From positions 148,390 through 212,389 of the forward strand of contig JAJZED010000002.1 of assembly GCA_021805775.1 (NCBI GenBank): a stretch of DNA of 64,000 bases, in the 5' to 3' direction. Under the pieces are notes generated by a model. That model ran no database searches. It worked only from the letters and a program-made list of their open reading frames with translations, and was not told where the DNA came from. Below, piece by piece: positions 1 through 64,000 of this stretch (position 1 is the first letter of the stretch; each line of letters starts with the position of its first letter). Made by a program: the position numbers and the translations under genes. The DNA is from a bacterium (GTDB lineage: Bacteria > Vulcanimicrobiota > Vulcanimicrobiia > Vulcanimicrobiales > Vulcanimicrobiaceae).

Positions 1-165
1 TTGCGAGATCGCGGCAATCGCATCGACGGCGCCTTCACCGGTGGCGCCGTCGCTCTCTCCGAGATCGGCGGTGAGCGCGATCACGTCGTTGCCTTCGAGC
101 AATAGGCGCTTGAGCAGCACCGAGGTATCGAGCCCGCCCGAGTACGCAAGAACGATCGTACTCAC
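1..165 (-). CDS. argG: Argininosuccinate synthase, N-terminal part (runs off window)
   Basis: Catalyses ATP-dependent joining of citrulline and aspartate in arginine synthesis. Only the first ~55 residues are in the window. They contain the PP-loop 'AYSGGLDTSVLLKRL' near residue 7, the ATP-binding signature of this family. The GTG start at 163-165 overlaps the argR stop (GTGA), so argF-argR-argG looks like one translationally coupled unit. The rest of the gene lies beyond position 1. Confidence 0.9.
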   Translation of the reverse strand, partial: MSTIVLAYSGGLDTSVLLKRLLLEGNDVIALTADLGESDGATGEGAVDAIAAISQ

Positions 166-635
166 GCCGCTCCTCCCGTCCCAAGATCGCGAAAACGTTG
201 TACGACCATCGAGGTCGTTTTCACATCGCGAACGATAACGAGAATCGTGTCGTCTCCGCCGATCGTTCCCATCATTTCGGGCCAGCCGGCATCGTCGATC
301 GCCGAGGCGACCATCATCGCGCTCCCCGGCGGCGTCTTGAGCACGATGAGATTTGCGCTCCCCTCAACGGAGAGTACGAGTTCGGAAACGACGCGATGAA
401 GGCGACTGGCATACTGAACCGTCGCATTCGGAAGCACGTATTTAAAAAGCGCTTCGTCGCCGCGCTCGCTCTTTACCGGCACCTTCGCCAGCCCGAGCTC
501 TTTAATATCGCGCGAGACCGTCGCTTGAACGGCGTCGAACCCTTGCGCGGCAAGCAGCGCGACGAGCTCTTCTTGCGAGTGGACCGGTCGCGTTGCAACC
601 AACGTGAGAATCGCTCGTTGACGACGCTCCTTCAT
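162..635 (-). CDS. argR: Arginine repressor ArgR
   Basis: 157-residue regulator of arginine genes. The N-terminal winged helix contains 'SQEELVALLAAQG' and 'ATVSRDIKELGL' (recognition helix with Ser-Arg). The C-terminal half has 'GTIGGDDTILVI', the arginine-binding and hexamerisation signature. Length matches the family (150-160). The ATG at 633-635 overlaps the argF stop (ATGA). The reading frame stays open far upstream inside argF, but homology begins at MKERRQ. The repressor sits inside the arginine operon, and two palindromes matching its consensus site lie just upstream of argF, which suggests autoregulation. Confidence 0.93.
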   Translation of the reverse strand: MKERRQRAILTLVATRPVHSQEELVALLAAQGFDAVQATVSRDIKELGLAKVPVKSERGDEALFKYVLPNATVQYASRLHRVVSELVLSVEGSANLIVLKTPPGSAMMVASAIDDAGWPEMMGTIGGDDTILVIVRDVKTTSMVVQRFRDLGTGGAA

Positions 636-1609
636 AATAAGGTTCCCTTTCCATCGGTGATGAGCGCGACGAGCAGTGCCCGCTGCGCGTGGAGACGGTT
701 CTCCGCTTGGTCGAAAACGAGGCTGCGCGTCCCGTCGATGACGGCGGCAGCGACCTCCTGCCCGCGATGCGCGGGCAAGCAATGCATGAAGACCGCGTGT
801 TCGGCGGTGTAAGAAAAAGAACGTTCGGTGACCGCGTACGGCAATAACATCGCGGCATTGCGTTCGTGGAGATGCTCCTCGCCCATCGAGGTCCACACGT
901 CGGTGTAAACGACGTCGGCGCCGCGAAGCGCGCGCACGGGATCGGTAAAGGCGCGCGCGCGACCACCCGAGCTCGCACCGAGCTTCGCCAATTTTTCTAG
1001 CGTCGCTTCGCTCGGGCGGTGGCTGAGCGGCGAGGCGAAGCGCATAGATCCGCCGAGCATGACGACGGCTTGTGCCAGAGAGGTGGCGACGTTGTTCCGC
1101 GCGTCCCCAAGATAGACGACGCGCAGGCCCTCGAGCGACCCGAAGCGTTCTTCCATCGTCAACACGTCGGCGAACGCTTGGCAAGGATGGTAGAGCGCGG
1201 AGAGTCCGTTAATAACCGGAACGTCAGCCGCCGCGGCAAAGCGTTCGAGTGGTTCGTGTTCGTGGGTGCGAACGACGACGGCATCGACGTAACGCGAGAG
1301 CACGCGGGCGGCATCCTCGGGAGTCTCCCGCGTTCCGACGAGCATCTCGCTACCGGTTGCAAAGAGCGCCTGCCCCCCGAGCGAGGTCGCCGCCACCTCG
1401 AACGATACCCGGGTGCGCAGGCTCGGCTTTTCAAAGAGCAGTGCCAGGGTCCGCCCGCGTAAGAGCGTACGCGAAGAGGGCGACGCATCGCTCTTTAGCT
1501 CGCGCGCCAAACGGACGAGCGCGCGTAGCTCCGCCGGGAGGTACTCGGCGAGGTCGAGGAAGTGGCGCCCCTGCAAATGTTCGTGGGGGGCTAGCCGTGT
1601 GGCGATCAT
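632..1609 (-). CDS. argF: Ornithine carbamoyltransferase
   Basis: Makes citrulline from ornithine and carbamoyl phosphate in the cytoplasm. Visible signatures are 'EKPSLRTRVSFE' (carbamoyl-phosphate binding SxRTR), 'HPCQAFAD' and 'MHCLPAHRG' (ornithine-binding HCLP). Length is 325 residues from the ATG at 1607-1609. Family homology begins near 'RHFLDLAEY', so a TTG start at 1574-1576 (314 residues) is a realistic alternative. That start would leave room for a 5' UTR, whereas the ATG abuts the operator. The next gene, argR, overlaps by 4 bases. Confidence 0.92.
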   Translation of the reverse strand: MIATRLAPHEHLQGRHFLDLAEYLPAELRALVRLARELKSDASPSSRTLLRGRTLALLFEKPSLRTRVSFEVAATSLGGQALFATGSEMLVGTRETPEDAARVLSRYVDAVVVRTHEHEPLERFAAAADVPVINGLSALYHPCQAFADVLTMEERFGSLEGLRVVYLGDARNNVATSLAQAVVMLGGSMRFASPLSHRPSEATLEKLAKLGASSGGRARAFTDPVRALRGADVVYTDVWTSMGEEHLHERNAAMLLPYAVTERSFSYTAEHAVFMHCLPAHRGQEVAAAVIDGTRSLVFDQAENRLHAQRALLVALITDGKGTLL

Positions 1610-1613
1610 TATG

Positions 1614-1646
1614 TGTATTATTATGCATACTATGCATACTTATGCA
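1614..1646. promoter_or_regulatory. Two ArgR operator boxes between argF and argB
   Basis: 1614-1627 reads TGTATTATTATGCA and 1633-1646 reads TGCATACTTATGCA. Both fit the general ARG-box pattern TGnAT-4 nt-ATnCA; the second is a perfect palindrome in its arms. Centres are 19 bases apart. The AT-rich stretch contrasts sharply with the GC-rich surroundings. The boxes lie 5 bases from the argF ATG and overlap the possible argB start codons. Binding is inferred, not shown. Confidence 0.72.
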
Positions 1647-2468
1647 ATACCCTCGCGGGTCTCGATCGTAAAATATGGCGGCAGCGCGAACCCGGGGGCG
1701 GCGCCGAGCGATCCGCTCCTCGATGAAATCGCCGCGCTGCATGCCGCCGGCGAGCGCGTCGTCTTGCTCCACGGGGGCGGGCCGGAGATCGACGCGGCAC
1801 TGCGCGAGCGAGGGATCGAAGGAGAGCGCATCGATGGCCTCCGCGCGACCGACGAACGCAGCCTCGCGGTCATCGAGATGGTGCTCTGCGCGACGATAAA
1901 TAAACGCATCGTCCGCGCGCTTCAAGATCGCGGCGTTCCTGCCGTCGGCATCTCCGGGCAAGACGGCGGCACCCTTCGCGCGCGCCGCAGTACGCGGTTC
2001 GACGGACGGCTCGGTTCGGTCGGCGAGCGGGTCGCGTGCGATCCGCACCTGCTCGCAGCGTTGCTGGCGATGCCGACGATACCGGTGCTCGCTCCGCTCG
2101 CACTCGAAATCGACAAAGCGGCCGCACTCAACGTTAACGCCGACGAAGCTGCGGCAGCGGTCGCGGCGATTTTTCCCGAGAGCGCGCTTTTCTTCGTCAC
2201 CGATATCGCGCGCGTCCGTTCGATCGCCGAGGATCCGCGCAGCGGCATCGATCGCCTCACCCTCTCGACCGCGCGCGCGTTTCTCGCAAGCGAGCAGTGT
2301 CGCGATGGGATGCGCCCCAAACTCCGAGCGGCGATCGCCGCCTGCGAGGGCGGGGCGGAAGCGGCGTACATCTGCCTCGCTCGGCCGGGCGCACTGCGCG
2401 CGGCGCGCGAATGCAACGACGCAACCATCATCGCCGAAGCGGAGCCGAGGGCGAAGAGCGCCAACTAA
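1632..2468 (+). CDS. argB: Acetylglutamate kinase
   Basis: Phosphorylates N-acetylglutamate, the second step of arginine synthesis. Signatures: 'VSIVKYGGSA' at the N-terminus (phosphate-binding Lys and glycine loop), 'LLHGGGPEID', 'NVNADEAAAAVA' and 'DGMRPKL' near the C-terminus. I chose the ATG at 1632 because only ~10 residues precede the conserved beta strand. In-frame ATGs at 1623 and 1611 are also possible and would put the start codon 1 base from the argF ATG. All three starts sit inside the ArgR operator. The gene begins a run argB-tsaD-thrC-thrB. Length 278 residues is normal. Confidence 0.9.
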   Translation: MHTYAIPSRVSIVKYGGSANPGAAPSDPLLDEIAALHAAGERVVLLHGGGPEIDAALRERGIEGERIDGLRATDERSLAVIEMVLCATINKRIVRALQDRGVPAVGISGQDGGTLRARRSTRFDGRLGSVGERVACDPHLLAALLAMPTIPVLAPLALEIDKAAALNVNADEAAAAVAAIFPESALFFVTDIARVRSIAEDPRSGIDRLTLSTARAFLASEQCRDGMRPKLRAAIAACEGGAEAAYICLARPGALRAARECNDATIIAEAEPRAKSAN

Positions 2469-2474
2469 CCGAGG

Positions 2475-3494
2475 ATGCTGCTGCTGGGAATCGAGACTTC
2501 ATGCGACGATACCGCCGTCGCGATCCTCCGCGACGGCCGCGACGCGATCGCGAATGTCTCGACGAATCAGGATGAATTCCACCGTGCCTATGGCGGCATC
2601 GTTCCGGAGATCGCGAGCCGCGCGCACCTCGCCTTACTCTCGGCTGCGATCGAGCATACCCTCGATCGCGCGCGGATGACGCTCTCCGATTGCGACGGGA
2701 TTGCGGTCACCTACGGCCCGGGGCTAATCGGCAGCCTCCTCGTTGGGGTTGCAACTGCGAAAGCACTCGCATTCGCTGCGCGGCGCCCACTCTATGCCGT
2801 CAATCATCTGCACGGACATCTCTTCGCTCCCTTCCTCGAAAGCGCCGTGGCACCACCCTATCCGTTTCTCGCGCTCTTAGTATCGGGCGGGCACACGCAA
2901 CTCGTCGCCGTCGACGGCCCGATGCAGTTGCGCGTTCTCGGGAAGACGCGCGACGATGCAGCCGGGGAGGCGTTCGACAAAACCGCCCGCCTGCTCGGGC
3001 TCGGTTTTCCCGGGGGGCCGGCGCTCGATGCGCTCGCCCGCGACGGCGACGCGCGCGCCATCGCCTTTCCTCGCTATCGTCCCGAGGGCGACGCGCTCGA
3101 TTTTTCGTTCTCGGGATTGAAAACCTCGGTTCGTTACTTTCTCGAACGTCCGGAAAATGCACGCGTTCGCCGCGAAGACGTCGCAGCGAGCTTTCAAGCG
3201 GCGGTCGTCGACGCGCTTGTCGCGCGGGTCGATGCGGCGTTCTCGCGCGGATCCTTCCGCGCCGTCGCTCTCTCCGGCGGCGTCGCCGCGAATTCGTATT
3301 TACAGCAACGAATGCGCGCGTGGGCGGAGCGATGCGGGGTCGACCTTTTCATTCCACCGCGCTCCTATTGCACGGACAATGCGGCGATGATCGCTGCGGC
3401 CGCCGAGGCACAGGGCGAAGCGGTGCGCGTCGATCCGCTCGCGCTCGCCGCGGATCCGAACCTTCCCTTCGAACGCATCGGTAACGCCGCATGA
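2475..3494 (+). CDS. tsaD: tRNA N6-adenosine threonylcarbamoyltransferase TsaD
   Basis: Transfers threonylcarbamoyl to A37 of ANN-decoding tRNAs as part of the TsaBDE complex. It begins 'MLLLGIETSCDDTAVAI' (the Kae1/TsaD N-terminal signature). It has the metal-binding 'NHLHGHLFAP' (HxxGH) near residue 115 and 'ALSGGVAANSYLQ' near residue 260. Length 339 is typical. It lies 6 bases after argB and overlaps thrC by 4 bases (ATGA), so it is embedded in an amino-acid operon. It uses threonine as substrate, which makes the thrCB neighbourhood suggestive but not conclusive. Confidence 0.95.
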   Translation: MLLLGIETSCDDTAVAILRDGRDAIANVSTNQDEFHRAYGGIVPEIASRAHLALLSAAIEHTLDRARMTLSDCDGIAVTYGPGLIGSLLVGVATAKALAFAARRPLYAVNHLHGHLFAPFLESAVAPPYPFLALLVSGGHTQLVAVDGPMQLRVLGKTRDDAAGEAFDKTARLLGLGFPGGPALDALARDGDARAIAFPRYRPEGDALDFSFSGLKTSVRYFLERPENARVRREDVAASFQAAVVDALVARVDAAFSRGSFRAVALSGGVAANSYLQQRMRAWAERCGVDLFIPPRSYCTDNAAMIAAAAEAQGEAVRVDPLALAADPNLPFERIGNAA

Positions 3495-4699
3495 TCGCCA
3501 CGTTCGAACTGCGGTGCAGCGGCTGCGCAACTCCCGCGCAGCGACACGACGCACCCTGCGCGGCGTGCGGCGAGTTATTGGAATTCGCGCTGCGTACCGA
3601 AGCCTGCGATCCGGGCGCCGCGCGCGAGTATGCCGCGATGGTCGCCGCTCGTCGCGCAAACACGACCTCGCTCGACCGCAGCGGCATTTGGCGATGGCGC
3701 GAGTTGCTCCCGCAGATTCCGCACGACGCTATCGTAACGCTCGCCGAGGGCAACGTACCGCTCTACGACGTACCGAAGATCGCCGCCCGCGAAGGCGTCG
3801 CCGCACTTGCTTTTTTTCACCTCGGCATGAACCCGACCGGCTCGTTTAAAGACCTCGGCATGACGGTAGCGATCTCTGCGGCGCGCGCAGAGGGAGCGAC
3901 GCGCGCGATCTGTGCGAGCACCGGGAACACCGCATCGTCGATGGCGGCGTACGCCGCGCGCGCGGGCATGGAAGCCTACGCGTTGGTACCACGGGGAAAA
4001 ATCTCCGGTGCAAAACTCGCCCAAATGCGCGACTACGGTGTCCGGGTCGTGGAGGTCGAGGGATCCTTCGATGACGCGCTCGCCGCGCTCACCGCACGCG
4101 CCGAAGCAGATGCGGCGGTAGTGAATTCGATCAACCCATATCGGCTCGAAGGGCAAAAATGCACGGCGTTCGCGTTGCTCGAAGCACGTTCGTGGCGCGT
4201 ACCCGATTGGGTGGTCGTTCCCGGCGGAAACCTCGGGAACTCCAGCGCCATCGGCAAAGGCTTTCGCGAAGCACTCGCGCTCGGCTTGATCGACCGCATA
4301 CCGCGTATCGCCGTCGTGCAGGCCGAAGGGGCCGCACCCTTCGTGCAGCTCTATCGCTCCGGCCGCGATCTCGTGCCGATCGTACCGCATACGATCGCGA
4401 GCGCGATCGCCGTCGGCGCCCCGAGGTCGTGGCGTAAGGCCCGTGCCGAGCTCGATGCATCGCATGGAGCCGCCGTCTCCGTAACCGACGACGAAATCGA
4501 CGCAGCGAAGAAACGGATCGGTGCCGCGGGAATCGGCTGCGAACCGGCATCGGCCGCGACGCTTGCCGGCATCGCGCGTTTGCGCGCCGAAGGAAGCATC
4601 GCTGAAAACGACGATGTCGTCGCCGTATTAACGGGGCACGTGCTCAAAGACAGCGACGCAAGCTTGCGCGTCGCCGACCGCAGCGATGTCGGAGCGTAG
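3491..4699 (+). CDS. thrC: Threonine synthase
   Basis: PLP enzyme converting phosphohomoserine to threonine. The PLP lysine is in 'NPTGSFKDLGM' near residue 120; 'STGNTASSMAAYAARAG' and 'PGGNLGNSSA' follow the fold-type II pattern. The N-terminus carries a CxxC-13 nt residues-CxxC cluster ('CSGC', 'CAAC') like the zinc-ribbon end of archaeal/plant-type threonine synthases. Length 402. It overlaps tsaD by 4 bases and thrB by 14 bases. Confidence 0.93.
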   Translation: MIATFELRCSGCATPAQRHDAPCAACGELLEFALRTEACDPGAAREYAAMVAARRANTTSLDRSGIWRWRELLPQIPHDAIVTLAEGNVPLYDVPKIAAREGVAALAFFHLGMNPTGSFKDLGMTVAISAARAEGATRAICASTGNTASSMAAYAARAGMEAYALVPRGKISGAKLAQMRDYGVRVVEVEGSFDDALAALTARAEADAAVVNSINPYRLEGQKCTAFALLEARSWRVPDWVVVPGGNLGNSSAIGKGFREALALGLIDRIPRIAVVQAEGAAPFVQLYRSGRDLVPIVPHTIASAIAVGAPRSWRKARAELDASHGAAVSVTDDEIDAAKKRIGAAGIGCEPASAATLAGIARLRAEGSIAENDDVVAVLTGHVLKDSDASLRVADRSDVGA

Positions 4700-5585
4700 C
4701 TTTCGCGCGAGCGCACCGGCGAGCAGCGCGAACCTTGGCCCCGGCTTCGACGCCGTCGCCATCGCGCTCTCGGCCCGAATGGAGGCGAGCGTCGCACCCG
4801 CGCGGCGTTTTACGCTGCATTTTTCGGCGGCTCCGCATGCACCGACGCACGACGGATTGCGCGACTCTATCGAACGATCGATGCGGCGGATAGGAACGCT
4901 TCCGCGCGTTCGCATCGAGATCGCCAACGATATTCCGCTCGGGGCCGGCCTCGGTTCGAGCGCGGCGGCAACGCTCCTTGCCTTAGGGATCGCCCAACGT
5001 GCTGCGGGGAATCGGATCGACCGCGCGCAGATTGCCGCGTTGGCATGCGAGATCGAAGGGCACCCCGATAACGCGCTCGCGGCACTCTACGGCGGCACCA
5101 CCATCGCCTGCGACGCGCGTGATTTCATCCGCGTGCCGGCGCTGCGTGAGACCATTGCGCTCGTCACGATCCCACAGATCGATCTTTCCACCGCGGAGGC
5201 GCGTTCGTTGCTCCCCACTCGCTATCTTCGCGCCGACGCCGTTTACTCGATTCAGCACGCTGCGTTGCTCGGTGCAGCTCTCGCAGCGGGAAGGCTCGAC
5301 GCTCTCCACGCAGCGATGAAGGATCGCATCCATCAGCCCTTCCGAGCCGAAAAAATTCCCGGCCTCCGTGAGGCGCTTGCGTACGATGCACCCGGCGTGC
5401 GCGGCATCGCGCTCTCCGGCGCCGGACCGACGGTCCTCATGTTGCTCGATCGGCATGCGGACGCGCGCCGCATCGGCGCGGAGATGCGGGCGCTCTTTGC
5501 GGCCGCCGGAATCGCCAGCAGCACGCTGCGTCTCCGACCGAGCGCGCGCGGATTCATTTTTCGCGAATCGGCAGAAACCGCATAA
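4686..5585 (+). CDS. thrB: Homoserine kinase (GHMP family)
   Basis: Phosphorylates homoserine for threonine synthesis. GHMP signatures: 'PASSANLGPGFDAVAIAL' at the N-terminus, the ATP loop 'PLGAGLGSSAAATLL' near residue 80, and 'GIALSGAGPTVLML' near residue 240. Length 299 is normal. The start overlaps the 3' end of thrC by 14 bases, and the order thrC-thrB implies translational coupling. A strong inverted repeat follows the stop codon. Confidence 0.94.
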   Translation: MSERSFRASAPASSANLGPGFDAVAIALSARMEASVAPARRFTLHFSAAPHAPTHDGLRDSIERSMRRIGTLPRVRIEIANDIPLGAGLGSSAAATLLALGIAQRAAGNRIDRAQIAALACEIEGHPDNALAALYGGTTIACDARDFIRVPALRETIALVTIPQIDLSTAEARSLLPTRYLRADAVYSIQHAALLGAALAAGRLDALHAAMKDRIHQPFRAEKIPGLREALAYDAPGVRGIALSGAGPTVLMLLDRHADARRIGAEMRALFAAAGIASSTLRLRPSARGFIFRESAETA

Positions 5586-5586
5586 A

Positions 5587-5621
5587 AAAGAACGCGCGAG
5601 CCTATCGCACACGCGTTCTTT
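5587..5621. terminator. Bidirectional intrinsic terminator between convergent genes
   Basis: Perfect 10-base inverted repeat: AAAGAACGCG at 5587-5596 and CGCGTTCTTT at 5612-5621, with a 15-base loop. The A-rich and T-rich flanks allow it to act in both directions. It lies directly after thrB (+) and before the end of the small minus-strand gene at 5640. Confidence 0.75.
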
Positions 5622-5639
5622 CCAACCGTTGAAGTTGCG

Positions 5640-5792
5640 CTATGCGGTCTGGTTGACGTTGGTGCCGACGTTCTCGTCACCGTCTTGAATGCCGACAGCT
5701 GCTTCCAGCTGTGCTTCGTGTTGTGTCGTGACGAGCGACTTGACGGCGCTCTGTACCCCAGCCGAGGCGGAGGCGATCGAGGAAATACTCAT
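5640..5792 (-). CDS. Small orphan protein, possibly YjfB-like
   Basis: A 50-residue protein beginning 'MSISSIASASAGVQSAV' and ending 'DENVGTNVNQTA'. The start and helical, Ser/Ala/Gln-rich composition resemble short proteins annotated as putative motility protein (YjfB family), but the match is only by eye. A purine-rich GGAAAGG lies ~13 bases before the ATG at 5790-5792. It ends at a shared terminator with thrB. No signal peptide or membrane segment is apparent. Function unknown. Confidence 0.45.
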   Translation of the reverse strand: MSISSIASASAGVQSAVKSLVTTQHEAQLEAAVGIQDGDENVGTNVNQTA

Positions 5793-5953
5793 CCGTGTCC
5801 ACGTACCTTTCCGGAATAGCCGCACCCAACGGCACAGCGTCTTCGCGAGATTGCCGCCTATCGAGTGAATGCCTGCGAAGCGAGCGCTCGATGAGGGTCA
5901 TGATTGCGTTAACGTCCGAGCCCGCCCGTGTCAAGCCATGAAGTAATCTGACC

Positions 5954-6268
5954 CTAGGGCGTGAGAGCGACGTTCGTGGGATGTGGTTTGGCGGCACCGG
6001 CAGGGAACCCGTGGGCAACGATCTTCGTCGCCGGTTGCTTGCCGACCGGAGCGCGTCTACCGTCGATTTTTTCGTCAATTCACTGCGCGAGGACAAAAGG
6101 ATCGAGTTGCGCGCGCTGGGTGCCGAGCGCAGCCTTTATTGCTCGATCGCCCGGCGGCGAGGCGATGACGCGATCGAGCGGGGTTTGCGACCGATCGTAG
6201 CGCCGCAGGATCCGTGCCCGAATGCGCTCTTTCTTAATGAGATCGAGCAGAAGACCTTTCGCCCTCAA
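5954..6268 (-). pseudogene. Decayed integrase-core transposase, C-terminal remnant
   Basis: The minus-strand frame reads '...IKKERIRARILRRYDRSQ' then 'TPLDRVIASPP', resembling the conserved C-terminal region of integrase-core DDE transposases of the IS481/ISNCY type (basic stretch, RYD-x-x-QTP-x-x-R-L/V-x-AS). The frame is interrupted by TGA at 6080-6082. It continues in the same frame as 'IDEKIDGRRAPVGKQ' to a second stop at 5954-5956. No catalytic DDE region remains. The repeat starting at 6321 could be the terminal inverted repeat of the same element. Family assignment is by pattern recall only. Confidence 0.42.
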
Positions 6269-6320
6269 ACGACGGGCACGCCGATAGCGCCGACTGAAAA
6301 CCTCACGGAGATCGTGCCTG

Positions 6321-6431
6321 GATGATACTGTGATGGCCTAGCCTTTCGGGGAGGCTAGGATAAAATTTTTATTCGGCGCGACGACAGGTGCACGGGTAAG
6401 ATTTTAGCCGGCGCGATTCGATAGCTTGACA
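6321..6431 (+). repeat. Imperfect repeat, copy A (two-part), upstream of the ilv promoter
   Basis: 6321-6381 matches 12602-12662 with ~8 mismatches over ~60 bases. A second, partly overlapping stretch, 6394-6431, matches the later part of the same copy B (GGGTAAGATTTT, then CCGGCGCGATTCG, then CTTGAC). So A looks like B with an internal duplication. It contains a hairpin, CCTAGCC (6338-6344) with GGCTAGG (6353-6359). The element may be a MITE or IS end, or a duplicated promoter-upstream region. It abuts the transposase remnant. Confidence 0.75.
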
Positions 6432-6455
6432 CAAACGGCGAGCACATGTTAGTCT
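6426..6455 (+). promoter_or_regulatory. Promoter of the ilv leader and operon
   Basis: -35 TTGACA at 6426-6431 and -10 TAGTCT at 6450-6455, spacing 18. The leader-peptide ATG at 6464 lies 8 bases after the -10, so the start of transcription would fall at or next to the start codon (leaderless). The geometry is the same as at 12672-12700 and 40566-40594. Confidence 0.6.
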
Positions 6456-6463
6456 CCGTTGCA

Positions 6464-6544
6464 ATGTTGAAGTTCGCCCGAGTTATCGTCGGCCTCATTA
6501 TTACCACCATCCATTCGGATCGGTGTAGGTTGGCTGTCGCGTAA
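6464..6544 (+). CDS. ilv leader peptide (attenuator ORF)
   Basis: 26 codons from ATG 6464 to TAA 6542-6544. Residues 7-16 read 'VIVGLIITTI': seven branched-chain codons in ten, plus two Thr, in codons 6482-6511. This is the hallmark of a ribosome-sensing leader peptide for branched-chain amino-acid operons (as in enterobacterial ilvB/ilvGMEDA). Just after the control codons, CGGATCGG (6516-6523) is the exact complement of CCGATCCG (6574-6581) in the following terminator, giving a plausible antiterminator. An in-frame upstream ATG at 6446 would add 'MLVSVA'. No Shine-Dalgarno is present, in line with a leaderless message. Confidence 0.78.
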   Translation: MLKFARVIVGLIITTIHSDRCRLAVA

Positions 6545-6567
6545 ACTCGGTAACAAGAGACGCAAAG

Positions 6568-6593
6568 CCCCCGCCGATCCGGCGGGGGTTTTT
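6568..6593 (+). terminator. Attenuator terminator ahead of ilvB
   Basis: CCCCCGCC (6568-6575), 5-base loop GATCC, GGCGGGGG (6581-6588), then five T. A perfect 8-bp GC stem with a T run located between the leader peptide and ilvB, inside the transcribed region. Its 5' arm and loop can alternatively pair with 6516-6523. Confidence 0.88.
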
Positions 6594-6611
6594 CTATTAT
6601 CTGGAGGGTTA

Positions 6612-8300
6612 GTGGCTCACGAACGAACCGAACGAAACGGTGCTCAACTCGTGCTGGACACGTTGCTTGCAGAAGGCGTGCATACGGTCTTCGGGTATCC
6701 AGGCGGCGCGATCATGCCGCTCTACGACGCACTTTTCGGGCACGCCCTGCGGCATGTGCTCGTCCGACACGAAGCGGCGGCAGCGTTTGCGGCGGGGGGA
6801 TTCGCACGAGCCAGCGGATCCGTCGGCGTCTGCATCGCGACGTCGGGGCCCGGCGCAACGAATCTCGTTACCGGCATTGCGGATGCCATGATGGATAGCG
6901 TTCCTCTCGTTGCCATCACCGGACAAGTACGTTCGAACCTGATGGGGACCGATGCGTTCCAGGAAGCCGATGTCGTGGCGATCACCCACGCGATTACAAA
7001 GCGCAATTTCGTGGTGCGCGACGTCAACGAACTCCGGGCCACGCTGCACGCGGCGTTTCGATGCGCGCGCGGACCGCGCCCCGGGCCGGTGCTCGTCGAT
7101 ATCCCATCGGATGTGCTCAAAGCGATTTCCTCGGAGGGCGCGGACGAGCGAGTCGGCGGTTCGCTTGGCCTTCCCGTTGCTTCGGAGGCAGCGATCGCGG
7201 CGTGCATTGAATTGTTGCGCGGCGCGAGGCGGCCGGTCGCTATCGTTGGAGGCGGGGCGCGTTCGTCCAATGCGATCGACTCATACCGCGAATTCTGTCG
7301 GCGCGTTCGATTGCCGCACACTGCTACGATCAACGGCCTCGGCTGCGGAGCGCCCGGCGACCCGCTCTTTCTTGGAATGCTCGGGATGCACGGATGGAAA
7401 GCCGCAAATTTGGCGGTGGCGGGAGCCGACCTCGTGCTTGCGTTCGGCATACGTTTCGACGACCGCATCACGGGGCCGCCGAATCGCTTCGCTACGAACG
7501 CGAAGATCGTTCACGCCGATATCGACGCCAGCGAATTTGGGAAGACAGTTCGCATCGACGTCGAGTTGCACGGCGACCTTCAGGCGACGCTCGCCGCTTT
7601 GAACCGCGCGCTCGAAGGCGTAACGATACCACGTTTCGATCGCTGGGCGAACGAAGTAGCCGATTTCGGTGGTCCGCTTCCGCGCGATCGCGGAGATCGC
7701 GAACGCCTGAGCGCGACCGACGTACTCGACGCGCTGTTCGCGGCGCTTCCCGACGACGCTATCGTAACGACCGACGTAGGCCAACACCAGATGTGGTCCG
7801 CCCAACGTGCGCGACCTTCACACGCGCGAAATTTCATCACGTCGGCCGGCCTTGGCTCGATGGGCTTCGGATTCCCCGCCGGCATCGGCGCGACGTTCGC
7901 TGCAAACGGACGAACCGTCGTCGCCATCGTCGGCGATGGCGGGTTTCAGATGTCGTTACCGGAGCTTGCAACCGTGCGGCGCTACAACGTGCCGGTAAAG
8001 ATTCTGTTGATCGATAACCGCAATCTCGGCATGGTGCGCCAGTGGCAACAACTGTTTTACGATCGCCGCTACTCGGCCACCAACCTGAGCGACAACCCCG
8101 ACTTCTGTGCTATCGCGCGGGCGTATGGCGTCGAGGCATCATCCGTAGATCATACGAGCAATCTCGCCGAAGCGATGCGCCACTTCCTCGCACATTCGTC
8201 GGCAATGCTTCTGCACTGCGCGTGTTACCCGGAGGAGAACGTGTGGCCGATGGTGCCAACCGATGCCGCGATGCACGAAGCGATCGAGGCAGCCGGATGA
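6612..8300 (+). CDS. ilvB: Acetolactate synthase large subunit
   Basis: ThDP enzyme condensing pyruvate with pyruvate or 2-oxobutyrate, the first common step to valine, leucine and isoleucine. Visible features: 'VFGYPGGAIMPLYDAL' (residues ~22-37), the catalytic Glu in 'RHEAAAAFAAGGFAR', 'TSGPGATNLVTG', and the ThDP/Mg motif 'VGDGGFQMSLPELATVRRY', followed by 'NRNLGMVRQWQ'. Length 562 is typical. The GTG start at 6612 is set by GGAGGG at 6602-6607. It is the first gene after the attenuator. The following small subunit overlaps by 4 bases. Confidence 0.95.
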   Translation: MAHERTERNGAQLVLDTLLAEGVHTVFGYPGGAIMPLYDALFGHALRHVLVRHEAAAAFAAGGFARASGSVGVCIATSGPGATNLVTGIADAMMDSVPLVAITGQVRSNLMGTDAFQEADVVAITHAITKRNFVVRDVNELRATLHAAFRCARGPRPGPVLVDIPSDVLKAISSEGADERVGGSLGLPVASEAAIAACIELLRGARRPVAIVGGGARSSNAIDSYREFCRRVRLPHTATINGLGCGAPGDPLFLGMLGMHGWKAANLAVAGADLVLAFGIRFDDRITGPPNRFATNAKIVHADIDASEFGKTVRIDVELHGDLQATLAALNRALEGVTIPRFDRWANEVADFGGPLPRDRGDRERLSATDVLDALFAALPDDAIVTTDVGQHQMWSAQRARPSHARNFITSAGLGSMGFGFPAGIGATFAANGRTVVAIVGDGGFQMSLPELATVRRYNVPVKILLIDNRNLGMVRQWQQLFYDRRYSATNLSDNPDFCAIARAYGVEASSVDHTSNLAEAMRHFLAHSSAMLLHCACYPEENVWPMVPTDAAMHEAIEAAG

Positions 8301-8509
8301 TCGCGCGGCTATGCTCGAGCGACGGTCGCTTACTCGCACGAGTGATTTATCTCGCGCACCGTTTCGGATGCGCGTACACCAGCGTAGCCGGGCACGAGCT
8401 CGATGGAACGTACTCCGGGCTCTTGCACTTCAGTGGGCCCAGCGACGCACTGGCGCGCCTGTCCAAGCAAATCGACAAACTCAACCATGCCGAAAAGGAG
8501 ACTCTTTAA
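8297..8509 (+). CDS. ilvM: Short acetolactate synthase regulatory subunit (IlvM-like ACT domain)
   Basis: A 70-residue protein starting at the ATG that overlaps the ilvB stop (ATGA). The sequence '[18 protein letters not shown]' followed by a beta-rich segment and '[17 protein letters not shown]' fits a single ACT domain of the beta-alpha-beta type. It is much shorter than the ~160-residue IlvN/IlvH and similar in size to enterobacterial IlvM. Assignment rests on size, position directly after ilvB and the ACT-like pattern. The usual small-subunit residues cannot be verified by eye, so gene symbol is by analogy. Confidence 0.7.
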
Positions 8510-8510
8510 C

Positions 8511-9530
8511 GTGGACGTGTATTACGACGGCGCGACGACTTTGCGCCTCATCACTGGAAAGACCGTTGCAATTATCGGATACGGCAGCCAGGGGCGGGCT
8601 CACGCGCTCAATCTTCAAGACTCCGGATGCGACGTCGTCGTTGGGCTGCGGGCGCAATCGACGTCGGCCCAACGGGCGGCGGACGACGGGCTACCATATA
8701 CGAGCATCGAGAAGGCAACCGCACGAGCCGATGTCGTGATGCTGCTCGCGCCGGATGAGGAGCAACCCGCACTCTACCTTCGCTCCGTTTACGAACATCT
8801 GCGTCCGGGCGCCTATCTCGCATTTGCCCACGGGTTTGCGATCCACTTCGGTACGATCGTCCCAGCTAAAGACGTCAACGTATTCATGGTTGCACCGAAG
8901 AGCCCCGGGCGACTCGTGCGCTCGGAGTACGAGAGGGGGCGCGGCGTACCTTGCCTTATCGCAGTGCATCAAGATCCGACAGGAGATACACGCGACGTCG
9001 CGCTTGCATACGCAAGTGCGATCGGCGGCGGCCGCGCCGGCATCTTGGAGACGACCTTTAAAGACGAGACCGAGACCGATCTTTTCGGCGAACAGGCGGT
9101 GTTGTGCGGCGGCGTCTCCGCACTCGTAACGGCTGGATTCGAAACGTTGGTTGAAGGTGGGTATGCGCCCGAGATGGCTTACTTCGAATGCTTGCACGAG
9201 CTAAAGCTTATCGTCGATCTCATGTACGAGCGGGGTATCGACGGTATGCGACAAGGAATTAGCAATACGGCTGAATTCGGCGACTACACGCGCGGGCCGC
9301 GCGTGGTTGGCGCCGCAGCGAAAGAGGCGATGCGCGAAGTGCTCAAACAGATTCAGGATGGATCGTTTGCACGCGAATGGATGCACGAGCATGCGGCCGG
9401 CATGCCGTACTTCGAGGAGAGTCGGCGAACCGCGCAAGCTCATCCGATCGAAGCGGTTGGAACGCGTCTGCGCGGCCTGATGCCATGGCTCGCGCCGGCC
9501 GAAGACGAGCTGAAGTTTCGAGTATGCTGA
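8511..9530 (+). CDS. ilvC: Ketol-acid reductoisomerase (class I)
   Basis: Isomerises and reduces acetolactate with NADPH. Rossmann motif '[20 protein letters not shown]'; phosphate-binding loop 'GLRAQSTS'; '[20 protein letters not shown]'; metal ligands in '[18 protein letters not shown]'; and '[17 protein letters not shown]'. The GTG start at 8511 gives 339 residues, the class I length. It has AGGAG about 10 bases upstream; the frame stays open back to 8403 but that part is inside ilvM. Ends overlapping the ilvA start. Confidence 0.95.
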
Positions 9531-10693
9531 CGTACCGGACATCGAGTGCGATGCGAGAGTACGTCGACTGCACGCCGACACTACGTTCGCCGTCGCTCTC
9601 CGCCCTTACCGGCGCAGACGTCTACCTCAAATACGAGAATCAACAACGTACTGGGTCGTTCAAAGTGCGCGGCGCGTACAACAAACTTCGTTTGCTCGGA
9701 GCGCACGAACGAACTCGCGGCGTGATCGCCGCTTCGGCCGGCAATCACGCGCAGGGCATTGCCTATTGCGCCGGGCGCTTGAACATCGCGACTACGATCG
9801 TGATGCCAAATTCAACCCCACTGACGAAAGTGCGCGGCACCGAAGAGCTCGGCGCGACGGTTGTCCTTTCGGGCGAGACGATCGCCGATTCGCTCCGAAC
9901 TGCGCTGACGCTAGCGAAATCGAACGGGATGACATTCGTGCATCCATACGACGACGCAGACGTGATCGCGGGGCAAGGGACCATCGCATCGGAAATGCTC
10001 GAATCGTTCCCCGATCTCGAGGTACTGCTCGTTCCCGTTGGTGGCGGTGGCTTGGTAGCCGGCATTGCGCTGGCAGCGAAGCACCTGGCGCCGGGAATCG
10101 ACATCGTGGGCGTGCAGAGCGAGGCGCGAGCGACGCGCATGACGGTCGCCGAGGGAATCGGCGTCGCCGAGTTGGGCGCATTGCCGCGTCTCATCATCGC
10201 AGAACGCGGCGTCAACCTCGTGAGCGTGAACGAGGTACAGATCGAAAGCGCGATGGCCTATGCGCTCGAGTGCCTGCACACCGTCGTAGAAGGTGCGGGA
10301 GCCGCTCCGGTTGCAGCGCTGCTCGCGCACCCGGATCGATTGCGCGGAAAGCGCGTGGGCATCGTACTCTCCGGGGGAAATGTCGATACGGCCTTACTCA
10401 CGGCGGTTGCCGCACAGGCGCGGCTGCTGGCGGGTAACGTCGTGCGCGCACGCGTGCAAATCGACGACGTACCGGGAAATCTGGCGCGCGTGGCCGCTAT
10501 CATCGCGGCGCACAAAGGCAATATCCTCGAAGTCACACATCAACGCGTGCTGCGAGATCTCCCGGCAAAATGCGTGGCGCTCGACATCACGATCGACTTG
10601 CGATCTCCAATGCTCTTCGAGAGTATGACGAGCGCCCTTCGGCTTGCCGACTTTCCCACCGCACAACTTGCCATGGAGGCCCTCCGTGCCTGA
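9524..10693 (+). CDS. ilvA: Threonine ammonia-lyase with C-terminal ACT domain
   Basis: PLP enzyme converting threonine to 2-oxobutyrate, the entry to isoleucine. The PLP lysine is in '[15 protein letters not shown]' near residue 45; '[17 protein letters not shown]' and '[11 protein letters not shown]' follow. Residues ~315-389 ('[18 protein letters not shown]' onward) form an ACT-like regulatory domain, giving the ~400-residue form rather than the 510-residue two-ACT enzyme. ATG 9524 overlaps the ilvC stop; a second in-frame ATG is at 9551. Overlaps ilvD by 8 bases. Confidence 0.92.
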
Positions 10694-12374
10694 GCCATTC
10701 AACCACCGCAGTCGCGTCGTGACCCAAGGCCGGGAGCGCGCGCCCGCTCGCGCGATGTTCAAAGGCATCGGATTCACCGATGACGACCTGAACAAGCCGC
10801 TCGTCGGCATCGCGAACACCTGGACCGAAACGATGCCGTGTGGTTTCCATCTGCGCGCGTTGGCCGAACACGTGAAAGCTGGCGTCCGCGCGGCGGGCGG
10901 AACGCCGATGGAATTCAACACGATCGCGATCAGCGACGGAATAACGATGGGCACCGAAGGCATGAAGGCGTCGCTCGTGTCGCGCGAGGTGATCGCCGAT
11001 TCGATCGAACTCTGCGGACGCGGCTATCTCTTCGACGCAATGATTTCGCTAGTTGGCTGCGACAAGACGATTCCCGGTGCGGCGATGGCCGCCGTGCGTT
11101 TGAACATCCCGCACGTCGTGCTCTACGGCGGCCCGATCGCGCCCGGTCGGCTCGACGGCGTCGATCTTACCATCGTCGATGTTTTCGAAGCAGTCGGTGC
11201 GAACGCGGCTGGCGCCATCGACGATGCGCAACTAAAGCGCGTCGAAGACAACGCGTGCCCCGGCGCCGGCGCATGCGGCGGCCAGTACACCGCCAACACG
11301 ATGGCGATGGCGCTCGAGATGCTCGGGCTATCGCCACTTGGAAGTTCCAGCATCGGCGCGACCGATATGCGCCGCGTGCAAGTGGCGCACGATGCGGGTG
11401 CGCTCGCGATGGATATGTTGCGACGCGACGTACTTCCGAGGTCGCTGCTCACGCGCGAAGCATTCGAAAATGCAATCGCGCTGGTTACCGGCACGGGAGG
11501 CTCGACGAATGCCGTGCTCCATCTGATTGCGATTGCGCGCGAAGCCGGCGTTCCGCTCGATCTACAGGATTTCGATCGCATCAGCCGACGCACGCCCGTG
11601 ATTGCCGATCTGCGCCCCGGCGGAAAGTACGTCGCGCTCGACGTCGATCGCGCGGGCGGAACGGCGCTTATCATCCAGCGCCTCGTCGAAGCGAATCTCG
11701 CTCACGCCGGAACGACGACGATGACGGGCGCGTCGCTCGGCCACGCCGTTTCTGCGGCGATTGAAACGGCAGAACAGCAAGTGATTTCGACGGTCGACGC
11801 GCCCTTCAAGCCACACGGCGGAATCGCGGTACTTCATGGTAACGTCGCCCCTGGGGGCGCCGTGCTGAAGTTCGCGGGTTTCGCGCGCACCTCGCATGCC
11901 GGGCCGGCGCGCGTGTTCGACTGCGAGGAAGATGCGATGCGCGCAATCGTTGAGGGCCGCATCAATCGCGGCGACGTGCTCGTGATTCGCTACGAGGGAC
12001 CGAAAGGCGGCCCCGGCATGCGCGAGATGCTGGGCGTTACCAGTGCGATCTTCGGCGCGGGTCTCGGTGAAGACGTCGCGCTAGTAACCGATGGACGGTT
12101 CAGCGGCGGCACGCGAGGGTTGATGATCGGACACGTCGCCCCCGAAGCGGCCGTTGGCGGCCCCATTGCGGCACTACGTGACGGCGACAAGATCACCATC
12201 GACATCGAATCGCGCCGTATCGACGTCGCCCTCGGAGAATCGGAGGTGCGGCTTCGTTTGCAGAGCTGGTCCGCGCCCGAGCCAAAATACGCCACTGGAG
12301 TGTTTGCAAAATACGTGGCCCTCGTTACCTGCGCAACGGACGGCGCAATCACCGCCACGAAGGGCCTATTATGA
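10686..12374 (+). CDS. ilvD: Dihydroxy-acid dehydratase
   Basis: Iron-sulfur dehydratase, third step of valine/isoleucine synthesis. Cluster and active-site motifs are '[16 protein letters not shown]', '[17 protein letters not shown]' and '[16 protein letters not shown]'. Length 562 from GTG 10686; GGAGG lies at 10674-10679. Overlaps the ilvA stop by 8 bases and the ilvE remnant start by 4 bases. Confidence 0.95.
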
Positions 12375-12697
12375 TTCAAGCCCTCTCAAAAGAGTACGTT
12401 TGGCTCGACGGTGCGATTCACGCTACCGACGTGGTCGCTATTGGGCCGATGACGCACGCGCTCCACTATGGTTCCGCTGTATTTAAGGGGACCCGCGCCT
12501 ACGAAACGCCCAAGGGCTCGGCGATTTTTCGCTTGTGCGACCGCATCGAGCGTTTCTTTCGCTCCTCCGACGTGTATGGCCCGAACGCTCAGTTCTCGCA
12601 CGATGATGCTGTCATGGCCTACCCTTTCGGGGAGGCTAGGGTAAGATTTTTATCCGGCGCGATTCGCCGCCTTGACGGATCGAGATGCATGGGGTAA
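12371..12697 (+). pseudogene. ilvE: Truncated branched-chain aminotransferase
   Basis: Starts at ATG 12371 overlapping the ilvD stop. The first ~78 residues match the N-terminus of fold-type IV aminotransferases: 'MTHALHYGSAVFKGTRAYET' and 'AIFRLCDRIERFF'. Homology stops near 12610, exactly where repeat copy B begins. The last ~30 residues are translated repeat, ending at a TAA (12695-12697) that overlaps the -10 of the next promoter. The PLP lysine and ~220 residues are missing, so it cannot be active. An intact aminotransferase must be elsewhere in the genome. Confidence 0.85.
12602..12677 (+). repeat. Imperfect repeat, copy B, breaking ilvE
   Basis: Contiguous 76-base stretch matching copy A (6321-6431) in the same orientation. 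Shared blocks include CCTTTCGGGGAGGCTAGG, then TAA-A/G-ATTTTTAT and CGGCGCGA. It begins where ilvE homology ends and runs up to the -35 hexamer of the hom-met leader promoter. Same orientation and ~6.3 kb spacing mean the two copies flank the whole ilv operon as direct repeats. Confidence 0.78.
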
Positions 12698-12700
12698 TAT
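12672..12700 (+). promoter_or_regulatory. Promoter of the hom-met leader and operon
   Basis: -35 TTGACG (12672-12677), 17-base spacer, -10 TAATAT (12695-12700), close to the sigma-70 consensus. The leader-peptide ATG (12708) is 7 bases after the -10, implying a leaderless transcript. Confidence 0.75.
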
Positions 12701-12707
12701 GCACGCC

Positions 12708-12788
12708 ATGATCTCGTTCGCATCGCGAATGTCCACTTGCTGTTCCGCCAAGCGCGCGACGGCAAGGTTGCCATTTGCGATGACGTAG
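12708..12788 (+). CDS. hom-met leader peptide (attenuator ORF with Cys-Cys)
   Basis: 26 codons from ATG 12708 to TAG 12786-12788, exactly the length of the ilv leader. It starts 'MISFASRMSTCC'; the ilv leader starts 'MLKFAR', so the two share M-x-x-F-A. Residues 8-12 are Met-Ser-Thr-Cys-Cys, codons that would sense charged Met/Cys tRNA before hom-metY-metX. GCGACGG at 12756-12762, 12 bases after the Cys pair, is complementary to CCGTCGC in the 5' arm of the terminator and could form an antiterminator. Coding status is inferred from architecture. Cysteine-responsive leaderless leader ORFs are known in mycobacteria. Confidence 0.62.
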   Translation: MISFASRMSTCCSAKRATARLPFAMT

Positions 12789-12817
12789 AGCGCTCGACGC
12801 TCACCATCGAAGTAGGC

Positions 12818-12848
12818 GCCCCCGTCGCAGCAGCGACGGGGGCTTTTT
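12818..12848 (+). terminator. Attenuator terminator ahead of hom
   Basis: Perfect 11-bp stem: GCCCCCGTCGC (12818-12828), loop AGCA, GCGACGGGGGC (12833-12843), followed by five T. It lies within the leader, 45 bases before hom. Its 5' arm is complementary to 12756-12762 in the leader ORF, giving mutually exclusive pairing. Confidence 0.88.
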
Positions 12849-12892
12849 CATCTCCTTACGTCGCTTTCCTCATCTCACCAGGAGGCAGACCC

Positions 12893-14002
12893 ATGCAGGC
12901 ATCAATCGGAATCGGAATACTCGGCTGCGGCGTCGTCGGCGGCGGCGTCGCTCAACGCTTGCTTCTCGGCGAGCCACGCGTCCACGGCATCGCGCACACC
13001 CTCCATGCCATCGCCGTACGCTCGCTTACCTCGGTGCGGGCCGACGGCATCCCGCGGTCGTTACTGATCGATTCGGCGAACGCGTTACTCGCCGATCGGC
13101 GAATCGACCTCATCGTGGAAACGATGGGCGGCACGACGCTCGCCGCTGAATTCGTCGAACGCGCCCTCGAACGCGGCGCTCATGTCGTGACCGCGAACAA
13201 AGCGTTGATCGGCTCGCAGGGCCCGCGACTTCACGCGCTCGCCGCCCGGCGTGGTCTGAGCTTACGGTACGAAGCCGCCGTCGGCGGAGCACTCCCGATC
13301 GTGCGGACGATCGACGCGGCGCTCGCGGGCGACCCTATCGCGAGCTTCGTCGGTGTGCTCAACGGCACGTGCAACGTAATTCTCGGCGCGATGGAGCAAG
13401 GCGGGAGTTTCGAGGAGGCACTCGCCGACGCGCAGCGCGCCGGCTATGCCGAAGCCGAACCAAGCGAAGACATCGACGGTCTCGACACCGCCCATAAACT
13501 CGCAATTCTCGTCCAGCGCGCGTTCGGTGCTGCGGCGATTACCCCGCGCCTGCGATATCGCGGCATCCGCGGCATCGATGGCGAGGCGTTGCGTCGCTAT
13601 AGCAAGCGAGGCTATCGCATGAAACTCCTCGCCGTCGCACGGCGCGACGCGGAGGGAATCGCCGCCGAGGTTGCGCCGGCGCTCGTCCGTCGCGATCACC
13701 CGCTCGGCGCGCTCGAAGGCGCGCAGAACGGCATCCTCATCCACGCACGCGACGCCGGCGAGCTCTACCTACGCGGCGTCGGCGCCGGCCGAACGGCGAC
13801 ATCGAGCGCGATCCTCGGCGATATTGCCGACGTATTGCGCAGCATCGTCGCTCGTACGCAACGCAACGACCTCCTCGATGAATTCACGCCGATCCTCGAC
13901 ATTCGGTCGATTTTTCCCGACGCACTCGCCATCTGGAACGATGGCTTCCTCACATCTCCGGCGACGCAGCTCGATGCTGCGCACTCATCGTCGGCACGTT
14001 AA
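12893..14002 (+). CDS. hom: Homoserine dehydrogenase (short form)
   Basis: NAD(P)H-dependent reduction of aspartate semialdehyde to homoserine. Rossmann loop 'GILGCGVVGGGVAQRLL' at residues ~7-23; 'ERGAHVVTANKALIG' and 'LNGTCNVIL'; substrate-site 'AEAEPSEDIDGLDTAHKL'. At 369 residues it lacks the C-terminal ACT domain of the ~430-residue feedback-inhibited form. Start ATG 12893 is set by AGGAGG at 12880-12885; the open frame upstream to 12737 is leader/terminator sequence. First gene of hom-metY-metX. Confidence 0.93.
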   Translation: MQASIGIGILGCGVVGGGVAQRLLLGEPRVHGIAHTLHAIAVRSLTSVRADGIPRSLLIDSANALLADRRIDLIVETMGGTTLAAEFVERALERGAHVVTANKALIGSQGPRLHALAARRGLSLRYEAAVGGALPIVRTIDAALAGDPIASFVGVLNGTCNVILGAMEQGGSFEEALADAQRAGYAEAEPSEDIDGLDTAHKLAILVQRAFGAAAITPRLRYRGIRGIDGEALRRYSKRGYRMKLLAVARRDAEGIAAEVAPALVRRDHPLGALEGAQNGILIHARDAGELYLRGVGAGRTATSSAILGDIADVLRSIVARTQRNDLLDEFTPILDIRSIFPDALAIWNDGFLTSPATQLDAAHSSSAR

Positions 14003-14017
14003 AGAAAGGACCAACTC

Positions 14018-15313
14018 ATGTCCGTCACGACCCTCGAGGCCCGATCTCAAGGCCTCAATACTCGCGCACTCCATGCCGCCTTCGACGGCGACCCAACCAC
14101 CAAATCGCGCGCGCTTCCGATCTATCAGACCACCTCGTATCGTTTCGACGATTCCGCGCACGCGGGGCGGCTCTTCGGGCTCGAAGAGTTCGGCAATATT
14201 TACACCCGGATCAATAACCCCACCACCGACGTTCTCGAAAAACGTATCGCCGATCTCGAAGGCGGCGTCGGTGCGCTCGCCGTCGCCAGCGGCCAAGCCG
14301 CCGCGATCTACGCCATCCTCAACCTCGCCGGAGCCGGCGATCATATCGTTAGCTCGGCATCGCTCTACGGCGGCACCTATAATGCGTTCGCGCACACGCT
14401 GCGTCGCTTCGGTATCGACGTCTCGCTCGTCGATTTCTCCGATCTCGCCGCTATCGAAGCCGCAATTCGACCGACGACCAAAGCGCTCTATGCCGAGAGC
14501 ATCGGCAACCCGCGGCTCGACGTGCTCGATATCGAGGCTGTCGCCTCGCTCGCGCATCGCCACTCGCTGCCCGCGATTGTCGATAACACCTTGGCCACAC
14601 CATATCTTCTTCGCCCGATCGAACACGGCGCCGATATCGTCATCCATTCGGCGACGAAATTTATCGGCGGGCACGGCGTCGCCATCGGCGGGCTCGTCGT
14701 CGACGGCGGGCGCTTCGACTGGTCGGCGAGCTCGCGCCACCGGGAGTTCACCACCCCCGATCCCACGTATAACAATATCGAGTACGCCGCCGCGTTCGGT
14801 CCGGCAGCCTATATCGTAAAGGCGCGCGTGCAATTGCTGCGCGATATCGGAGCCGCGCTCTCACCCTTTAATGCGTGGTTACTGCTTCAGGGGCTCGAGA
14901 CGTTGGGCGTGCGGATCGAACGGCACGTCTCCAACGCAACGAAGGTCGCCGAGTACCTTGCCGAGCATCCGCGCGTTGCATCGGTGCGCTACCCGGGGCT
15001 TGCCGCCGATCGCGAACACCAACGCGCGCAACGCTACCTGCCCAACGGGGCGGGTGCGATCGTCACCTTCAACGTTCGTGGCGACGAAAGCGCAGCGCGC
15101 GCAACGATCGACCGCCTGCGGCTCTTCTCGTTACTCGCCAACGTCGGCGATGCGAAATCGCTCGCGATCCATCCCGCCTCGACGACGCACCGGCAGCTAA
15201 CGGCGAACGAACGGCTGGCAAGCGGCGTCGATGAGAGTACGATCCGGCTCTCGGTCGGCATCGAAGATAGCGAAGATCTCATCGCCGATCTCGCTAACGC
15301 GTTGGGATCGTGA
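14018..15313 (+). CDS. metY: O-acetylhomoserine sulfhydrylase
   Basis: Cys/Met-metabolism PLP family, direct sulfhydrylation of O-acetylhomoserine to homocysteine. N-terminal 'GLNTRALHAAFDGDPTTKSR', 'IYTRINNPTTDVLEKRIA', and the PLP lysine in 'IHSATKFIGGHGVAIGG' near residue 207. Length 431 fits MetY rather than the ~385-residue cystathionine enzymes. It lies 15 bases after hom and is followed by overlapping metX. Confidence 0.92.
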   Translation: MSVTTLEARSQGLNTRALHAAFDGDPTTKSRALPIYQTTSYRFDDSAHAGRLFGLEEFGNIYTRINNPTTDVLEKRIADLEGGVGALAVASGQAAAIYAILNLAGAGDHIVSSASLYGGTYNAFAHTLRRFGIDVSLVDFSDLAAIEAAIRPTTKALYAESIGNPRLDVLDIEAVASLAHRHSLPAIVDNTLATPYLLRPIEHGADIVIHSATKFIGGHGVAIGGLVVDGGRFDWSASSRHREFTTPDPTYNNIEYAAAFGPAAYIVKARVQLLRDIGAALSPFNAWLLLQGLETLGVRIERHVSNATKVAEYLAEHPRVASVRYPGLAADREHQRAQRYLPNGAGAIVTFNVRGDESAARATIDRLRLFSLLANVGDAKSLAIHPASTTHRQLTANERLASGVDESTIRLSVGIEDSEDLIADLANALGS

Positions 15314-16254
15314 CCGAACGTACGATAGCGATCGGCGCACTCGAACTCGACGGCGGGCAGATGCTGCCTGCCGTCGAGCAGCGCGTGGCGATCTACGGCG
15401 ACCCCGCCTGCGGGCAGATCGTGCTCGCGCTCCACGCCCTCACCGGCGACCATCGCGCCGCCGCCTGGTGGCCGGGGCTCGTCGGCGAGGGCGCGCTCTT
15501 CGATCCGCGCTCGTGCTGCGTTATCGGTATCAACATACTCGGCTCGTGTTACGGCTCGACACCGGTTCGCGAGCGCATAACCGTCGCCGATATCGTGCGC
15601 GCGCAGCGACGCGCGCTCGAGGTTCTGGGCATCGAACGCATCGACGTCGCAATCGGTGGTTCGATGGGCGGCATGCAGGCGCTGCAGTGGGCGCACGATG
15701 CCCCCGAACGGATCGGGCGCGCGGTCGCGATCGGCGCGCCCGATCGTACCGGCACGCTGGCGATTGCGCTGAATTCGATCCAGCGCGATGCACTCGCACT
15801 CGACCCGGTTGCAGGGCTCGGGCTCGCGCGCAAAATAGCGATGCTCTCGTATAAAAGCGATGCCTTGCTCTCGCGACGCCACGGACGCCGCCCCGACCGC
15901 AACGGACGGCGATGTTTCGACATCGAGGGGTTCCTCGATCTCCAGGCGGCGCGGATCGTCGAACGCATCGATGCCGCAACGTACGCAACGCTCACCCATG
16001 CGATGGATTCGTTCGATCTCCGCGACGGCGACTGGCCGGAGAACACGCCGCCGCTCACGTTCGTCGGTATTTCGTCAGATACGCTCTTCCCGGCGCGCGA
16101 GATACGCGATGCGGCCGGGCGCATCGCCTGCCGCGGCATCGACGCGCGCTACATCGAGTTCCAAAGCGAGCACGGCCACGATGCCTTTCTCGCCGAGGAT
16201 GCGGCGCTCGCCGAACTACTTATGCGAAATATCTGCGTCGAAGCAACACGCTAG
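15310..16254 (+). CDS. metX: Homoserine O-acetyltransferase (MetX family)
   Basis: Alpha/beta-hydrolase acylating homoserine for methionine synthesis. Nucleophile elbow 'AIGGSMGGMQALQW' near residue 117; catalytic Asp in 'ISSDTLFPAREI'; catalytic His in 'EHGHDAFLAED'. At 314 residues it is shorter than most MetX (350-380), mainly in the cap region. Acetyl versus succinyl specificity cannot be read by eye; metY next door favours acetyl. The GTG start overlaps the metY stop. Confidence 0.9.
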   Translation: MTERTIAIGALELDGGQMLPAVEQRVAIYGDPACGQIVLALHALTGDHRAAAWWPGLVGEGALFDPRSCCVIGINILGSCYGSTPVRERITVADIVRAQRRALEVLGIERIDVAIGGSMGGMQALQWAHDAPERIGRAVAIGAPDRTGTLAIALNSIQRDALALDPVAGLGLARKIAMLSYKSDALLSRRHGRRPDRNGRRCFDIEGFLDLQAARIVERIDAATYATLTHAMDSFDLRDGDWPENTPPLTFVGISSDTLFPAREIRDAAGRIACRGIDARYIEFQSEHGHDAFLAEDAALAELLMRNICVEATR

Positions 16255-16505
16255 GGATTCTGCTGGTTTCCCTTGCTCTGACTCCCCGTCGCGAATACGT
16301 TGTTCCCATACCACGAATACGCGTATCTGGTGAGCACCATCGCCACCGGCAGAAAGATCGCGGTCGTTACAATCTCGATGACTGCTTGTTCGATATGATT
16401 CTTCCAGAGATAACCTGCTTTAAAGGCGGTGAAACTGATGTACGGCAGAGCGAGGATGTTCCATGCTCTGCCCCACGGTAGAATATATCGCTTCGTCTCA
16501 GTCAT
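16251..16505 (-). CDS. Small membrane protein of unknown function
   Basis: 84 residues, 'MTETKRYILPWGRAWNILAL' at the start. One or two hydrophobic helices are visible ('IEIVTTAIFLPVAMVLTRYA'). The tail is polar, ending 'NNVFATGSQSKGNQQNP'. The stop codon overlaps that of convergent metX. GAGGA lies upstream of the ATG at 16503-16505. The frame is open further upstream but that sequence is Arg-rich and shadow-like. No family recognised. Confidence 0.55.
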   Translation of the reverse strand: MTETKRYILPWGRAWNILALPYISFTAFKAGYLWKNHIEQAVIEIVTTAIFLPVAMVLTRYAYSWYGNNVFATGSQSKGNQQNP

Positions 16506-16617
16506 TTGTTCGAAGTCCTCGGAGAGAGCATGCTTCGCGATGGTGTCGAGCGGGAGCTGGCCGGAAATGCCCGCCTCCCGGTCGATAGACGCGCGACATT
16601 TCGATGCAAGATGGCCC

Positions 16618-17769
16618 TCACCCCACCACGCGTACGCGCTCGCGCATGAAGCACCATAATCTGACCGCCTCCACGGTGATGCGATGTTCGATCGGACGCA
16701 ACGCAGTAGCGAGTTCGCTCTCGCTCCGTCCCTCGCAGGCGAGCGGGCGACGGACGAGCACTTCGCCTCGGTCGGTCTCGGCACTCACGCGGTGAACGCT
16801 CGCGCCGATCCACGGGCTCCCCGCGGCAACCGCATCGCGGACCGCATGAGCTCCGCGAAACGCCGGGATCGAACTTCCGTCGGGAACTGCGACCGAGTCG
16901 GCGCGCGGGTCGTGAGGTAAATAGGCGGGATGTAGATTGAGCAGATCGGGGAAACGCTTCACGAAATGCTCGTCGAGCAAATGCATCCACCCAAGCAGCA
17001 GCACGCCCTCGGGTTCGAAGCGTTCGACGATCTCTCTCAGCCGCGCGTCGTAGCCGGCCCGCGATTCCTCGCCGCGGTTCCAGAGCACTCGCTCGATATT
17101 CCGCACACCGGCGACGCTCGCACGCTCGGCTGCATAGGCCTCGTTTCGATTCACCACCACCGCAGCGAGATCGACGGGAAGCTCGCTGCGCGCGATCGCA
17201 TCGAGCAGCGCCTGCAGATTGCTGCCGTTGCCGGAAGCCATCGCCACGACGCGCGCGCGCGGTTCCCACCAACGCATCGGATCGATGCGCTCCACAACCC
17301 GCGCACAGAGCGCACGTTCGTAAAACCGTTCGAGCTGCACTTCTCCGACCGCAGGAATCAGCGCGCGTTCGTAACCGAGCTCGCGCAAGCGCAGACAGCC
17401 GAGCAACGCGAGGTCACCGCCGATGCCGCTTCCGCGTGCCTCCGCGCTGACGCCGATCGGCCCGAAAATACCGGTGCCCGGGCGCGCCCCCTCGTTGCGC
17501 AACCAGGCATAGCGCAGTCCTTGCGCCGCTAACGAAACGAACGCGCGCCGTTGCCCATCCTGCGTTACGACAAGATTTTTCGCACGAAAGGCCTCGCCGC
17601 TCCAGCCTCCACCGAACGCCATATCGATCCACGCACAGAGCGCATCGTCGCGTTCGCATTCCTCGATCAGAAAACCGCGGGCTGCCAATCGCCCTCGCGC
17701 TGCGGCGGCGGCCGCTTCATCGAACGTATCGCTGCGAAGATCGACGAGTAGGTTGGCGAGAGCCCTCAA
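16618..17769 (-). CDS. purN: GNAT acetyltransferase domain fused to phosphoribosylglycinamide formyltransferase (PurN)
   Basis: Residues ~1-170 look like a GNAT domain, with coenzyme-A loop 'GVSAEARGSGIGG' and 'ALLGCLRLRELGYERAL'. Residues ~178-383 are PurN: 'MASGNGSNLQALLDAI', 'VVVNRNEAYAAERA', 'LLGWMHLLDEHFVKRF', the catalytic Asn-x-His in 'LLNLHPAYLP' and the catalytic Asp in 'SAETDRGEVL'. PurN formylates GAR using 10-formyl-THF. The likely start is TTG at 17767-17769, overlapping the purM stop (TTGA); no ATG fits. Ordinary PurN is ~200 residues, so the N-terminal half is a real extension. Confidence 0.85.
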   Translation of the reverse strand: MRALANLLVDLRSDTFDEAAAAAARGRLAARGFLIEECERDDALCAWIDMAFGGGWSGEAFRAKNLVVTQDGQRRAFVSLAAQGLRYAWLRNEGARPGTGIFGPIGVSAEARGSGIGGDLALLGCLRLRELGYERALIPAVGEVQLERFYERALCARVVERIDPMRWWEPRARVVAMASGNGSNLQALLDAIARSELPVDLAAVVVNRNEAYAAERASVAGVRNIERVLWNRGEESRAGYDARLREIVERFEPEGVLLLGWMHLLDEHFVKRFPDLLNLHPAYLPHDPRADSVAVPDGSSIPAFRGAHAVRDAVAAGSPWIGASVHRVSAETDRGEVLVRRPLACEGRSESELATALRPIEHRITVEAVRLWCFMRERVRVVG

Positions 17770-18797
17770 TCGGAACTGCGCGCCGGGTGAATCGTCACCT
17801 GCGCTTCTTCTCCCGTTCGCGCTTCGATCCAACCGATCGTCTTCGCGCCGGGAACGGCGGCGACGGCGCGCGCCGCATCCTCCACCGGAACGACCAGCGT
17901 GTAGCCGATGCCCATGTTGAGCGTACGATAGCACTCATCGTGCGTGAGTCCGCCGCGGTCGATTAACACCTGTTGAATGGCGGGAACGTGCCAGCGCGAT
18001 TGTTCGAGCACCGCCTTCACCGCAGGCCGCAGCGTGCGCGGGAGATTTTCTAATAATCCGCCCCCGGTAATATGCGCCATCACTTTCACCGAGGCAACTT
18101 TTTGAATCGCACGGACCGCTTCGTAATACGAGGGGTGCTCGGCGAGCAGCGCGTCGGCGTAGGTCGCATCGCCGAACGGTTGCAACCACTCGTCCTGCGG
18201 AATGAGCGCGCGAGCGAGCGAATAGCCGTTGGTGTGCAACCCGACTGCGGGAAGTCCGATCACCGCATCGCCCGGCTCGACGTCGTCGGGGTTGGGAACG
18301 GCAGCTCGGTCGACGACACCGACGATCGTTCCCGCAAGATCGAAATGACCGGGTGCGTAGAGCCCCGGCATTTCGGCGGTCTCGCCACCGAGCAACGCGC
18401 ACCCGTGCGCGCGACAGGCGCTCGCACATCCGCTTACCACCGCTGCGGCGACCTCGGGATCGAGTTTCCCGACTGCATAATAATCGAGAAAGAAGAGCGG
18501 CGAGGCGTTCACCACCAAAATATCGTTCACGCAGTGGTTGACGAGATCGCGCCCAACGCCGTCATAGCGTTGCAGTTCGGCGGCGATAAGAATCTTCGTG
18601 CCGACGCCGTCCGTAGAGGCGACCAACGCTCGCGCCGCATCCCCGGGCATCGCGAAGAGTCCGCCGAAACCACCGATGGCGTCGAGTTGATCGGGATGCT
18701 GCCAACGTCCCAAGACACTGCGATACTGCGCCACAGCGGCGTTCCCGGCGGCAATATCGACGCCGGCGAGCGCGTAGGCATCTTTGCTCTCGCTCAT
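17766..18797 (-). CDS. purM: Phosphoribosylformylglycinamidine cyclo-ligase
   Basis: Closes the imidazole ring (FGAM to AIR, ATP-dependent). N-terminal 'YALAGVDIAAGNAAVAQY'; 'VASTDGVGTKILIA'; 'VNDILVVNASPLFFLDYYA'; 'LLGGETAEMPGLY'; 'HITGGGLLENLPR'. Length 343 is typical. It overlaps the purN fusion downstream by 4 bases. The gene is divergent from pepA across a 100-base spacer. Confidence 0.95.
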   Translation of the reverse strand: MSESKDAYALAGVDIAAGNAAVAQYRSVLGRWQHPDQLDAIGGFGGLFAMPGDAARALVASTDGVGTKILIAAELQRYDGVGRDLVNHCVNDILVVNASPLFFLDYYAVGKLDPEVAAAVVSGCASACRAHGCALLGGETAEMPGLYAPGHFDLAGTIVGVVDRAAVPNPDDVEPGDAVIGLPAVGLHTNGYSLARALIPQDEWLQPFGDATYADALLAEHPSYYEAVRAIQKVASVKVMAHITGGGLLENLPRTLRPAVKAVLEQSRWHVPAIQQVLIDRGGLTHDECYRTLNMGIGYTLVVPVEDAARAVAAVPGAKTIGWIEARTGEEAQVTIHPARSSD

Positions 18798-18897
18798 CGA
18801 CGGAGCCCCGCAAGGGCATCGCAGCCCGACGACGGAAAGTTGGGTTCAATGGAAGGCGTTTTCACCTCGCCTTCTTCACCCACGGGAAAGGTTGACC

Positions 18898-20379
18898 ATG
18901 CACGTTCTTCAATCATCTGATACTCTCGGGTCGCTGCCATGCGCGATTGCCGTGCCGATTCCCTCGGAGAGCCCGCTGATCGGCGTCGCGAAAGAGCTCG
19001 ACGCCCTCCTCGGAGGAGCGATCGCCGATATTCTTGCCTCCGGCGAGTTCAAAGGGAAGATCGGCGAAAGCACCCTGCTTCACGCCGCCTCTCAACCCTT
19101 CAAGCGCGTCCTGCTTGTGGGCCTCGGTGACGCGGCGGCATTTTCACCCTCGGTGATGGCAAAAGTCGCAGGCACGGCGGTACGCGTTCTCGGCAAACGC
19201 GGCGCGACGAAGATCGCGATTGCGTTTCCGCCGCAGGCCTCAGGTGACGAAGAACGCTGCGCCTCCTTTGCCGCCGAGGGCGCGATCGCCGGCAGCTTTG
19301 AGACCGGCACCTACCAGAGCGCGCCGGAACGGCCGATCGCCGTCGGCGAGGCGATCTTGCTTGCAAACGGATTCAACGGCGATGCGGTCGGCCGCGGCCT
19401 CAAGCGCGGCGTCGCGATCGGGGAAGCGGTCAACCTCGCGCGGCGCCTCGCCCTAACGCCGGCAAACGATATGACACCGACGCATCTCGCCGCCGAGGCG
19501 ACCGCCCTCGCGAAGGCGCGCGGCATGGAGATCGAGGTTCACGATGCGGCCTGGGTGGCCGAGAAAAAAATGGGCTCGTTCCTCTCGGTCGCGCAAGGCA
19601 GCGCGCAGCCGCCGGCGTTTATCGTGATGCACTATCGCGGTGCGCCGCAGAGCGATCGATTGCTCGCGCTCGTCGGAAAAGGCATCACCTTCGATACCGG
19701 CGGCATTTCGTTGAAACCACCGGAAAAAATGGAAGAGATGAAATACGATATGTCCGGCGGCGCCGGAGTGATTGCAGCGATGGGGGCGATCGCAGCGCTG
19801 AAACCGAAAATCAACGTCGTCGGCATCGTCCCCGCGACTGAAAACATGCCCGGTGGAAAAGCCACGAAGCCCGGCGATATCGTGCGCGCAAGCAACGGCA
19901 CGACGATCGAGGTTATCAATACCGATGCCGAAGGACGGCTCGTTCTCGCCGACGCGCTCGTCTATGCGCGCTCCCTCAATGCGACGCAGATCGTCGATGC
20001 GGCGACCCTCACCGGAGCCTGCGTCATCGCCCTCGGCCATGCGGCAAGCGCAGCGGTGAGCAACGATGACGCCTTCGCGACGCTCTTTCTCGACGCCGCG
20101 AAAGACTGCGGCGAACGCTACTGGCGCATGCCGCTCTACGACGATTACAGCAACGCTATGAAGAGCGATATCGCCGATCTTAAAAATACCGGCGGCCGCC
20201 CTGCCGGCACGCTGACGGCGGCGGCCTTTCTGAAGGCCTTCGTAGAAAAAACGCCTTGGATCCACCTCGATGTCGCCGGCACCGCCTATGTCGACGGTGA
20301 GACTGCGTGGTCGGCGAAAGGCCCAACCGGTACGCCCGTGCGCGCATTCGTTCATCTCGCCGAGAAGATGGCAGAGTAA
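18898..20379 (+). CDS. pepA: Leucyl aminopeptidase (M17 family)
   Basis: Cytosolic two-metal aminopeptidase. Active-site segments are 'LVGKGITFDTGGISLKP' near residue 258 and the signature 'NTDAEGRLVLADAL' near residue 340, with metal ligands Lys, Asp and Glu present. Length 493 is typical. The ATG at 18898 is preceded by GGAAAGG; the open frame upstream overlaps the purM start and is ignored. panB follows after 2 bases. Confidence 0.94.
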   Translation: MHVLQSSDTLGSLPCAIAVPIPSESPLIGVAKELDALLGGAIADILASGEFKGKIGESTLLHAASQPFKRVLLVGLGDAAAFSPSVMAKVAGTAVRVLGKRGATKIAIAFPPQASGDEERCASFAAEGAIAGSFETGTYQSAPERPIAVGEAILLANGFNGDAVGRGLKRGVAIGEAVNLARRLALTPANDMTPTHLAAEATALAKARGMEIEVHDAAWVAEKKMGSFLSVAQGSAQPPAFIVMHYRGAPQSDRLLALVGKGITFDTGGISLKPPEKMEEMKYDMSGGAGVIAAMGAIAALKPKINVVGIVPATENMPGGKATKPGDIVRASNGTTIEVINTDAEGRLVLADALVYARSLNATQIVDAATLTGACVIALGHAASAAVSNDDAFATLFLDAAKDCGERYWRMPLYDDYSNAMKSDIADLKNTGGRPAGTLTAAAFLKAFVEKTPWIHLDVAGTAYVDGETAWSAKGPTGTPVRAFVHLAEKMAE

Positions 20380-20381
20380 CG

Positions 20382-21206
20382 ATGTCCACGCATGGCGCGA
20401 GCGATCAGGCGCGCCCGTACGAACCGGCGCACGGACGCGCCGTGCGCCGCATCACCGCCGGGGCCGTTCGGCGCCGCAAGGGAACGCCGTTCCCGCTCGT
20501 GACGGCGTACGACGCACCGTTTGCGGCCTTCGCCGAAGCGGCGGGGATCGATATCATCCTCGTCGGCGACAGTCTCGCAAACGTCGTGCTGGGCTACGAT
20601 GAAACCACGCCGATTACCGTCGAGGTAATGATCCATCACGCGCAGGCCGTCGTACGCGGCACGACGCGCGCGCATATCGTCGTCGATATGCCGTTCGGTT
20701 CGTATCACGTCAGCGACGAAGATGCTGTGCGCAACGCCATTCGCTTGGTGAAAGAGGGCGGAGCCTGCAGCGTCAAACTTGAGGGCGGCGGAATGGAGGC
20801 CGACCGTATCGCGGCGATCGCCGCGACGGGAATCCCGGTGATGGGGCACATCGGCGTAATGCCGCAGACCGCCGGTCTCGGCCCCGGTTATAAGAAACGC
20901 GCGAACCGCGAGCGCCTGTTAGAACAAGCAAAAAAGGTCGAAGCGGCGGGCGCATACGCGATCGTTCTCGAGGTCGTCGATAGCGAGATCGCCGCAGAGA
21001 TTACCGCATCGATTGCGATTCCGACGGTCGGAATCGGCGCCGGCCCGCATTGCGACGCGCAGGTACTCGTCCTCCACGATGCGTTAGGAATCTATTCGCA
21101 GTCGCCGCCGTTCGCAAAACGCTTTGCAGAACTCGGCTCCGCGGCGACCGACGCGCTCGCGGAATACGCTCGCGAAGTACGCGAGCGACGTTTTCCCGAG
21201 CGATAA
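20382..21206 (+). CDS. panB: 3-methyl-2-oxobutanoate hydroxymethyltransferase
   Basis: First committed step of pantothenate/CoA synthesis, adding hydroxymethyl from methylene-THF to ketoisovalerate (a product of the ilv pathway). Motifs: 'VTAYDAPFAAFAEAAGID', 'ILVGDSLANVVLGYD', 'VVDMPFGSYHVS', 'VKLEGG', 'GHIGVMPQT' and 'GIGAGPHCDAQVLVLHD'. Length 274. It directly follows pepA and is probably cotranscribed. Confidence 0.94.
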   Translation: MSTHGASDQARPYEPAHGRAVRRITAGAVRRRKGTPFPLVTAYDAPFAAFAEAAGIDIILVGDSLANVVLGYDETTPITVEVMIHHAQAVVRGTTRAHIVVDMPFGSYHVSDEDAVRNAIRLVKEGGACSVKLEGGGMEADRIAAIAATGIPVMGHIGVMPQTAGLGPGYKKRANRERLLEQAKKVEAAGAYAIVLEVVDSEIAAEITASIAIPTVGIGAGPHCDAQVLVLHDALGIYSQSPPFAKRFAELGSAATDALAEYAREVRERRFPER

Positions 21207-21212
21207 TCGGCT

Positions 21213-21869
21213 TTATTCTTCCGCGCCGCGCCCTATTGAGGTCGCCTTCCACGGGCTGCTTTCGATCGTCCGTGCAAAAACGTCGAAGAGTTCCGGGTCG
21301 CTGACGCGCCCGCGTTCGTCATCCATCACCGCCATCGCGGCATCGTGGGTGAGCGACGGGCGATATGCGCGCGTCTCGGTAAGAGCGTCGTAACAGTCGG
21401 CAATGAGGATAATCCGCGACCAAAGCGGGATCGTTTCTCCGACCAGTCCATCGGGATAGCCGAGCCCATCGAATCGTTCGTGATGATGTCGAATTGCGCG
21501 AACGATTCCGGTCGATGCACGGAGCTCTTGCCAATGCGGGGAAGATTGCGCGGCGACGATGCGCGCGCCGAGAATGCTGTGGCTCTTCATAATCTCCCAC
21601 TCTTGCACGCTCAACGGCGAAGGTTTGAGCAGCACGTGGTCGGGAATGCCGATTTTCCCTACATCGTGGATATGAGCCGCCTCGCGCAGCGCATCGACCT
21701 CGTCGTCCTCAAGCGCGATCGCGCGCCCTAATGCTTCCGATAGACGGGCTACCTGTAGGCCGTGGGCCGCAGTATGCTCGTCGCGCACCTCGACGGCGGC
21801 GTGGATCGCTCGATCGACCTGAGTCACGGGTTCTCCCTCATAGGAAACCAAAACCGGAGGCACTTCCAT
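21213..21869 (-). CDS. HD-GYP domain protein (probable cyclic-di-GMP phosphodiesterase)
   Basis: Contains the HD-GYP signatures: 'RDEHTAAHGLQVARLSEAL', metal-binding 'AAHIHDVGKIGIPDHVLLKP', 'HHHERFDGLGYPDGLVGE' and 'ILIADCYDALTETRAYR'. The GYP triad is intact as Gly-Tyr-Pro. About 218 residues, so essentially a stand-alone domain without a sensor. The ATG at 21867-21869 gives residues 'MEVPPVLVSYEGE'; a GTG at 21990-21992 would add 41 basic residues. Convergent with panB (6-base gap). Confidence 0.87.
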   Translation of the reverse strand: MEVPPVLVSYEGEPVTQVDRAIHAAVEVRDEHTAAHGLQVARLSEALGRAIALEDDEVDALREAAHIHDVGKIGIPDHVLLKPSPLSVQEWEIMKSHSILGARIVAAQSSPHWQELRASTGIVRAIRHHHERFDGLGYPDGLVGETIPLWSRIILIADCYDALTETRAYRPSLTHDAAMAVMDDERGRVSDPELFDVFARTIESSPWKATSIGRGAEE

Positions 21870-22181
21870 ATTCCCCCATCCGTCGTCGTACGGCGCCGCG
21901 TTGGCCACGCCATGCCGATGCGTTGCCGATGGCCTTTCCGAATCCTTCTCCCGGAGCCGCTTTCGGTGCCGGTTTGGGAACGGGAAAATCACTGCGAGAA
22001 AAAGCGGGCATTAGCGACGCTCCGTGGAAGCACCGCCTACGGTCACCTGCCGGCTCCGAAGAGTACATCTTCGGCATCGCGCGGGGGCTCTTTGGCCTCG
22101 GGAGCAGCTGCTACTCGCTCTTGCGGATCTACCCACCCCCATGCGAAGCAAACGCGCCTCGCATCCAAGGAGATGTCTCGA

Positions 22182-22487
22182 ATGTACACCGATGAAATGC
22201 TCACCTGCGTCGATTGCGGACGCACGTTTACCTTTACCGCAAACGAACAGCAGTTCTACGCGAGCAAGGGCTTCACGAACAAACCGAGCCGTTGCGCCGA
22301 TTGTCGCGCCGCCCGTAAGGCGAGCGGCGGCCGTGGCGGAAGCGGCGGCGGCGGTGGTGCCCGCCGTGAAATGTTCAAAGCGACCTGCAGCCAGTGCGGC
22401 GGCGTCGCCGAAGTTCCGTTCCAACCACGTGGCGATAAACCGGTCTACTGCCGCGATTGCTTCGCGTCGCGCCCCAGCTACCGCTAG
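22182..22487 (+). CDS. Two-module cysteine-rich zinc-binding protein
   Basis: 101 residues. First module 'LTCVDCGRTFTF...RCADCRAAR' is a CxxC...CxxC zinc-ribbon. A Gly/Arg linker ('GGRGGSGGGGGARR') follows, then the second module 'ATCSQCGG' and 'PVYCRDCFASRP'. This matches the widespread small proteins described as CxxC-x17-CxxC or probable zinc-binding proteins, of unknown role. The ATG at 22182 has AAGGAG 9 bases upstream; an ATG at 22173 is too close to it. The desaturase follows after 6 bases. Confidence 0.82.
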   Translation: MYTDEMLTCVDCGRTFTFTANEQQFYASKGFTNKPSRCADCRAARKASGGRGGSGGGGGARREMFKATCSQCGGVAEVPFQPRGDKPVYCRDCFASRPSYR

Positions 22488-22493
22488 GACAAT

Positions 22494-23333
22494 GTGACCG
22501 ACCTCGTTCGGCGCCGTATGAATCGCTTCGGACTCGCAGCGATTCATATCGGCGCGCTCGCGGTGTTCATCCCCGGTGCCTTCCAGTGGAGCGCACTCGT
22601 GGTGGCCGCGATCGTTGCCTACCTCACCGGCGCACTCGGCGTCACCCTCTTCTACCACCGCACGCTCACCCACCGCGGATTACGCTTGCGTAAGCCGCTC
22701 GAATACGTGCTCGCCATCTTCGGCGCTCTCGCGCTGCAGGGCGACCCGATTCGTTGGGTTGCGACGCACCGCAAACATCATGCGAATGCCGACACCGCGG
22801 ACGATCCGCACGGAATGGATCGCGGTTTTCGTTGGGCGCATATTCGCTGGATTTACAAGCACAACGACGCTATTCCAACCGAAGCCGAGATTGCGCGCTT
22901 TGCCCCCGACCTCTGCGAGAGCCGATTCTATCGCTTCCTCGAACGCTCGCATGTTTACATGCAATTAGCGCTCGCGCTCGTGCTTTTCGCGCTCGGCGGA
23001 TGGACCTGGGTCGTCTGGGGAATCTTCGTTCGCCTCGTGATCGGCTATCATACGACGTGGCTCGTCAACAGCGCCGCGCATTCGTTGGGCTACCGCACCT
23101 ATCGGACGAAAGATCTCTCGACCAACTGTTGGTGGGTCGCTCTTCTCTCGTGGGGCGAGGGATGGCACAACAATCATCATGCGTTTCCATTCTCGGCGCG
23201 GCATGGTCTCCGTTGGTTTGAATTCGATCCGACCTGGCTGAACGTGCGATTTCTCGCCTTTCTTAAGCTCGCCGACCACATCAAGATCCCGACGGCGGGT
23301 TCTCTCGCCAGGAACCTTCAGCCCGAGCCGTAG
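22494..23333 (+). CDS. Membrane fatty-acid (delta-9-type) desaturase
   Basis: Integral-membrane di-iron desaturase of acyl chains. It has the three histidine boxes: 'HRTLTH' near residue 52, 'HRKHH' near residue 88 and 'HNNHH' near residue 222. Hydrophobic helices occur between boxes. Length 279 is typical of bacterial acyl-CoA desaturases. The GTG start at 22494 follows the zinc protein closely; an internal ATG at 22518 is an alternative. Positional specificity is not determinable. Confidence 0.9.
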   Translation: MTDLVRRRMNRFGLAAIHIGALAVFIPGAFQWSALVVAAIVAYLTGALGVTLFYHRTLTHRGLRLRKPLEYVLAIFGALALQGDPIRWVATHRKHHANADTADDPHGMDRGFRWAHIRWIYKHNDAIPTEAEIARFAPDLCESRFYRFLERSHVYMQLALALVLFALGGWTWVVWGIFVRLVIGYHTTWLVNSAAHSLGYRTYRTKDLSTNCWWVALLSWGEGWHNNHHAFPFSARHGLRWFEFDPTWLNVRFLAFLKLADHIKIPTAGSLARNLQPEP

Positions 23334-23360
23334 CCCTGCCGGACCGCGGCCGCCTCTGCT

Positions 23361-24740
23361 TTACGAGCGGGTGAGCGCGCGCGGAGCCCGTTCGTGTTCG
23401 GCGGGCTCGCTCGGATAGATGCCCGTCAGGCACCCCAAACACATCTCCTCCCGCTTGCGTCCGGTCGACGCGATCAAACCATCGAGGGAGAGATACCCGA
23501 GTGAATCGGCCCCGGTCTTCGCGCGAATCTCATCGGCGCTATAATTAGCGGCGATGAGTTCCTCGTACGTCGCCATATCGACACCGAGATAACAGGGGTG
23601 CAGAATCGGCGGCGAGGTAATGCGGAGATGGACCTCGCGCGCGCCGGCCTCGCGCAGCAACGCAACGATACGCGGCGTCGTCGTACCGCGAACGATCGAA
23701 TCGTCGACCACGACAACGCGCTGGCCACGCAAATTTTCGACGACCGGGTTGAATTTCAAGTGCACTCCGCGCGAGCGCATCGATTGATCGGGGCTGATAA
23801 ACGTCCGTCCGATATAACGGTTTTTTATAAGCCCTTCGACGTAGGGTAGCCCGCTCTCCGTGGCATAGCCGATCCCGCCCGGTACGGCGGAATCCGGAAC
23901 GGCCATCACGCAATCGGCGACGACGGGATGTTCGCGCGCGAGGCGGCGCCCCATTTCGTGTCGCGCCATATAGATCGAACGATTGTCGAGCTTGGAATCC
24001 GGTCGCGCAAAATAGATATATTCGAACATGCAAAGAGCGGGAAATTCATCGCGCACGTGTACGTGATGCGAAGTTATTCCCTCGCGCGTTACGTGCACGA
24101 TCTCTCCTGCTTCTACTTCGCGGAGATAGCGAGCCCCCACCGTGGCAAGCGCACAGGACTCACTGGCGACGACATACCCACCATCGTCGAAGGTGCCGAG
24201 ACAGAGCGGACGTACGCCCCACGGATCGCGAAAGGCAAAGAGTTCGTCCTCCGAGCACAGCGCGATCGAATAGGCGCCTCGTGCTTGTTGCATGGCAGCT
24301 TCGATCCGTTCGATCATCGTTCCGGAACTCTCGACGATCAGTTTCGCCAGCACCTCGGTATCCGACGATGCTTGCATGACGGTCCCGGCCGGCAAGGCCG
24401 CGCGAAGTTCGTCGGTATTGGTGAGGTTACCGTTGTGCGCTAGCGCGAATTCACCGATATCGGTGCGCTCGAGCAAGGGTTGTGCGTTGACGACCACCGA
24501 CGAGCCCGTCGTGGAATAGCGGGTATGTCCGACCGCGAGATGTCCGCTGAGTTGCGCGAGGATATCTTCGTCGAAGATCGCCCCGAGCAGGCCCATCTCT
24601 TTATGCGAACGCAGCGTGCCGCCGTCACCGGCGGCGATGCCGGCCGATTCTTGTCCGCGATGCTGGAGCGCATAGAGGCCGAAATAGGCAAGCCGCGCCG
24701 CATCACGACCTGGGGCGAAGAGACCGACGATCCCGCACAC
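23361..24740 (-). CDS. purF: Amidophosphoribosyltransferase
   Basis: First step of purine synthesis (PRPP + Gln to phosphoribosylamine). Nucleophilic Cys2 in 'MCGIVGLFAPG'; glutaminase segment 'LQHRGQESAGIA'; 'VGHTRYSTTG'; PRPP-binding 'VVVVDDSIVRGTTTPR'. Cysteines in 'ALCMFEYIYFARPDS', 'PCYLGVDMA' and 'EEMCLGCLTGIYP' match the [4Fe-4S] ligands of the Bacillus-type enzyme. Length 459. It is 9 bases downstream of the BI-1 gene. Confidence 0.95.
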   Translation of the reverse strand: MCGIVGLFAPGRDAARLAYFGLYALQHRGQESAGIAAGDGGTLRSHKEMGLLGAIFDEDILAQLSGHLAVGHTRYSTTGSSVVVNAQPLLERTDIGEFALAHNGNLTNTDELRAALPAGTVMQASSDTEVLAKLIVESSGTMIERIEAAMQQARGAYSIALCSEDELFAFRDPWGVRPLCLGTFDDGGYVVASESCALATVGARYLREVEAGEIVHVTREGITSHHVHVRDEFPALCMFEYIYFARPDSKLDNRSIYMARHEMGRRLAREHPVVADCVMAVPDSAVPGGIGYATESGLPYVEGLIKNRYIGRTFISPDQSMRSRGVHLKFNPVVENLRGQRVVVVDDSIVRGTTTPRIVALLREAGAREVHLRITSPPILHPCYLGVDMATYEELIAANYSADEIRAKTGADSLGYLSLDGLIASTGRKREEMCLGCLTGIYPSEPAEHERAPRALTRS

Positions 24741-24749
24741 CTTCGAACG

Positions 24750-25412
24750 CTAATCGTTTGAGCGGCGGCCGCCGAAAATTTGCAACAACGCGAGAAAGAT
24801 GTTAATAGCGTCGAGGTAGATGCTTACCGCCAGCATGACCGCGCTCGATCCGCTTCCGCCCGCGCGAATACGAGCGAAATCGGCGAGCGTTAATCCGGCG
24901 AAGATGAAGAGCACTACCCACGATATCGCCGTCGGCGAGACAAAGTGGACGAAGAGTGAAACGATGCTGATGACGATAATCGCCATGAGCGCCATCATTA
25001 ACACGCCGTAGAGACGGCGGAAATCGAAGGTGGTCGCATAGACGATCGCACCGAGTCCGAGCATCCCAAGCCCGGTCGTCAGTGCCGCGTTCATAACGAT
25101 GCTCGGACCGTCGATATGCGCGTAATATGCGATCGTCGGCGCAATGCCGATGCCTTCAAGAAAGGTAAACACATAGAACAGCAACAAGGCGACAGGTTCG
25201 TTCGCACTCATTCGCCCGATGGCGAAGAGCAATATGAAGCCGCCGATGAGTGCTGCAATGGAGAACAGGCCGGGCGCCATATCGCGAAAGAGATATGCGG
25301 CGAGCGCCGTGATGCAGAGCCCGAGCCCGGTGATCCCAAGCACTTGGCTTAAGAGTGCGGGTGTCGATACCGTGGCCCCGTACGGGGAAGGCGGTTGTAA
25401 GCGGTAGTTCAT
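24750..25412 (-). CDS. Bax inhibitor-1 (YccA/TMBIM) family membrane protein
   Basis: 220 residues with about seven hydrophobic helices, beginning 'MNYRLQPPSPYGATVS'. The family pattern 'FYVFTFLEGIGIAPTIAYY' and the Asp-containing last helices ('ADFARIRAGGSG' and 'SIYLDAINIFLALLQIF') match bacterial YccA/BI-1 proteins, some of which are pH-sensitive calcium leak channels. It lies between purD and purF in the purine run, with no obvious metabolic link. Confidence 0.88.
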   Translation of the reverse strand: MNYRLQPPSPYGATVSTPALLSQVLGITGLGLCITALAAYLFRDMAPGLFSIAALIGGFILLFAIGRMSANEPVALLLFYVFTFLEGIGIAPTIAYYAHIDGPSIVMNAALTTGLGMLGLGAIVYATTFDFRRLYGVLMMALMAIIVISIVSLFVHFVSPTAISWVVLFIFAGLTLADFARIRAGGSGSSAVMLAVSIYLDAINIFLALLQIFGGRRSND

Positions 25413-25522
25413 CGCTCTCTATAATCGCTCATGGAGGCGTTAAGGTTCCCTTCACCTTGCAGCCCCCCTGCCGAGGTTGCCCACCCCTCGCTGTAGGAGC
25501 GCTCTCTCTGCGGTGCAGCTTG

Positions 25523-26791
25523 CTAAAACTTTGCGATATCGGTGCGGAAGGTGAGGTCGGCGTCGCCAAAGCGCTCTCGGAGCATGCGCACGCCGTCATA
25601 GGCTCGCACGCGCGCTTCGTCGAGCGTGGCTCCCACCGCGCTCACCGTTAGAACGCGCCCCCCGGAACTGCTAACAGTGCCGTCGATGAGTTGCGAAGAG
25701 CCCCAGAAGAGGCGCACGCCCTCGGGTAGTTGCACCTCGGCGGGGAGATTCGTAACCGGTGTGCTTTCGAGCGGGTAGCGCGAACTTGCCAACACGACCC
25801 CGACGCACGGCTCGGGATTGACGCGAGCGATGGAGAGATCGAGCGAGCCCTCGGCGCACGATTTGAGCAACGCCGCGAAATCACCGCCGATGCGCGGCAC
25901 GATCGCCTGCGTCTCGGGATCTCCGAAACGCACGTTGAATTCGATGACCTTCGGCCCATCCGCACACCACATCAGACCGGCATAGAGCACGCCGATGTAG
26001 CGTTCGTTCTCAGCGGCGAGGCCGCGCAGCATCGGCGCAAAGATCTGCTCGCGCACGACGTCCATGTACCGTTCGGGGAAACCATGCGGCGGGGAGTAGG
26101 CGCCCATGCCGCCGGTATTCGGACCGGTATCGCCGTCGCCGGCGCGCTTATAATCGCAAGCGGCGATGAACGGCATCATCGCGCGCCCGTCGCAGAGTGC
26201 GAAGACCGAGAGTTCGCGCCCGACTAAACGCTCTTCGAGAACGATATCGGTTCCGCCGCCGGGAATCGCTCGCTCGCCGTACCAGCGCGCGAGCAAGGCC
26301 TCGGCCTCGGCCGGCCCCGAGGTGACGACCACTCCTTTGCCGGCGGCTAAGCCATCGGCTTTCACGACGACCCCGCGCTCGCCCCACGAAGCAAGGACTT
26401 TGCGCGCCGTATCGAGCGTATGCACGACGGCGTAGCGCGCGGTTGGAACGCCGTTACGCTCCATGAAGCGTTTGGCGAAGCTCTTCGAACTCTCCAACCG
26501 TCCGATCGAGCGATTCGGTCCAAAAACGGAGAGTCCCAGTTCGCGCGCCCGATCGGCGACGCCGGCGGCAATCGCCGTCTCCGGGCCGATGACGACGAGA
26601 TCGATCCGCTCCTCGAGCGCGCGCTGCGCGATCGCTTTCGCGTCGGTGACCGATAGATTCCAATTCGTTCCGTAGAGCGCCGTCCCGGCGTTTCCCGGCG
26701 TCGTGAAGAGCGCTTCGCAGGAAGGCGAAGCCGCGAGACGCCAACCGAGCGCATCCTCGCGGGCCCCATTGCCGATCAGGAGTACGCGCAT
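25523..26791 (-). CDS. purD: Phosphoribosylamine-glycine ligase
   Basis: ATP-grasp enzyme making GAR. Starts 'MRVLLIGNGAREDALGWRL'; 'GPETAIAAGVADRARELG'; the ATP-grasp segment 'VVVKADGLAAGKGVVV'; 'GANTGGMGAYSPP'-like motif read here as 'GPNTGGMGAYSPPHG'; 'EFNVRFGDPETQAIV'. Length 422. The ATG at 26789-26791 overlaps the guaA stop (ATGA); a GTG three codons earlier is less likely. Confidence 0.95.
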   Translation of the reverse strand: MRVLLIGNGAREDALGWRLAASPSCEALFTTPGNAGTALYGTNWNLSVTDAKAIAQRALEERIDLVVIGPETAIAAGVADRARELGLSVFGPNRSIGRLESSKSFAKRFMERNGVPTARYAVVHTLDTARKVLASWGERGVVVKADGLAAGKGVVVTSGPAEAEALLARWYGERAIPGGGTDIVLEERLVGRELSVFALCDGRAMMPFIAACDYKRAGDGDTGPNTGGMGAYSPPHGFPERYMDVVREQIFAPMLRGLAAENERYIGVLYAGLMWCADGPKVIEFNVRFGDPETQAIVPRIGGDFAALLKSCAEGSLDLSIARVNPEPCVGVVLASSRYPLESTPVTNLPAEVQLPEGVRLFWGSSQLIDGTVSSSGGRVLTVSAVGATLDEARVRAYDGVRMLRERFGDADLTFRTDIAKF

Positions 26792-28329
26792 CACTCCCAC
26801 TCAACCGTTGCCGGAGGCTTCGAGGTGATGTCGTAGGCGATGCGATTGACGCCGGGAACCTCGTTCACGATGCGGGTCGAGATGCGCGCGAGCAGATCGT
26901 GCGGCAGGCGCGCCCAATCGGCCGTCATGCCGTCCTCGCTGACGATTGCGCGCACCGCAACGAGGTTCGCGTACGTGCGACCGTCGCCCATTACACCGAC
27001 CGACTTGACCGGCGTCAGCACGGCAAAGTATTGCCACGGGTGTTGATCGAGTGCCGTGCGTTCGATCTCTTCGCGCACGATCGCGTCGGCTTCGCGCACG
27101 ATCGTCAACCGTTCTTCGTCGACCGCCCCGATAATGCGCACGGCGAGCCCCGGGCCCGGGAAGGGCTGCCGGGCGACGATGTGTTCCGGCAAACCGAGCA
27201 CGCGACCGAGTGCGCGCACTTCGTCCTTAAAGAGCGCGCGTAGCGGTTCCACAAGCGCGAAGTTCATGTGTTCGGGAAGGCCGCCGACGTTATGATGCGA
27301 CTTGATTTTGTGCCCGGCCTTGCTCTGCGGCGTCTTCGATTCGATGACGTCGGGATAGAGCGTCCCTTGCACGAGGAAACCGACATCGGTTAACTTGGCC
27401 GCTTCTTCTTCGAATATCGCGATGAATTCGTGGCCGATCAAAATGCGCTTGCGCTCGGGGTCTTCGACGCCCGCCAGCTTCGCGAGAAAACGCTCCGCCG
27501 CATCGACGTGAATAACGTTGAGATGCAGGACGTCGCGGAATGCCGCCAAGACCTCATTCGCTTCATTTTTTCGCAATAAACCGTGGTCGACGAAAATGCA
27601 CGTGAGCTGTTCGCCGATCGCCCGCGCGACCAGGGTCGCAGCGACCGCCGAATCGACGCCGCCCGAGAGCGCACAGATGACGCGACGCCCTCCGACTCGC
27701 TCGCGGATCTCGGCGACGCTGCTCTCTAAAAAGGAATCCATCGCCCAGTTCGGAGTCATTTTTGCAACATCGCGGAGAAAATTCTCGATGAGTTGCTTTC
27801 CGTACTCGGTGTGAACGACTTCGGGGTGGAACTGGACCCCGGCCATCTTTCGCTTCGTACTGCCGATCGCGGCGATCGAACAGCGCGGCGTCGCCGCCAA
27901 CGGAGTGAAGTCGCCGGGTAACCGTTGCACGGAGTCACCGTGCGACATCCACACGCGCGACTGCTCCGGAACTCCGGCGAGCAACGGATGCGAAGGATCG
28001 AGGATGCGAAGCGTCGCCGGCCCGTATTCGGGGGCGCCGCCGGAGACTAATTCGGCTCCGACCTCGCGTGCGATCAATTGCATGCCGTAACATATCCCCA
28101 GCATCGGCAGCCCGCTTGCAAAGACGGCGGAATCGCAGGTCGGCGCGCCCTCTGCGAGCGTACTCTCCGGTCCACCGGAAAGTACGAGTGCCGCGGGATC
28201 GAGTGCGAGAATGTCTTTCCAGGGCCGGTCGTAGGGGACGATCTCGCAATAATACCCCGCCTCTCGCACGCGCCGGGCGATCAGCTGGCTATATTGCGCT
28301 CCAAAGTCGAGGATGACGACGGTCTTCAT
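26791..28329 (-). CDS. guaA: GMP synthase (glutamine-hydrolysing)
   Basis: Converts XMP to GMP. The N-terminal class I glutaminase has 'LSGGPEST', the nucleophile in 'LGICYGMQLIAR' and the His-x-Glu in 'VQFHPEVVHTEYG'. The C-terminal ATP pyrophosphatase has the P-loop 'ALSGGVDSAVAATL', and the dimerisation domain has 'RQPFPGPGLAVRI'. Length 512 is typical. It overlaps purD and starts 4 bases after purP2. Confidence 0.96.
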   Translation of the reverse strand: MKTVVILDFGAQYSQLIARRVREAGYYCEIVPYDRPWKDILALDPAALVLSGGPESTLAEGAPTCDSAVFASGLPMLGICYGMQLIAREVGAELVSGGAPEYGPATLRILDPSHPLLAGVPEQSRVWMSHGDSVQRLPGDFTPLAATPRCSIAAIGSTKRKMAGVQFHPEVVHTEYGKQLIENFLRDVAKMTPNWAMDSFLESSVAEIRERVGGRRVICALSGGVDSAVAATLVARAIGEQLTCIFVDHGLLRKNEANEVLAAFRDVLHLNVIHVDAAERFLAKLAGVEDPERKRILIGHEFIAIFEEEAAKLTDVGFLVQGTLYPDVIESKTPQSKAGHKIKSHHNVGGLPEHMNFALVEPLRALFKDEVRALGRVLGLPEHIVARQPFPGPGLAVRIIGAVDEERLTIVREADAIVREEIERTALDQHPWQYFAVLTPVKSVGVMGDGRTYANLVAVRAIVSEDGMTADWARLPHDLLARISTRIVNEVPGVNRIAYDITSKPPATVEWE

Positions 28330-28333
28330 ACGG

Positions 28334-29476
28334 TTATGTTAGCACCTCCGCCAAACGTCCGGCGTCGCGCGCGAATTCCAGCTCCATGGCAATTCGCTCC
28401 CCAACGGCGATATCGCGCCCCCACCGATACGAAGAGTACGGTGTAAAACGCGTCCCGGGCGAGCCCGGTATTCGCAGCGATACGTCGTAGCAAACAAATT
28501 CTTTCGGTGGGCCGGCGACGATCGCGCACTGTAACGCAAACGGTCCGATCGCTCCCGGCGGTAAAGCATCGCGAGCGGCGGCGACGAATCGTTCGCCCAT
28601 TTCGAATGCCGATTCCAACGTCGATTCCGTGAGCGTCGCTGCGATATGCCCCGCCTCTTCCAATCGCATCGGTACGTCGCGTAACTGCTCGTAGACCGAC
28701 GGCGGGACGTTACGAAAACCTTCAAGATTGGTCTGACGGCGCGTATCGGTTCCCATGAGCTCCAGCTCTCCGAGCATCGGCGAATAGAAAAAATTCAAAT
28801 TGATCGACGGCCCGAGGGCAAATTCCTCAACGATCGCTCCGGCGAGCCCGGCTTCATCGAGAATTCCCTCGGAGATAAGGCGCGCGCTCACTTCGCGATA
28901 TTGGCCCGGGCTCGCGCAAAGAAAGAACGCCCGTTCGAAGCGCACGCGCGCATGCGGCGCCTTCACCATCACCAAGCGATCGATTTCGTCGGGCGAGGCG
29001 AATTGGCGAGGATGGCGGATGCCCGCCTTCGCCAACAACTCGTATTGGTTTCCCGCCTCGTCACGTTCCTCGGCCCGAAGCAAAAAACGGTTTCCAAAGA
29101 AGGGGACGAGCATGCGTCGTTCGATCTCATCGTAGCTGAAATGTTGGTGAAGGTAGACTTCGAACGAGCGATTGGCGCAAAATACGACGTTGCGATCGAG
29201 CAACTCACGCTGCACCCGCTCGTCGAGAAGGTCGGCAAAACGTTCGAGTTCGATGACCTCGTCGACGCAACCGCGTGGAACCGGTCCCTCGCGGCGACGG
29301 AAATGCTCGGTATAGGTGCGCTCGCGCCCTCGAGCCGTTACTACCAAATTACGAAAACCTCGAAGCCGCGCCCCGGCGGCGACTTCGAGCGCAGAGTGGC
29401 TGCCGATAGAGCAGATCGTCAGCGCATCGAGATCGTAGCCGCGCAGCGTTTCTTCAACCGAGGTAAAATCCGCCAT
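28334..29476 (-). CDS. Divergent PurP paralogue (PurP2)
   Basis: 380 residues, clearly homologous over its length to the neighbouring PurP: 'ICSIGSHSALEVAAGARL', 'RRMLVPFFGNRFLLRAEE', 'AGIRHPRQFASPDEIDRLVM', 'INLNFFYSPMLGELELMG' and 'AIGPFALQCAI'. Several conserved PurP stretches are altered. 'VVPHGSF' becomes 'VFCANRSF', the glycine-rich ATP-grasp loop 'GGKGYMF' becomes 'RVRFERAFF', and 'EISARI' becomes 'DVSLRI'. Some archaea also carry two PurP paralogues. Whether this copy is a catalytic or structural partner is unknown. It lies 3 bases after purP1. Confidence 0.8.
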   Translation of the reverse strand: MADFTSVEETLRGYDLDALTICSIGSHSALEVAAGARLRGFRNLVVTARGRERTYTEHFRRREGPVPRGCVDEVIELERFADLLDERVQRELLDRNVVFCANRSFEVYLHQHFSYDEIERRMLVPFFGNRFLLRAEERDEAGNQYELLAKAGIRHPRQFASPDEIDRLVMVKAPHARVRFERAFFLCASPGQYREVSARLISEGILDEAGLAGAIVEEFALGPSINLNFFYSPMLGELELMGTDTRRQTNLEGFRNVPPSVYEQLRDVPMRLEEAGHIAATLTESTLESAFEMGERFVAAARDALPPGAIGPFALQCAIVAGPPKEFVCYDVSLRIPGSPGTRFTPYSSYRWGRDIAVGERIAMELEFARDAGRLAEVLT

Positions 29477-29479
29477 CTG

Positions 29480-30502
29480 CTAGAGAACGCTCGAATCGTC
29501 GAGAACGGCTCGCAAATTCGATGCAAGCAGAGCGTTTTTAATTTCGCGGGCAATACGGCGCCCGGTCGACATCGGTTCCGAATAATTGAGATACGAGTAG
29601 GGAGAGCCATCGATGAAAAGATTGCTTCCGGCAACGATGCGAGCCGAAATTTCCATGATATAGAAATGCATGTCCGGCGTAATTATCGTTTCTATGCAAA
29701 AAGCTCCGAAGAGCCCCTTGGGGCCGCATATCTCTTTACTTACGCGGATGACGTTGTCGCCCATCTCCAACGCCTCGGCGAGCATCGATTCGCGCAGACT
29801 CACCGGCGAATTACCTACTACGACATAAGATGGGTCGACATCCATCCCTTCCTGTGCGGCCGCGGGTATGCGGCCGAGCGAATCGACATTGGTCTCGTAG
29901 CGGCGGTCCATCGACATAATTTCGAGTTCGCCGGAGAGCGGCGAATAAAAATAGTGAATGTAGAGCGGCACGCCGATGATATATTCCTGGATCGTGTATT
30001 GCGCCTTGAGCGAACCCGCTCGTTCCTCAAAATCGGCGGCATCGCGGATGAACATATAGCCCTTACCGCCGGCAGCACCGTAGAGTTTGACGATGACGGG
30101 ACGGTCGATCTCGGCGCCGCTTTTGAATTGGCGTGGAAGCCGAAGCCCCGCTCGCGTCAGCCAGTCGCGCTGAAGTTCGCGGCTCGCCTCCCAATCGAGA
30201 ACGGCCTTATTCCCGAAATAGGGAATCGTCATTTTTTTATGCTCGTCGGGCGAAAGATAGGCGACGAACGATCCGTGCGGAACCACGATCGCCTTGCGCG
30301 CGCGAAGTTCCTCGAAGAGCGACGGGAACGCCGAGTACGAGGGAAGGACGATGACCTCGTCGACAAAACGAAACGAGCGATAGAGCCTTTCGGTTTGCGG
30401 ATTCGTAATAGCTAACGTGCGAAACCCTTCGTCGCGCGCACCTTTGAGAATCTGGAGCGCGGAGTGCGAGCCCAACGTCGCGATAGTATAGTGCCGGTTC
30501 AT
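29480..30502 (-). CDS. purP: Formate-dependent AICAR formylating enzyme (FAICAR synthetase) PurP
   Basis: ATP-grasp ligase making FAICAR from AICAR, formate and ATP; typical of archaea, where it replaces the folate-dependent PurH transformylase. It closely follows the archaeal PurP pattern: 'TIATLGSHSALQILKGARDE', 'VVPHGSFVAYLS', 'IPYFGNKAVLDWE', 'LTRAGLRLPRQF', 'VIVKLYGAAGGKGYMFI', 'IHYFYSPLSGELEIMSMDRR', 'IMEISARIVAGSN' and 'IAREIKNALL'. Length 340 fits the ~360-residue family. The ATG overlaps the PurS-like stop. No purH is in the window, so this is likely the route to FAICAR here. Confidence 0.9.
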   Translation of the reverse strand: MNRHYTIATLGSHSALQILKGARDEGFRTLAITNPQTERLYRSFRFVDEVIVLPSYSAFPSLFEELRARKAIVVPHGSFVAYLSPDEHKKMTIPYFGNKAVLDWEASRELQRDWLTRAGLRLPRQFKSGAEIDRPVIVKLYGAAGGKGYMFIRDAADFEERAGSLKAQYTIQEYIIGVPLYIHYFYSPLSGELEIMSMDRRYETNVDSLGRIPAAAQEGMDVDPSYVVVGNSPVSLRESMLAEALEMGDNVIRVSKEICGPKGLFGAFCIETIITPDMHFYIMEISARIVAGSNLFIDGSPYSYLNYSEPMSTGRRIAREIKNALLASNLRAVLDDSSVL

Positions 30503-30903
30503 CGGATCGCCCTTTCGATGGCAGGGTTACAAAGCAGTCGAGTGCATGCGGCGTCGAGATCCGCGCCGCCGAGCGGGTTCCCGGCGTGGTCGAAGAGACG
30601 CCAGCCAACCAGACGGCGCATCGGTGCCGAACGCGCGGCATCGAGCATCTCCACCCACACCTCGCCGTCGCGCGGGTGCGCGCCGGGCAGGCGCTCGAGC
30701 CGATGTTTATTGGGGTTGAAGAGCCGCTCGTCACGTTCGATAAGCGCGCTCAGCGCTTCGTCGCTCTCTTCGCGTTCGAATACGAGGATATCCGCACGCT
30801 GCACGCGTGCTACCGCCACCCCTAGACGCTGGAGCGCTCGCATCGCCGTGTAGGCTTCGTTATCGGGAATCTTCAGCTCGACGGCGTACGCACGTTCGTT
30901 CAC
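30499..30903 (-). CDS. purS: PurS-like subunit of FGAM synthase, with a central insertion
   Basis: 134 residues from the GTG at 30901-30903, which overlaps the purQ stop by one base. The N-terminus 'AYAVELKIPDNEAYTAMRAL' then 'VARVQRADILVFE' has the beta-alpha-beta pattern of PurS. The C-terminus 'LDAACTRLLCNPAIERAIR' resembles the PurS signature (C-x-K-L-L-A-N-P-V-I-E-x-Y). Between them lie ~60 extra residues with 'ERDERLFNPNKHRLERLPGA'. Ordinary PurS is ~80 residues. Position between purQ and purP supports the call; the small-type PurL here needs a PurS. The identification is mine and moderately secure. Confidence 0.6.
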   Translation of the reverse strand: MNERAYAVELKIPDNEAYTAMRALQRLGVAVARVQRADILVFEREESDEALSALIERDERLFNPNKHRLERLPGAHPRDGEVWVEMLDAARSAPMRRLVGWRLFDHAGNPLGGADLDAACTRLLCNPAIERAIR

Positions 30904-31670
30904 TATCGGCGCTCCAGAGCGGTGACAAAACTCTCGAACAGCACGCTTCCCCCCGAAGGCGCGAGCGGATCGTCGCCTTCGCTTCGATCGAGATGATTGA
31001 AGTTCCACGCGTCGCGCTCGGGGTGCGGCATGATCGCCAGAACATTTCCCTCGCGGTTTGTTAACGCCGCCGCTCCGAGCGCCGACCCTTGCGGAGCAAA
31101 GTGCGCGTCGGTAGCGCCGGCGACGTCGGCGTAGCGAAAGACGATAAAGTCTCCGTTGTCGATCTCCTCGAGGTGTGAAGGCACCGCAGCGAGACGCCCT
31201 TGTCCGTGCGCCGCCCAGGCCGGGATCAGCACATCTTCGGGGAGCGCGGCAGCGATCGCGCAGCGCGTCGCGGCGACGGTACGGCGTAAGAGCACGCGTT
31301 CGCAGATAAAATGTCCCTGAGCGTTATGCGTGAACGCCGCCGTCGGGCGACGAACCTCGCCGGTGCCCGGTGCGAGGCCTGCTTCTAATAAAATTTGCGC
31401 TCCGTTGCAAATACCCAGAACATACTTTCCGGCCTGCGCTCCCTCGATAACGGCGTCGAGCATCGCATCGTGCGCCGCGATCGCTCCCGCGCGAATACGA
31501 TCTTCGTAGGCAAAACCTCCGGGTAGCACAAACGCATCGTAATATTGGAGGCTCGCCGCTTCGCTCCAATGCACGATTCGCGCATCGGCCCCGCAATCGA
31601 CGAGGAGATCGCGTGTCTCCATTTCGGAGTTCGTCCCCGGAAAGACGAGGACCGCAACGCGTGCTTTCAC
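30903..31670 (-). CDS. purQ: Phosphoribosylformylglycinamidine synthase, glutaminase subunit
   Basis: Supplies ammonia to PurL. Starts 'VKARVAVLVFPGTNSEMETR'; 'VLPGGFAYEDRIRAGAIAAH'; nucleophile Cys in 'VLGICNGAQILLEAGL'; His/Glu in 'IMPHPERDAWNFNH'. 255 residues, the slightly longer PurQ type. The GTG at 31668-31670 overlaps the purL stop (GTGA). The open frame continues upstream inside purL but is a shadow there. Confidence 0.94.
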   Translation of the reverse strand: MKARVAVLVFPGTNSEMETRDLLVDCGADARIVHWSEAASLQYYDAFVLPGGFAYEDRIRAGAIAAHDAMLDAVIEGAQAGKYVLGICNGAQILLEAGLAPGTGEVRRPTAAFTHNAQGHFICERVLLRRTVAATRCAIAAALPEDVLIPAWAAHGQGRLAAVPSHLEEIDNGDFIVFRYADVAGATDAHFAPQGSALGAAALTNREGNVLAIMPHPERDAWNFNHLDRSEGDDPLAPSGGSVLFESFVTALERR

Positions 31671-33973
31671 AGAAAAAGTTCCTCCAGCGGTCGCGACCAA
31701 CTCCGCTGCAGGTCGGCGATCTCCCACGCCTCGTCCTCGAATGACAGAAGCGGCTCTGCCGTCGTCGTGCCGATCTCGCGAACGCTCTCCAACGATTCCG
31801 CCAACGCTTCGAAGCGTTCGATATCGCCTGGTGCAACCTCGACGACGACGCCGCCCCACTCGCCGAAGAGCGATTCGTTCCGTCCGACCGACGACCAGCC
31901 GACCGAGCCGTCGAGTTCGATCCCGATCGGCGCGCGGCGAGCCGCGACACACCCAAAACTCATCTCGGCGAGCGTTACCAAGAGGCCCCCGTCGGAGATC
32001 GCGTGGGCGCTTCGCAACAAGCCCTCGCGCGCGGCGGCGAGTATGAAGCGATGTTCCGCCACGGCGCGCTCCATATCGATCTCCGGCGCCGCTTCGTCGG
32101 CGAGTCCAAGGATCGAGGCGAGCACGCTTCCACCGAGCGCGCGCTGCGTCTCGCCGATAAGGTAGAGGTGCGAGCCGACTTCTTTCAGCGGCAGCGTGAC
32201 GCACCGCGACAGATCCGCGATTCGACCGACGCATGCGACGATCGGCGAGGCCGGTACCGCGTGCCCGTTCGCTGCGGCGTTATAGAGACTCACGTTTCCC
32301 GACACGTAGGCAAGCCCGAAGCCGCGCGCGGCTCGTGCGAGCCCGTCCACCCCGGCTACGAGTTCGCCGTACTGCCGCGGATCGCGGGGGCTTCCATAGT
32401 TCAGGCAATCGGTCAAGCCGATCGGTTCGCCGCCGACGGCCACCACTTTGCGCGCCGACTCGTAGACGGCAAGCTCTGCAGCGCGCTGCGGATCGATGCG
32501 GCCGATGCGTGGATTTCCAGCGACGCTCAACGCAAAGGCAAGGCGCGATCCTCGTATCGGCGCGAGAACGCCGGCGTCGGCCTCACCGCGCGGAATCACC
32601 GTGCGTCCGCGTACGACGGCGTCGTAATGTCGGTAGAGCGGCGCGCGCGAACAAACATCGCGATGCGCGAGAATCTCGTGAAAGAGGTCGTCGAGCGTGC
32701 GCTCGCTGAGAACGTCTCGCTCTCGACGCATCGTCGGCGGCACCGGCGCCTCAGCAGGCAGCGTATCGCGAACGGTTCCGGTAAGAAAATCGATCGGCAC
32801 GTCCATCACGAGCTCTCCGCGATGGCGCAACCGGTAGTGTTGCTCCGCGGTCGCGCGCCCTATCCGAACCGCCCGCGCATTCTGCGCTACCTGCGGTAGC
32901 GAGAATTCTTCGTTATATATCCGCTCGACTTCATCGACGATATCTTCAGGAAGCGCCCAGAGTAAACGCTCCTGCGTCTCACCGACGGCAATTACTTCGG
33001 GAAGCAGACGATCGACGGCGACGTTGACGGTATCGAGATCGACTTCGGCTCCAAAACCACCGGCGCTGCATAGCTCCGCCGAGCATCCCATGATGCCGCC
33101 GGCACCAAGGTCTTTAAAACCGACCTCGACGCCTCGCTCGCGAAGAAGCGAAAAGACGCGGTAGCTCGCCCGCATGATGACGTTTTTGAGAAACGGATCG
33201 GGAACTTGAACGGCCCCTTTGTTGCTCTGCGCCTCCTGAGCATCCAGCGCTACCGATGAAAAAGAGGCTCCCCCAAAACCGCTCGCGTCGGTTGCTTTCC
33301 CAACGAGCAACAGGACGAAATCCGCACCCTGACGAGGAACCCGCGAGTGGACGATCTCCGATTCTTTCACTAGGCCGAGCGCGACGACGTTCACGAGCAC
33401 GTTGTCGTCGAAGTCGCCGTCGAAATAACAGTCGCCGGCGATATTCGGTACGCCGATGGCGTTACCGTAGGCAGCGATGCCGTCGACGACGCCGCGAGCT
33501 ACGGCACGTTGGTGTTCGTTTACTCGCTCGACGTTCCCGAAGCGCAACGGATCGGCGACGGCAACCACCTCGGCGCCCATGCAGAGCACGTCGCGTACGA
33601 TGCCCCCGATTCCGGTCGCGGCGCCTTCAAAAGGAACGACTTGCGACGGATGGTTGTGCGACTCGTGCGCGATGACGATGCCGTAGCGCTCGCCTTCGTG
33701 TTCGCCAAGGTGTAGAATGCCGGCATCTTCAGCCGGGCCGAGCACGACATCGGGGCCGTCGGTCGGCAGCCGTCCGAGGAGCGCACGACTCGACTTATAC
33801 GAACAATGCTCGCTCCATTGTGCGTCGAATGCATAGAGCTCTACCAGACTCGGCGCGCGTCCCAATCGCTCTGCGATACTACGCAACTCGTCGACACGTA
33901 ACGCCAGCCCTAACGAATCGGCCTGGGCGCGCAGCGCTTCATCGTCGAGTTCTGCAACGGCTAAATCAGGCAA
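31667..33973 (-). CDS. purL: Phosphoribosylformylglycinamidine synthase, small-type PurL
   Basis: ATP-dependent amidation of FGAR, cytoplasmic, with PurQ and PurS. Motifs: 'DAQWSEHCSYKSSRALL' (residues ~40-56), 'AHESHNHPSQVVPFEGAATG', 'GGIVRDVLCMGAEVVA', 'FKDLGAGGIMG' and 'ISDGGLLVTLAEMS'. About 768 residues, the small (SmPurL) class. The probable start is TTG at 33971-33973, 8 bases inside the end of the purC-E fusion. No ATG lies near the family start. Upstream open frame is shadow. Confidence 0.94.
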   Translation of the reverse strand: MPDLAVAELDDEALRAQADSLGLALRVDELRSIAERLGRAPSLVELYAFDAQWSEHCSYKSSRALLGRLPTDGPDVVLGPAEDAGILHLGEHEGERYGIVIAHESHNHPSQVVPFEGAATGIGGIVRDVLCMGAEVVAVADPLRFGNVERVNEHQRAVARGVVDGIAAYGNAIGVPNIAGDCYFDGDFDDNVLVNVVALGLVKESEIVHSRVPRQGADFVLLLVGKATDASGFGGASFSSVALDAQEAQSNKGAVQVPDPFLKNVIMRASYRVFSLLRERGVEVGFKDLGAGGIMGCSAELCSAGGFGAEVDLDTVNVAVDRLLPEVIAVGETQERLLWALPEDIVDEVERIYNEEFSLPQVAQNARAVRIGRATAEQHYRLRHRGELVMDVPIDFLTGTVRDTLPAEAPVPPTMRRERDVLSERTLDDLFHEILAHRDVCSRAPLYRHYDAVVRGRTVIPRGEADAGVLAPIRGSRLAFALSVAGNPRIGRIDPQRAAELAVYESARKVVAVGGEPIGLTDCLNYGSPRDPRQYGELVAGVDGLARAARGFGLAYVSGNVSLYNAAANGHAVPASPIVACVGRIADLSRCVTLPLKEVGSHLYLIGETQRALGGSVLASILGLADEAAPEIDMERAVAEHRFILAAAREGLLRSAHAISDGGLLVTLAEMSFGCVAARRAPIGIELDGSVGWSSVGRNESLFGEWGGVVVEVAPGDIERFEALAESLESVREIGTTTAEPLLSFEDEAWEIADLQRSWSRPLEELFL

Positions 33974-35156
33974 TGACGGCCCCCGGCGGCAGTTGCTGCT
34001 GGAGTTGCGCATCGACGCGGAGCATCTCCGAGCGAGCGTTCGATTGCGCGAGCATGACGCGCCCGAACATCGCCGAATCGTCGATGGCCAGTAACTTCGC
34101 GCATGCAAGCGCGATGCGGTGCGGTTCGTCGTTTCCGTCGAGCACCGGTGCGCTCGCGCTGCCGTCGAGCGTGGCGCGCAAGGTGCGGTCACCGATCGCA
34201 ACAAAGATCGGACGCGCAAAACTCGCTTCGATCTGCGAGACGATTTGCAAGACGTATCCGGGGGTAACGGTCACGCTCGCGAGATGCCTCGCGGTTGGAA
34301 TGCCGTAGGCGTGCAGCGCCGCCGCCACTTCATTTGCCCGGTCGATATTCTCTTCTTCATCGACAAAAATTGCGGCAACCCCCGGGCGCATCGCCGGAAA
34401 GTTTCCAACGAACTCGGCGACCTGTTCGTACGCGGTTTTTACGCGAGCGAGCCCAACTTCGTCGACGGGATCGAGATTTCGATAGATCTGCTTATCGAGC
34501 ATCTGGTCTTCATGCCCGTGCCGCCATATACGCCACGAATCATTATCGATCACGTCGGCAATGACGAGTTGCCCTTGGTTCTCTCCACCGATCAGGCGAC
34601 CGAATTCGATCTTCAAGTCGACGAGCAGAACGTCGCGATGCCGCCATGCATGGGCGAGGATTTCGAACGTGAGCCGAGCGATCTCGCTCATCGCACCGAT
34701 CTCATTTGGCGAAGCAATCCCGCGTGCGGCTATCTCTTCGGGCGCGATGAGCGGATCGTGGTTGGCATCGTCTTTAAGAAAGAATTCGGTTACCCGAGGA
34801 ACCAAGATCGATCCGCGTTGAAGGCCCGCATGCCGACGTGCAAACGAGCCGGCCGCGACTCCACGAACCACGACCTCGAGAGGAATCATCGAGCAGCGGC
34901 GCACCAACATCTCGTTGTCGTCGTCGTCCTCACCGCCGTTGAGAAAATGCGTCGGCAGACCGCAGAGATTGAGCAAGCGGAAGACGCGGGAGGTCGTTTG
35001 AGCGGCGAGGCGTCCCTTGCCGGGAATCTCGTCGCGTCGCGCGCCGTCCCCGGCGGTGATCGCGTCGCCTTGCGCGACGACGAGTTGGTCGGGAGAGCTT
35101 GGAACCTCGTAGAGAACCTTCGTCTTACCGCGGGCGATCTCGATTCCTTTATCCAC
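33966..35156 (-). CDS. purC: SAICAR synthetase fused to a degenerate PurE-like domain
   Basis: Residues ~1-255 are PurC, ligating aspartate to CAIR: 'IEIARGKTKVLYEVP', 'GKGRLAAQTTSRVF', 'IPLEVVVRGVAAGSFARRH', 'LLVDLKIEFGRL' and 'ADVIDNDSWRIWRHG', the last strikingly like animal PAICS. Residues ~270-396 follow the PurE half of PAICS ('FGIP...VAVAGRS'-like: 'YGIPTARHLASVTVTPGYVL', 'PIFVAIGDRTLRATLDG'). But the G-S-x-S-D loop reads 'IFVDEEEN' and the SAH/HRTP histidine is absent. GTG start at 35154-35156, GGAGG upstream. Overlaps purL by 8 bases. Confidence 0.88.
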   Translation of the reverse strand: MDKGIEIARGKTKVLYEVPSSPDQLVVAQGDAITAGDGARRDEIPGKGRLAAQTTSRVFRLLNLCGLPTHFLNGGEDDDDNEMLVRRCSMIPLEVVVRGVAAGSFARRHAGLQRGSILVPRVTEFFLKDDANHDPLIAPEEIAARGIASPNEIGAMSEIARLTFEILAHAWRHRDVLLVDLKIEFGRLIGGENQGQLVIADVIDNDSWRIWRHGHEDQMLDKQIYRNLDPVDEVGLARVKTAYEQVAEFVGNFPAMRPGVAAIFVDEEENIDRANEVAAALHAYGIPTARHLASVTVTPGYVLQIVSQIEASFARPIFVAIGDRTLRATLDGSASAPVLDGNDEPHRIALACAKLLAIDDSAMFGRVMLAQSNARSEMLRVDAQLQQQLPPGAVIA

Positions 35157-35157
35157 G

Positions 35158-36588
35158 TTATTCCTCCGCCGGACTGTGAGCGACGATGCGTTGTTGCGGA
35201 AATTTCGGAAGTGCGTCGATCTGCTCGGCGACCATGCGCGCGCGCCGCGCCGCAAGCCCGACGTGCCCCGTTGGGTCGAGCGAACGACGGATCTCGGCGG
35301 GGTCGATGAACTCCGTGAGCGATCGGTCGCCCGAGAGCAGCGTCGCCAACGGATTATCTTCTCCCCGAGCGAGGGCATCCCACGCTTCCATCGCTCGCCC
35401 GCGCAAGGTTTCGTGCAGTTCCTGGCGGTCGCCGCCCGCGCGCGCAGCTTCCATCATCACTCGTTCGGTGCCGGCAAACGGCCCGTAGGTGCGAACGTTT
35501 TGTGCGATGCGCCGTTCGTCGATGCGCAACCCGCGCACCACTCGCAATGCAAGCGAGAGTATCTCGTCAACGCAGAGCAGCGCCTCGGGAATCGTCGTGC
35601 GACGGTTTGCGCTATCGTCGAGCGTGCGTTCGAGGTAGTTGGTGGCGGCATTCTGCCACGCGACGTCGGCGTAAGCGGGCAAGAGACGCGCCAGCGAATC
35701 GATGCGTTCGCAGAGAATCGGATTGCGCTTGAAGGGCATCGCGCTGCTTCCAACCTGCGCGCTACCGAAGGGCTCCGCAAGTTCGCCAAACGGCGGAGCG
35801 CTAAGAATGCGTATATCGGCTGCGAATTTCGAAAGCGAGGTGCCGATTCCGGCGAGTGCGCTCAGTAAAAGATAGTCGAGCTTCCGCGTGTAGGTCTGCG
35901 TGCTCGCCGCACGTGCCTCGAGGCCGAAGTGGCCGAGCACCTCGCGCTCGAGATCGATCGAGGCGCCCGCTCCGCCGAGCAGTTGTTCGTAGGATGCCGA
36001 GGTGCCGACGGCTCCGCGCAGCCCTTTCGTCGTCATCTGCGCGAAGACGTGACGAAGGTTCGCATCGTCGATGAGGAGATCTTGGGCGTAGATCGCGAAG
36101 CGATATCCCAACGTCGTCGGCTCTGCGGGCTGCAAATGCGTGAATGCCATGCAGAGGCGCTCTGCTTGCGAAGTAATACGCTCGGAAAAGGCAGCGAGCA
36201 ATTCGTGCAGATGCTCGCCGATGGTCGAGAGCGCGCGCCGAATGCGATAGGTCTCCACGGTGTCCTCGATATCCATCGAGGTCGCACCGAGGTGCAGTTT
36301 GCCGCCGCCGATGCGCGCCTGCGAAGCATAGACGCGAATCTCGGCCATGAGATCGTGGTGAATCGTGCGTTCGATTTCCAGCGCCGCCTCGATGTCGATC
36401 TCGTCGGCGTGCGCTCGCAGGTCGGCGAGTTCGGCCTCGCTGACGAGGCCATGCTTGGATTCGGCCTGCGCTAAGGCGATCCAAACCTCGCGCCAGAGCC
36501 GCCGCCGCGTTCGCTCCGAGAAGAGCGAGCGCACGTCTTTGCGACCGTACCTCCAAGAGAACGGCGAAGCATAACTGGAGTGATCCAT
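35158..36588 (-). CDS. purB: Adenylosuccinate lyase
   Basis: Cleaves fumarate from SAICAR and adenylosuccinate. It contains 'GATSMDIEDTVETYRIRRAL', 'FTHLQPAEPTTLGYR', and the signature loop 'VGSSAMPFKRNPILCERI' near residue 285. Length 476 from the ATG at 36586-36588. The reading frame continues upstream but with Arg-rich shadow sequence. It lies 77 bases after holA and 1 base before purC. Confidence 0.94.
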   Translation of the reverse strand: MDHSSYASPFSWRYGRKDVRSLFSERTRRRLWREVWIALAQAESKHGLVSEAELADLRAHADEIDIEAALEIERTIHHDLMAEIRVYASQARIGGGKLHLGATSMDIEDTVETYRIRRALSTIGEHLHELLAAFSERITSQAERLCMAFTHLQPAEPTTLGYRFAIYAQDLLIDDANLRHVFAQMTTKGLRGAVGTSASYEQLLGGAGASIDLEREVLGHFGLEARAASTQTYTRKLDYLLLSALAGIGTSLSKFAADIRILSAPPFGELAEPFGSAQVGSSAMPFKRNPILCERIDSLARLLPAYADVAWQNAATNYLERTLDDSANRRTTIPEALLCVDEILSLALRVVRGLRIDERRIAQNVRTYGPFAGTERVMMEAARAGGDRQELHETLRGRAMEAWDALARGEDNPLATLLSGDRSLTEFIDPAEIRRSLDPTGHVGLAARRARMVAEQIDALPKFPQQRIVAHSPAEE

Positions 36589-36665
36589 GGGTGCTCGCCG
36601 CTGTTCGCTCCGCGCGTTGCCGCGGCCTCGTTCGCGGGGGGAGTTTTCAGGGCTCGCACCGTCCA

Positions 36666-37646
36666 TCAACGCAGGACGAGTTCGAGGCTGGTCCGCTCGA
36701 CGAGGAGGCGGAGATCCTCCGGGTCGCCCCCGGCGCGTCCGGTCACGATGCTTTCAATCCCGCGCAGGGCCCGCTCGTAGCCCGCTCGCGCCCGCCCCTC
36801 GCCGATCCGGCGAGCGATCGGCCTCAGCGCGCGCTCGCGCCAGGCCATCCGAGCGGGTAGGGCTCCGCCGGGGCGCGCCATCTCCCAGAGCATGGCATAT
36901 TCGTTGGCGAGGGCGGAGAGCAGCGGCATCGCCGCATTCCGCGGGTCGTGTTCGAAGCAATCGCCGAGGATCGAGAAGGCCTCGGCGACGCGCCCCTCGA
37001 CCAGCGCTCCCGCGAATCGATAGGGCTTGGGGTCGTCAACGGCAAGACTCTCCTGTTCGAGGTCGTCGAGCGTGATTTTCCGTCCCAACAGCGCGAGCTT
37101 CGAGAGATCGTTGCGAATGCTCGCGAGATCGCTCTCCGAGCGCGATAGGTGGGCGAGCACCTGCCGCTCGGCCTCGGCTCCGGCAGAGGCGAGTTCCTCG
37201 GCGACGAAGCGAGCGCGAATCTCTTCGTTGACCGTGCAATCGATGCGCGATGCGCTGCGCCCGAGTTGCGAGCCGATCGATGCCGGACGTGCCGAGCGCG
37301 GCGCGAGCAGATCGCAGATCACCAGCAGGTTCTCACCATCGGCAAAACGTTGCGCGAGTTCGACCAACGCGCGCCGCGGTGCCGCCTTCGCACTCTGCGC
37401 TTCGTTGACGATGACGAGCCGTCGTGGAGCGAGAAACGGCATCGCCGAGATCGCTTCTTCGATCTGCGCGCAGTCGTCAACGCTTTCGAGCGTTACGCCG
37501 CTACAGTTGAGCGCGCGAACGTCGTCGGCGAGCTCCCGCGCGAGGATTGCATCGCGCACGCGCTCGGCAAGAAGTCGATCGGTTCCTTCGATAACGACGA
37601 TTGCTCCGAGTTTGGAAGTGCCGTCTAAAAAATCGTAGGCTTTCAC
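36666..37646 (-). CDS. holA: DNA polymerase III delta subunit
   Basis: Clamp-loader subunit. Typical HolA layout: N-terminal AAA-like domain without Walker A ('AIVVIEGTDRLLAERVRDAI' and 'PFLAPRRLVIVNEAQSAK'), middle 'SRSESDLASIRNDLSKLALL' (the conserved L-x-x-E/I-x-K-L pattern) and a C-terminal helical collar. Length 326 is normal. The ATG overlaps the mtnA stop (ATGA). Confidence 0.87.
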   Translation of the reverse strand: MKAYDFLDGTSKLGAIVVIEGTDRLLAERVRDAILARELADDVRALNCSGVTLESVDDCAQIEEAISAMPFLAPRRLVIVNEAQSAKAAPRRALVELAQRFADGENLLVICDLLAPRSARPASIGSQLGRSASRIDCTVNEEIRARFVAEELASAGAEAERQVLAHLSRSESDLASIRNDLSKLALLGRKITLDDLEQESLAVDDPKPYRFAGALVEGRVAEAFSILGDCFEHDPRNAAMPLLSALANEYAMLWEMARPGGALPARMAWRERALRPIARRIGEGRARAGYERALRGIESIVTGRAGGDPEDLRLLVERTSLELVLR

Positions 37647-38674
37647 GCCCGAGTGCTTTCGCTGTGGAGCAGCGCCGACCAGTGCGGACGGCCGGCGAGC
37701 CCGGCGATGCTTTCGCCATAGGGTGGGCGCAAAATACCGTATTCGGTAATAAAGGCAGCGACGAGGTGCCCCGGCGTCACGTCGAACGCCGGATTAAAAA
37801 CCACCGCGTCCTCCGGGGCGACGAGCCGTCCGCCCAACGACGTTACCTCCGATGGAGCTCGTTCTTCGATTGGGATCTCCGCGCCCGACGCGAGCGCGAA
37901 ATCAAACGTCGAACGCGGTGCGGCGACGTAAAACGGTATATTATGGTGAGCGGCCAGAATTGCAAGATTGTAGGTGCCGATTTTATTTGCGGTGTCGCCG
38001 TTACGGGCAATGCGATCCGCGCCGACGATCACCGCATCGACGCGACCGCGCGCCATCGAAATCGCCGCCGCGGCATCGACCTGTAAGGTCGCATCGAGGC
38101 CGGCGCGCCGACACTCGAGATAGGTCAAGCGCGCCCCTTGCAAAAGCGGGCGCGTCTCATCGACGAGTACGTGCGGCGCGAGCCCGGCTCGCTGCGCGGC
38201 GATCAATACGCCGAGTGCCGTGCCGTAGCCGGCGGTCGCTAACGGCCCGGTGTTACAGTGCGTCAGAACCCGCGCGCCTTTGGAAAACAACGCGATTCCG
38301 TTTTCGCCGATCGCCGCATCGATCGAGCGTTGTTCGGCGTGTATCGCAAGGGCCTCGGCGAGCATGTCATCGGATGCGCGAACCCGATCGACCGCCCACG
38401 CGAGATTCACAGCGGTCGGTCGCGCCGAGCGAACGCGATCCGCGGCCGCGGCGAAGGCGTCGTCATCGATCTCCCGCGAACGGAGCACGGCGATTCCGTA
38501 GGCGGCAAACACCCCGATGCACGGAGCACCGCGAACGGCGAGCGATGCAATCGCTCCGACGATTTCCTCGCAGTTCCGCGCCGGTTCGTAACGAATCTCG
38601 CCGGGCAGTAGTCGCTGGTCGAGGTACTGCAGCACCCCGTCCTCGAAGCGGACGGCTTCAAGCACGTCGTTCAT
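37643..38674 (-). CDS. mtnA: S-methyl-5-thioribose-1-phosphate isomerase
   Basis: Methionine salvage enzyme of the eIF2B-like fold. 'LPGEIRYEPARNCEEIVGAI', 'LAVRGAPCIGVFAAYGIAV', 'VLTHCNTGPLATAGYGTALG' (catalytic Cys), 'DETRPLLQGARLTY', 'VIVGADRIARNGDTANKIGT' (catalytic Asp) and 'FNPAFDVTPGHL'. 343 residues from the ATG overlapping the ribH stop. Other mtn genes are not in the window. Paralogy with ribose-1,5-bisphosphate isomerase is possible but the motifs favour MtnA. Confidence 0.92.
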   Translation of the reverse strand: MNDVLEAVRFEDGVLQYLDQRLLPGEIRYEPARNCEEIVGAIASLAVRGAPCIGVFAAYGIAVLRSREIDDDAFAAAADRVRSARPTAVNLAWAVDRVRASDDMLAEALAIHAEQRSIDAAIGENGIALFSKGARVLTHCNTGPLATAGYGTALGVLIAAQRAGLAPHVLVDETRPLLQGARLTYLECRRAGLDATLQVDAAAAISMARGRVDAVIVGADRIARNGDTANKIGTYNLAILAAHHNIPFYVAAPRSTFDFALASGAEIPIEERAPSEVTSLGGRLVAPEDAVVFNPAFDVTPGHLVAAFITEYGILRPPYGESIAGLAGRPHWSALLHSESTRA

Positions 38675-39141
38675 AATGCGAGCAGGCACGCCGCCGCAAA
38701 GCCCGCGTCGTATCCCTTATCGCCGCGCGCCGGATCCGCCCGTTCCTCGGCCTGGGCGAGCGTCTCGGTCGTCAACACCCCGAAGCCGACCGGAGCGCCG
38801 GTGCGCAGTTGAACCTCCATTAATCCGCGCGCGCACTCCCCGGCAACGAAATCGAAATGCGGCGTCTCGCCGCGAATAACGACTCCCAGGGCGACGACGG
38901 CGTCGGCCTCGCCATCCTGCAATACTTTGAGCGCTGCGAGCGGAAGTTCGTAGCATCCCGGAACTTCGTACAAGCGAATCTCGCTTTCGCGAACGCCGCA
39001 ATCGCGCAACGCTCGTCTCGCTCCGTCGAGCATCTGCTCGGTAAGAGCGAAGTAAAAGCGCGCGACGATAACGGCAAAACGTTTGCCCGCGCACGATGGC
39101 ACGGGCAAACGTCGAAGCGTCGATCGATCGCCGGGTTTCAC
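38671..39141 (-). CDS. ribH: 6,7-dimethyl-8-ribityllumazine synthase
   Basis: Penultimate riboflavin step. 'RFAVIVARFYFALTEQMLDG', 'EVPGCYELPLAALKVLQ', 'VVALGVVIRGETPHFDFVAGE' (catalytic His) and 'GVLTTETLAQAEERAD'. 156 residues. The ATG overlaps the ribBA stop (ATGA), so ribBA-ribH-mtnA-holA are translationally linked. Confidence 0.95.
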   Translation of the reverse strand: MKPGDRSTLRRLPVPSCAGKRFAVIVARFYFALTEQMLDGARRALRDCGVRESEIRLYEVPGCYELPLAALKVLQDGEADAVVALGVVIRGETPHFDFVAGECARGLMEVQLRTGAPVGFGVLTTETLAQAEERADPARGDKGYDAGFAAACLLAL

Positions 39142-40559
39142 GATGCCGGTGCGTTCTGAACCGATTCGTCGAAAAGATGGCCGAGCTTCGAACGCTTCGT
39201 TCCCATGTACCGACGGTTGAACGGCGTCGGCGTCGTTTCCATAGGAACGCGCTCGACGATCTTCAGCCCGTATCCCTCGAGTCCGAAGATCTTGCGTGGA
39301 TTGTTGGTGATGAGTTTCAGTTCTTTAATTCCGAGGTCGACGAGGATTTGCGACCCGATGCCGTAGTCGCGTTTATCGACCGGCAATCCGAGCGCCAAAT
39401 TCGCTTCGACCGTATCGGCGCCGTTATCCTGCAGTTGGTACGCACGCAGTTTGTTGGCAAGGCCGATGCCGCGCCCTTCTTGGCGAAGATAGAGCAGCAC
39501 TCCGCGCCCGGCATCGGCGATCATCCGCATCGCGCCGTCGCGCTGCGCCGCGCAGTCGCAACGAATCGAATGCAGCGCATCGCCGGTCAGGCATTCGCTG
39601 TGTACGCGCACGAGAATATCTTTGCCGTCACCGATCTCGCCCATAATAAGCGCGACGTGTGTATTTTCATCGACGGAGGTCTCGTAGGCGATGCCGCTCC
39701 AGAGCCCGTAGGTCGTGGGAAGCGAAAATTCGGCGACGCGCGTGACGAGTTGTTCGGTTTTCATACGGTAAGCGATAAGCTCCCTAACGGTGACAAGCTT
39801 CATGCCGTGATGATCGGCAAAGGCTCGTAACCCGTCACGTCGCTCCATCGTTCCATCTTCGGCCATGATCTCGCAGATAACGCCCGCCGGTGCGAGCCCC
39901 GCAAGCCGGGCGAGATCGACCGAGGCCTCGGTCTGACCGGCCCGCACCAGCACGCCGCCTTCGCGCGCGCGCAACGGAAACATGTGTCCGGGGCGCAGAA
40001 AATCCGCCGGCGCCGCATGAGGATCGAGCAACTTCAGAATCGTCGCCGCGCGATCGTGCGCCGATATTCCCGTCGTCGTGATGCCGCGCGCCTCGACCGA
40101 TACGGTAAAGGCGGTTTCATGGACGGCGGTGTTATCGCTTACCATCATCGGTATCTCGAGCTCGTCGAGTCGCGCGCCGGTCATCGCGATGCAGATCAAC
40201 CCGCCCGCTTCCTTGCGCATAAAATTGATCGCTTCGGGGGTAATTTTCTCGGCGGCCATCACGAGGTCGCCTTCGTTCTCGCGGTCCTCGTCGTCGAGGA
40301 CGACGACCATCTTCCCGGCGAGAATATCGGCGATCGCCTCCTCGATGGGGTCGGTCACCGAGGCTCGCTCGACTCTCGGCGTGGCGAGTTCGGGGAGCGT
40401 CAGGGAGAGCCGCTCGAAGGTTTGATAGGAGGGCTGGCGCCGCCCGGCGCGCAGCAGCGAGATCGCCGACTCGGTGACGCCGGAGCGCGTGGCGAGCTCG
40501 GCGGCGCTCATACGGCTGCTCTCGAGGGCGGCATTGAGCCGTTCGGCAAAGCTCGACAT
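39138..40559 (-). CDS. ribBA: XRE-type HTH fused to RibB-RibA (DHBP synthase / GTP cyclohydrolase II)
   Basis: Residues 1-~62 form a helix-turn-helix of the XRE type ('SRMSAAELATRSGVTESAIS', then 'RAGRRQPSYQTFERLS'). Residues ~72-270 are DHBP synthase ('VVLDDEDRENEGDLVMAAE', 'TTTGISAHDRAATI'). Residues ~275-465 are GTP cyclohydrolase II: zinc Cys in 'SECLTGDALHSIRCDCAAQ', 'YLRQEGRGIGLANKL' and 'YGIGSQILVDLG'. The HTH suggests a protein that makes the first riboflavin precursors and may bind DNA, possibly its own promoter. The ATG is 6 bases after a good -10, so the message is probably leaderless. Confidence 0.92.
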   Translation of the reverse strand: MSSFAERLNAALESSRMSAAELATRSGVTESAISLLRAGRRQPSYQTFERLSLTLPELATPRVERASVTDPIEEAIADILAGKMVVVLDDEDRENEGDLVMAAEKITPEAINFMRKEAGGLICIAMTGARLDELEIPMMVSDNTAVHETAFTVSVEARGITTTGISAHDRAATILKLLDPHAAPADFLRPGHMFPLRAREGGVLVRAGQTEASVDLARLAGLAPAGVICEIMAEDGTMERRDGLRAFADHHGMKLVTVRELIAYRMKTEQLVTRVAEFSLPTTYGLWSGIAYETSVDENTHVALIMGEIGDGKDILVRVHSECLTGDALHSIRCDCAAQRDGAMRMIADAGRGVLLYLRQEGRGIGLANKLRAYQLQDNGADTVEANLALGLPVDKRDYGIGSQILVDLGIKELKLITNNPRKIFGLEGYGLKIVERVPMETTPTPFNRRYMGTKRSKLGHLFDESVQNAPAS

Positions 40560-40565
40560 GAGCGA

Positions 40566-40594
40566 ACGCTACGCCCAGTCTTTTCAGTTGTCAA
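40566..40594 (-). promoter_or_regulatory. Promoter of ribBA (leaderless)
   Basis: On the minus strand: -35 TTGACA (40594-40589), 17-base spacer, -10 TAGCGT (40571-40566), then TCGCTC and the ribBA ATG. Perfect -35 and ideal spacing. No room for a Shine-Dalgarno. Confidence 0.75.
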
Positions 40595-40605
40595 GCGACT
40601 TTTAC

Positions 40606-40621
40606 GGCGCCGGGGGCGCCG
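40606..40621. terminator. GC-rich hairpin after the alcohol dehydrogenase gene
   Basis: GGCGCC-GGG-GGCGCC inverted repeat just after the stop at 40627, followed on the minus strand by GTAAAA. No clear T run, so it may be only a weak terminator or an operator upstream of the ribBA promoter. Confidence 0.35.
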
Positions 40622-40626
40622 CCGGG

Positions 40627-41652
40627 TTAGAACGTGAGAATCGGCTTGACGCAGCGGGCAGCGCGAAGATCGGCGTACGCGGCCTCGACCTCGCCGAACG
40701 GGCGGATCGATGCGCCGAGGCGCTCGGCGCTCACCACCCCCGCCGCGAGGAAACCGAGCGCGGAGCGCGTGTCGTCGGGGCCGCAGGAATAGCTCGCGAT
40801 GAGCCGCCGGTCGCCGAAATAGAATGCTGCCGGATCGATATCGATGGTCGCGCCCGGCTCGAGCGGCGTGAACATGAGCACGCGGCCGCCCGGCGCGCAA
40901 GCATCGAACGCCGCGCGAAGCACCGCGCTGCTTCCCGGCCCGCAGATGACGAGATCGGCTCCACCCCGCTCCCCCCACGCGGCGAGCGCCTCCGGCAGCT
41001 CCTCGGGGGAGACTGCGCGCGCACCCATTCCTCGCGCGAGATCGCGCCGCGGCGCGATCGGATCGCTTCCGAGCACCTCGGCGCCCGCGTGCCGCGCGAG
41101 CGCAACGTGCATGAGCCCCATCACCCCTAAGCCGATGCAAAGAACGCGATCGCGCGCTTCGAGCCCGACTCGACGCATCGATTTGACCACGCACGCCAGC
41201 GGTTCGACGAGCGAGCCGTCAACGTACGAGAGCGTCGCCGGAAGGCGCAACGTATCGCCGAGGTTTTCGCGCGGAACGCGAAAATATTCCGCAATCGCTC
41301 CCGGATCGATTCGCGTCGCCCGCCACGTCGCGCACTGCACGTACTCGCCGCGCGCGCAGAACGGGCACGAAAAACACGGTGCGTGGTGATGGACGAAAAC
41401 ACGATCGCCGGGCGCAAACGGCCGCCCCGATTCATCGAGCGGCGCATCGCCGGGCCCGACGGCGACGATCTCACCTGCAGGCTCGTGCCCTAAGACGAGC
41501 GGAGCCTTGCGCTCGACGTACCAGGCCATGATATCGCCGGTACAGATGCCGGCGGCTTGCGTGCGGATCAACAATTCGCCGGGGCCGAGTTTCGGAACGG
41601 CCATGCGTTCGATACGAATATCGTCGACGCTGCGAAGCATCGCCACCTGCAT
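40627..41652 (-). CDS. Zinc-dependent alcohol dehydrogenase (MDR family) 1
   Basis: Medium-chain dehydrogenase. Catalytic-zinc ligands 'AGICTGD' (Cys) and 'VLGHEPAGEI' (His-Glu); structural zinc 'CFSCPFCARGEYVQC' (four Cys). The Rossmann segment 'VLCIGLGVMGLMHVALARHA' is NAD(P)-binding. About 341 residues from the ATG at 41650-41652; a TTG at 41685 would overlap the next gene, and an ATG at 41640 is also possible. Substrate unknown. Threonine/sorbitol dehydrogenase-like enzymes are the nearest general class. Confidence 0.82.
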   Translation of the reverse strand: MQVAMLRSVDDIRIERMAVPKLGPGELLIRTQAAGICTGDIMAWYVERKAPLVLGHEPAGEIVAVGPGDAPLDESGRPFAPGDRVFVHHHAPCFSCPFCARGEYVQCATWRATRIDPGAIAEYFRVPRENLGDTLRLPATLSYVDGSLVEPLACVVKSMRRVGLEARDRVLCIGLGVMGLMHVALARHAGAEVLGSDPIAPRRDLARGMGARAVSPEELPEALAAWGERGGADLVICGPGSSAVLRAAFDACAPGGRVLMFTPLEPGATIDIDPAAFYFGDRRLIASYSCGPDDTRSALGFLAAGVVSAERLGASIRPFGEVEAAYADLRAARCVKPILTF

Positions 41653-41674
41653 CTCCGTCGGAATTATCGCGCGC

Positions 41675-42694
41675 TCAGGCTTCAATGGCGACCTTCAACC
41701 CAATTCCTTCATCGAGTGCGGCGAAGGCATCGACGATCCGGTCGAGCGGATAACGGTGCGAAATAAGGCGCGAGCAATCGAAAGCTCGTTCGCGCAATAA
41801 TGCAAAGGCGCCGGCGACCGCCCGCGGCGTAAAGTGAAACGGCGATACGAGCCGGACTTCATCGTAATGCAGGCGCGAGGCGACGAACGCAACCCGAGCC
41901 TCGGCGGGTAAGCCGCCGAAAAACGAGACGATGCCTCCACGGCGAACGAGCGAGGGCGCAAGCTCCCAAATCTCGGGCGTGCCCGTGCATTCGACGATTG
42001 CATCGACGCCGCGACCGCCGCTTCGCGCGCGCAACGCCGAAGCGGGATCGTCGACGCTTGCATCGACGGTCGCGAGCCCGAGCGCGGCGGCGAGTTCGAG
42101 CCGTTCGCGGCGGCGACCGATCAGCACGCTTTCGTGCCCGTCGCGTGCGAAGAGTAACGCATGGAGCAGCCCGAAACCGCCGTCACCGAAGACCGCGACG
42201 TTACTGCGACGCCGTAGCCCGAGCAGATCGCGCGAGTGAACGACGCAGGAGAGCGGCTCGAGGAACGCCGCTTCGGCAAACGATAACGACTCGGGTTTAT
42301 GGAACGCATTGCGCGTGAGAATGTGCTGCGGCACGACGATCGCGTCGGCATACGCTCCGAGGATCTTGCGCTCCATCACGCTTTCGCAGAGTTCTTCTTC
42401 ACCGGCCGCACACCAAAAGCAGATTCCGCATGGGGCCGAATGCACGCAGGCGATCGCCTCGCCGACGCGCCAGTCGCTCACTCCGGCACCGAGCGCGAGG
42501 ATCTCACCGGAAAACTCGTGCCCGAACGGCGTTGGGAAGGGCATCTGCGGATGTCCGCGACGGTACGCCTTCAGATCGGTCCCATCCGTTAGTGCGACGC
42601 GAACCGCGACGAGCGCTCCGCCCGGCGGCGGCTCCGGCGTCGCGACTTCGCGCAGTTCGATGCTGCGCGGTGCGACCAGCATCGCGACGCGCAC
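41675..42694 (-). CDS. Zinc-type alcohol dehydrogenase (MDR family) 2
   Basis: 339 residues from the GTG at 42692-42694. The structural-zinc segment is intact ('CGICFWCAAGEEELC') and 'PTPFGHEFSGEI' keeps the His-Glu. At the place where family members have C-G-T-D it reads 'LTDGTDLKAYRRGHP', so the catalytic-zinc Cys is replaced, apparently by Asp. Rossmann part 'VAVFGDGGFGLLHALLFARD'. Tandem with paralogue 1, forming a thioesterase-MDR2-MDR1 group inside the riboflavin cluster. Substrate unknown. Confidence 0.8.
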   Translation of the reverse strand: MRVAMLVAPRSIELREVATPEPPPGGALVAVRVALTDGTDLKAYRRGHPQMPFPTPFGHEFSGEILALGAGVSDWRVGEAIACVHSAPCGICFWCAAGEEELCESVMERKILGAYADAIVVPQHILTRNAFHKPESLSFAEAAFLEPLSCVVHSRDLLGLRRRSNVAVFGDGGFGLLHALLFARDGHESVLIGRRRERLELAAALGLATVDASVDDPASALRARSGGRGVDAIVECTGTPEIWELAPSLVRRGGIVSFFGGLPAEARVAFVASRLHYDEVRLVSPFHFTPRAVAGAFALLRERAFDCSRLISHRYPLDRIVDAFAALDEGIGLKVAIEA

Positions 42695-42697
42695 CGG

Positions 42698-43153
42698 CTA
42701 CCGCTCCGGCGCGAGCGCACCGCGCAACGCATCGCGCAGGTCGCTCGGAAGCGGCTTGCTCTTGCGCGTCGATCGGTCCATACATGCGCACGTCAAGGTA
42801 AAGCGCGCCCCGGCCTCGCCGAGGCGTTCGTTCATGACGACGGTCTGCCAACGCAGACTCGCAGTTCCAACGTATTCGATCGAGGTCTGGAGTTCGAGCC
42901 AATCATCCATTAGCGCCGGGCCGAAATACTCGGCATCGGTTTTGACGCGTGGTAACCAAAAGTCGTAGGTCTCGAAGATTTTTTCGTAGGCGAACCCAAG
43001 ATCGCGAAAGAACTCCATCTCCGCGCGTTCGATATACCGCCAATATGCGGCAAAATACATGATTCCCGCCGCGTCGATATCGGCCCACTGGACGCGCACG
43101 CGCGTGCGAAAAAGTCGCGCGCCGGGCGGGCGCGTGTCGATGAAGCGGCTCAT
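42698..43153 (-). CDS. Hotdog-fold acyl-CoA thioesterase (4-hydroxybenzoyl-CoA thioesterase/YbgC type)
   Basis: 151 residues with the family signature 'VRVQWADIDAAGIMYFAAYW' (catalytic Asp) followed by 'YIERAEMEFFRDLGF' and 'ALMDDWLELQTSIEYVGTAS'. The ATG at 43151-43153 overlaps the ribE stop. It likely hydrolyses an acyl-CoA, substrate unknown. Upstream in-frame sequence is shadow of ribE. Confidence 0.85.
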   Translation of the reverse strand: MSRFIDTRPPGARLFRTRVRVQWADIDAAGIMYFAAYWRYIERAEMEFFRDLGFAYEKIFETYDFWLPRVKTDAEYFGPALMDDWLELQTSIEYVGTASLRWQTVVMNERLGEAGARFTLTCACMDRSTRKSKPLPSDLRDALRGALAPER

Positions 43154-43749
43154 CGGCGCTCTCCAAGTGCCGCTGCGACGTAGCGTGCGATCGGATCGAT
43201 CTCGACATTCACCGCACTCCCAACGGAGCGCGATCCCAACGTCGTGCGCGCCAGCGTTTCGGGAATCAGTGCGAGTTCGAACCAATCTTTGCCGGTTGCG
43301 GCAACCGTCAAGCTGACGCCGTCGACGGCGATGTAGCCCTTCTCGACGATGCCGTCGGCGAGACGTGCCGGGCGCTCGATGCGCATACGTTCTCCCTGCC
43401 CTTCGGGCGTGCGTGCGATGACGCGCGCTCGCGCATCGACGTGTGCGTAAACAAAATGCCCGCCCATGCGGTCCCCGACCCGTAAACTGTACTCCAGATT
43501 GACGCGTTCGTCGGGTACGAGCGAGCCGAGCGTGCTACGTTCGATGCTCTCGGGAACAACATCGAAAGCAACGCGGTTGCCGAGAATCTCGGTGGCGGTG
43601 AGGCAGACGCCGTTGACGGCGATGGAATCTTTCACCTCCGGGCGCTCGCGTTCCACACCCTCGCATTCCACGAGAAGCCGCATCCCGCCGCGTTCGTCGC
43701 GCAGCGCGCTCTCGACGCGGCCGTTATACGCGATCAGGCCGCTAAACAC
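43150..43749 (-). CDS. ribE: Riboflavin synthase alpha subunit
   Basis: Dismutates two lumazines to riboflavin. Two tandem lumazine-binding repeats: 'MFSGLIAYNGRVESA...VNGVCLTATEI' then 'VYAHVDARARV...VDGVSLTVAA'. The active-site 'NGVCLT' is present. 199 residues. Overlaps the deaminase gene by 8 bases and the thioesterase by 4. Confidence 0.94.
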   Translation of the reverse strand: MFSGLIAYNGRVESALRDERGGMRLLVECEGVERERPEVKDSIAVNGVCLTATEILGNRVAFDVVPESIERSTLGSLVPDERVNLEYSLRVGDRMGGHFVYAHVDARARVIARTPEGQGERMRIERPARLADGIVEKGYIAVDGVSLTVAATGKDWFELALIPETLARTTLGSRSVGSAVNVEIDPIARYVAAALGERR

Positions 43750-44239
43750 GCTCGCCCCCCGGTCGTTTTCGCTCCTCGGTCGCTCCCAATAAATGACTGT
43801 TCACCGCGACGACCTCATCGGCGAACTCCGGGTAGGAGCGAACCTCGACCCCCGCGGCGCGTAGCAGACGTTCGCCATGCGCTTCAACGAAGAGCGACGG
43901 CTCGGCATACGCATAGACGACCTGCGGGATCCCCACTTCGAGGATGCGCACGACGCAGGAGCGACGAGGTGAGAGCCGCGCTCCGCACGGCTCGAGCGAA
44001 CTATAGAGCGTACACGCGCGTAGGTCGACGCCCGCTCGCTGGGCCTTTTCAATCGCAGCCTCTTCGGCATGTGCGAGATCGTCGTTTTCGCGACTGTATC
44101 CGGTTGCGACGCATCGGCCCTCCGAATCGACGATCGCACAACCCACCGAGAATGCGCGCTTCGAACGCGGGGCGGCGTGCGAAAGGAGGATCGCTTCTCG
44201 CAGCCATGCGCGGTCGCGCGCCTCAGTGGAGAGCGTCAT
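43742..44239 (-). CDS. ribD: RibD deaminase domain as a separate protein
   Basis: 165 residues of the cytidine-deaminase fold: 'VGCAIVDSEGRCVATGYSRE', zinc motif 'DDLAHAEEAAIEKAQ' (His-x-Glu) and 'LYSSLEPCGARLSPRRSCVV' (Pro-Cys-x8-Cys). In most bacteria this domain is fused to the reductase as RibD; here each half has its own gene, with 17 bases of overlap. The ATG at 44237-44239 precedes 'TLSTEARDRAWL'. Confidence 0.85.
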   Translation of the reverse strand: MTLSTEARDRAWLREAILLSHAAPRSKRAFSVGCAIVDSEGRCVATGYSRENDDLAHAEEAAIEKAQRAGVDLRACTLYSSLEPCGARLSPRRSCVVRILEVGIPQVVYAYAEPSLFVEAHGERLLRAAGVEVRSYPEFADEVVAVNSHLLGATEERKRPGGERV

Positions 44240-44861
44240 CGGTATTTTCAAGGTCGAGCACGGCACAGTTTCCCAGAGTACGCACGCCGAGCAGATGGAG
44301 ACGACGATCTTTGTCGTGCCGGAACGCGCTCGAATCGACAAAATGCGCCCGGCCGCGACTACCGAGAAAGCAGGGCGAAATCGAGAGGCGCATCCGCGTG
44401 AAGAGACCCGCAGCGAGGAACGCGGTCAACACGCGAGCCCCGCCTTCTACAAAAAGGCGCGCGAGGCCGAGAGATTCCAACTTCGCAACGATACCGAATG
44501 CGTCGGCTCGCTCGAGTGCGATCACGTCGGCGAGGTCGCCGATCTTCGTTTTAATCTCGTCGACGACATCGTTCGGCGCAAGCACGATACTGCGCGGCCC
44601 TTCGCCGCCAAAAAATCGCGCCTCGCGCGGAATGGCACCGCTCCGGGTAATCGTCACGCGGCGCGGTTGCGTCCCGGTTGCACGCAACGACGGGTCGTCG
44701 CGGCGAATCGTCTCGGCCCCAACGAGAATGGCGTCGTAATCGGAGCGTAATCTGCGCACTTCGGCGAAATCTTCTTCGCTGGAAAGCACGAGCCGCTCCG
44801 CGGAGTCGTCGTCGAGAAAGCCGTCGAGCGAGATTGCGGCCGAGATGACGACTTCTTTCAT
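44223..44861 (-). CDS. RibD reductase domain as a separate protein (DHFR-like fold)
   Basis: 212 residues. 'VVISAAISLDGFLDDDSAER', 'YDAILVGAETIRRDDPSL', 'LESLGLARLFVEGGARVLTA' are the reductase-half signatures of 5-amino-6-ribosylamino-uracil-phosphate reductase. Next to the deaminase gene and ribE, so it most likely performs the NADPH reduction in riboflavin synthesis. The ATG overlaps the comF stop region (4 bases). Confidence 0.84.
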   Translation of the reverse strand: MKEVVISAAISLDGFLDDDSAERLVLSSEEDFAEVRRLRSDYDAILVGAETIRRDDPSLRATGTQPRRVTITRSGAIPREARFFGGEGPRSIVLAPNDVVDEIKTKIGDLADVIALERADAFGIVAKLESLGLARLFVEGGARVLTAFLAAGLFTRMRLSISPCFLGSRGRAHFVDSSAFRHDKDRRLHLLGVRTLGNCAVLDLENTDDALH

Positions 44862-45472
44862 CGTTCGCCGCGCTTGCGCCCGAGATCGGTGAGGGCTACG
44901 ACGATCGCGCGCTCGACGATCGCACCGCGTGCGCGCAAGGCACGAGCGGCATCGGCCAGCGTCGCTCCGGTCGTGCAGACATCATCGACGAGCGTCACCG
45001 AGGTTCCGACGAGCATCTCGCCGGCGCCGCGAAAGCGGTCGCGAGCGACGAGTCGTTCGGCGCGCGAGCGCCCCCGCTGGCGATCGCGCGCGACGAAGAG
45101 CAGCGAACGGCTCGTCGCGCGCTCGCCGCTCTCCGCCGCGAGGTACGCAAGCCGCTCTCCGCCGTCGAACCCACGTCGGATACGGCGCGAAAAGCTCGTA
45201 GGAATGCCGACGAGATGGCGATCTTCCGCGCGAAGCGCCGCCCCTAAGCGCTCGCCGAGGGTGGCGGCAACGTCGCGACGCCCGTCTTTCAGCGCGAGCA
45301 CCGCCCGCCTCCAAACGCCGTCATAGGGCGCGAGCGCGCGAACTTCGATACCGAAGACGAGTCGCCGTAACGGCGCGCGTACGGGCGCGCAGCGCAGGCA
45401 GAGCGCGCTCCCGGAGGCATGACAGCAAATGCACCGTGGAGGAAAGAGCAGGTCGAGTGCGCGCTCGAGCAT
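44858..45472 (-). CDS. comF: ComF-family phosphoribosyltransferase-like protein
   Basis: 204 residues. N-terminal cysteine cluster 'LFPPRCICCHASGSALCLRC' (zinc finger-like) and C-terminal PRPP loop 'VTLVDDVCTTGATLADAARA'. ComF supports DNA uptake in competent bacteria and is widespread elsewhere. It begins the run that leads into the riboflavin genes. Confidence 0.88.
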   Translation of the reverse strand: MLERALDLLFPPRCICCHASGSALCLRCAPVRAPLRRLVFGIEVRALAPYDGVWRRAVLALKDGRRDVAATLGERLGAALRAEDRHLVGIPTSFSRRIRRGFDGGERLAYLAAESGERATSRSLLFVARDRQRGRSRAERLVARDRFRGAGEMLVGTSVTLVDDVCTTGATLADAARALRARGAIVERAIVVALTDLGRKRGER

Positions 45473-45517
45473 ATCCGTCCTTCACGCGCGATCTCGAAGA
45501 CGACAAGTGCGGGAGCA

Positions 45518-46537
45518 TCATTCATTTGCAACCGAACAGGCGACGAGTTCGCTACCGGCCTCGACGCGATAATCGAGCCCGACGAGCGCATCGCGCAGCC
45601 GGGAACCTGCGCCGACTGCGGCTCGGTCCCACAGGACGCTGCGTTCGACGAGTGCGTCACGCCCGACACTCGCACCGACACCGACGACCGTTGGGCCGAC
45701 GACGTGCGCTCCTCCCTCGATCCGCGCCCCGGCTCCGATCCAAACCTTACCTTCCACGCGGGCGCCGGCGGCAACGAATGCGTCCTCGGCGACACCGACC
45801 GGGCGCGCGCCGATCGGAACGAATCGCCCTTCGAGCACGTCGTAGGTCGCACGTCGATACTCTTCAGGCGTGCCGATATCCGTCCAATATGCCGCAGGCG
45901 CGCGGAAACCGAAGAACGGCGCCCCCGCGCTTTCAAGCCCGGGAAAGACTTGTTTTCCGAAATCGTAGAACGTCGCCGCGGGAATCTCGTTGAAGATCGC
46001 ACGCGAAAAAGCATAGATTCCGGTATTCACCAATCGGCTGCGCTCGGTTCCAAGCGCGGGCTTTTCCTGGAATCCGACGATGCGTTCGCGTTCGTCGAGC
46101 ACGACGACGCCATATTGATCGACTCGTTCGCGCGGCACCAACCCGATCGTCGCAACGGCATCGTTCGCGCGGTGCTGCGCGAGCAATGCATCGAGTGGAA
46201 GATCGGTCAAGTCATCGCAGCCGACGACCACAAAATGCTCGCTATCGGCAAAATAGGCTTCCATCTGTTTGAGCGCGCCGGCGCTTCCCATTAACTCGCG
46301 TTCGTGTAGGTATTGCAGACGCACGCCGAATCGCGAACCGTCGCCGAGCGCTTCGCGAATCGCGTCGGGAAGATAGAAAATGTTGATTGCAATTTCGTCA
46401 AAACCGTACTTTTTCAGATAGCGAATGACGTGAACGGCATTCGGTTCGCCGGCAACGGGAACCAACGGCTTGGGAACTTGTTTGGTCAGCGGATAGAGGC
46501 GCGTCGAGAGCCCTCCTGCGAGAATCATCGCTTTCAT
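45518..46537 (-). CDS. Sugar-phosphate nucleotidyltransferase with left-handed beta-helix tail (1)
   Basis: Makes an NDP-sugar from NTP and sugar-1-phosphate. N-terminal 'MKAMILAGGLSTRLYPLTKQ' then 'PKPLVPVAGEPN'. 'GSAGALKQMEAYF' and 'GCDDLTDLPLDALL' follow. The C-terminal ~85 residues are hexapeptide-like ('VWIGAGARIEGGAHVVGPTV'). 339 residues; the frame upstream of the ATG at 46535-46537 is shadow. Mannose-1-phosphate guanylyltransferase or glucose-1-phosphate enzyme; the sugar is undetermined. Overlaps wecG by 4 bases. Confidence 0.85.
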   Translation of the reverse strand: MKAMILAGGLSTRLYPLTKQVPKPLVPVAGEPNAVHVIRYLKKYGFDEIAINIFYLPDAIREALGDGSRFGVRLQYLHERELMGSAGALKQMEAYFADSEHFVVVGCDDLTDLPLDALLAQHRANDAVATIGLVPRERVDQYGVVVLDERERIVGFQEKPALGTERSRLVNTGIYAFSRAIFNEIPAATFYDFGKQVFPGLESAGAPFFGFRAPAAYWTDIGTPEEYRRATYDVLEGRFVPIGARPVGVAEDAFVAAGARVEGKVWIGAGARIEGGAHVVGPTVVGVGASVGRDALVERSVLWDRAAVGAGSRLRDALVGLDYRVEAGSELVACSVANE

Positions 46538-47298
46538 CGGCCTTGCCGTCCTCCTAAAAATGCGCGCAGCTCTTCGAAAAGCGCTAGCGCGACGAAATGC
46601 GGCAGCGCCAGCTGCCGCCGCCAGCGGTGGGGTTCTCGAAGCAAGCGGTAGAGCCATTCGAGATTGAGGCGCCGCCAGCGCTCCGGGGCACGCGGAACTC
46701 GACCGACGAGCGCGTCGAAGCTGCCTCCGACGCCGATGCCGGCGCCGGCGCCGCTCTGCGCGAGGTGATCGGCGAGCCAGAGCTCCTGGCGGGGCGAGCC
46801 GAGACCGACGAAGAGCAGGCGCGCTCCGCTCCGCGCGATCTCCTCGGCGACTGCGGTCGCACGCTCGGCGGGGAAGTAGCCGTCGGCGGCACCGGCGACA
46901 CGGAGCCCCGGATAGCGTTCCGCGAGCAATCGCGCCGCCTCGATAGCGACGCCGGGAGCAGCCCCGAGAAGATAGATCGGCAGCGCCTCATCGGCGGCGG
47001 CCGCGCAAAGCCGCTCGAGCAATTCGATACCGGTAACCCGAGCGGAGATGCGCGCGCCGCGTCGCCGTGCGGCAGCGAGGACGCCGACCGTGTCGCAGAC
47101 GTTGAGTGCGCTCGCTGCGAGCGCCGCACGAAAGCGTGCATCGTGCTGGGCCGCGACGACCATCTCCGTTCCGAGCGTCACGATCTGTGCGGAGCGATTG
47201 CTACGCGCGAACGCGAGAATGCGTTCCGTCGCTTCCTCGATATCGACGCAATCGAGACGGCAGCCGAGCACTTCGACTGAAGCGGGGCCCTCGCTCAC
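46534..47298 (-). CDS. WecG/TagA/CpsF-family glycosyltransferase (GT26)
   Basis: 254 residues with 'IVTLGTEMVVAAQHDARFRA', 'ADGYFPAERATAVAEEI' and the signature 'LLFVGLGSPRQELWLADHL' plus 'GIGVGGSFDALVGRVPRAP'. Members add ManNAc-type sugars to lipid-linked precursors of surface polysaccharides. Adjacent to the nucleotidyltransferase, together pointing to cell-envelope glycan synthesis. Confidence 0.9.
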   Translation of the reverse strand: MSEGPASVEVLGCRLDCVDIEEATERILAFARSNRSAQIVTLGTEMVVAAQHDARFRAALAASALNVCDTVGVLAAARRRGARISARVTGIELLERLCAAAADEALPIYLLGAAPGVAIEAARLLAERYPGLRVAGAADGYFPAERATAVAEEIARSGARLLFVGLGSPRQELWLADHLAQSGAGAGIGVGGSFDALVGRVPRAPERWRRLNLEWLYRLLREPHRWRRQLALPHFVALALFEELRAFLGGRQGR

Positions 47299-48173
47299 GC
47301 AGCATAGGCGGCGAGTAACGGTCGCAACCGCCGTGCGAGGTCTTCAGGCATGCCGTCGAGCGGCAGCCGGCAACGACCGACTGCGAAACCGAGTTCGCCC
47401 ATCGCCCACTTGATCGGAATCGGGTTACTCACGGTAAAGAGCAACTCGAAGAGTTCGAGGAGCGACCGGTGTATGCGCGCCGCTTCCTGCGTTCTACCCG
47501 CCGCAAATGCGTCGCGCATGGCGACGAACTCCCGCGAACAAAGATGCGTCGCGACGCCGACGATACCGTCGGCACCGAGCGCAAGGCCCGGCAGATAGAG
47601 GTGATCGTCGCCGACGAGAAATTGAAAGCCCTGCGGCCGGTCCCGCAGAATCGTCGCGAACTGCTTGAGGTCGCCGCTCGATTCTTTCACTCCGAGGACG
47701 TTCGCATGTCGCCGCGCGAGCTCGACGAGCGTTGCCGGTACCATGTTGGTCGCCGTACGCCCGGGGATATTATAGATGGCAATCGGCAGATCGGTCGCTT
47801 CGGCGAGGGCTCCGAAATGCGCGAGCAAACCGCTCTGCGTCGGTTTATTATAGTAGGGGACGACGGCAAGCAGCGCATCGGCGCCCGCAGCTTGCATCGC
47901 ACGCGCGGCGGCAATAGATCCGCGCGTCTCGTTCGTACCGGCGTTAGCGATGACGCAGGCGTCGTCTCCAACGGCCTCCTTCACCGCGGCGACGAGTTCG
48001 ATCCGTTCTTTATCGTCGAGCGCCATGCCCTCACCGGTCGAACCCGCTACGACCAACCCGTCGTTTCCCCGATCGACGAGCCAACGCGCCAATCGCTTCG
48101 CCTCGCGAATATCGAGCGCGCCGTCTCCGTCGAAAGGCGTGATCATTGCCGTAAGAATGCTACCGAAGTTCAC
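47295..48173 (-). CDS. dapA: 4-hydroxy-tetrahydrodipicolinate synthase
   Basis: Aldolase condensing aspartate semialdehyde with pyruvate. 'LTAMITPFDGDGALDI', 'VAGSTGEGMALDDKERIEL', the Tyr in 'ALLAVVPYYNKPTQSGLLAHF', and the Schiff-base Lys in 'HANVLGVKESSGDL'. 292 residues. Overlaps lysC by 14 bases and wecG by 4. Confidence 0.95.
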   Translation of the reverse strand: MNFGSILTAMITPFDGDGALDIREAKRLARWLVDRGNDGLVVAGSTGEGMALDDKERIELVAAVKEAVGDDACVIANAGTNETRGSIAAARAMQAAGADALLAVVPYYNKPTQSGLLAHFGALAEATDLPIAIYNIPGRTATNMVPATLVELARRHANVLGVKESSGDLKQFATILRDRPQGFQFLVGDDHLYLPGLALGADGIVGVATHLCSREFVAMRDAFAAGRTQEAARIHRSLLELFELLFTVSNPIPIKWAMGELGFAVGRCRLPLDGMPEDLARRLRPLLAAYAA

Positions 48174-49395
48174 CGTTCATCACTTTCTGCTGCGCGAGGT
48201 CGAACGCATCGAAGACCGCGCGCTCGGCGCGCGCGGCATCGGGTTCGGGAACGAGAACCGAGATGGTGACATTGCTGTCGGTAAGGTGGATGACTTCTAC
48301 GTTCTCGGCGCTCAGCGCTTCGACGACGCGGAGAACGACGCCCGGCAACTCGCGCATCCCCGCCCCAACGATCGAGAGCTTCGCGCAGCCTTCGCGAACG
48401 CGAACCGCAAGGTTCAGATCGCCGAGCAGCGCTCGCAGTTCGGTCCCTCGATCGCCGGCAACGACGAAGGAGACACCCGATTGATTGATCGCGACTTGAT
48501 CGATCGATATTTCGGCGCCGGCGACGCGCGCGAACATCTCCAGCTCGACCTCCATGCGCCGCTTCGGAGATTCGATATCGCCGCGAATAACGCGCACCCA
48601 CGTTAGGCGCTCGCTGACGGCGACGCCGGTAACCGGCGCATCGTGGCGCATGCTTTCGACCACTAACGTTCCACGATCGTTGGCTAGCCCTTTGATTGCG
48701 TAGGTTCGCTCGCGCTCTCGTGCGTACTCGGCCGCTACGGCGTGCATGACTTTCGCGCCGTGGTTCGCGAGTTCGGCCATCTCTTCGAGCGTGGCGCGGG
48801 CGATCGTCCGGGCTCGTTCGATGCGACGAGGATCGGCGGTCATCGCGCCGCTGACGTCGGTATAGATATCGATGCGTTCGGCGTCGAGCGCATCGCCGAT
48901 CGCCACGGCGGTGAGGTCGCTTCCCCCGCGTCCAAGCGTCGTCGTCGAACCGTCTGCAGTCGCACCCTGAAAACCGGTAACGACGGGAACGTACCCGGCG
49001 GAGATCGCCGCCGATAACGCGGTAGGATCGACGGAACGGAGGCGCGCGTTGCCGTAGCGTGCGTCGGTGAGCATCCCCGCCTCGCGGCCGGTAAATGCGC
49101 GCGCCGCAATACCGTTATCGCGCAGGAATTTCGCAACGACCGCGGCGGCGATGTTTTCGCCGCAGGCCAACAGGAGATCGCTTTCGGGTGTTGCGCTCTC
49201 GCCATCGAGAAGCCCGAGGAGCATATCGGTAGAGTACGGCGCGGGGGCGCGCCCCATCGCCGAAACGACCACGATCGGTGAAAAGCCATCCGCTATCGCA
49301 TCGCGTACGCGTGCGGCGATATGTCCGCGCTGTTCGGGAGTTGCAACCGAGGTTCCGCCGAATTTCAATACGGCGATGCGTGCGGGCGCGCTCAC
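48160..49395 (-). CDS. lysC: Aspartate kinase
   Basis: First enzyme of the aspartate family. 'IAVLKFGGTSVATPEQR' at the N-terminus, 'GFQGATADGSTTTLGRGGSD', 'DVSGAMTADPRRI', and two C-terminal ACT repeats (from ~residue 265: 'VTGVAVSERLTWVRVI' and 'LSIVGAGMRELPGVVLRVV') that usually bind lysine/threonine. 411 residues from the GTG at 49393-49395, overlapping the asd stop (GTGA). Confidence 0.94.
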   Translation of the reverse strand: MSAPARIAVLKFGGTSVATPEQRGHIAARVRDAIADGFSPIVVVSAMGRAPAPYSTDMLLGLLDGESATPESDLLLACGENIAAAVVAKFLRDNGIAARAFTGREAGMLTDARYGNARLRSVDPTALSAAISAGYVPVVTGFQGATADGSTTTLGRGGSDLTAVAIGDALDAERIDIYTDVSGAMTADPRRIERARTIARATLEEMAELANHGAKVMHAVAAEYARERERTYAIKGLANDRGTLVVESMRHDAPVTGVAVSERLTWVRVIRGDIESPKRRMEVELEMFARVAGAEISIDQVAINQSGVSFVVAGDRGTELRALLGDLNLAVRVREGCAKLSIVGAGMRELPGVVLRVVEALSAENVEVIHLTDSNVTISVLVPEPDAARAERAVFDAFDLAQQKVMNGELR

Positions 49396-50396
49396 CGCAG
49401 ATACCCACGCGCGATTAACAATTCTAAAATTTGCACCGCATTCGTTGCCGCTCCTTTGCGTAATTGGTCGCCGGTGCACCAGAGGGCGAAGCGCGTTCCG
49501 TCGTTTCCTTCGGCGCGCAGCCGCGCTACATGCACCTCGTCGCTCCCCTCAACGTCGCGCGGCGTCACGATGCCTTCCGCGTGAAAATGTATACCCGGCG
49601 CTCGCTCGAACGCCGCTTGCAGCAGCGCTACCGTCGTCGGGCGTTCCGTCCGCACGACGATCGCCTCGGCATGCGCGGTGCGGACCGGCACGCGCACGCA
49701 GGTCGCGATTGCCTCGAGATTCGGTAATCCAAGCATTTTCTTCGTCTCTGCGGCGACCTTGCGCTCCTCTCCGCTCCATCCATCGGCATCGAAGCCCCCG
49801 ATCTGCGGCACGACGTTTCGCGCGAGTTGCGCTGGGAAAACGACTGCCGGCTCTTCGCGATCGCCGAGCGCCAGCGCACGCTGCCCGTTATCGAGCTCTT
49901 CGAGCCCGGCACGCCCGGCACCACTTGCGGCTTGATAGGTCGATACCACGACTTCGCGCAGCCCTGCGGTGTCGCGAATCGGAGCGAGTGCGAGCGAGAG
50001 CAAAATCGCCGTGCAGTTGCCGACGGGAAGAATGCGATGTTGCGCTTCGAGCGCGGCGGCGTTGATCTCCGGTACGATCAACGGCATCTCGTCGCGTAAA
50101 CGAAAGGTCGGATTGTTATCGATGCAATAGATGCCGCGCGCGGCAAGATCGGTGAAAAAGGCTTCCCCCAGCGACTCCCCGCCGGCGAAAAAAACGACGT
50201 CGCGATCGGCGAGCGCTTCACCGGTCGTCGCGCGGACATCGAGCATCGCGCCGCGGTATCGCACCGCGGCCTCTCGGTCGCGCGAGCCGAATGCGGCGAG
50301 GTGGGCGAGCGGAACCCGGCGCTCTTCGAGAACGCGCAACAGCGTCTCTCCGACCGCACCGGTTGCACCGACGAGCCCGACTCGGAGCGCGTTCAC
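49392..50396 (-). CDS. asd: Aspartate-semialdehyde dehydrogenase
   Basis: Reduces aspartyl phosphate with NADPH. 'RVGLVGATGAVGETLLRVLE', the active-site Cys in 'ILPVGNCTAILLSLALAPI', 'VSTYQAASGAGRAGLEEL' and a His-containing 'VRVPVRTAHAEAIVV'. 334 residues. The 4-base overlap with dapB continues the coupled dapB-asd-lysC-dapA run. Confidence 0.95.
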   Translation of the reverse strand: MNALRVGLVGATGAVGETLLRVLEERRVPLAHLAAFGSRDREAAVRYRGAMLDVRATTGEALADRDVVFFAGGESLGEAFFTDLAARGIYCIDNNPTFRLRDEMPLIVPEINAAALEAQHRILPVGNCTAILLSLALAPIRDTAGLREVVVSTYQAASGAGRAGLEELDNGQRALALGDREEPAVVFPAQLARNVVPQIGGFDADGWSGEERKVAAETKKMLGLPNLEAIATCVRVPVRTAHAEAIVVRTERPTTVALLQAAFERAPGIHFHAEGIVTPRDVEGSDEVHVARLRAEGNDGTRFALWCTGDQLRKGAATNAVQILELLIARGYLR

Positions 50397-51112
50397 AACA
50401 CGAGATCGAGGCCGACATGCAGCCCGGGCGGAAGCCGACGCACGCCGCGTAATGCCGCGACGATGCCGTCGGAGAACGATTCACGCGAGAGCGCATCGTG
50501 ACGCAAGGTGAGCATCTCGCCGCGGCCTCCGAAGACGACCTCTTGGTGCGCTACGAGCCCCGGTAGGCGCACGCTATGAATGACGACATGGGCCGCCCCA
50601 GCCGCCTCCATTTTTTTTGCGGTTACTTGCGCCGTCCCCGATGGGGTATCGCGCTTCGCATCGTGATGCATTTCGACGATCTCCGCTCTCGGAAAGGTTC
50701 GTGCAATTTCAGCCGCAACCCGCATCATCACGACCGCGCCGATCGCAAAATTCGGAACGAAAAATGCCGGAACGCGCAGTTTTTCCGCCTGCGCTCCGAT
50801 ATCTTCGAGCGTGCTCTCACTCCAGCCGCTGCTTCCGCTCACGATTGGGATTCCGCGCCCGACGGCATCGCGCGTCCAGCGCTCGCTCCCCGGATGTGTC
50901 GCAACATCGAGGAGCACGTCGATCTCTCCGCGGGCGAGCAGCCCTTCCAGCGATCGCACGTAACCGGCCACGTCGAGTTCGGTGCGCTCGCTGACCAGGC
51001 CGCCGATGAGTTCGAGCCCCTCCGCATCGCGAACGGCTTCGGCGGCGACTCGTCCGAGCCGCCCTGCGATGCCGACGATGCCGATGCGCAGCGGCGCGCT
51101 TACCTCAGACAC
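50393..51112 (-). CDS. dapB: 4-hydroxy-tetrahydrodipicolinate reductase
   Basis: NAD(P)H reductase of lysine/DAP synthesis. 'IGIVGIAGRLGRVAAEAV', 'VSGSSGWSESTLEDI', 'FFVPNFAIGAVVMMRVAAEI', the catalytic 'EIVEMHHDAKRDTPSGTA' (His-His-x-x-K-x-D-x-P-S-G-T) and 'VIHSVRLPGLVAHQEVVFG'. 239 residues. The GTG at 51110-51112 overlaps pcrA by 8 bases. Confidence 0.94.
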   Translation of the reverse strand: MSEVSAPLRIGIVGIAGRLGRVAAEAVRDAEGLELIGGLVSERTELDVAGYVRSLEGLLARGEIDVLLDVATHPGSERWTRDAVGRGIPIVSGSSGWSESTLEDIGAQAEKLRVPAFFVPNFAIGAVVMMRVAAEIARTFPRAEIVEMHHDAKRDTPSGTAQVTAKKMEAAGAAHVVIHSVRLPGLVAHQEVVFGGRGEMLTLRHDALSRESFSDGIVAALRGVRRLPPGLHVGLDLVL

Positions 51113-53267
51113 GTTCGAGCGGGGCGTACTTGAGCATCAACATCTTTTCGCCGACGTTCGGAAAGTCGATGGTGACCAAGCCGTCGCCGCCCGCGCCGAC
51201 GAGGTCGCGTATCGTTCCCTCGCCCCACTTGGGATGGCGCACCTTATCGCCGGGACCCAAGTTGAGTTCCAGCCCCGCACCTGCGGTTTCGTGAATGGCT
51301 ACCTCGCGCCAACGGCCGCCGGCCGGACGCGGCGCAACCGCACCCTCGCCGTCGACCGCTTCGAGATTTGGGATCTCTTCGAGGAAGCGCGATTTCGGAT
51401 ACGAGTAGGTATTGCCGTAAATCATGCGGCGCTGCGCGTGGGTGAGATAGAGACGATCCATCGCACGCGTGACGCCGACATAGGCGAGGCGCCGCTCCTC
51501 TTCGAGCTCGCCGGTATCGCTGAGCGCACGCGTATGCGGGAAGACCCCTTCTTCCAGACCGGTGAGAAAGACGACGGGAAATTCCAACCCCTTCGCTCCG
51601 TGAAGCGTCATCAACGTGACGTAGGAAGCCTCCGGATCGAGCGCGTCGAGATCGCTAATGAGCGCGATATTGGCGAGGAAGCCGTCGAGCGATGGCTCTT
51701 CTTCGCGCTCTTCATATTCGCGTGCTACCCCGACGAGCTCGCGCAAATTATCGAGGCGAGCGCGAGCGTCGTTCGTCTCCTCGCTCTGCAATTCACGCGC
51801 GTATCCCGAATCTTCGAGCACCGCTAACAGAAGATCGGCGATACCCAACGTGCGCTGCTTTTCGATCAGCGAGCGCATGAGATCGGCGAAGCGTTCCATC
51901 TCTTTGAGCTTCTTCGGCACGGCGCGCTTCAGCAGCGCGGCGTCGAAGAGCCCTTCGCCGACCGCGACCTTTGCCCGTGCGGCTTCGGTAACGAGCGCAC
52001 CTAACGTTTGCGAGCCGATGCCGCGGCGCGGAACGTTGATGATGCGTTTGAAGGCGATCGAATCGCGCGGGTTCGCGAGATAACGCAAATAGGCGACCGC
52101 GTCTTTAATTTCCGAGCGAGCGTAAAAGCCGACGCCGCCGACGACGCGGTAGGGAATGCCTTCGGCAATGAACGCTTCTTCGAATATGCGCGACTGGGCA
52201 TTCGTGCGATAGAGCACGAGGAAATCGCGATAGGCCAGCCCATCCCGAACCAGCTCTTTTACTTTCTCGACGACAAAGCGGCCTTCATCGCGTTCGGTCG
52301 GGGCGCGATAGGCCACGACCGGCTCGCCCTCGGCGCGCTTGGTGAACAGCTTCTTCTTCGCGCGCGTCTTATTATTGGCGACCAATGCATTTGCCGCCTC
52401 GAGAATTTGCTGCGAGCTTCGATAATTTTCTTCGAGTTTGAAAACTTTTGCGCCCGGGAAATCTTCTTCGAATCGCAAGATCATGCGGTGGTCGCTTCCG
52501 CGCCACGAATAGATCGACTGATCGTCGTCACCGACGACGGTGATGTTGCGGTGTTTACCGGCGAGCATCGAAACGAGGGTATACTGCGCCATGTTGACAT
52601 CTTGATACTCGTCGACCAAGATGTACGAAAAGCGGGCGCGGTATTTTTCGAGCGTCTTTGCATCGCGCTGCAAAAGATCGATCGCGCGAACGATGAGATC
52701 GTCGAAATCGAGCGAGTTCGCTTCGCGCAGCTTGCGATCGTACTCGCGATAGACATTCGCCAGACGCTCGCCCAGTGCGTTGTTTTGCTTTTCCGCGAAT
52801 GCGTCCGGCCAAATCAGTGCGTTTTTCGCCTTCGATATTTCGCTGAGGCAGAACCCGGGGCTTAGTTGCCGCTCGTCGTAATCGAGTTCGTCGAGAATCT
52901 CTTTGACGAGCGAACGCTGGTCGCCGTCGTCGACGATGGCGAAATTGCTTTCGATGCCGATCTTCGAACCGTCGCGCCGCAAAATGCGAACGCACATGGC
53001 ATGAAACGTGCCTACCCAGAGCTCGCGCGCGGTCGCACCGATCATGCGCTCGAGGCGAGCTTTCATCTCGCCGGCAGCTTTATTGGTGAAAGTGACCGCT
53101 AAAATAGAATCCGGCGCCACACCATGTTCTTCAAGCAGATAGGCGATACGGTGCGTCAGAACGCGGGTTTTGCCGCTCCCAGCGCCGGCGAAGATCAAAC
53201 ACGGGCCGTCCCCGTGCGATACAGCCGCCGTTTGCACGGCGTTGAGAGCATCACGTTGTTGGAGCAT
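51105..53267 (-). CDS. pcrA: UvrD/PcrA-type superfamily 1 DNA helicase
   Basis: 3'-5' helicase for repair and replication. Q motif 'LNAVQTAAV', Walker A 'IFAGAGSGKTRVLTHR', 'VTFTNKAAGEMKARL', Walker B 'YILVDEYQDVNMAQY', 'VVGDDDQSIYSWRGSD', 'LMTLHGAKGLEFPVVFLTGL' and 'LAYVGVTRAMDRLYLTHAQ'. The C-terminal 'VRHPKWGEGTIRDLVGAG' is the Tudor-like domain of PcrA. 720 residues from the ATG at 53265-53267. Confidence 0.94.
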   Translation of the reverse strand: MLQQRDALNAVQTAAVSHGDGPCLIFAGAGSGKTRVLTHRIAYLLEEHGVAPDSILAVTFTNKAAGEMKARLERMIGATARELWVGTFHAMCVRILRRDGSKIGIESNFAIVDDGDQRSLVKEILDELDYDERQLSPGFCLSEISKAKNALIWPDAFAEKQNNALGERLANVYREYDRKLREANSLDFDDLIVRAIDLLQRDAKTLEKYRARFSYILVDEYQDVNMAQYTLVSMLAGKHRNITVVGDDDQSIYSWRGSDHRMILRFEEDFPGAKVFKLEENYRSSQQILEAANALVANNKTRAKKKLFTKRAEGEPVVAYRAPTERDEGRFVVEKVKELVRDGLAYRDFLVLYRTNAQSRIFEEAFIAEGIPYRVVGGVGFYARSEIKDAVAYLRYLANPRDSIAFKRIINVPRRGIGSQTLGALVTEAARAKVAVGEGLFDAALLKRAVPKKLKEMERFADLMRSLIEKQRTLGIADLLLAVLEDSGYARELQSEETNDARARLDNLRELVGVAREYEEREEEPSLDGFLANIALISDLDALDPEASYVTLMTLHGAKGLEFPVVFLTGLEEGVFPHTRALSDTGELEEERRLAYVGVTRAMDRLYLTHAQRRMIYGNTYSYPKSRFLEEIPNLEAVDGEGAVAPRPAGGRWREVAIHETAGAGLELNLGPGDKVRHPKWGEGTIRDLVGAGGDGLVTIDFPNVGEKMLMLKYAPLERV

Positions 53268-53317
53268 TGTTCTGGTTTCGACGTCCGCGAGCGGAAAGCC
53301 TCGGCGCGAACTCGCTC

Positions 53318-54310
53318 TTACGATAATTCCCAGGATTGCGCTGCCATGAGGTACGCCAGCGTCGATTCGGCGCCGCAATTACCGTTGATTCCGTCGGCAT
53401 TGACGCCGTCGGAGCAACCGCCCCGATCGTCGACGAGCGGAATGCCGAGCACGTTTCGGCCGTAAAACCACTGCAGGGCACGCTCCGCATCGCCCCGCGC
53501 GCCCGGCACGCCGCCCCGATCGGCGGCCAAAAATGCATCGACCGCGGCGGCCGCTTCGAGCGGTTGCTGGTCGAAACGAGCTTTCGAGCCGCCGCGAAGC
53601 AGCCATCCTCGGTTCCCGATCGGCGAGAAGAGCTCTCCCTCGAAGTTTTGCGAGCGATAGAACGCCAATGCGACGAGCGCCTCCTCGCGGGCGGCGGCAT
53701 CACAGAGGAGATCCGCGAGCAAGAGGTGCGCTTGCGGCAAACGCGCGTTATCGTAGGTCATGCGACTTTCGTACCAGAGCCAACCGCCTGCGGCGTTCTC
53801 GGCGAACGCTTCGCGGAGGCGGGCCAGCGATGCCGACGCAGTAGCGCTCCGCTCCCCGGCCGCGGCGAGGCCGAGAGCCGCATACGCGGTGGGGCGCAGA
53901 TAGGTAAAACCCTCGACGCTTGCAAGCGCGCGTGTAAACGCCGCTGCGCTGCGCTCGCGCCAATCGGGATAACGCGCGTACTTGCTCGCGTATCCCAACG
54001 CCCAAATCGCGCGCCCGCAACTATCTTCGGTGCCGACATCATCGAGCCACTCGCGCCCGTAACTCATAAAATTATGAAAGCGACCGTCGGAAAGTTGTGC
54101 GTGCAAGAGAAAGGCGAGGGCGGTATGCGCGATGCGTTCGGCGCGAGCGTTCGACGGATCGAGGATTTGATGTTGCGTCGCAGCGATGAGCGAACGAGCG
54201 AGATCGTCGGTGCAGTACCCGGTCGCACGATTCGGGAGCGTCCCAAATGCGTGCTGGATGGTGCCGACATCGTCGGTAAGCGATGCGAGATGGGCGAGCG
54301 AAGGAAACAT
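53318..54310 (-). CDS. Six-hairpin (alpha/alpha-toroid) glycosidase-like protein
   Basis: 330 residues of helical repeats with aromatic and acidic clusters: 'ATGYCTDDLARSLIAATQH', 'DGRFHNFMSYGREWLDD', 'EDSCGRAIWALGYASKYA', 'GWLWYESRMTYDNARLPQAH' and 'NCGAESTLAYLMAAQ'. The pattern resembles (alpha/alpha)6 toroid proteins found next to or fused with glycosyltransferases in several phyla. The substrate is unknown. The ATG at 54308-54310 is 4 bases after the glycosyltransferase stop, so the two are surely coupled. Confidence 0.68.
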   Translation of the reverse strand: MFPSLAHLASLTDDVGTIQHAFGTLPNRATGYCTDDLARSLIAATQHQILDPSNARAERIAHTALAFLLHAQLSDGRFHNFMSYGREWLDDVGTEDSCGRAIWALGYASKYARYPDWRERSAAAFTRALASVEGFTYLRPTAYAALGLAAAGERSATASASLARLREAFAENAAGGWLWYESRMTYDNARLPQAHLLLADLLCDAAAREEALVALAFYRSQNFEGELFSPIGNRGWLLRGGSKARFDQQPLEAAAAVDAFLAADRGGVPGARGDAERALQWFYGRNVLGIPLVDDRGGCSDGVNADGINGNCGAESTLAYLMAAQSWELS

Positions 54311-54314
54311 GCGT

Positions 54315-55481
54315 TTACGCGGTGTGCGCAAGCGATGCCGGGCGAGGCTCGGTGAGTTCGCTGAATAAGCGTTCGTAGGCGTTGGCCACCGCGTGCCACG
54401 TCATCGAGCGTGCATAGCGATAGGCGCGCCGTTCGGTCGCGCGCCGCAAACTCGGGTCGTCGAGTAACGCCGTGAGTTGTAGCGCAAGCGAGCCGGCATC
54501 GCGCACGTCGGCAAGCCGACCGCGCCCGAAGGCGAGCAATTCTTGAGCGTAGAGATAGGGCGTCGAAACGATCGCTTTGCCGCAACCCAGCGCATACGCG
54601 AGCGTACCCGAGACGATCTGCGTCAGATTGAGATACGGAGTGAGATAGATGTCGGTCGCTTCGAGATAGGCGAGTAATTCGGGCAGAGTGAGATACTTAT
54701 CGATTAAATGCACGTTATTACGCAGGCCTTTGGCCGCCACGAGTTCTTGTAGCGATTCGCGATACGATTCGCCTTCCTGGCGGCGCACCACCGGGTGCGT
54801 CTCGCCGAGAATGAGATAGAGCGCCTCAGGATGGCGCCGCACCACTGCGGCCATCGCATCGATTGCGTATTCGAGCCCCTTACCGCGGTTGATCAAACCA
54901 AAGGTCGAAATGACGGTGCGCTGGCCGATGCCGAAGCTCGCTTTTGCCGCCGCCGTTTCGCGAAACGGAACGTCGGGGACGCCGTGAGGAATAACGTGGA
55001 GCTTCACGGGATTGACGCCGTAGACGCGTTCGAGCAAATCGCGCCCGGTATCGGAGAGCGAGACGACGGCGCTGGCAAAATCGCAGAGCGAGCGCGCGAC
55101 CCGCAACATCACCGCGTCGGGTTCGGGAAGAACCGTGTGCATCGTAATGACCGTCGGTTTGGCGACCTGACGCACGAGATCGACGAGCCATTCGCCGCGT
55201 TCTCCGCCGAACAGACCGTATTCGTGTTGAATGTTGAGAACCGTCGCCGGGTGAGCGTCGATGCGAGCGGCGATCTCGGAGTACGCCTGTCGATCGCGTT
55301 CGTCGAAGCGCGCGTAAACGCGAGCGGGATACCGGCGGAGATCTCCGCCGGGTTCGTTGACCGCGATGACGTCGCTCTTGCTATCTTCTTCACGATCGAT
55401 CGCACCGACGAGATCGGCGGTAAAGGTGGCGATTCCGCACTCGCGCGGCGGAAACGAACTGAGGAACAGAACGCTCGGCAC
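54315..55481 (-). CDS. GT4-family glycosyltransferase
   Basis: 388 residues from the GTG at 55479-55481. N-terminal 'SVLFLSSFPPRECGIATFTA', 'ILNIQHEYGLFGGERGEWL', 'HVIPHGVPDVPFRE', the donor-site 'VISTFGLINRGKGLEYAIDA' and 'LEATDIYLTPYLNLTQIVSG'. The GPGTF (GT4) layout is clear. Sugar and acceptor unknown. It sits between a nucleotidyltransferase and the toroid protein, so a three-gene glycan or glycoside-osmolyte unit is likely. Confidence 0.87.
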   Translation of the reverse strand: MPSVLFLSSFPPRECGIATFTADLVGAIDREEDSKSDVIAVNEPGGDLRRYPARVYARFDERDRQAYSEIAARIDAHPATVLNIQHEYGLFGGERGEWLVDLVRQVAKPTVITMHTVLPEPDAVMLRVARSLCDFASAVVSLSDTGRDLLERVYGVNPVKLHVIPHGVPDVPFRETAAAKASFGIGQRTVISTFGLINRGKGLEYAIDAMAAVVRRHPEALYLILGETHPVVRRQEGESYRESLQELVAAKGLRNNVHLIDKYLTLPELLAYLEATDIYLTPYLNLTQIVSGTLAYALGCGKAIVSTPYLYAQELLAFGRGRLADVRDAGSLALQLTALLDDPSLRRATERRAYRYARSMTWHAVANAYERLFSELTEPRPASLAHTA

Positions 55482-55485
55482 GCAG

Positions 55486-56565
55486 CTACCGCATTGCCGT
55501 CTGCGCGCCGACGCGCGCCCCCGGCTCGAGAATGCGACCCGGCTCGATCGACACATCGTGTCCGATCACGCTTCCGCTTCCAACGGTGGCACGAGCGCCG
55601 ATACGGGCGCGGCTGGCAACGATAGATTCATCGATTCGGACATCATCTCCGACCATAACACCATCCCAGAGCACGGAGTCGCGGACGACCGCTCGCTCGC
55701 CGATCTGGGTACCGGCACCGAGGACGACGTTCGGGCCGATGCGAGCGGTCGGAGCGACGAGCACCCCTTCGTCGGCGTGCACCGGTTGGGCGACCCCGGG
55801 ATGGCCACGCAGCGCCGCCGAACCGGCTCCGGTTATCCCGGGCTCCAGGACCAGGGGCATCGTTCCCGCGAGGATATCGCGATGGGCGGCGAGATAGGCC
55901 TCCGGTCGCCCGAGATCGAGCCAGTAGTCGGAGGTCGTGTAGGCGTAGAGCGGGCGCGCCCCGGCGATGAGTGCCGGGAAGGTCTCGCGCTCGATGGAGA
56001 CCGGACGCCCCGCCGGAATCGCGGCGAGGACCTCGGGCTCGAATAGGTAGGTGCCGGCGTTGATCTCATCGGTCGGGGCGCTCCCCGGCGCCGGCTTCTC
56101 AATGAAGGCCTCGATGCGCCCGCTTGCGTCGTGGGCGACGCATCCGAAAGCCGACGGGTCGGCGACGTGAATCAGATGGAGCGTGCCGATGCCGCCGTGG
56201 GCCCGATGCGCAGCGAGCATCGCGCGCAGATCGAGGCTGGTGAGAACATCGCCGTTGAGGACGAAGAACGCCCCGGTAATATACCGTTCGACGTTCTTCA
56301 GCGCGCCGGCGGTGCCGAGCGGGCTCTCTTCGATCACGTAGGTGAAGTGCATATCGAAACGCGAGCCGTCGCCGAAGTAATCGAGAATCGGCTGCGGCAA
56401 GTACCCGGCCGGGAAGATCACATCGCGGATTCCGGCCTTGTAGAGCCGCTCAACGGTGCGCGCCAGGAAGGGCACACCGAGGATGGGGACCATCGGTTTC
56501 GGGGTTCCGTAGGTCAGTGGGCGCAGGCGCGTGCCTTCGCCGCCGACGAGAATGATTGCTTGCAT
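55486..56565 (-). CDS. Sugar-phosphate nucleotidyltransferase with beta-helix tail (2), GDP-mannose pyrophosphorylase-like
   Basis: 359 residues. 'MQAIILVGGEGTRLRPLTYG' and 'PKPMVPILGVPFLARTVERL', 'EESPLGTAGALKNVERYITG', 'FFVLNGDVLTSLDL', 'EKPAPGSAPTDEINAGTYLF', then hexapeptide repeats ('ARIGPNVVLGAGTQIGERAV'). Most like bacterial/eukaryotic mannose-1-phosphate guanylyltransferases, but not proven. AGAAGGA precedes the ATG. First gene of the long minus-strand run. Confidence 0.87.
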   Translation of the reverse strand: MQAIILVGGEGTRLRPLTYGTPKPMVPILGVPFLARTVERLYKAGIRDVIFPAGYLPQPILDYFGDGSRFDMHFTYVIEESPLGTAGALKNVERYITGAFFVLNGDVLTSLDLRAMLAAHRAHGGIGTLHLIHVADPSAFGCVAHDASGRIEAFIEKPAPGSAPTDEINAGTYLFEPEVLAAIPAGRPVSIERETFPALIAGARPLYAYTTSDYWLDLGRPEAYLAAHRDILAGTMPLVLEPGITGAGSAALRGHPGVAQPVHADEGVLVAPTARIGPNVVLGAGTQIGERAVVRDSVLWDGVMVGDDVRIDESIVASRARIGARATVGSGSVIGHDVSIEPGRILEPGARVGAQTAMR

Positions 56566-56685
56566 CGGTCCTTCTGGTTGGCGGTTCGGGTGCAGGGTTC
56601 ATCCCCAGGGCAGATTGCTTAACTCGGTCTGCGGAGCACGAAAACGGCCTAGCAATCGAACGCCAGTTCGTATATCCTTAAGGTC

Positions 56686-57120
56686 GTGGCGAATAACCGA
56701 TACGATTGGGATGCGATCCAGCGGCACTACGACTTCGGAAACTCCTACCGTGCATGTCGAGCACTCTTTGGATTCTCTGCGGGTGCATGGACCAAGGCAG
56801 TCGATCGCGGCGCGCTTCGGGCTCGCTCGCGAGGGCTGCCTATCGAAGAAATGCTTGCTTCGAGCATTTCGCGCACAAACGTGAAACGCCGACTTCTCTC
56901 AGAGGGCTTACTTCGCAACGCATGCTACGAATGTGGGCTCACGGAATGGCAAGGAAGAAATCTTTCCTTTCAACTCGACCATATAAACGGGAAAAAAGGC
57001 GACAATCGCCTAGAGAACCTTCGGATGCTTTGCCCAAATTGTCACAGCCAGACGCCAACGTTTGCTGGTCGCAATGCTAAAACACGAAAATCCTTGCCAG
57101 GTTCTCCAAGGGTCGTGTAG
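56686..57120 (+). CDS. HNH endonuclease-domain protein
   Basis: 144 residues, GTG start. The C-terminal half is an HNH motif with zinc cysteines: 'NACYECGLTEWQGRNLSFQL', 'DHINGKKGDNRLENLRMLC' and 'PNCHSQTPTF'. The N-terminal half ('IQRHYDFGNSYRACRALFG') resembles a helix-turn-helix. Such small HNH proteins are common near tRNA genes and phage or mobile DNA. Lower GC than the neighbouring core genes. Function unknown. Confidence 0.83.
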   Translation: MANNRYDWDAIQRHYDFGNSYRACRALFGFSAGAWTKAVDRGALRARSRGLPIEEMLASSISRTNVKRRLLSEGLLRNACYECGLTEWQGRNLSFQLDHINGKKGDNRLENLRMLCPNCHSQTPTFAGRNAKTRKSLPGSPRVV

Positions 57121-57138
57121 TATATCGGTCGCTGCCGT

Positions 57139-57212
57139 TCCCGGTTGGTGAAATGGTATCACGCCTGGCTCTGAACCAGGTATTCGTGGTTCGAGTCCAT
57201 GACCGGGAGCCA
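57139..57212 (+). tRNA. tRNA-Gln (anticodon CTG)
   Basis: Cloverleaf visible: acceptor TCCCGGT with ACCGGGA, anticodon stem CCTGG/CCAGG around loop CTCTGAA (anticodon CTG), T arm GGTTCGAGTCC, and encoded CCA at 57210-57212. 74 bases. Confidence 0.95.
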
Positions 57213-57213
57213 C

Positions 57214-57289
57214 GGCCCTATCGTCTAGAGGCCTAGGACGCCGCCCTCTCACGGCGGTAACGCGGGTTCGAATCCCGCTGGGGCTACCA
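57214..57289 (+). tRNA. tRNA-Glu (anticodon CTC)
   Basis: Acceptor GGCCCTA pairs with TGGGGCT (G-U at the end and one inside). Anticodon stem CCGCC/GGCGG encloses CTCTCAC (anticodon CTC). T arm GCGGGTTCGAATCCCGC, encoded CCA at 57287-57289. 76 bases, 1 base after tRNA-Gln. Its 3' end borders the mobile region. Confidence 0.95.
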
Positions 57290-57413
57290 CGAGAATGCTT
57301 ATTTGACGGGCTTTTCAGCGCATAATAAACGAAACGGCTGCCTAAGTGGCTGCCTATCTAGCCGCTTATCCCAAGGGACTATCCCGTCTGCCGCAAAATT
57401 GCCAACCTAAGAG

Positions 57414-58031
57414 GTGCACGACGTGGTGAATTCTGTCAGTCTCGCTATAGCGGCGCTTGCTCTTTTTATTTCGTCTCTCACTGCATGGCTCACGTTACTT
57501 AGACCGGGCACCGTGAGGATGACGCAGCCTACCATTATCTACCTCGGTCCTGACGTTCGCAGCGCGGACGGCCTAGTTCACCCAAAGGTGTATTTGCGAG
57601 CGCTCCTTTACTCAACGGCGAAGCGCGGTTGCATCGTTGAAAATATGTTTCTCCGTGTTCACCGCGGGGAAACGACGCAAGTTTTTAACGTTTGGGTGTA
57701 CGGCGAAGAACGATTAGCCCGCGGGAGCGGGCTATTCATCTCCGATGCTGGAGTGGTAGTAAATCACCATTTTCTTCTACCGGCCGATAGGACTAGGTTT
57801 GCATTCCTGCCAGGATCGTACGTAGTAGATATTCTTGCTACAGTCGTGGGGCGAGAGATCGCACTACCGCTCGGGTCGATTCAAGTCGCGATCAGCCCCG
57901 AGCAATCGGTCGAGCTCGCGACGACGGAAAATGGAATCTACTTTGACTGGAGTCCAGACACGGCAAGCTATCATTCGCACATAGAGCCACCTAGAGGACT
58001 GCTGCCCAACATTCAGCCATTCATTTCTTGA
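57414..58031 (+). CDS. Hypothetical membrane-anchored protein
   Basis: 205 residues with one N-terminal hydrophobic helix ('SVSLAIAALALFISSLTAWL') followed by a beta-rich domain ('TQPTIIYLGPDVRSADGLVH', 'GLFISDAGVVVNHHFLLPAD'). Start is one of three nearby GTGs (57414, 57423, 57426). GC and codon use are lower than in the surrounding genes, consistent with transfer. No family recognised. Confidence 0.6.
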   Translation: MHDVVNSVSLAIAALALFISSLTAWLTLLRPGTVRMTQPTIIYLGPDVRSADGLVHPKVYLRALLYSTAKRGCIVENMFLRVHRGETTQVFNVWVYGEERLARGSGLFISDAGVVVNHHFLLPADRTRFAFLPGSYVVDILATVVGREIALPLGSIQVAISPEQSVELATTENGIYFDWSPDTASYHSHIEPPRGLLPNIQPFIS

Positions 58032-58440
58032 TCGGTGGGTTCGCGCGCGTCAGCATTTCGCCGAGCGCGTCGCGTCGGCGCCGGCGCATCTGCTCGGGCG
58101 TCTCATCGGCTTGGAAGCCGAATAGCTCGTCGACGTCGGCGGTGCGCGACGGAACGACGGCGCGCAGCCGCTCGGCATGCGCTGCGTGTAGCTCCTCGAG
58201 TGTGGGATATCGGCACCAGAGATAGTATGACATGAGCGCCTCCAACCGCCTGAGCTCTGCGGGCACGTCCGCAGGCCACCATTCCGGCCGAGCCTGTCCG
58301 TGCGCTGCATCAGCGGCGAGCGTATCGCTCACTGATTGCTGCAGCGCATCGTGCTGCAGCTTCGTCGCTAGCCAGTGCTCGTGCCAGTCGGGGTCGTATT
58401 CCGGGTTCAGCGTCGAGCGCGCGAGGTCGTCTATCGTCAT
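58021..58440 (-). CDS. Hypothetical protein downstream of the coupling protein
   Basis: 139 mostly helical, charged residues: 'MTIDDLARSTLNPEYDPDWH', 'EWWPADVPAELRRLEALMSY' and 'ETPEQMRRRRRDALGEMLTR'. It follows the coupling-protein gene by 30 bases on the same strand, and its 3' end overlaps the convergent gene by 11 bases. Possibly an accessory of the transfer operon; no family recognised. Confidence 0.55.
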   Translation of the reverse strand: MTIDDLARSTLNPEYDPDWHEHWLATKLQHDALQQSVSDTLAADAAHGQARPEWWPADVPAELRRLEALMSYYLWCRYPTLEELHAAHAERLRAVVPSRTADVDELFGFQADETPEQMRRRRRDALGEMLTRANPPIKK

Positions 58441-58470
58441 CGGTCAGGTCTTTCTCCGAGGTGTGCGCGG

Positions 58471-60162
58471 CTACGAGAGCTGCTCGACGCGCGTTCGGTA
58501 CGCGCGGATGGGTGGTTCGCCAGCCGCGTGCACGATGACTTCGTCGCCGGCGAGCTCGCCGAGCTCTGGTGGCAGCAGCAGCGGTCGCTGTGTCTCGCTC
58601 GTAGTGTGGCTCATGGATCCGTCGCCCTGCCGAGCGTGCGAGATCTGATATCGTGTCTCGGATCCGAGCGAGTCGGCGGCGAGGCGCTGCGTCGCCGCAT
58701 CGAGCGTGCGATAGTACACGCGGACAGAGCAGACGCCGGAGATGGTCTCGTGCGCACCTCCGCAGCGTTGCTGGATCTGCGCGTAGGTCTGCGACAGCAG
58801 CGCGATCCGCACGCGGTATTTCCGCATCGTCGCGAGCTTCGTGGAGAGCGACAGGCTCGCTACGAGGTGGAATTCATCGAGCATCGCAAGGATGCTCAGG
58901 TCGTCTGCGATCGGCAAATTGCGCGTGCAATCATCGAGGAGTCGCCCAAGGATCATCGCGTACATGGGCGCGAGCGATTGTTGGTCGCGCTCGTGCATCG
59001 TCAGATATAGCTGCGTCGGCTGCGCGCGTAGCATGGCGATATCAACATCGCTCGCGCTCGTTGCGTGGTCGATTTCATCGATGCGAAATATCTGCATATG
59101 TCGGTGCATCGTCGCCACGATCGGCGAGCGCTGCCGCGACTCCATCGCGGCGAAGCGTGCTCCGGTTTGCTGAGCGTAGGCAACCGAGGATGTGAGCAGC
59201 TGCTCGCAGAGTTCTTTCTCGTCGGCAATTTCCGGATCGACGACGATGCGCGCGACGCCGCCGAGCGTGCCATGTCCGCGCTCGATGGCGAGAGCGGAAA
59301 ACGCGACCAATAGCTCGAGGGCCGACTCGTCAAAATAGCGCTCGGTGGCATCGTCGCGCTGGGTGGCCGGTAGCAGCATCGGCGCGAGGATGGTACGGAT
59401 CTCGGCGATATCGTTCGCATCGACGTCAGCGAGCGGATTGATGCGGACGCTTTCGGCGGCGCGCGCGTCGAATCGCACGACGCGGACACCCGGCGGCGGC
59501 TCGGGCGCGACCGCCGCGAAAATGTCGGTGGCCGGATCGAGCACGATCGCGCTGCCGTGCCAGGTATGGCGCAGCGTTGCGATCGCGGTGCTGTAGGTTT
59601 TTCCGGAGCCTGGCGGCCCGAGTACGAGCACGTTCGCCGGGCCGTCGTAGGTGAGCGTCTCCCGGCCCGCCGAACCGAGCACGACGCCCTGCGTCGGGCC
59701 GACGAGCGAGGACGCGCGAATGTCGCGCTGCGTCGCCCACCGCGCGCGCCCGTGCAGATCGCTCGGTGCGGCGCGGGACAGAGCGAGCACGACGACGACG
59801 GCCACGATCGCGGCAGTGAGTAGCCCTATACTCGTCACTGCGGCGCGGTCGAGAAGAACGAGATGTTCCGGTGATGCGCCGGGAGCCCACGCTGGCATGC
59901 GCAACCCGTGGATACCCGGGATATGCGCGGGGACGCTCGCTATGGCCCCGAGTGCCCATGCGATGGGTTCCCACGGCATGTAGAGACGCAGCGTGCCGAT
60001 CGTGAGCCAGGGCACGCCGAGACGTGCGAGTGGGACGTAGGCTTCCGCGTAGGCGGCGAGTCCAGCGCCGACCGACTCGAGCATCACGGCCAGCATCGCT
60101 GCGATAATGACGAGCCGCGGGGCCGCGCGCGGCCAATCGATTGCGCGATGCGGCTGCATCAC
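58471..60162 (-). CDS. Type IV coupling protein (VirD4/TraG family)
   Basis: 563 residues. N-terminal hydrophobic helices ('LVIIAAMLAVMLESVGAGLA' and 'AVTSIGLLTAAIVAVVVVLA') anchor it in the membrane. Walker A 'VLVLGPPGSGKTYSTAIATL' is near residue 180, Walker B-like 'LSILAMLDEFHLVASL' near residue 415, and 'YRVRIALLSQTYAQIQQRCG' follows, as in VirD4/TraG ATPases that hand relaxase-DNA to a secretion channel. The GTG/ATG start overlaps the relaxase stop, so relaxase and coupling protein form one unit. Confidence 0.88.
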   Translation of the reverse strand: MMQPHRAIDWPRAAPRLVIIAAMLAVMLESVGAGLAAYAEAYVPLARLGVPWLTIGTLRLYMPWEPIAWALGAIASVPAHIPGIHGLRMPAWAPGASPEHLVLLDRAAVTSIGLLTAAIVAVVVVLALSRAAPSDLHGRARWATQRDIRASSLVGPTQGVVLGSAGRETLTYDGPANVLVLGPPGSGKTYSTAIATLRHTWHGSAIVLDPATDIFAAVAPEPPPGVRVVRFDARAAESVRINPLADVDANDIAEIRTILAPMLLPATQRDDATERYFDESALELLVAFSALAIERGHGTLGGVARIVVDPEIADEKELCEQLLTSSVAYAQQTGARFAAMESRQRSPIVATMHRHMQIFRIDEIDHATSASDVDIAMLRAQPTQLYLTMHERDQQSLAPMYAMILGRLLDDCTRNLPIADDLSILAMLDEFHLVASLSLSTKLATMRKYRVRIALLSQTYAQIQQRCGGAHETISGVCSVRVYYRTLDAATQRLAADSLGSETRYQISHARQGDGSMSHTTSETQRPLLLPPELGELAGDEVIVHAAGEPPIRAYRTRVEQLS

Positions 60163-61457
60163 CGATCCCTTATGTCGTCGTGCCCGAGCTCGCGATCGTG
60201 ATCCGACTCGCGCGCCATCGCGGCGCGCATCCGATCAATCTGCTCGCTGCCACGCACGTCGAGTCCGCGCGCCTCCGCTGCGGCCACCATTACTCGCACG
60301 AACTCGTCGCTGCCGGTGATAGAGATCCGGTCCCAGCTTTTGGCGGCTGCGAGCTCGGCCATCGCCCGCGTCTGCATGTCGAGCGCTCCACCGGTGCTAT
60401 CGATCGCGTCGCCGCGATCCAAGAAACTTCCGCGCGCGTTGGAAAACCTGATACCGTTTGAAACCCTATCAACACGCCAAAATTTCGCGAGTCGCGAGCC
60501 GCGCATATCGCGCTCGTACACGTCCGAGAGCATCTGCTCGCGCCACTCTTGCCAGCGCTCGCGTCGATCATCGCGCACGGTATTGGTGCGTTCGCGCTCT
60601 TCGTGCTGCCGGGTACGCTCGGCGGCAGATTCGCGCGCGCGCGCGGCCACTATGCGTTCGCGTTCCTCACGTTCGAGGCGATCCATCTCCTCGCGCTGTA
60701 GCCGTCTCCGGTCGCGCTCGTCGTTGCGCGCACGCGCAGCGCGCCGATCGTCGCCAGCGTGGGATCGCCGCCCCTCGCGCTCGATGACCGTCGCCACGGG
60801 ACCCTGCTTGGGCTCGGGCTCACGGTCGAGCCCCTGATCAGCGAGGCTCCGGTGGTCGATGCGCTCGGAGCGCCCGGCGCGCGCGAGCGCTCGGTTGGCG
60901 GCGCGCTCCCAGGCCTCACGCCACTGCTCCAGCAGTGCTCGATCATTCCACTCGCGCTGCTTGCGTGTGGCAAAGCGATCGCCATCGAGCTCGCGCATCG
61001 TCATCATGACATGCGCGTGCACGTTGCGGTCGTCGCCGCCGGCGTGCGCGGCGTGAATCGCGATATCAGCGACCATGCCGCGCGCGACCCATGTGTCGCG
61101 CGCATACTCGTGGATCAGCTCGCGCTGCTCCGCGAGCGAGAGCTCGGCGGGGAGCGCGATGCAGACCTCGCGCGCGAGCTGGGCGTCGGCTCGCGCCTCC
61201 CCAGCCTCGACGCGAGCCCAGAGCTCCTGTCGGTCGAGCGCCCAGTCGGGTGAGTGCGCCGGAGCGATGATCGTGCGATCGAGCACGCCGCCGCGGTGGG
61301 TGTAGTCGTGCACCTCGCCCGTGCGGCGATCCACGAGTCGCTCGCCCGCGCGGTACGCTGCCGCTGCGATCGCGGAGCGGCCAGCGCCGCGCGAAATCAC
61401 TTGCGCCGCAAGGCGGTAGATCGCCATCACACGCGGCGTTCGGCTGGCGTCAGCCAT
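60159..61457 (-). CDS. MobA/MobL-type (MobQ-class) relaxase
   Basis: Nicks oriT and pilots the strand. N-terminal 'MAIYRLAAQVISRGAGRSAI' and 'AAAAYRAGERLVDRRTGEVH' are the MobA/MobL signature with Tyr and the metal-binding 'NVHAHVMMTMREL' (His-x-His). A second domain is Arg/Glu-rich and probably coiled ('RARNDERDRRRLQREEMDRL'). Start ATG 61455-61457 (432 residues) or ATG 61425-61427, which is nearer the family start; neither has a good Shine-Dalgarno. Divergent from the accessory gene across the oriT. Confidence 0.85.
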   Translation of the reverse strand: MADASRTPRVMAIYRLAAQVISRGAGRSAIAAAAYRAGERLVDRRTGEVHDYTHRGGVLDRTIIAPAHSPDWALDRQELWARVEAGEARADAQLAREVCIALPAELSLAEQRELIHEYARDTWVARGMVADIAIHAAHAGGDDRNVHAHVMMTMRELDGDRFATRKQREWNDRALLEQWREAWERAANRALARAGRSERIDHRSLADQGLDREPEPKQGPVATVIEREGRRSHAGDDRRAARARNDERDRRRLQREEMDRLEREERERIVAARARESAAERTRQHEERERTNTVRDDRRERWQEWREQMLSDVYERDMRGSRLAKFWRVDRVSNGIRFSNARGSFLDRGDAIDSTGGALDMQTRAMAELAAAKSWDRISITGSDEFVRVMVAAAEARGLDVRGSEQIDRMRAAMARESDHDRELGHDDIRDR

Positions 61458-61471
61458 CCCCTGCAGCGCGG

Positions 61472-61550
61472 TACATCGGGCCAGAGGCCCGATGTATAAC
61501 CGCGCCCTTCTTGCGTCAGGGAGGCGCCTCTCGGACGCAAGAAGGGCGCG
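61472..61550 (+). other. Probable origin of transfer (oriT), MobQ/R1162-like
   Basis: An 11-base inverted repeat, TACATCGGGCC (61472-61482) and GGCCCGATGTA (61486-61496) with loop AGA, is followed by TAACCGCG then CCCTTC (61497-61510). RSF1010/R1162 has the same order: inverted repeat, TAAGTGCG/CCCT, with the nick between G and C. By analogy the nick is between 61504 and 61505. A second perfect inverted repeat with 17-base arms (61501-61517 and 61534-61550) surrounds a palindrome at 61521-61530. It lies between the divergent relaxase and accessory genes. Confidence 0.72.
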
Positions 61551-61602
61551 CCCGAGGGGCCGCCCGGAGGCGACCGGGAATCTCCGGCGAACTTGACCCA
61601 AT

Positions 61603-61893
61603 ATGAGCGACACTACATCCACCCGGCTCGACGTCCTCCGGAAGAAAAAGGCCCAGATCGAGGCGCAGATCCAGGCTATCGCGGCGCGTGACGCCGTGGC
61701 ACGACGCCGCCAGGATACCCGCCGGAAAATCATTCTCGGATCGATCGTGCTCGGGATGCTCGAGGAGGCGCGCCGCACCGGCGATCAGCCGATCTATCTC
61801 CTCCGCTCGCTCGCGTCCCGCGTCGCAGGTCTGCAGCGCGCCGCCGATCGCGAGCTGCTCGCAGACCTCACTAGCACGGGATCGCCGAAATGA
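61603..61893 (+). CDS. TraD/MobC-like relaxosome accessory protein
   Basis: 96 residues, coiled and basic: 'RLDVLRKKKAQIEAQIQAIA' then 'DTRRKIILGSIVLGMLEEAR'. This resembles small TraD/MobC proteins that accompany MobQ relaxases (basic coil followed by 'TRRKI-x-LG'). It is transcribed away from oriT opposite to the relaxase, the usual Ti/RSF1010-type arrangement. The stop overlaps the next ATG. Confidence 0.65.
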   Translation: MSDTTSTRLDVLRKKKAQIEAQIQAIAARDAVARRRQDTRRKIILGSIVLGMLEEARRTGDQPIYLLRSLASRVAGLQRAADRELLADLTSTGSPK

Positions 61894-62114
61894 CGGCACC
61901 GGGTGTGGCGGTGGCCGCAGCCGAAGCTATCATCCGCCGCGAGCACGCGCGTCGATGCGTGCTGGCCGTCGCCGAGCGACGCGCACGGCGCATCGCGCTT
62001 TCGCGCGCGATCGCGCGCAACGCAGCGATCTCGGTGGTCGCTGTTGCTGCCTACGTGGCCGCGATAATGACAATCCTGACCGCGTATGCGCTCTGGTGGG
62101 CATTTTCAATATAG
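61890..62114 (+). CDS. Small membrane protein
   Basis: 74 residues: Arg-rich N-terminal half ('ARRCVLAVAERRARRIALSR') and one C-terminal transmembrane helix ('AISVVAVAAYVAAIMTILTA'). The ATG overlaps the upstream stop by 4 bases, supporting real translation. No family recognised; part of the transfer-region operon. Confidence 0.55.
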   Translation: MTAPGVAVAAAEAIIRREHARRCVLAVAERRARRIALSRAIARNAAISVVAVAAYVAAIMTILTAYALWWAFSI

Positions 62115-62132
62115 CCAGGAGGATTTAGGATC

Positions 62133-63116
62133 ATGCTAATTTCACGGATTCGCCGCACGGCGCGCAAGATCGCGCTCGTCATCGGCGCGATGCTGCTGCT
62201 CACGATCGCCACGGCGGCGATATCGTTGGTTGCGCGACGATCGGCGGCTCCACCCGTGCTCGCTGGCACGACCGGCTGCTACGCCGTGGCGATGCAGAGC
62301 GGCACCTACCCAAACGGCGTGCCCGCTACCGAGGCCGGGATGCCCGCCCCGGTTAAGTCGGCGCTCGACGCGCTCGGCTACTCCCTGGACGACGCCGGGA
62401 CGTACAGCGGCGGCCGCGATATAGGCTGCGTCCTACTGCACGGTGTGCCCGCCTACGCCGCGCCAATCGTCGCCTACGAGCCGGCCGATACCAGCGCGAC
62501 CTCGCCCACCTACTCGTACCGAAAAAGCGCGGGATGCGGCAATCAGGTCGCAACAACCGGGCGATATCCGGCCAGCCTCCAGGGCCCTACGGTCGTCGTC
62601 ACCGAGCAGCCAACGTCTGCAGCGGCCGGGACGACCACCTGCACCCTCACCTTTTCGACCGTGCCTGCGTCGTCAAAACCGCCCGCCATTGGTAGCGGCC
62701 TCGTGCCTGTGGTGGTGGTTTCGCCGACGCCTGCTCCGGGCGGGTACTTTTTTTGGGTCTGTGCGGCCCAATGGAACTCCGGCGGGTGGATAAACGGCGT
62801 CCAATGCTATTGGGTGACGACCACCGACAGCGGCGGTCAAGACATACTCAATAGCGCCGACACCACTACGATGCAGAACCTGGCTAGCAATACACTCTCA
62901 GGGTTTAGTCAGTCTCTTGCGCCGCAGAACCCATCGCCGTGCCCAGGTGGCACGACGCCCGTCGAGCCTCCGCTACCTGCTGGCATCCCGTCACCGTCCC
63001 CCGCGTGGCTGGCCTCGCAGGCGCAGGCGCAGGCGGCTGCCGCGGCCTATGCGCTACAGGGCCAAGTTGGGAACACCGGCATCACCGGGTCGGAAATGGT
63101 CTACTGCCAGCCCTAG
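62133..63116 (+). CDS. Exported or membrane-anchored hypothetical protein
   Basis: 327 residues with a basic start and a hydrophobic helix ('KIALVIGAMLLLTIATAAIS', residues ~12-33), so exported or anchored. The body is Ser/Thr/Pro/Gly-rich with several cysteines ('TTGCYAVAMQ', 'IGCVLLHG', 'SAGCGNQV', 'FFWVCAAQWN', 'CYWVTTT'), suggesting disulfides outside the cell. Pro-rich segments and an Ala/Gln tail near the C-terminus. AGGAGG precedes the ATG. No family recognised. Confidence 0.6.
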   Translation: MLISRIRRTARKIALVIGAMLLLTIATAAISLVARRSAAPPVLAGTTGCYAVAMQSGTYPNGVPATEAGMPAPVKSALDALGYSLDDAGTYSGGRDIGCVLLHGVPAYAAPIVAYEPADTSATSPTYSYRKSAGCGNQVATTGRYPASLQGPTVVVTEQPTSAAAGTTTCTLTFSTVPASSKPPAIGSGLVPVVVVSPTPAPGGYFFWVCAAQWNSGGWINGVQCYWVTTTDSGGQDILNSADTTTMQNLASNTLSGFSQSLAPQNPSPCPGGTTPVEPPLPAGIPSPSPAWLASQAQAQAAAAAYALQGQVGNTGITGSEMVYCQP

Positions 63117-64000
63117 GGCCAGATCTTGACGTTCGGATCGGTAAACGCACGGGGGTCGATAGGCCACTCACCGCCCATAATCGCCGAGACGGTGCTGCCG
63201 GGCACGTAGGGGATATACTGCCCGCCGAACCACTCGGTCTGAGGGTCGAGGGTGTACTGCCCCCCGTTGGTCGCGGCAAAATAGCCACCGAGGAAGCCCT
63301 CGCACGACGTACCGCCGATGCCGCCGCCGTTGCCGGTCGTGATATCTCCGTACGAGTTTCCTGGCCACGGGCCAGGAACCGCACCTGGGGATCGCTCGTA
63401 GGCGTTTAGCGCCTGGATATTCTCCAGCAGCCACTCGTCGATGCTCCCGGCGGGCAGGTTGTTCGCCGTCCGTTCGTTCTGCCAATCGACGAAGCACGGG
63501 GTCTCGCTCGTCGGATCGAGCGTCGCGAGGCGATACTCGCCGTTGGTCTCCCACGGCTGCGGGGTGATCGTCGGCACGGGCGGTAGCGTCGGCGCAAGCA
63601 GCGTTTGGTTCCCGCCCCTGAGCGTGACGTTATCGTGAACGGTCGCCTGTACCGGGTCGGTCGCGCTCGTGCTATCGGTGCCGACGACGAGCAGGTAGTG
63701 CCCATTGGGAGCGCCGTTGAGCACGAACTGCCCCTGCGGGTTGGTCGTTGCCTGCGGAGAGGGCAGCGGCGTCGGGCAGCCGTCGTTCTCGGGGGTGATC
63801 TGCGCCGTCGGCGGCGGGGTACCGCACGGCCCCCAGGGCATCAGTTTGACCGGCACGCCGGCAAGCGGGGAGCCATTCGCGTCGTCCACGACCACACCCG
63901 AGGCGTTCGTGGTCGTTTGCGAGCCGGGGGTCGTCACCGGACTCGAGATCGGCGTCGGGGTGCCGCCGCCAACTGGGAGCGGGTTGGGGCCGCCGCTACC
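63113..64000 (-). CDS. Secreted protein with carboxypeptidase-regulatory-like domain (N-terminus outside window)
   Basis: At least 296 residues; the frame is open to the window edge, so the GTG at 63935-63937 is probably internal. Pro/Gly-rich leader ('GSGGPNPLPVGGGTPTPISS'), then 'TNASGVVVDDANGSPLAGVP' and 'TTNPQGQFVLNGAPNGHYLL', typical of a carboxypeptidase-regulatory/Ig-like repeat. The C-terminal part ('DWQNERTANNLPAGSIDEWL' and 'NIQALNAYERSPG') faintly recalls CAP-like extracellular proteins. Convergent with the preceding gene (4-base overlap). Confidence 0.6.
   Translation of the reverse strand, partial: GSGGPNPLPVGGGTPTPISSPVTTPGSQTTTNASGVVVDDANGSPLAGVPVKLMPWGPCGTPPPTAQITPENDGCPTPLPSPQATTNPQGQFVLNGAPNGHYLLVVGTDSTSATDPVQATVHDNVTLRGGNQTLLAPTLPPVPTITPQPWETNGEYRLATLDPTSETPCFVDWQNERTANNLPAGSIDEWLLENIQALNAYERSPGAVPGPWPGNSYGDITTGNGGGIGGTSCEGFLGGYFAATNGGQYTLDPQTEWFGGQYIPYVPGSTVSAIMGGEWPIDPRAFTDPNVKIWP

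Follow-up and report, generated by a model that had tools for sequence, protein, structure and literature searches.

The minus strand of the window (the whole stretch of 64,000 nucleotides of bacterial DNA that was analysed) carries a gene in which a GNAT acetyltransferase domain is fused in front of PurN, the GAR transformylase. The fusion is a real, family-wide joining of two known protein families, and no report of a GNAT-PurN fusion was found in the open-access papers searched. On balance, and with some reservation, the product was regarded as a bifunctional polypeptide, consisting of PurN and a GNAT domain that was inserted once, probably still acetylates, and is made together with PurN rather than working in the purine pathway. 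The features of the locus are as follows.

16618..17769, minus strand: GNAT-PurN fusion gene, 383 aa, with a TTG start overlapping the purM stop (TTGA)
17766..18797, minus strand: purM, upstream of the fusion gene, with a 4-base overlap
17281..17760, minus strand: GNAT domain, residues 4-163, matching the C-terminal half of tandem GNATs (GlmA 147-307)
17419..17436, minus strand: CoA pyrophosphate loop R112-G-S-G-I-G117
17320..17322, minus strand: Tyr150, aligned with the general-acid Tyr of GlmA (Tyr297); Tyr842 is the RmNag equivalent
16621..17262, minus strand: PurN domain (GAR transformylase), residues about 170-383
16930..16938, minus strand: Asn278 and His280 of the PurN active site (N106 and H108 in E. 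coli)
16771..16773, minus strand: Asp333 of the PurN active site (D144 in E. coli)

Reading frame and distribution of the fusion gene

The preliminary description had placed a GNAT domain and then PurN in one frame. Both domains were present, and 16618-17769 were the gene's own coordinates. On the minus strand, the frame had no stop from 17934 down to the stop at 16618, and the break that might have occurred near 17240 was not there. Homology began at the TTG at 17769. This TTG is likely the start of the gene, because in the relative L002 the open frame reaches just 2 codons further upstream and contains no other start codon there. No conserved internal start codon from which PurN could be made on its own was found; start codons near the junction varied and were absent in several relatives.

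A total of 149 genomes of the phylum, Ca. Eremiobacterota, were compared. In 83 genomes of the window's family (f1), the match covered both domains, a gene being counted as fused when the match started at residue 68 or earlier and ended at residue 333 or later. In four further genomes (G007, G031, G079, and G088), the match crossed the junction partly. The f1 matches, all together, came from 35 genera. For rows marked with one stop, those loci that were read had no stop in the part of the alignment that joins the two domains. The home genome is a draft in 28 contigs, and an error of sequencing or assembly that joined two genes had been named as the alternative to a fusion. This artefact was rejected as extremely improbable, since the same join was found in 83 genomes, including G017 (an f1 genome of 3.5 Mb in a single contig), and the frame was kept within the genus at 77-89% protein identity.

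On plasmids or phages, no record covered 80% of the query, and the rows listed matched the PurN part. Eight f1 genomes without the fusion were tested, and the purM match was likewise absent, so that these assemblies may just lack the locus. In G022, G120, and other f1 genomes, purN and purM were both not found, once in a genome that was 94% complete, which could reflect either missing sequence or loss of purine synthesis.

Two other reading frames of the window were recorded. The small ORF at 16251-16505 (minus strand, 84 aa, MTETKRYILPWGRAW...) is membrane-like and had weak similarity to DUF6814 (E 0.008, below the cut-off). The ORF at 12371-12697 (plus strand, 108 aa) looks by eye like a branched-chain aminotransferase that breaks off after its beginning; it had no Pfam match.

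Identity and active sites of the two domains

The PurN part passed the Pfam family Formyl_trans_N (E 2.3e-25; 89.8 bits vs a gathering score of 26.1) and matched GAR transformylases in the PDB at 2e-20. The catalytic Asn, His, and Asp, described earlier as retained, were Asn278, His280, and Asp333, and this triad was invariant in all 30 homologues. The score against the TIGR00639 equivalog was 122.1 bits in two stretches, below the cut-off of 150.1, which only 3 of 60 relatives passed. The match was split and under the cut-off because of an insertion of about 17 residues after HPAYLP (DPxADxVxxPDG..PAFRG), within the 16771-16938 region. The insertion was also considered as a mark of the fusion; this was rejected, since every aligned PurN from the phylum has it, fused or unfused (L052-L070 among them). 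The PurN assignment therefore rests on superfamily, triad, and operon, not on the TIGR00639 cut-off. The best explanation of the C-terminal half is that it would be the organism's 10-formyl-tetrahydrofolate-dependent GAR transformylase.

Other purine-synthesis enzymes were also searched. No PurT was above the cut-off in 60 relatives, and no second PurN-type match was found in G000. The other TIGR00639 match in G000 spanned model positions 78-188 only and is probably methionyl-tRNA formyltransferase-like. Because PurT was missing above the cut-off and this other match was partial, the fused protein was the only GAR transformylase candidate found, and a second one is presumably absent. The PurH match covered the whole model, just under its cut-off.

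Both Pfam families had been proposed for the protein, and the expectation held for Formyl_trans_N only: the single window sequence scored 16.4 bits against Acetyltransf_1, below the gathering score of 20.7. All of 15 relatives gave an Acetyltransf_1 match with an E of 0.1 or lower, the best being 6.7e-8. A profile built from the alignment of these relatives matched solved GNATs at 9e-8, the best match being GlmA. The three-dimensional structure was modelled from a shallow alignment (window and related-locus proteins) at medium confidence (mean pLDDT 63.6), and its order of strands and helices was that of the GNAT fold. The predicted fold had a Z of 13.6 to 4zm6 and 13.5 to GlmA; tandem GNATs were matched at Z 13 to 13.6. 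Model residues 4-163 superposed on the C-terminal halves of these proteins (GlmA 147-307, RmNag 687-852, 3tt2, and others). The GNAT assignment thus rests on profile and fold, not on the Acetyltransf_1 cut-off.

The sequence RGSGIG at residues 112-117 agrees with the CoA loop consensus R/Q-x-x-G-x-G/A. Among 30 fused homologues, the loop Arg was kept in 27, the final Gly in 28, and the general-acid Tyr in 27. The third loop position was G in 17/30; variation at this position does not appear to be decay after fusion, since it is not always G in unfused GNATs either. Tyr150 corresponds to RmNag Tyr842, the general-acid tyrosine shown by the mutation Y842A (PMC4680927). Judged from these motifs, the acetyltransferase is probably active. 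In place of the sugar-pocket Asp and the Trp next to it, the protein has Pro139-Ala140 (Pro in 24/30), and because of this replacement glucosamine is not expected to be the substrate. Fused and unfused GNATs start with NLLVDL or NMLVDL, which resembles the YNLVCDL-like strand ahead of the second half of the tandem GNATs of families f14 and f15, and the single GNAT is probably the second half of a tandem ancestor.

Origin, selection, and loss of the GNAT domain

In families f2 (4/4 genomes) and f3 (10/14), GNAT and PurN are encoded by two genes, each on a contig of its own. At the f2 loci and most f3 loci examined, purM directly adjoins purN, whereas in f1 the GNAT lies in between; for the f3 loci L056 and L058, the purM end was computed as distant. 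No GNAT match was found in the three near-complete f3 genomes G042, G046, and G052. In the large genomes of f14 and f15 (L072-L077), tandem GNAT proteins were seen, the second half of which follows a YNLVCDL-like strand.

In the GNAT tree, all f1 rows were on one side of a branch (98/97). In the PurN tree, f1 was apart from f2 and f3 (99/96), and the GNAT-less G128 was nested beside L027 (100/94). A single origin is the simplest reading of the two gene trees and the synteny. The most likely course would be one capture of the GNAT at the purM/purN junction, followed by vertical descent. The gene of this GNAT, a presumably acetyl-CoA-dependent enzyme, would have been separate in the ancestor, and would have been inserted once, in frame, in the ancestor of f1. 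In G128, purM runs straight into purN with no GNAT detectable between them, which indicates that the GNAT was lost there. Both trees also grouped f2 (loci L042-L055) with f3, although f2 is labelled as the same order as f1.

Within the home genus, purifying selection acts on the GNAT. Its dN/dS was 0.06-0.21, similar to that of PurN, in all pairs but L005-L006, which had too few synonymous changes. In that pair, the synonymous difference was 0.05 in the GNAT vs 0.22 in PurN; recombination inside the fused gene is possible. Between genera, the GNAT was less conserved than PurN, with identities of 42% and 51%, respectively. The CoA loop and the tyrosine were both gone in G031 and G014, the CoA loop was broken in G032, and the tyrosine was gone in G016; the PurN triad was intact in all four genomes. 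The fusion has been retained across the family for longer than would be expected if it were purely neutral, and the physical link therefore likely brings some benefit.

Role of the GNAT domain and comparison with known systems

In the favoured explanation, the GNAT would probably acetylate an amine on some small molecule or protein, and would be made together with PurN without acting in the purine pathway. The GNAT seems not to be needed for PurN and probably works independently of it.

A tentative alternative is that the GNAT is mainly structural or regulatory, holding the PurN dimer or sensing acetyl-CoA, and that catalysis is not what is selected. The fusion is kept across f1, and G031, G032, G014, and G016 keep the domain despite the lost CoA loop or tyrosine. 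In RmNag, a related GNAT pair, it is the acetyltransferase region that makes the fused enzyme dimerise (PMC4680927). However, most lineages keep both the CoA loop and the general-acid tyrosine, the PurN of G128 stands without a GNAT, and the PurN of f2 and f3 is unfused.

It is unlikely that an intermediate of the purine pathway, or PurN itself, is what the GNAT acts on, with acetylation as a step or switch in purine synthesis. The GNAT is placed in the purM-purN operon of f1, and GAR bears a primary amine. Nevertheless, GAR once acetylated would be expected to lead nowhere, G128 does without the GNAT, and the unfused GNATs of f2 and f3 have aroA, cell-wall, and other genes as neighbours rather than purine genes. 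As a clue to the substrate, these neighbours were of little use: aroA recurred in f2, f3 showed a loose set of cell-wall and other genes, and the context was otherwise inconsistent. It is also quite doubtful that the GNAT binds acetyl-CoA and controls the fused PurN, so that the GAR transformylase step would respond to acetyl-CoA supply. The preliminary description had suggested that the fusion may tie purine synthesis to acetyl-CoA status or to an acetylation step. This link is not favoured, because the sister-family GNATs are unlinked to purine genes and because the GNAT was lost or decayed in some f1 genomes while PurN stayed intact.

All stages of a gene fusion can be seen at this locus, from unfused relatives through a family-wide fusion to decay of the added domain in some lineages and its loss in one. 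The protein is also a well-defined case for studying whether a housekeeping enzyme that captures a domain thereby acquires regulation. If that happened here, acetyl-CoA would be directly linked to purine synthesis.

The PurN domain is like the PurN of E. coli (1c2t) and Symbiobacterium (3auf) in sequence, fold, and Asn-His-Asp active site. The window protein differs from both by the GNAT domain in front and by the extra residues after HPAYLP. For the GNAT, the C-terminal domain of GlmA, the glucosamine N-acetyltransferase of Clostridium acetobutylicum (5kf1 series), gave the best profile match and one of the top fold matches. Its general-acid Tyr is kept in the fused GNAT, where Asp287-Trp288 are replaced by Pro-Ala. 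GlmA is a tandem GNAT, whereas the window protein has one GNAT domain only, fused to PurN. RmNag, a fungal N-acetylglucosaminidase of family GH3 whose GNAT region is a tandem (4zm6, PMC4680927), is likewise a GNAT of the same fold (Z 13.6) fused to an unrelated enzyme. Its sugar-pocket pair (Asp834, then Trp) is missing from the fused GNAT. The GNAT region of RmNag comes after its partner and acts on the partner's sugar, whereas the GNAT here precedes a purine enzyme.
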